This document shows, piece by piece, positions 1-16,203 of a DNA stretch of 16,203 bases. A program made the translations under genes and the position numbers. How positions within the stretch are numbered: the first letter of the stretch is position 1; each line of letters opens with the position of its first letter. Source of the stretch: Gemmatimonadota bacterium (GTDB lineage: Bacteria > Latescibacterota > UBA2968 > UBA8231). The notes beneath the pieces were generated by a model. That model saw only the letters and a program-made list of their open reading frames with translations. It did not search any database and was not told where the DNA came from. Location of the stretch: positions 1-16,203 of the forward strand of contig PATE01000046.1 in NCBI GenBank assembly GCA_002712305.1. Reading direction: 5' to 3'.

Positions 1-24
1 TCTATGGGATCAGCGTCATCCGCC

Positions 25-1281
25 TCAAGTAGACGTCGCGGCGTCAGCTGGTTCGAGGACGATCCCTTCCCGTTCGAGGCGTTCGAACATCGTGTGGTAC
101 TGCGTTGAACCGTCGTCGTCCCAATACTCTGTTTCGATGGGTGAGACATAACTCATCGGGATCAGCGGACGAGTATCGGGTCGCACCATGAACATGGCGT
201 TGTCGGGGTCGGCCATGTTGTACATGCGTGTGCCGTTGTCGAAGCGGGACTTGACGATCCACCTGGCTGGGCGCGGGGCGTTTAGATTTTCCAGGCGCTC
301 GAGTTCGGCCTGGTCGAGAGTGAGACCGAGGCCAGGCGTTTCGGGAACGCGCACGAAACCGTTGACCGGCTCGAGGCGCTCTTTGACGACATCACTCTTC
401 CATGTCTCGACATCGCAGAGGTGATGGAAGTTCGCTGACGGAAACGCGGCCATCATATGCATGGCCATGGCGCGGGTGATGTGGCCGCCGACGTTCTGCA
501 TCATGAAGGGCGTGTTGGCGGCGGCAAAGAGTCCCGCACGCCGTATCGCCTCGCCAATTTTCATATAGCCGAGCATGTACGCGTCCGCCGGACGACGATA
601 GATCTCGTACGTCGCTTCAGTCGGGTAATGATGGAGGATGATGGGTCTGCGCGAGCGCCGTCGTAGCTCGACATAGCCGTCGATGTCCGCACCCGGCAGC
701 GGATCCTCAAAACAGCCGGCGATGTCATAAGTAGACAGCCTGTCGAGAAGCTCAGGCATGTGGTCGTTCGTGCCGTGGTTGGTGAAATCGTAGTGAATGC
801 GGAACCCTGTTGGCGCAACATCCTGCATGGCTTCGGTCTGGTCGATGACATTCTCGAAGGGTGTGAGGTGAAACTTCATCCACGTGTATCCCTGGGAAGC
901 GTAGGTGGTCACCGCCTCGGCCATGCGACGGGGATGGGTAGACACGGTCCAGCTTCCCACGGGTACCCAGGACCGGTGTTTCTGACCGAACAGTTTGTAC
1001 ACCGGCACGCCAGCCGCTTTGCCCATGAGATCGTACATGGCCGTACCCAGGCCGACGGAAGTCTCGTCACCGATCCACTCGAAGGGATTGGAACCCACAT
1101 ACCTGTCGACGACTTCCTCGGGCTCGCGCTCACGGCTTTCGCCAAGGCCTATGAGTCCGTTGTCGGTGTGGGCCACGTAGATTGTCCGGTACAGAGGTCC
1201 GTAGTAGTGGTTCAGCTGGTAAGCCGTCCAATCACAGTATTCGAGGGTGATGTCGTGAACCTCGATCTCGGTAACTTTCAC
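25..1281 (-). CDS. Enolase-superfamily (mandelate racemase/muconate lactonizing-like) protein with divergent active site
   Basis: I start this 418-residue protein at the GTG at 1281 because a GAGAGG ribosome site (1287-1292) sits 5 nt upstream and homology-like sequence (VKVTEIEVHDITLEY) begins there; the frame stays open to 1401, but that extension has no family character. The order of elements fits the superfamily: N-terminal capping region (1-105), then a barrel with K136-F-H138 at the KxK position, D165 as first metal ligand (RIHYDF) and E192 as second (FEDPLP). The third ligand, normally Glu or Asp, appears to be H217 or H218 (PIILHHYP), and the usual 'D..r.GGit' strand reads LGYMKIGEAIRRAG. 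About 80 C-terminal residues extend past the usual end. Members typically abstract a proton alpha to a carboxylate in sugar-acid dehydration or racemisation. The substrate here is unknown and loss of canonical chemistry is possible. Divergent from the NHL gene. Confidence 0.85.
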   Translation of the reverse strand: MKVTEIEVHDITLEYCDWTAYQLNHYYGPLYRTIYVAHTDNGLIGLGESREREPEEVVDRYVGSNPFEWIGDETSVGLGTAMYDLMGKAAGVPVYKLFGQKHRSWVPVGSWTVSTHPRRMAEAVTTYASQGYTWMKFHLTPFENVIDQTEAMQDVAPTGFRIHYDFTNHGTNDHMPELLDRLSTYDIAGCFEDPLPGADIDGYVELRRRSRRPIILHHYPTEATYEIYRRPADAYMLGYMKIGEAIRRAGLFAAANTPFMMQNVGGHITRAMAMHMMAAFPSANFHHLCDVETWKSDVVKERLEPVNGFVRVPETPGLGLTLDQAELERLENLNAPRPARWIVKSRFDNGTRMYNMADPDNAMFMVRPDTRPLIPMSYVSPIETEYWDDDGSTQYHTMFERLEREGIVLEPADAATST

Positions 1282-1286
1282 AGCAG

Positions 1287-1292
1287 CCTCTC
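1287..1292 (-). promoter_or_regulatory. Ribosome binding site GAGAGG deciding a GTG start
   Basis: Read on the minus strand, GAGAGG lies 5 nt before GTG at 1281. It supports that start over the longer open frame reaching 1401. Confidence 0.55.
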
Positions 1293-1299
1293 GTGTCCT

Positions 1300-1319
1300 T
1301 CGTAAGGAGTTGCTTACGA
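1300..1319. promoter_or_regulatory. Inverted repeat, possible operator or 5' leader hairpin
   Basis: TCGTAAG (1300-1306) and CTTACGA (1313-1319) are perfect 7-bp inverted arms around a 6-bp spacer. They lie in the divergent interval between the enolase-superfamily gene and the NHL gene, about 8 nt upstream of the ribosome site of the former. The symmetry suits a dimeric repressor site. In RNA it could fold into a small hairpin next to the ribosome site. No regulator gene is in the window to pair it with. Confidence 0.35.
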
Positions 1320-1502
1320 CGTTGTCTGTCATCCGGAACAATAGTCTAGGATCGACAGCGGTGCCGCCGCGTTGGCCTGACAAGGCCGCGACAAACGTCA
1401 CCAGCAGATGCTGCGAGCTGATTCGAGGCGGGCTCGGGTTTTTCGTTCATTCGATCTGGCGCGGTGGTGCTGATCGCGTACCACAAGAGTCATATCAGAC
1501 AT

Positions 1503-1508
1503 GGGAGG
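1503..1508 (+). promoter_or_regulatory. Ribosome binding site GGGAGG deciding the NHL gene start
   Basis: GGGAGG lies 7 nt upstream of the ATG at 1516. It overlaps the alternative ATG at 1501, which itself has no ribosome site, so 1516 is preferred. Confidence 0.6.
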
Positions 1509-1515
1509 CATCAAG

Positions 1516-2538
1516 ATGGCTGAAGATAGCTCCTGGGAATACGCACTCGACCTGGAACGCGAGGCGAAGGCGAATACGGGGCCGGCGGTGCTGGGCGAAG
1601 GGAACTTTAAGTACGAGGTGTCGGGGAAGAACTGGGGAAATCTGCCGGAGGATTGGTATTACAAGGAAGCAACGTCTGTGGCGGTGAACTCGAAGGGGCA
1701 GGTGTACATCTTCAACCGGGGCACACATCCGATGTTGGTGCTGGGCCGCGAGGGTAACGTGGAGAGCTGGTGGGGCGATGGCGTGTTCGGCAACCCGCAC
1801 GGGGTGACGATCGGCCCGGATGACACGGTGTTCTGCGTTGACAATGGAGACAGCACGGTACGGAAGTTCACGGCAGATGGGAAGCTGCTGATGACATTAG
1901 GCACGCCAAACAGACCGTCGAGCAAAATGAGTGGGGAGCCGTTTTGCCTGCCGACACACGTGGCCATCGACAAGCGCAATGGGGATTTCTACGTGGCGGA
2001 CGGATACTCGAATGCCCGAGTGCACAAGTACGATCCGAACGGGAAGTACCTGTTCTCGTTTGGTGAGTCCGGTACGGGGGAGGGGCAGTTCAACATCGTC
2101 CACAACATCGACACGGACAGAAATGGCTACCTGTATGTGGCGGACCGGGAGAATCACCGCGTGCAGATCTTCAGTCCGGAGGGGAAATACGAGACGCAAT
2201 GGAACAACCTGTCGCGGGTTGCAGCTATCTATATCGACTCACGGGGGGGTGAGGAAACGGCGTATGTGGGGGAGTATTTCTGCGGTATCGGGTCGAATGA
2301 CATCGGCAGGGATCTGGGACCCAGGGTGACGATGATGAGTCTGGATGGGAAGGTGTTGGGGAGGGCGGGGCGGGAGTCGTACGGGGATGAGACAGGGAGG
2401 TTCTATTCACCGCACGGGCTGGCAGTGGACGCGCATGGGGATATCTATGTGGCGGAGGTGTCGTGGAGTGACTACGGGAGCCAGATGGAGCCGCCTCGGG
2501 AGCTGCGGTCGATGCAGAAGCTTGTGAAGGTACCCTAG
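1516..2538 (+). CDS. NHL-repeat beta-propeller, peptidyl-alpha-hydroxyglycine amidating lyase (PAL)-like
   Basis: Starting at ATG 1516 gives 340 residues with no signal peptide. It is built of NHL repeats ending in strands such as GDFYVADGYSNARV and YLYVADRENHRVQIF. Against animal PAL recalled from memory it keeps, in order (numbering from ATG 1516), R68 (FNRGTH), H95 (NPHGV), Y164 (DGYSN), H196 (IVHNI), R211 (ADRENHR) and H300 (SPHGL). These match the three zinc-binding His and the Tyr/Arg catalytic residues of PAL, which cleaves peptidyl-alpha-hydroxyglycine to an amide plus glyoxylate. Activity is inferred, and many bacterial NHL proteins have unknown roles. The Kelch gene follows after 37 nt, so the two are probably co-transcribed. 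Codon use is odd: near the 3' end 11 of 15 Gly codons are GGG, unlike the neighbour. Confidence 0.85.
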   Translation: MAEDSSWEYALDLEREAKANTGPAVLGEGNFKYEVSGKNWGNLPEDWYYKEATSVAVNSKGQVYIFNRGTHPMLVLGREGNVESWWGDGVFGNPHGVTIGPDDTVFCVDNGDSTVRKFTADGKLLMTLGTPNRPSSKMSGEPFCLPTHVAIDKRNGDFYVADGYSNARVHKYDPNGKYLFSFGESGTGEGQFNIVHNIDTDRNGYLYVADRENHRVQIFSPEGKYETQWNNLSRVAAIYIDSRGGEETAYVGEYFCGIGSNDIGRDLGPRVTMMSLDGKVLGRAGRESYGDETGRFYSPHGLAVDAHGDIYVAEVSWSDYGSQMEPPRELRSMQKLVKVP

Positions 2539-2575
2539 CGTCAACTCATCGCCGCGTCTGCGAACGGATTTTCGA

Positions 2576-3493
2576 ATGAAGACCCACTGGCAATTGATCG
2601 ACAGCGCTGCGAAGTGGCCGCCGCGAGATTCAGCGGGTGCAGTCGTATTCGATGAGCAGCTGTGGCTTATAGGCGGTTTCACGCTTGCTGACGGTACTTT
2701 TCGGCGTCTCAGAGACGTGTGGCGCTCCGCTGATGGACGGCGTTGGAACCGCCTGGTCGTCGAGGCACCGTGGGCTGCTCGCAATCTGTCGGGCTGCGTG
2801 GTGTTCGAGGACCGGCTCTACCTGATGGGTGGTTTCGACGGCGTTCGCACACTGGCTGATGTGTGGTGTTCGACGGACGGAATATCCTGGGAGTGCGTCG
2901 CGTCGCACACACCCTGGGGTGCGAGAGGCGCCTTCGGCTGTGTCGTCTACGATGGCCGTCTCTGGGTGTTTGGAGGGCTCGAGTGGGAGGGTCGCCGACA
3001 CCATGCCGATGTGTGGTCGAGCACCGACGGCGTTAACTGGGAGCAGGTCGAAGCGCGTGCCAGTTGGGGGGAGCGAGCCATGTTCCCTGCCGTCGTGCAC
3101 GACGAGGCCATGTGGGTGCTCGGAGGCGGCAACTATCACGACCCGACAGCCAGCGTCTCTGATGTGTGGCGCTCGTCTGACGGTGTCAGATGGGAACGGA
3201 TCACACCCGAGGCGGGTTGGGCGCCACGACGCTTCCATAAGGCGGTCTCCCACGACGGTGCGTTGTGGGTGTTGGGGGGTGCGACGGTGGGTTCGATCAA
3301 TCAGCGGGACGTGTGGATGACACGCACGGGTCGGGACTGGAAATGCGTGGACGATCCGGCGCCTTGGGACGTCCGCCACGAGTTCGGATTGTTGCCGGCG
3401 TGGGGACGCGTTTGGCTTCTAGGTGGTTTCAGCGGCGAGATCGCCGGCAACATCATCTACAATGACATCTGGCGGATGGAGGTCATCTCTTGA
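2576..3493 (+). CDS. Kelch-like six-bladed beta-propeller protein
   Basis: A 305-residue protein of about 50-residue repeats. Each has a 'W/L-W-v-x-GG' strand (GG at 33-34, 85-86, 133-134, 183-184, 234-235, 283-284) followed by 'DVW.S.DG..W' (for example 47-57, 95-105, 145-155, 196-206, 245-255). The N-terminal THWQLI supplies the last strand missing after the C-terminal NDIWRM, so the sixth blade looks closed by a Velcro strand. No signal peptide or membrane segment is visible. Kelch propellers bind proteins or act as carbohydrate oxidases or sialate mutarotases; nothing here decides between these. There is no clear ribosome site before ATG 2576, so translation may be coupled to the NHL gene. 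The Gfo/Idh gene follows after 41 nt. Gly codons are mostly GGT, GGC or GGA. Confidence 0.85.
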   Translation: MKTHWQLIDSAAKWPPRDSAGAVVFDEQLWLIGGFTLADGTFRRLRDVWRSADGRRWNRLVVEAPWAARNLSGCVVFEDRLYLMGGFDGVRTLADVWCSTDGISWECVASHTPWGARGAFGCVVYDGRLWVFGGLEWEGRRHHADVWSSTDGVNWEQVEARASWGERAMFPAVVHDEAMWVLGGGNYHDPTASVSDVWRSSDGVRWERITPEAGWAPRRFHKAVSHDGALWVLGGATVGSINQRDVWMTRTGRDWKCVDDPAPWDVRHEFGLLPAWGRVWLLGGFSGEIAGNIIYNDIWRMEVIS

Positions 3494-3518
3494 GACACTC
3501 GGTCGGCGCGCCTTCAGC

Positions 3519-3524
3519 AAGGAG
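3519..3524 (+). promoter_or_regulatory. Ribosome binding site AAGGAG for the Gfo/Idh gene
   Basis: AAGGAG lies 10 nt upstream of ATG 3535, within the 41-nt gap after the Kelch gene. Confidence 0.55.
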
Positions 3525-3534
3525 ACACGTGTAG

Positions 3535-4533
3535 ATGCAACCTGTTCGAGTGGGGGTCATCGGCCTCGGTCGATTCGGCGCATTGCATGCGAAGGTCTGG
3601 GCCCAGCTGCCCCATGTGGAGCTCGTCGGTCTCTGCTCTCGATCGGAGGACAGGTGTCGAGAGGTCGCCTCCGCCTGCGGACATCCGGTCTGCTACTCCG
3701 ATCCGGAAGTGTTGCTTGAGGCCGATCTCGATGCCGTCGCAATCGTCACCGATGTCGAGCGCCACACGCCGATCGCCCTGGAGGCGATGCGGCAGGGCAA
3801 ACACGTCTTCTGCGAGATCCTCGTGACGCCCGATCTCGAAGAGACGGACCAACTCATCGAGACCGCTCAGCAGAACGAGATGCTGTTCATGCCCGGCTTT
3901 CTCGAGCGCTTTGATGTGCGTCGCGCCGAGGCCAAGCGCCGGGTGTCGGAAGGAGAGATGGGACCCCTCGTGTCGCTCTATGGCCGGCGCAACATCTGGC
4001 GAGGGGTCCTCGATGAGCCACGGTTCCGCCCCTACCCGTTGATCCTGCAACCTGGGATCCACACGATCGACCAGTTGCTGTGGCTTGCAGACGAGCAGGT
4101 GACGGAGGTTTACGCCCGTTCGCGAAGCCTCGTCGAAGTTGACCGTCCCGACGCATGGTGGGTGATGCTCACTTTCGAAAGCGGACTGGTTGGTGTGATC
4201 GAGCAGAGCTGGTTCGTGCCGGACCAACGATTGTACTGGTCGGACGTACACCTCGAGATCGTGGGTACGAAGGGCACGGCCCACATCCAGGAGCCCAGTG
4301 ACGCGGGGTGGATCTGGACGGGTGAGGCGGTGGAGGCACCGGATGTCTTCCTCGCGCCCCAGGTCCACGGCCGGATCACGGGAGCCCTGGAGGCCGAGTT
4401 GGCCCACTTCGCCGATTGTGTCGCCGGTGGACGAACCCCGCTCTGCACGCTGGAGGACGCGCGAGCTTCGCTTGCCGTGGGTCTTGCCGTCGTCGAGTCG
4501 GCGCGCACGGGTCAGGCGTTGACGATGTGTTGA
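3535..4533 (+). CDS. Gfo/Idh/MocA family NAD(P)-dependent oxidoreductase with altered EKP motif
   Basis: 332 residues, the usual length for the family. A Rossmann fold opens with G10-L-G12-R-F-G15 (VGVIGLGRFG) for NAD(P) binding. The substrate half carries H176 and D179 (GIHTIDQLLWL), the conserved His/Asp site of the family, and later a GTKGTAHI strand. The motif normally reading CEKP is C93-E94-I95-L96, so the Lys that usually contacts cofactor and substrate is absent. Members oxidise or reduce hydroxyls of sugars, inositols or sugar acids; substrate unknown. It is the third gene of a plus-strand run after the NHL and Kelch genes and converges on the NIPSNAP-like gene with a 60-nt gap, in which I see no clear terminator. 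Confidence 0.9.
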   Translation: MQPVRVGVIGLGRFGALHAKVWAQLPHVELVGLCSRSEDRCREVASACGHPVCYSDPEVLLEADLDAVAIVTDVERHTPIALEAMRQGKHVFCEILVTPDLEETDQLIETAQQNEMLFMPGFLERFDVRRAEAKRRVSEGEMGPLVSLYGRRNIWRGVLDEPRFRPYPLILQPGIHTIDQLLWLADEQVTEVYARSRSLVEVDRPDAWWVMLTFESGLVGVIEQSWFVPDQRLYWSDVHLEIVGTKGTAHIQEPSDAGWIWTGEAVEAPDVFLAPQVHGRITGALEAELAHFADCVAGGRTPLCTLEDARASLAVGLAVVESARTGQALTMC

Positions 4534-4593
4534 GCGAGACGACTCCAGACCCGGTCATCAGAAGGCCGTGGCGACGTCGGTGGCGGGTGATCA

Positions 4594-5202
4594 CTACAGG
4601 ATTTCCTGTCCGAAGTCCGCGTAGGTTCCCACCGTCTCCAAGACCACCGGTCGACTGATCCCACTCAACTCATCAGCAATCTCAGCCAGCGAGGCGAAGT
4701 CTGGGATTGTCCAGATGGCGAGGCCGCCCGGGTCGGGGGCGAGTTTCCCGATTCGATGGGCCAGCAGGTTGAGTACGAAGTCAGGGTGCTGTTCGGCTCG
4801 CTCCTGGTAAAAGCGGGCGACCTTTTCGAGCGGCTCGTAGGCCGAGAAATACTCGGCGTAGTACGTCCCATTGCGCCCTTGTTGGGGTTCGAGAAGTGGC
4901 TCGTAGCACCCGGCGACGTCGATCCTGGCGACCTGAAAGAACGGTTGCTCCGTCTCCTCAGCTTCGCCGCTTCTGAAGATTCGGTCCCACTCGTCGAGGC
5001 GATGGAGGCCGTCATCAGGTGTGTGCCAGACGCTCATATACCCAGGGTCCGGCCCCAGTCTCCAGGTTCGCCCGACGGACAGAACCAGATCGTCCTCGAA
5101 TCCGCTGTCCCACCCCTGCTGCCCTCGGCCGGCCTGTCTTCTGAAGGTTTCCAGATCGACGCCCGGGAGCCGACTGATGTACTCGATGTAGATAAGCCCC
5201 AT
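4594..5202 (-). CDS. Tandem ferredoxin-fold protein, NIPSNAP/EthD-like (two dimeric alpha-beta barrel repeats)
   Basis: 202 residues starting at ATG 5202, with CTGGAG (5209-5214) 6 nt upstream. It is an internal duplication: residues about 3-100 and 113-202 each begin with a beta strand (LIYIEYIS, TYYAEYFS) followed by a helix. Both contain the block 'R...L.PDPG....W..PD' (45-63 and 150-168, 9 of 19 residues identical). This layout resembles NIPSNAP or EthD dimeric alpha-beta barrel proteins, where two such units form one barrel, so this protein may form a barrel within one chain. Function unknown; some relatives are mono-oxygenases or stress proteins. It is soluble, lies 24 nt downstream of the second Gfo/Idh gene and is probably co-transcribed with it. 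Confidence 0.8.
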   Translation of the reverse strand: MGLIYIEYISRLPGVDLETFRRQAGRGQQGWDSGFEDDLVLSVGRTWRLGPDPGYMSVWHTPDDGLHRLDEWDRIFRSGEAEETEQPFFQVARIDVAGCYEPLLEPQQGRNGTYYAEYFSAYEPLEKVARFYQERAEQHPDFVLNLLAHRIGKLAPDPGGLAIWTIPDFASLAEIADELSGISRPVVLETVGTYADFGQEIL

Positions 5203-5226
5203 GCAGATCTCCAGTGAATGTGCGGC

Positions 5227-6306
5227 CTAGGATGAAGAGGTCATCTCGACCTCAGTACCACATGCTGCAGACTGGTATAGTGCGTCCATCAGACGCTGAA
5301 TGCGGATGATTTCCGCACCGGAAACGGGTGCCTCTTCCTCTTCGCGAATGGCTTGAAGGAATCCGTTGATGAGAGGCTTCATGTCGTAGTCGCAGGCCTT
5401 CACCGTGCCCTCGGAAGGCGTATTGTCGCGCCAGGTTTCGCCGTCATCGAGCCAGATCCCGATCGGCGAAAGGCTTGCGGCGCCCCGGTCCGTGAGGAAC
5501 GCCCAACCTTCACGTTGTGCCATCGGCGGCTGCAGGTGGTTCGCCTCGACCGTCAATACCGTGCCTCCCGCAAGCCGAATAAACCCAATGGCGAAGTCTT
5601 CGAAGGTGGGATCGATCGAATCGGTGTCGATCGGTTCTGCCCAGGAACCAGCAGCTTCCGGGTAGTTCAGCACGCGCTGGTGAGAAAAGGCACTGGCCGT
5701 AACCGGCTCGGGGTTCCCAAGAACCCAGAGCGCGAGATCGAGATTGTGAATGGTCCAGTGTGCAAGCACGCCGCTTCCGTAGGGGGTCTTCGACCGATGC
5801 ACGACGCCAGGTAGTCCGTGCGCCGATCCTCCCCATGTTCGAACCGCGTGAACGTGGCCAAGGTCGCCTCTGGCGATCCGATCCTTCAGGTAGCGCGCCT
5901 CTTCCCAGTAGCGATACTCGAAGCAGATGCTCAAGAGTCGGTCGTTGTGTTCTGCCGCTTGAACCATCTGCGCCGCTTCAGCCGCATCATTTGCTACGGG
6001 TTTCTCGCAGAGGACGTGACAGCCAGCGTCGAGGCAGCGGACGGTAAGGTCGAGATGGCTGGACGGCAATGTCGCGATGCTGACGGCATCTGGCTTCGTC
6101 TTGGACAGCATCTCGTCCACGTCCTCGAAGGCCGGGACGCCGAAATGGCTGGCGGCAGAGCGGGCACGCTCGGCGTCGAGGTCACAGACGCCAACCAGTC
6201 TGCACAGGCCTGCCGAGGCGGCGGCCTCATAGGCGGGCAAATGCTGAGTTGTGGCAATCGCACCGCAGCCGATGAGAGCAACTCGGGTCGGGTTCACGGT
6301 ATTCAT
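5227..6306 (-). CDS. Gfo/Idh/MocA family NAD(P)-dependent oxidoreductase (canonical EKP)
   Basis: 359 residues. The N-terminal Rossmann domain has G13-C-G15-A-I-A18 (ALIGCGAIA), and D42 (GVCDLD) ends the second strand, which favours NAD(H). C100-E101-K102-P103 is the intact EKP motif. H187 and D190 (WTIHNLDLALW) form the His/Asp substrate site. The C-terminal helix region (EDFAIGFIRL, then PLINGFLQAIREEEEAPVSG) is standard for the family. The substrate is probably a sugar or sugar acid and cannot be named. No good ribosome site precedes ATG 6306. It is the first gene of a minus-strand pair with the NIPSNAP-like gene and divergent from the C45 hydrolase gene. It is only distantly similar to the plus-strand Gfo/Idh protein at 3535-4533, so the two are not a recent duplication. 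Confidence 0.9.
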   Translation of the reverse strand: MNTVNPTRVALIGCGAIATTQHLPAYEAAASAGLCRLVGVCDLDAERARSAASHFGVPAFEDVDEMLSKTKPDAVSIATLPSSHLDLTVRCLDAGCHVLCEKPVANDAAEAAQMVQAAEHNDRLLSICFEYRYWEEARYLKDRIARGDLGHVHAVRTWGGSAHGLPGVVHRSKTPYGSGVLAHWTIHNLDLALWVLGNPEPVTASAFSHQRVLNYPEAAGSWAEPIDTDSIDPTFEDFAIGFIRLAGGTVLTVEANHLQPPMAQREGWAFLTDRGAASLSPIGIWLDDGETWRDNTPSEGTVKACDYDMKPLINGFLQAIREEEEAPVSGAEIIRIQRLMDALYQSAACGTEVEMTSSS

Positions 6307-6465
6307 GGAGTCGGTTAACGTTGAAAGAGGCCAAGACCTGTTGGTCGATGGCTATGCTTGCACAACTCTTCTGTAAACGGCTTCTGCTCGGCAGACGTTA
6401 GTGAGGCCCCTTGAGGCATGCAACGACACATCAAATCGACGGCATTCAGCGCCCCCTGTCGAGGC

Positions 6466-6510
6466 GTCGCGAATCGCAGGGTCGTGAGTCGCTCGGTCGT
6501 GAATTGCGGC
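6466..6510. repeat. Three tandem imperfect 15-bp repeats
   Basis: Units GTCGCGAATCGCAGG (6466-6480), GTCGTGAGTCGCTCG (6481-6495) and GTCGTGAATTGCGGC (6496-6510) abut with an exact 15-bp period and share the pattern GTCGyGArTyGC. They do not continue on either side. Placed mid-way in a divergent promoter region, they could be an iterated operator, but a chance simple repeat is also possible. Confidence 0.45.
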
Positions 6511-6640
6511 TGGATTGTCTGGCTGGATCTGCCTTGATTCAGACATCTCCCGAGCCAAGCGAGACCCTTGCCGCCATGTCGAATCACACACTTCCAGCGT
6601 TCCACCAGCTTCGCGACTGCCCCAACCCACACGCGTAAAC

Positions 6641-6645
6641 GGGAG
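6641..6645 (+). promoter_or_regulatory. Ribosome binding site GGGAG deciding a GTG start
   Basis: GGGAG lies 8 nt before the GTG at 6654, supporting initiation at GTG rather than at an internal ATG. Confidence 0.55.
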
Positions 6646-6653
6646 ATCTGACC

Positions 6654-7682
6654 GTGCTTTTCATCGAAACCAGGGGCAGCTGGCGCGAGATGGGTCGTCA
6701 GATCGGCGACGCCTTCCCGGAGCAGCTGCGAAGCTGCATCGACTACTATGCAGCCTGGCTGGTGGCTGACCTCGACCGATACCGGCCTGCCATCGCCCAG
6801 ATCCGCGATCTGATCTCTGCCCACGTACCCGAGCTGATCGACGAGACGGCTGGCTTGGCAGAGTCCTCCGGGATCGACGAGGATACGCTGCTCGGTTATC
6901 GCTTCTTCAACGAGGTGAGAGAGCGGATTTCCGAAGGATGCTCCGTCGTCTACGTAGCCAACAGCGATGTAGGGCCGATCCTGGGTAGAAACTGCGACCT
7001 ATCCGCCACATTCGATCCCGACATTCAGCTCTGCCGGACCAGCCGACCGACGGATGGCCCTGACAGAATCACCACCACCTATCTGGGGATGGCAGGCGCT
7101 GTGGGTGTCAACGCATCGGGCCTGGGCATCGGCGGCGCCAGCGCACATACGCAGTCGCACTACGGTGTGGAAGGCCTGCCCGGCCAGATCCTCAATCTGC
7201 TGCTGATGGGCCGCTGCGGTTGTGTCGCCGAAGCGCGAGACCTGCTCTCGCGCCACGCCTTCCTGGGCAAAAGTCAGGTTCTGCTGACGGGGGACAGAGA
7301 CGGCGCGTCCGTCCTGTTCGAAATGGCCCCCGGGCGGACAGCCGAGCCGGTAGACCGGCCACCCGAACAGGACTGGCAGATCTGCACAAATTTCTTCCCC
7401 TCCGGCAGGATCCCCATCGATCCTGAGCCGATGTATCTGGAGAGCGCCTACGCCCGATTTGGTCGCATGTCGCACACTCTCGGTGCCGGCCTGGTCGAAC
7501 GATCCGTGTCCGGAATCCAACAGCTGCTCACCGACATCGCTCAGCCTGGGCTCTGCATCCCTCAGGATCACGTCACCCTTCAGACCGCCTACAGCCAGGT
7601 GATGGAACTGGCCACCGGCAGAATGCATATCCGGCCCGGCCACCCCGAGGATGCGTCATGGCAGGTGGTCGCCCTCACGTGA
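6654..7682 (+). CDS. C45-family Ntn-hydrolase (isopenicillin-N acyltransferase-like autoproteolytic hydrolase)
   Basis: 342 residues from a GTG start. The N-terminal 95 residues are helical and would form the short subunit. G95-C96-S97 (ISEGCSVVY) is the expected autocleavage site, leaving Cys96 as the N-terminal nucleophile, as in isopenicillin N acyltransferase. Further family signs are GRNCDL (111-116), the 'VGVNASGLGIGG' strand and RHAFLGKSQVLLTG. C45 enzymes cleave or transfer acyl groups on amide bonds such as beta-lactam precursors or N-acyl amino acids; the substrate here is unknown. No signal peptide, so probably cytoplasmic. It overlaps the next gene, implying translational coupling with an (alpha/alpha)6-barrel-like protein, an unusual partner. 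An amide-linked modified sugar would fit both, but that is inference. Confidence 0.82.
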   Translation: MLFIETRGSWREMGRQIGDAFPEQLRSCIDYYAAWLVADLDRYRPAIAQIRDLISAHVPELIDETAGLAESSGIDEDTLLGYRFFNEVRERISEGCSVVYVANSDVGPILGRNCDLSATFDPDIQLCRTSRPTDGPDRITTTYLGMAGAVGVNASGLGIGGASAHTQSHYGVEGLPGQILNLLLMGRCGCVAEARDLLSRHAFLGKSQVLLTGDRDGASVLFEMAPGRTAEPVDRPPEQDWQICTNFFPSGRIPIDPEPMYLESAYARFGRMSHTLGAGLVERSVSGIQQLLTDIAQPGLCIPQDHVTLQTAYSQVMELATGRMHIRPGHPEDASWQVVALT

Positions 7683-9088
7683 GCAGGCAAGCTTCGTCCC
7701 TCCTCAACCGGGTCTCTCGAGCCCTCGATATCCTGGTCGAGATCAGCGAACCCTTCGACGGCCTCTTCCCATCCATCATCAATCGTCGATCGCACGCCAT
7801 GCTCACCGAGCTGCCAGCGGCCATCGGGGGACAACGCGATGGCGATCGGGCGCACCTGGGGTCCAACCTGATCCACGACGAAGCGCTCCTGCAGACGATG
7901 TACGCCTTGGACGTTCCCGGTTATGTCACTGCCGCCGATCGGTATCTGGACAGATTTGCCACCCACTGCACTGACACGGTGAGTGGCCTGTTTCCCTGGG
8001 GAGAACATGCCTACTGGCATCTGGTCGACGACCGTCCCGGCAACAGCTACGGACTGGCTGGTCGGTCGAGCCTGCCAGCGCTGACGCACGATCACCTGCG
8101 GGCGACACCGCTGTGGCTGTGGGAAAAGCTGCACGGGATCCACCCCGGTTGTGTCGAGCGCTTCGCCGAGGGGTTGGACAACCACTGGGTCGACATCGAG
8201 CCAATCGAATACATCCGGCACGCCAACATCGATGGGGTCGAGCGGAACCCGGCCGGAGGGCGATCCTGCGACTTTCCCCGGCACAGCGGCTTCTACATCT
8301 GGGACCTGTCCTTCGCCTACGTGGGGACCGGTCGGTGTGACTTCCTCCAGCAGATCCGGGATTTCCTCGACTACTGGTGGAGTCGACGCCTCCCCGATGG
8401 GCTCTGTTTCACCGAGAGTCGTGTGCCCGAGGGAGAGATGTTCTGGGACCATCGCGGCGTCACCCAAACGCTGTCACTGGCCACGAGCCTGCTGGAGTCA
8501 GCGGATCTGATCGATGATGCGCAACCCGGGCTCGCCGCCGAAATGCGCTCTCGAGCTGCCGTCTACACGGACGGCTTCTTCGCAGCGCCCCACGATCTGG
8601 CGAAGGCCAGATTCGTCCTTGGCTATCGCCCGGACTCCGATAACATTTCGATGATGACCGTGTGGGGGAGCGTCTACGGCAAGACACCGGCCAGCTATAC
8701 GGCGGGATTGTGCCTGTGTCACTATCGGATCTCGCAGGACACGAGACTGCTCGAATTCGCCGAGGCGGCGGGCCGGTGCTACCTGAATGAGCCGTTTGCC
8801 CGGGACATCAACGTCCCCGGCATGGATGCGGGTATGGGTCTGGGACTTCTGGCCGACCTCTACGACATCACTGGTGAAGACCGGTGGCTGGAAGGCGGTC
8901 TGCGGCGAGCCGAAGAGATCGTCTCCCTGTACTTCGGCGACCGCGCGCTGCCATCGGGCGCCTCGGGGATCGCTTGGTACGAATCACAGATGGGTCCGAG
9001 TTTCCTGCTGCACGGACTGGCACGCCTCGCTCTTCAGGCGCTTCACGGTGTGGACTGTCCTCTGGGGGCCAACTACACCGGGCGTTGA
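7658..9088 (+). CDS. Uncharacterised (alpha/alpha)6-barrel-like protein (six-hairpin glycosidase/lyase type)
   Basis: 476 residues from ATG 7658 (GAGG 7 nt upstream), overlapping the C45 gene by 25 nt. GTG 7679, with AGGTGG 10 nt upstream and a 4-nt GTGA overlap, is an equally good start. The protein is rich in Trp, Tyr and His, with repeated helix-turn units: the WLWEKLHGIHPGCVERFAEGL, FYIWDLSFAY, FLDYWWSRRLPDGL and AGMGLGLLADLYDITGEDRWL regions. The last is the 'a.gl..ly..tgd..yl' pattern of alpha-hairpin toroids found in uronidases, epimerases and polysaccharide lyases. I recognise no specific family and no certain catalytic residue. No signal peptide. It converges on the heparinase-like gene across 55 nt. 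Carbohydrate action is inferred from fold and context. Confidence 0.8.
   Translation: MAGGRPHVSRQASSLLNRVSRALDILVEISEPFDGLFPSIINRRSHAMLTELPAAIGGQRDGDRAHLGSNLIHDEALLQTMYALDVPGYVTAADRYLDRFATHCTDTVSGLFPWGEHAYWHLVDDRPGNSYGLAGRSSLPALTHDHLRATPLWLWEKLHGIHPGCVERFAEGLDNHWVDIEPIEYIRHANIDGVERNPAGGRSCDFPRHSGFYIWDLSFAYVGTGRCDFLQQIRDFLDYWWSRRLPDGLCFTESRVPEGEMFWDHRGVTQTLSLATSLLESADLIDDAQPGLAAEMRSRAAVYTDGFFAAPHDLAKARFVLGYRPDSDNISMMTVWGSVYGKTPASYTAGLCLCHYRISQDTRLLEFAEAAGRCYLNEPFARDINVPGMDAGMGLGLLADLYDITGEDRWLEGGLRRAEEIVSLYFGDRALPSGASGIAWYESQMGPSFLLHGLARLALQALHGVDCPLGANYTGR
7663..7668 (+). promoter_or_regulatory. Alternative ribosome binding site AGGTGG inside the C45 gene
   Basis: AGGTGG lies 10 nt before GTG 7679. 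That start would overlap the TGA of the C45 gene by 4 nt (GTGA), a typical coupling arrangement. It competes with ATG 7658. Confidence 0.35.
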
Positions 9089-9143
9089 GGCCACGACATG
9101 ACGGGATGGCCTGTATTGGAAGCGATGCCGAAGACCTCGTCCG

Positions 9144-11597
9144 TCAGCTGGCGTCCGAAGCGCAGCCGTTGGCGTCGATCCAGGTGACACCATCCTGCTG
9201 CGGATCGGTGTCACCGACGTGAACCATACGAGGCCCGGTATCCGACCCTGTACCGTCTGACCCTGGAATGTCCGAAGCCGGCAGCTGCACAACGAGCTCT
9301 GCTGCTGCTGACACCCCCTCTGTATTGATGCCGCTGCCGTCGGCGTCGACGAGAATCGTGTAGGCCCCGTCCGGTGTCTCCAAGCGGGCGCCACGGTGTC
9401 CGGGGATGTCGAGGGTGACCACGCGAGGTGGCGCCTCGTCGAGACGATGCGGACACAGGACGGTGAGGAAGGTGTCCTGTGACTGAGGCATCTCCGAACC
9501 CACGTTGAGGTGGTAACGTGCCGCCTCCTCGGGGATCTCGCTCTCGTCGGCGTATCCGTAAGGCATGAGATCCCAGCCTTCGTACGACCGGAATCGCAAC
9601 TCCTGGGAGTGACAGAAGCTCACATGCAGTCCCGCACGTTCGTATCGCAGTTGCGCCGTGCGCGCCTCGACGTCCACATCGATGGGCCGCACGCCGTGCA
9701 GGTGCCACGTCCACATGGCCTCATACGTGGGTACCATGCGGTCGACGATGACGAACCACCGGTAGTCGAGAAACAGAACCGACCGCCGATAGGAACTCAC
9801 GAGACCGCCGTAGGCTGACGACGCGTCGCCCGTGGCGAAGGCGAGCCGGTCGTCGGCGTGGAAGGCGACGAACTGCCCCGTCGCTTGTTCGCTGCGCACG
9901 ATCTGGCCCGCCCCATCGAAAGTGACTGCACAGTGCGCCTTGGTCTGCCGGGTCCAGCCGTGGTGGTGGGCGCTGCCGTAGAGATTGTACAGACCGGACG
10001 GTACAGCGAGGGGTTCGCCGAAGGCCTCGATAGAGAAGCTGTTCTGATCGGCGTGGGAGTGGGACACACTTCCGTACGGTGAGCAACGCATCATGAATCG
10101 GATGTCGTTGTTTGGCTCCAGCAGATTCGCTCGCATCGCCAGCCAGCCGATATCGGCAAAGACCCGGGCCGCCGTCGTCGGCAGTTGGGCATCTTGCGGT
10201 GGCGTTGGCGGCGTGAGAAACGACAGCGGCGAGTAGAGCCCCTGGGACTCGACGATCGTTCCGCCGCAGGCATCGAGAATCTGCTCAGCGTGTCGCAGGT
10301 AACGCCCGTCACCATAAACGCGCCCCAGGTGTCTCTGGATGCCGTAGCTGGACCGCACCGATCCGGTGCCGTTGGTGCGTCCGTCACCAAAGGGCACCAT
10401 GTAGGCATTTGGCGGCACGCACAGAAGACGCCACTCGCCGTGATTGCGGAAGAAGGCCTTCTGGTAGAGGTCGACGCCCGCCGCCTCCCGCAGACCGAAG
10501 AGAAAGTGGTAGAAGAGGTAGCAGTAGACGGACGAATACGACACGCCCTGCGCCCATCCACCCTCGCGGCCGCCCCACCACGGAAACATGGCCACACACG
10601 TGGGCAGAATGAAGTCAAACCACGCAGGCGCGTCGTCGCACTCTCCCGCCAGCACGATGCCGCATTCGCCGAGGAATCCCGTCAGCCGGCCCGAGTGATT
10701 GTCAGAGCCCGTCACGCCGTAGTCGGCCCGATGGAAGCGGGCCATGGTCGAGTTGCCGCGACCGCGCAATGCCTCCCGCACGGTGGCCCGCTCGGCGTCG
10801 CTCATCACGTCGTGAGCCCAGTCGTAGGCGCGCGGTCCGAGATTGATCACCGACATGTGGGGCTCGTTGTTGTGGATCGTGGACGTTGAGCCCTCTACAT
10901 CCCAGCGTGCAAACTCAAGGAGCCGCTCGACGGCAGCCTCGCCGAAGCCGGGCGCACGCTGCATCCCGTCGATCAGGTGAACGAGAGCAAACAACTGGGC
11001 GTCCTGACCGAATTGGCGCGAGTGCTTCATCGCGTCCTTCCAGATCGCGCCCCAGGCCTCGGTGTCGCGCTGACGGTCGGGGAGGAAGGGCGGCTCCGTC
11101 ATCAGGAAGTTCGCCGCCAGCCGCTCATCGGCGTGTCTTCTCATAACAGCCCATTCCTCTCGCAGGTCGCCATCGTGACAGGCATCACGGAAGGCATCCA
11201 GACGGGATGCGGGCAGAAGGTGTCGGGGCCGGGCTGTGCCGATGCGCGCCACCACCTCGCGGCCGTCGGGTATGGATTCGTTCACCGTACCCTCGGTGAG
11301 ATGGAACCGGAAGGTCTCGCTCCAGCGGTCGTCCTGGCCTGCGCCGAGTGCCCGCCAGGCCCAGTAGTGCGTACCGGGCTCGCGCGCGTCGGGGCAGACC
11401 CACAGACAGCGGCCGGTCACCGTGTAGGTGCGGGTCTCCTGAGATGTGAGGGCCGGATCCGGCCCAACCTTCAGTTCATATGACGTGGCGCCCTCGACGG
11501 GCCGCCAGACGAAGCCGGTGGGATTGAAGTCGGCCACCGCGTCGTGTTGTGGGCGCCGTACGTCGACAAGGGGGTTGGGAGATCGGTGCTCTTTCAT
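9144..11597 (-). CDS. DUF4962 / heparinase II/III-family polysaccharide lyase-like protein
   Basis: 817 residues. Residues 29-100 form an Fn3-like domain ('FVWRPVEGATSYEL', 'YWAWRALG..WSETFRF') as in DUF4962 proteins. Residues 120-490 are an (alpha/alpha) toroid with SDNHSG (298-303) and GGWAQGVSY (346-354), candidate sites for the catalytic His and Tyr. The beta-sandwich part carries HSHADQNSF (513-521) and AHCAVTFDG (554-562), hallmarks of heparinase II/III, PL15, PL17 and related lyases that cleave uronic-acid-containing polysaccharides by beta-elimination. No signal peptide is seen, and an in-frame stop about 25 nt upstream blocks extension, so it may act in the cytoplasm on imported oligosaccharides. 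No ribosome site precedes ATG 11597. It lies 49 nt after the secreted dehydrogenase gene, probably in the same transcript. The tail is Gly/Asp/Ser-rich. Confidence 0.88.
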   Translation of the reverse strand: MKEHRSPNPLVDVRRPQHDAVADFNPTGFVWRPVEGATSYELKVGPDPALTSQETRTYTVTGRCLWVCPDAREPGTHYWAWRALGAGQDDRWSETFRFHLTEGTVNESIPDGREVVARIGTARPRHLLPASRLDAFRDACHDGDLREEWAVMRRHADERLAANFLMTEPPFLPDRQRDTEAWGAIWKDAMKHSRQFGQDAQLFALVHLIDGMQRAPGFGEAAVERLLEFARWDVEGSTSTIHNNEPHMSVINLGPRAYDWAHDVMSDAERATVREALRGRGNSTMARFHRADYGVTGSDNHSGRLTGFLGECGIVLAGECDDAPAWFDFILPTCVAMFPWWGGREGGWAQGVSYSSVYCYLFYHFLFGLREAAGVDLYQKAFFRNHGEWRLLCVPPNAYMVPFGDGRTNGTGSVRSSYGIQRHLGRVYGDGRYLRHAEQILDACGGTIVESQGLYSPLSFLTPPTPPQDAQLPTTAARVFADIGWLAMRANLLEPNNDIRFMMRCSPYGSVSHSHADQNSFSIEAFGEPLAVPSGLYNLYGSAHHHGWTRQTKAHCAVTFDGAGQIVRSEQATGQFVAFHADDRLAFATGDASSAYGGLVSSYRRSVLFLDYRWFVIVDRMVPTYEAMWTWHLHGVRPIDVDVEARTAQLRYERAGLHVSFCHSQELRFRSYEGWDLMPYGYADESEIPEEAARYHLNVGSEMPQSQDTFLTVLCPHRLDEAPPRVVTLDIPGHRGARLETPDGAYTILVDADGSGINTEGVSAAAELVVQLPASDIPGSDGTGSDTGPRMVHVGDTDPQQDGVTWIDANGCASDAS

Positions 11598-11646
11598 GGT
11601 CCAGGGGGGAGCGCCAGCTCAGGCGTGCCGGCGGCTCCGACCCACA

Positions 11647-14010
11647 TCATCGCACAAGTACGAGTTTGCGAGACGTCTCCAACTCTCCAGCCTGCAATCT
11701 GTACAGATAAACGCCACTGGCCACCGGCTGTCCCGCATCATTGAGCGCATCCCATCGGGTCTGATGCGCGCCGGCCACCAGGGCTTCGTCGACGAGATCG
11801 GCTACGACCTGGCCCGACAGATTGTAGATCCGCAGGCGCACGCGGTCGGTGGCCGGAACGACGAACTCAATGACCGTATCGCTGTTGAAGGGGTTGGGAT
11901 AACTCTGCGCCAGCGCAAAAGCGGATGGAGACGTCGATGTTTCGTCGGCGATCGCTGTGGGTGTCGCGACACCCTCCAATCGAATCTCATCCAGATACAT
12001 GGCCGCATAGAAGTCGCCGCCGAAGGTGACCTCCTTCAGTGGCGCTGCCGGTCCGAACCGCGTCAGAGGGATCTTCACCCTCTGCCAATCCCTCGCGGTC
12101 GGATCAACATATCCTTCATCGACTAGATTGATCAGATGACCAAATATGTAGAGGCTGAACTTCTCGCCCCGCCACCAGTCATCGATCCCAGCATGGAAGG
12201 CGAAACTGATATCACTGTAACCGCTCGGGTCGACAGGGTCTGGGGGGCGGAAGCGGAGGACCCAGTCCCAGTCGCCGGCAATCGTGCGGAATAAGACGGA
12301 CCTCTCGCCCCTGAAGACGAACTCGTCGTTCTGCAGATTAAAGGGGCGCGTCGTGAAGGCGGTCTTGTTGGCAAGGGTCCAACCGGCGGCCAACTCATCG
12401 TCGTAAATGACATAGTCCTCGACCTGCCTGTCGGGTAACACCGCGATCTGCCACGCCATGTGGACATCCTGTTCCTCGGTGGCATTCGACGGATGAACAC
12501 GCACCCTCACCCTCTTGAGGCCGGGACGCAGGCTCGGGGGCACGACCATGCGATACTGGAGTCGGAAGTCCGCATCGCCTGTCGGAGAGAGTGCAACATC
12601 GGAGGGGCCGCCTATCTGACTCAAGTCGGCCGTCACCTCAAGGGGAGAGCCATCCGCAGGTGAGCGCTCGACATGGACCAAGGCATCGATGTCCAGTGGC
12701 GTACCGACGGTGAGCGAGTCGGGCATGTTGTGGCGCTGCCAATCGGCGACCACCGGCCCATGGTCGATCCGCAGGATCATCAGGTTGTCGTCGTCACTGG
12801 TGACATAGAGGCTGCCATCGGCATCGGTGATCAGGCCATGGGGACGGCCCCAGACATCCTCGATGTCGACGCCTGCCTGGAAACCGGTGATGAAGTCTGC
12901 AACTCGGGCCTGGCTGCCATCCGGTTCGGCGAACAGGGCAACGACCGAATACCCCTCGACGGGGGCCAGGTAGGCGTGACCCGCATGCAGCGCGACAAAA
13001 GCAGCGTGCCGGTATCGCGTTGGAAACTGCTCGTGATCGTAGAAGTGAATACCCATGGGTGCCGTATGGCCCGGAAGCAGGACCGCCGGCCGCTCCATGG
13101 TGGCAACGCGGGCCGAGTCGGCTGCCGTGATCGGTAGAAGTTCGCGATAACTTGGGTTGGTGAAATCGGTCCAGGACTGATAGCCGTAAGCCAGGGGCGT
13201 GCCATAGAATCCACCGTCGCGAATCACGTCGACCCACTCCGGAGGGGAAGCGATCCCTTCATGCTGGTGGCCGTTGTTCGTCCCCCACAGTTCTCCCGTA
13301 GTGGGGTGGATGGCCATGCCGATGACATTTCGCACACCCGATGCGAAAACTCGACGCCCGGAACCGTCGAGGTTGAACTGCAGAATCGTACCGCGTTCCA
13401 AACCCTCGGTGCGACACATATCGCAAGGCCAGCCGACACTCAGATACATCTTGCCGCCAGGTTCATCGATCACCAGGGTGCGTGTGGAGTGCCACCCGCC
13501 GGTGGGGATGTTGCTGACGAAGACCTCCCGTTTCTCATAGATGCCGTCGTCATCTTCATCGCGATAACGAAGGATGCGCGGACTGTCCCCGACATAGAGA
13601 TCGCCCTGGAAGAATTGGAGAGACTGGGGCCGTTCGAAGTTTGTCGCCACCACGATCGCTTCATCCGCTACACCATCTCCATCGCGATCAGGCAGTGCCA
13701 GGATCTCATCGGCGTTCATGTTGGCCACATGCAGAACGCCGTCGTCATCGAAGGCCATGAAGCGAGGACGATGGAAGGATTTAAAAGCCGCGTAGACACT
13801 GGCGCTGAATCCCGGGGGCAGGTTGAGGGTCAGATCCTGGGGTAGATGATCGAACTGCGGTGGGATGTGGACACGAACGGGCTGCAGACCCAGATCGATG
13901 CGTGGCGTGAGCTGATACGTGCCTGGTGGATAGGCTTCCTGTGCATCCGCCGCTGAGCCAACAAGGAAAGCCACTAACAAAGTGACAGCTCTTCGACGTT
14001 GCGAACCCAT
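11647..14010 (-). CDS. Secreted glucose/sorbosone dehydrogenase-like propeller with CBM-like and Por/FlgD-like sorting domains
   Basis: 787 residues with AAGGAG (14015-14020) 4 nt before the ATG. A Sec signal peptide (RRR, then hydrophobic 8-20) probably ends at A21-D-A23|Q24. Residues 60-420 are a sorbosone/glucose dehydrogenase propeller: H174 (GGWHSTR) at the catalytic His position, MYLSVGWPCDMC, and the 'HTAPMGIHFYD..QFPTRYRHAAFVALH' region (315-342). Two Asp-rich loops (DRDGDGVADE 108-117, DEDDDG 151-156) may bind calcium. Residues about 530-680 (VIYDDELAAGW to YLDEIRLEG) look like a carbohydrate-binding beta-sandwich. Residues 703-787 (SYPNPFN, LRIYNLSGQVV, SGVYLYRL, RKLVLVR) are an FlgD-like/type A Por-secretion C-terminal domain. 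These enzymes oxidise sugars with PQQ. The propeller plus binding domain plus sorting tail suggests surface display or secretion. Confidence 0.88.
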   Translation of the reverse strand: MGSQRRRAVTLLVAFLVGSAADAQEAYPPGTYQLTPRIDLGLQPVRVHIPPQFDHLPQDLTLNLPPGFSASVYAAFKSFHRPRFMAFDDDGVLHVANMNADEILALPDRDGDGVADEAIVVATNFERPQSLQFFQGDLYVGDSPRILRYRDEDDDGIYEKREVFVSNIPTGGWHSTRTLVIDEPGGKMYLSVGWPCDMCRTEGLERGTILQFNLDGSGRRVFASGVRNVIGMAIHPTTGELWGTNNGHQHEGIASPPEWVDVIRDGGFYGTPLAYGYQSWTDFTNPSYRELLPITAADSARVATMERPAVLLPGHTAPMGIHFYDHEQFPTRYRHAAFVALHAGHAYLAPVEGYSVVALFAEPDGSQARVADFITGFQAGVDIEDVWGRPHGLITDADGSLYVTSDDDNLMILRIDHGPVVADWQRHNMPDSLTVGTPLDIDALVHVERSPADGSPLEVTADLSQIGGPSDVALSPTGDADFRLQYRMVVPPSLRPGLKRVRVRVHPSNATEEQDVHMAWQIAVLPDRQVEDYVIYDDELAAGWTLANKTAFTTRPFNLQNDEFVFRGERSVLFRTIAGDWDWVLRFRPPDPVDPSGYSDISFAFHAGIDDWWRGEKFSLYIFGHLINLVDEGYVDPTARDWQRVKIPLTRFGPAAPLKEVTFGGDFYAAMYLDEIRLEGVATPTAIADETSTSPSAFALAQSYPNPFNSDTVIEFVVPATDRVRLRIYNLSGQVVADLVDEALVAGAHQTRWDALNDAGQPVASGVYLYRLQAGELETSRKLVLVR

Positions 14011-14014
14011 GAGT

Positions 14015-14020
14015 CTCCTT
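14015..14020 (-). promoter_or_regulatory. Ribosome binding site AAGGAG for the secreted dehydrogenase
   Basis: Strong AAGGAG on the minus strand, 4 nt before ATG 14010. Confidence 0.6.
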
Positions 14021-14142
14021 CAGGGTGAGGCTGTGATTTCGACCGACGTAGGCTGGACAGAATCCAATACTATTTATGAAGAGTAATCCGGCTTGCCACC
14101 GCAAACAGTTTTTTTCAGAGCGACGTTGTCACATCAAACGGC

Positions 14143-14517
14143 TCAATAGCTGCCGAAGTCCCGAACCGTCTGCCGCATGGCCTCGTAGTTTTCGAGCGTC
14201 GTGCCCGGTTGTACGACGTTGCTCGTGGCGATGACCAGGCCACCACCTGGGGCCGCGTGCTCGATGCGTAGCGCACTTCCTCCCGCACGGTACTGGCCGG
14301 TTCCTCGATCAGGCTGTGGCAGGACACGCCACCGAAGAGGCACAACTCATCGTGACCTCCTTCGCGGTCAATCCACGAGAAAGGTCCCGTCGTCTGCAAT
14401 CGAGGGTGTTCGACATCTGCTGGCACAACGGGCACGCGCACATAGTCCCATTCCCGGGCCAAAGGCAACTCGACAGTCGGCGCAGTAGTCGGCGACGACG
14501 CGATCTCGTGGCTTCAC
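14143..14517 (-). pseudogene. Decayed uroporphyrinogen decarboxylase (URO-D) family gene fragment with frameshifts
   Basis: About 125 codons against roughly 350 for the family. From GTG 14517, 5 nt past the PhyH stop, the frame reads VKPRDRVVAD, like a URO-D N-terminus, then loses sense and stops near 14369. Another frame gives LCLFGGVSCHSLI then STVREEVR (about 14345-14270). The first frame resumes with LRIEHAAPGGGLVIATSN and ends ENYEAMRQTVRDFGSY at the stop at 14143. Joined, the last two pieces match the URO-D C-terminus ('GG.......tp..VreEVr.....apgGGl..a.s...qp....en..am'). The middle of the gene seems deleted, with a frameshift near 14270. It is a relic, or part of it an assembly error; the missing centre argues for real decay. 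The neighbouring URO-D gene (15396 onward) looks intact as far as it can be seen. Confidence 0.55.
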
Positions 14518-14522
14518 ATTGC

Positions 14523-15326
14523 TCACGTTTCGCTGCCCTCAAGGTGCGTCCGTCCCGGACGGGACGGGTGGGCGTAGAGTGCTTTCTCCTCGGGGGTGGC
14601 GTCGGTGATCGGGCATTGCTCGTGAGGCGGCCCAAATGAGATGAAACCGGGCGAATACTTGAACAGCATCGAACGCCGTTCGCGATCCTTCGGTTGCCAG
14701 GGCAGAGTGCCATGGATCAGCGCTTCGTTGAAGAACACGACCGAACCGGCGCCGGCCACGACCTGATGCACGCAACCCCAATCCTGCTCGAGGCGAAGCA
14801 TCTCGACGGCCGGCCGGTAGTTGGCCTTGTGGCTCCCCGGAATGCAGGCGAAGCCCCCATCCCCGTCTTTCACGTCCGTCATCTGCCAGGCGGCGACACA
14901 CAATCCAGCGTGCACCTGGCCGTGAGCGAAGTGATGGAACTGGCTTGGATCGAAGGTCGTACCGCCATGCAGTCGGTGGCCCTCCGTGCCATGCCGCATG
15001 CGGATCAGCACGGGGCCATGGTCCAGACGAAAGCCCGGGCCCAGGACCTCGTTGAACACGTCGATCACCCGCGGATGGGCGAGCATACGACGGAAGGGGT
15101 CGCACCAGGGGCGGTCGAAGGTCAGCGGATTCTGCTGGAACTCGCCACGCCCCTCGTCGCCTCTCAACCCAACCGCATCCTCAGACAGACCGGGGTCGCG
15201 GTTGCCGATCAGGTCGGCGTGGTGTTCGACCGCCGCGTTAGCGGCAGCAACCTCGTCGGGGGACAGGACGTCTTCCAGGACGAGATAGCCGTTGAGGTCG
15301 AAGAGGAACTTCTCGCGCTGATTCAT
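14523..15326 (-). CDS. Phytanoyl-CoA dioxygenase (PhyH) family Fe(II)/2-oxoglutarate-type protein
   Basis: 267 residues from ATG 15326 with AGGTGA (15333-15338) 6 nt upstream. The N-terminal FDLNGYLVLEDVLSPDEV (9-26) is the standard PhyH opening. The core has GPVLIRM, H120-G121-G122 (RLHGG) where HxD is expected, then LCVAAWQMTDVKDGDGGFACIPGSHKANY (141-170), with the family's 'D....nG....PGSH' signature. The distal metal His is H205 (NEALIHGT), and R217/R218 (RERRSMLF) would bind 2-oxoglutarate. Such enzymes hydroxylate small molecules; the substrate is unknown. The Gly in place of the Asp ligand recalls 2OG halogenases, but may simply be a trait of this subfamily. It lies 69 nt after the partial URO-D gene and just before a URO-D relic. 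Confidence 0.88.
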   Translation of the reverse strand: MNQREKFLFDLNGYLVLEDVLSPDEVAAANAAVEHHADLIGNRDPGLSEDAVGLRGDEGRGEFQQNPLTFDRPWCDPFRRMLAHPRVIDVFNEVLGPGFRLDHGPVLIRMRHGTEGHRLHGGTTFDPSQFHHFAHGQVHAGLCVAAWQMTDVKDGDGGFACIPGSHKANYRPAVEMLRLEQDWGCVHQVVAGAGSVVFFNEALIHGTLPWQPKDRERRSMLFKYSPGFISFGPPHEQCPITDATPEEKALYAHPSRPGRTHLEGSET

Positions 15327-15395
15327 CGCTCATCACCTGCTGTCGTTGGAGTTACGCGGTGAACGGATCGACTACTACGCCGAAGAGAGACATGT

Positions 15396-16203
15396 CTACT
15401 CCGGGAAGTAGTCCCAGAACCGCTCCTTACCGTGTTCGGTAACATAACTTCCGAGCTTCTGACGACTGCAACCTTCCGCGAGAAGCCTCTCTGCCTCTTC
15501 TCCTGCCTTCTTGAAGGCCATCACCTTGTCGTGTCCCTCGTCGTTGGAGAGGGTTCCTTCGATGATGGTGAAAAGCGAACTGGCCCCATCTGCTGCGGCC
15601 TGAAATAGAATGTCGCGCACCAACTCTTCATCCATGTCCTGATAGTGGAAGCTCCCCAAGCGCCAGCCGAAGGGTACCTGCATCTCATCACGCAGCATGG
15701 GTGGGTCAAGCTTATGAGAGATGGACGGATCGAAGTAACTCAGCCCGACGTCCTGCAGAAACCGCAATTGTTCCCGACGCAGATCTTCCACGTGGGCTCG
15801 CCGGATGCCGGTGGTGATGCCAGCGTAGTACTGCTCCCAGTATGGCAGAACAAACTCTGCAAACATATGGGCCAAGACAAAGCTGGCGATGTCGTCGACC
15901 ATCCCTGTGGCACTCGGATCTGGGAACTGAATCCCGTCGAGCTCGGCGCGAAAGCGGAACACATCGACAATGCTGGCCGTCGTCAGCTGCAGGAACTGCT
16001 TCACCCGTTCGGGTTCATCGAACAGGTCTGTAAGGAATCCCTGGCCCCGCAGTTCCCACGCCGTCGTGATGGGGCCTTCGACGCCGAAGCTGAAACCAAC
16101 CTTCTCATCCGGGAAGGCGTCCCGCATTTGCTTCCAGAAATCGAGGTAGAACGGCGTGTCTCCTGAAGTGGCGAAGTCGACGGGTTCCTGGAGTCGCGTG
16201 ATG
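15396..16203 (-). CDS. URO-D family protein (uroporphyrinogen decarboxylase / corrinoid methyltransferase-like), 5' end missing
   Basis: The reading frame is open to the right edge, so the true start is outside; about 269 residues are visible, with ITRLQEPVDF nearest the edge. Family signs are GFSFGVEGPITTAWELRG ('gp.t.a..lrG'), DLFDEPERVKQFLQLTT, the FADCV-like stretch FVLAHMFAEFVLPYWEQYY, and later QDVGLSYFDPSIS. URO-D superfamily members decarboxylate uroporphyrinogen or, in the MtaA/CmuA branch, move methyl groups to or from corrinoids or thiols. This divergent sequence, in a catabolic setting next to PhyH, is more likely of the latter or an unknown type than a haem enzyme (inference). 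Stop TAG at 15398-15396; it probably heads the transcript running into PhyH. Confidence 0.85.
   Translation of the reverse strand, partial: ITRLQEPVDFATSGDTPFYLDFWKQMRDAFPDEKVGFSFGVEGPITTAWELRGQGFLTDLFDEPERVKQFLQLTTASIVDVFRFRAELDGIQFPDPSATGMVDDIASFVLAHMFAEFVLPYWEQYYAGITTGIRRAHVEDLRREQLRFLQDVGLSYFDPSISHKLDPPMLRDEMQVPFGWRLGSFHYQDMDEELVRDILFQAAADGASSLFTIIEGTLSNDEGHDKVMAFKKAGEEAERLLAEGCSRQKLGSYVTEHGKERFWDYFPE

Follow-up and report, generated by a model that had tools for sequence, protein, structure and literature searches.

The window, the whole stretch of 16,203 nucleotides that was analysed, belongs to contig C67 of a 4.77 Mb genome and carries a gene for a six-bladed NHL propeller resembling animal peptide-amidating lyase (PAL; Table 1). 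The gene and a neighbouring one of the enolase superfamily point away from each other, and on its other side come Kelch and Gfo/Idh/MocA genes. The open reading frame has a second in-frame ATG at 1501 as an alternative start. We preferred ATG 1516, the start chosen in the initial annotation, because of the GGGAGG motif that lies at a spacing of 7 nt ahead of it. Reading the N-terminus, MAEDSSWEYALDLEREAK, by eye, we found no hydrophobic stretch and no secretory signal, and the protein is probably cytosolic. Elsewhere in the window, two open reading frames, of 202 and 476 aa, had no Pfam match at E 0.01.

Table 1. Features of the window and of related loci. Positions refer to the window unless a locus label precedes them.
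Feature	Position	Strand	Remark
GGGAGG, likely ribosome-binding site	1503..1508	+	7 nt 5' of ATG 1516, read from sequence
PAL-like six-bladed NHL propeller gene	1516..2538	+	340 aa plus stop
R68 codon	1717..1719	+	aligned with rat PAL R533
H95 codon	1798..1800	+	aligned with rat PAL H585 (metal ligand)
Y164 codon	2005..2007	+	aligned with rat PAL Y654 (catalytic dyad)
H196 codon	2101..2103	+	aligned with rat PAL H690 (metal ligand)
R211 codon	2146..2148	+	aligned with rat PAL R706 (catalytic dyad)
H300 codon	2413..2415	+	aligned with rat PAL H786 (metal ligand)
G301 codon	2416..2418	+	position of rat PAL D787 (Ca ligand)
Open reading frame, 202 aa	4597-5202	-	
Open reading frame, 476 aa	7658-9088	+	
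PhyH (2-oxoglutarate dioxygenase) match	14523-15326	-	
FMO-like gene of Bradyrhizobium-type locus	L061:6130-7902	+	directly upstream of PAL-like gene
TauD-type dioxygenase gene	L080:7140-8100	+	TGA stop overlaps ATG of PAL-like gene
PAL-like gene, Mesorhizobium plasmid	L125:9025-9945	+	
PAL-like gene, Mesorhizobium plasmid	L126:9004-9915	+	
Open reading frame with weak PF03712 match	L004:52-1785	+	up to 577 aa; contig C74 16570-19863
Redoxin-Cu2_monoox fusion	L132:85-1899	+	same-class relative

Translation of the open reading frame placed all the residues named in the initial annotation at the numbers given there. For residue matching, we added a rat PAL reference of 313 residues, checked against PDB entries 3fvz and 5wm0 and numbered from the latter, to the alignment of bacterial homologues. 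R68, H95, Y164, H196, R211 and H300 corresponded one to one, and in the same order, to six residues of the rat enzyme, so that the apparently complete PAL active site claimed at the outset was recovered in full. In rat PAL, the three histidines are the metal ligands, D787 is a Ca ligand and Arg533 is a further active-site residue. The structural Ca ligand of animal PAL is absent from the window protein, which has G301 at this position, as do 108 of 112 homologues (glycine); judged from the alignment, the Ca site is not conserved. H148 lies inside the context FCLPTHVAID, which the initial annotation quoted, though it did not list this histidine as catalytic; the column holds aspartate in rat PAL and is variable across the family. 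The tyrosine and Arg706 form the catalytic dyad of rat PAL, an R706A substitution removes 97% of its activity, and the non-peptide α-hydroxyhippurate binds its active site (PMC10303134). By these alignments, the window protein is a PAL-family protein.

All six catalytic columns were invariant in 42 aligned homologues, and the residues RHYHRH were read in 112 of 112 homologues, which span several phyla of bacteria, the predicted metal ligands H95, H196 and H300 being kept as strictly as Y164, R211 and R68. As these homologues were picked by similarity to the window protein, the counts show constraint within the family and not rarity. The source genome encodes three PAL-like proteins, the window protein included, and all of them have the six-residue set; four other NHL open reading frames of the genome, which are not PAL-like, lack it. 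These controls, together with the conservation in 112 of 112 homologues, rule out a chance match at generic NHL positions. Two more distant members from Mesorhizobium plasmids have aspartate at the R211 column, and both of these, as well as one Priestia protein, have aspartate at the Ca-ligand position.

We predicted the structure with AlphaFold2, using an input alignment of the window protein, related loci and loci from the genome search. The model is a six-bladed propeller (mean pLDDT 88.5, pTM 0.88), and its top Foldseek match is rat PAL 3fvz (E 1.1e-19). In the VIA comparison, the model matched 3fvz with a Z score of 34.9 over 280 residues at 2.4 Å and with about 25% identity. The NHL domain of Thin, which is non-enzymatic, scored level with it (Z 35.3), and the fold alone is therefore not diagnostic. 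According to the strand list of the model, blades 2, 4 and 6 carry H95, H196 and H300, respectively, at the second position of their innermost strands, and R68, Y164 and R211 come just after strand B in blades 1, 3 and 4. Since the start of strand A and the end of strand B lie on the same face, all six residues should gather where the channel opens on that side of the modelled propeller. The structure prediction proposed in the initial annotation has thus given a PAL-like fold and, by strand topology, three histidines on the same face and on alternate blades. Apart from the common propeller and the six residues, which share their order and sequence contexts, the window protein differs from rat PAL in its low identity, a shorter blade 1 loop and the presence of G301 in place of D787; it also has no fused or linked PHM monooxygenase and no visible secretory signal.

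The family is widespread in bacteria and already named in the databases, where NCBI gives the homologues PAL-family names; the window protein is not a rare find. At least one PAL-like gene was present in 46 of 64 genomes of the phylum, and relatives in the genome collection came from Latescibacteria, Dehalococcoidia/Chloroflexi, Poribacteria, Entotheonella and many Alphaproteobacteria. One named bacterial homologue is full-length, 46% identical and has the same six residues, but its gene surroundings are unlike those of the window locus. The open-licence full texts searched held no experimental description of a bacterial PAL-like member. In the tree, the window protein grouped with Chloroflexota (Dehalococcoidia) sequences, and the three paralogues of its genome fell into three subfamilies. 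This grouping, with the paralogues elsewhere in the tree, suggests horizontal spread of PAL-like genes. Rat PAL stood on long branches, and its placement is uninformative.

Neighbouring genes, called at high-GC loci by a codon-usage score, pointed to catabolic settings of changing composition. An orthologue that is 86% identical (locus L034) has only the PAL-like gene in common with the window, which rejects a conserved operon here. Across the other bacteria there was no dominant partner, and most immediate neighbours differed from one another. The recurrent ones, listed as raw occurrences, were CoA-transferases, FMN-dependent dehydrogenases, luciferase-like monooxygenases, amidases and hydroxyacid dehydrogenases; amidases stood beside the PAL-like gene at two loci, and hydroxyacid or FMN-dependent dehydrogenases at several. 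In L080, the overlap of the stop codon of a TauD-type dioxygenase gene with the start of the PAL-like gene (Table 1) suggests translational coupling of the two. The divergent Mesorhizobium members, in which Asp replaces the catalytic Arg and also occupies the Ca position, are encoded between a 2-hydroxyacid dehydrogenase gene and an operon for taking up and degrading ectoine. At 32 loci, all but one labelled Bradyrhizobium, an FMO-like gene of the same orientation is found within 200 bp upstream of the PAL-like gene; equivalents of the L061 gene, directly upstream, were noted in 34 loci, nearly all Bradyrhizobium. As such a gene was seen at Bradyrhizobium-type loci only, we rejected FMO as the partner of the window gene. 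DUF2855 and AMP-ligase genes often occur further upstream at these FMO loci. The PhyH match in the window is likewise not supported as a partner, since the 4.77 Mb genome holds at least 150 such matches; hydroxylases are abundant, and none can be singled out.

We consider it probable, at roughly 0.6, that the window protein is a cytosolic metal-dependent hemiaminal lyase that acts after an oxygenase other than PHM. We counted in favour of this reading the residues kept in 112 of 112 homologues, 3fvz as the top structural match, the catabolic and oxygenase neighbours and the plain N-terminus, and against it the fold tie with Thin, the loss of the Ca ligand, the want of a conserved partner at the window locus and neighbours that are unlike one another. 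In the proposed reaction, H95, H196 and H300, contributed by alternate blades, would coordinate a single divalent metal ion, probably Zn, where the central channel opens. The carboxylate of the substrate would be bound by Y164, R211 and R68, which would also help to deprotonate its carbinol. The enzyme would split the N-C bond in R-CO-NH-CH(OH)-COO(-), a hemiaminal, or in a close analogue, to give R-CO-NH2 and glyoxylate or a similar oxo-acid. The hydroxyl group would be supplied by a non-PHM oxygenase, for example a 2-oxoglutarate dioxygenase or a flavin monooxygenase, and the two enzymes together would form a pathway of oxidative N-dealkylation that acts on small N-acylglycine-type compounds. 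The PAL step can proceed without an enzyme at or above neutral pH (PMC6529398), making a cytosolic lyase less necessary.

The MgdH/MgdL system is a bacterial example of a 2-oxoglutarate dioxygenase followed by a dedicated lyase (PMC12508155). MgdL, an N-(hydroxymethyl)guanidine lyase, cuts a hemiaminal made by such a dioxygenase, as is proposed for the window protein, but it is a beta-barrel that uses Asp/Arg acid-base catalysis; the same study reports no sequence homology between PAL and MgdL (PMC12508155), and we rejected homology to MgdL on that ground. If the bacterial PAL-like proteins are active, PAL chemistry would be common in bacteria without its textbook partner PHM, soluble bacterial enzymes would release primary amides and glyoxylate, and the animal amidating lyase would have a possible origin that can be tested. 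More tentatively, and with rather less confidence than we give to the lyase itself, PAL-like propellers may form a general bacterial class of hemiaminal lyases that serve varied oxygenases (2-oxoglutarate dioxygenases, FMOs, luciferase-like enzymes) in the oxidative N-dealkylation of small amides and similar compounds; animal PAL would then be a late specialist joined to the copper-dependent PHM.

The same metal site might instead serve a different reaction with a carbinolamide or a lactone as substrate, for example cleavage of ureidoglycolate, opine-type C-N cleavage or lactone hydrolysis; we regard this as unlikely. Ureidoglycolate lyase cleaves its substrate in the same manner, yielding urea and glyoxylate (PMC3793230), and the widely varying neighbour genes suggest varied substrates. 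The Pfam matches to the related six-bladed propellers SGL/gluconolactonase and virginiamycin B lyase (Vgb) also lean this way, but they are weak or under the cut-off; the catalytic residues match those of PAL, and we noticed no purine-degradation genes nearby.

Most NHL domains are binding platforms, and the window protein could be a non-enzymatic scaffold or sensor whose residues are kept for stability or for structural metal binding. The equal fit of the Thin NHL domain to the model and the loss of the arginine in the Mesorhizobium members agree with such a role. We nevertheless find it improbable, as six functionally linked residues spread along the protein are kept in 112 of 112 homologues, and the homologues sit in catabolic gene settings. 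NHL domains of TRIM and Thin share the repeat and fold of the window protein, but the stretches compared do not have the PAL histidines. The NHL repeat is also common to ScyF (NF035926), for which the window protein scored 106 bits against a cut-off of 350.

The initial annotation had seen no PHM partner, and a Pfam profile search of the source genome did place neither PHM domain above its cut-off. The statement needs amending, however, since a distant, exported-looking protein resembling the PHM superfamily is encoded on contig C74 and gave a weak PF03712 match below the cut-off (Table 1). It carries a cytochrome c motif as well as a lipoprotein-like signal, and its motifs HHFILYG, NAHYLN, SHAHEL and DEMMILFGLYY hold a His/His, a His, an HxH and a Met that are invariant in 13 aligned relatives; these probably correspond to the six copper ligands of PHM. 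Its best PDB matches were all PHM, though weak (E about 0.06), and the HxH and Met aligned with those of PHM. The interpretation first put forward stood as to the complete site, the PAL-like fold and the non-generic residues, and was qualified as to rarity, the replacement of D787 by G301 and the existence of a distant PHM-like protein.

Genuine peptide amidation would have this copper protein hydroxylate the Gly at the C-terminus of a peptide, and the window protein, with its complete PAL site, finish the reaction. It appears very improbable, because the C74 protein, unlike the PAL-like protein, looks exported, is unlinked to the latter (C74 versus C67), lies under the Pfam cut-off and is distributed differently among the relatives (27 of 64 genomes versus 46 of 64), and no precursor peptide gene was recognised. 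We therefore did not pair the C74 protein with the window protein and retain the hemiaminal lyase as the preferred reading. Separately, a protein of a same-class relative joins a redoxin domain to a Cu2_monoox N/C region (L132), possibly another architecture of bacterial copper monooxygenases.
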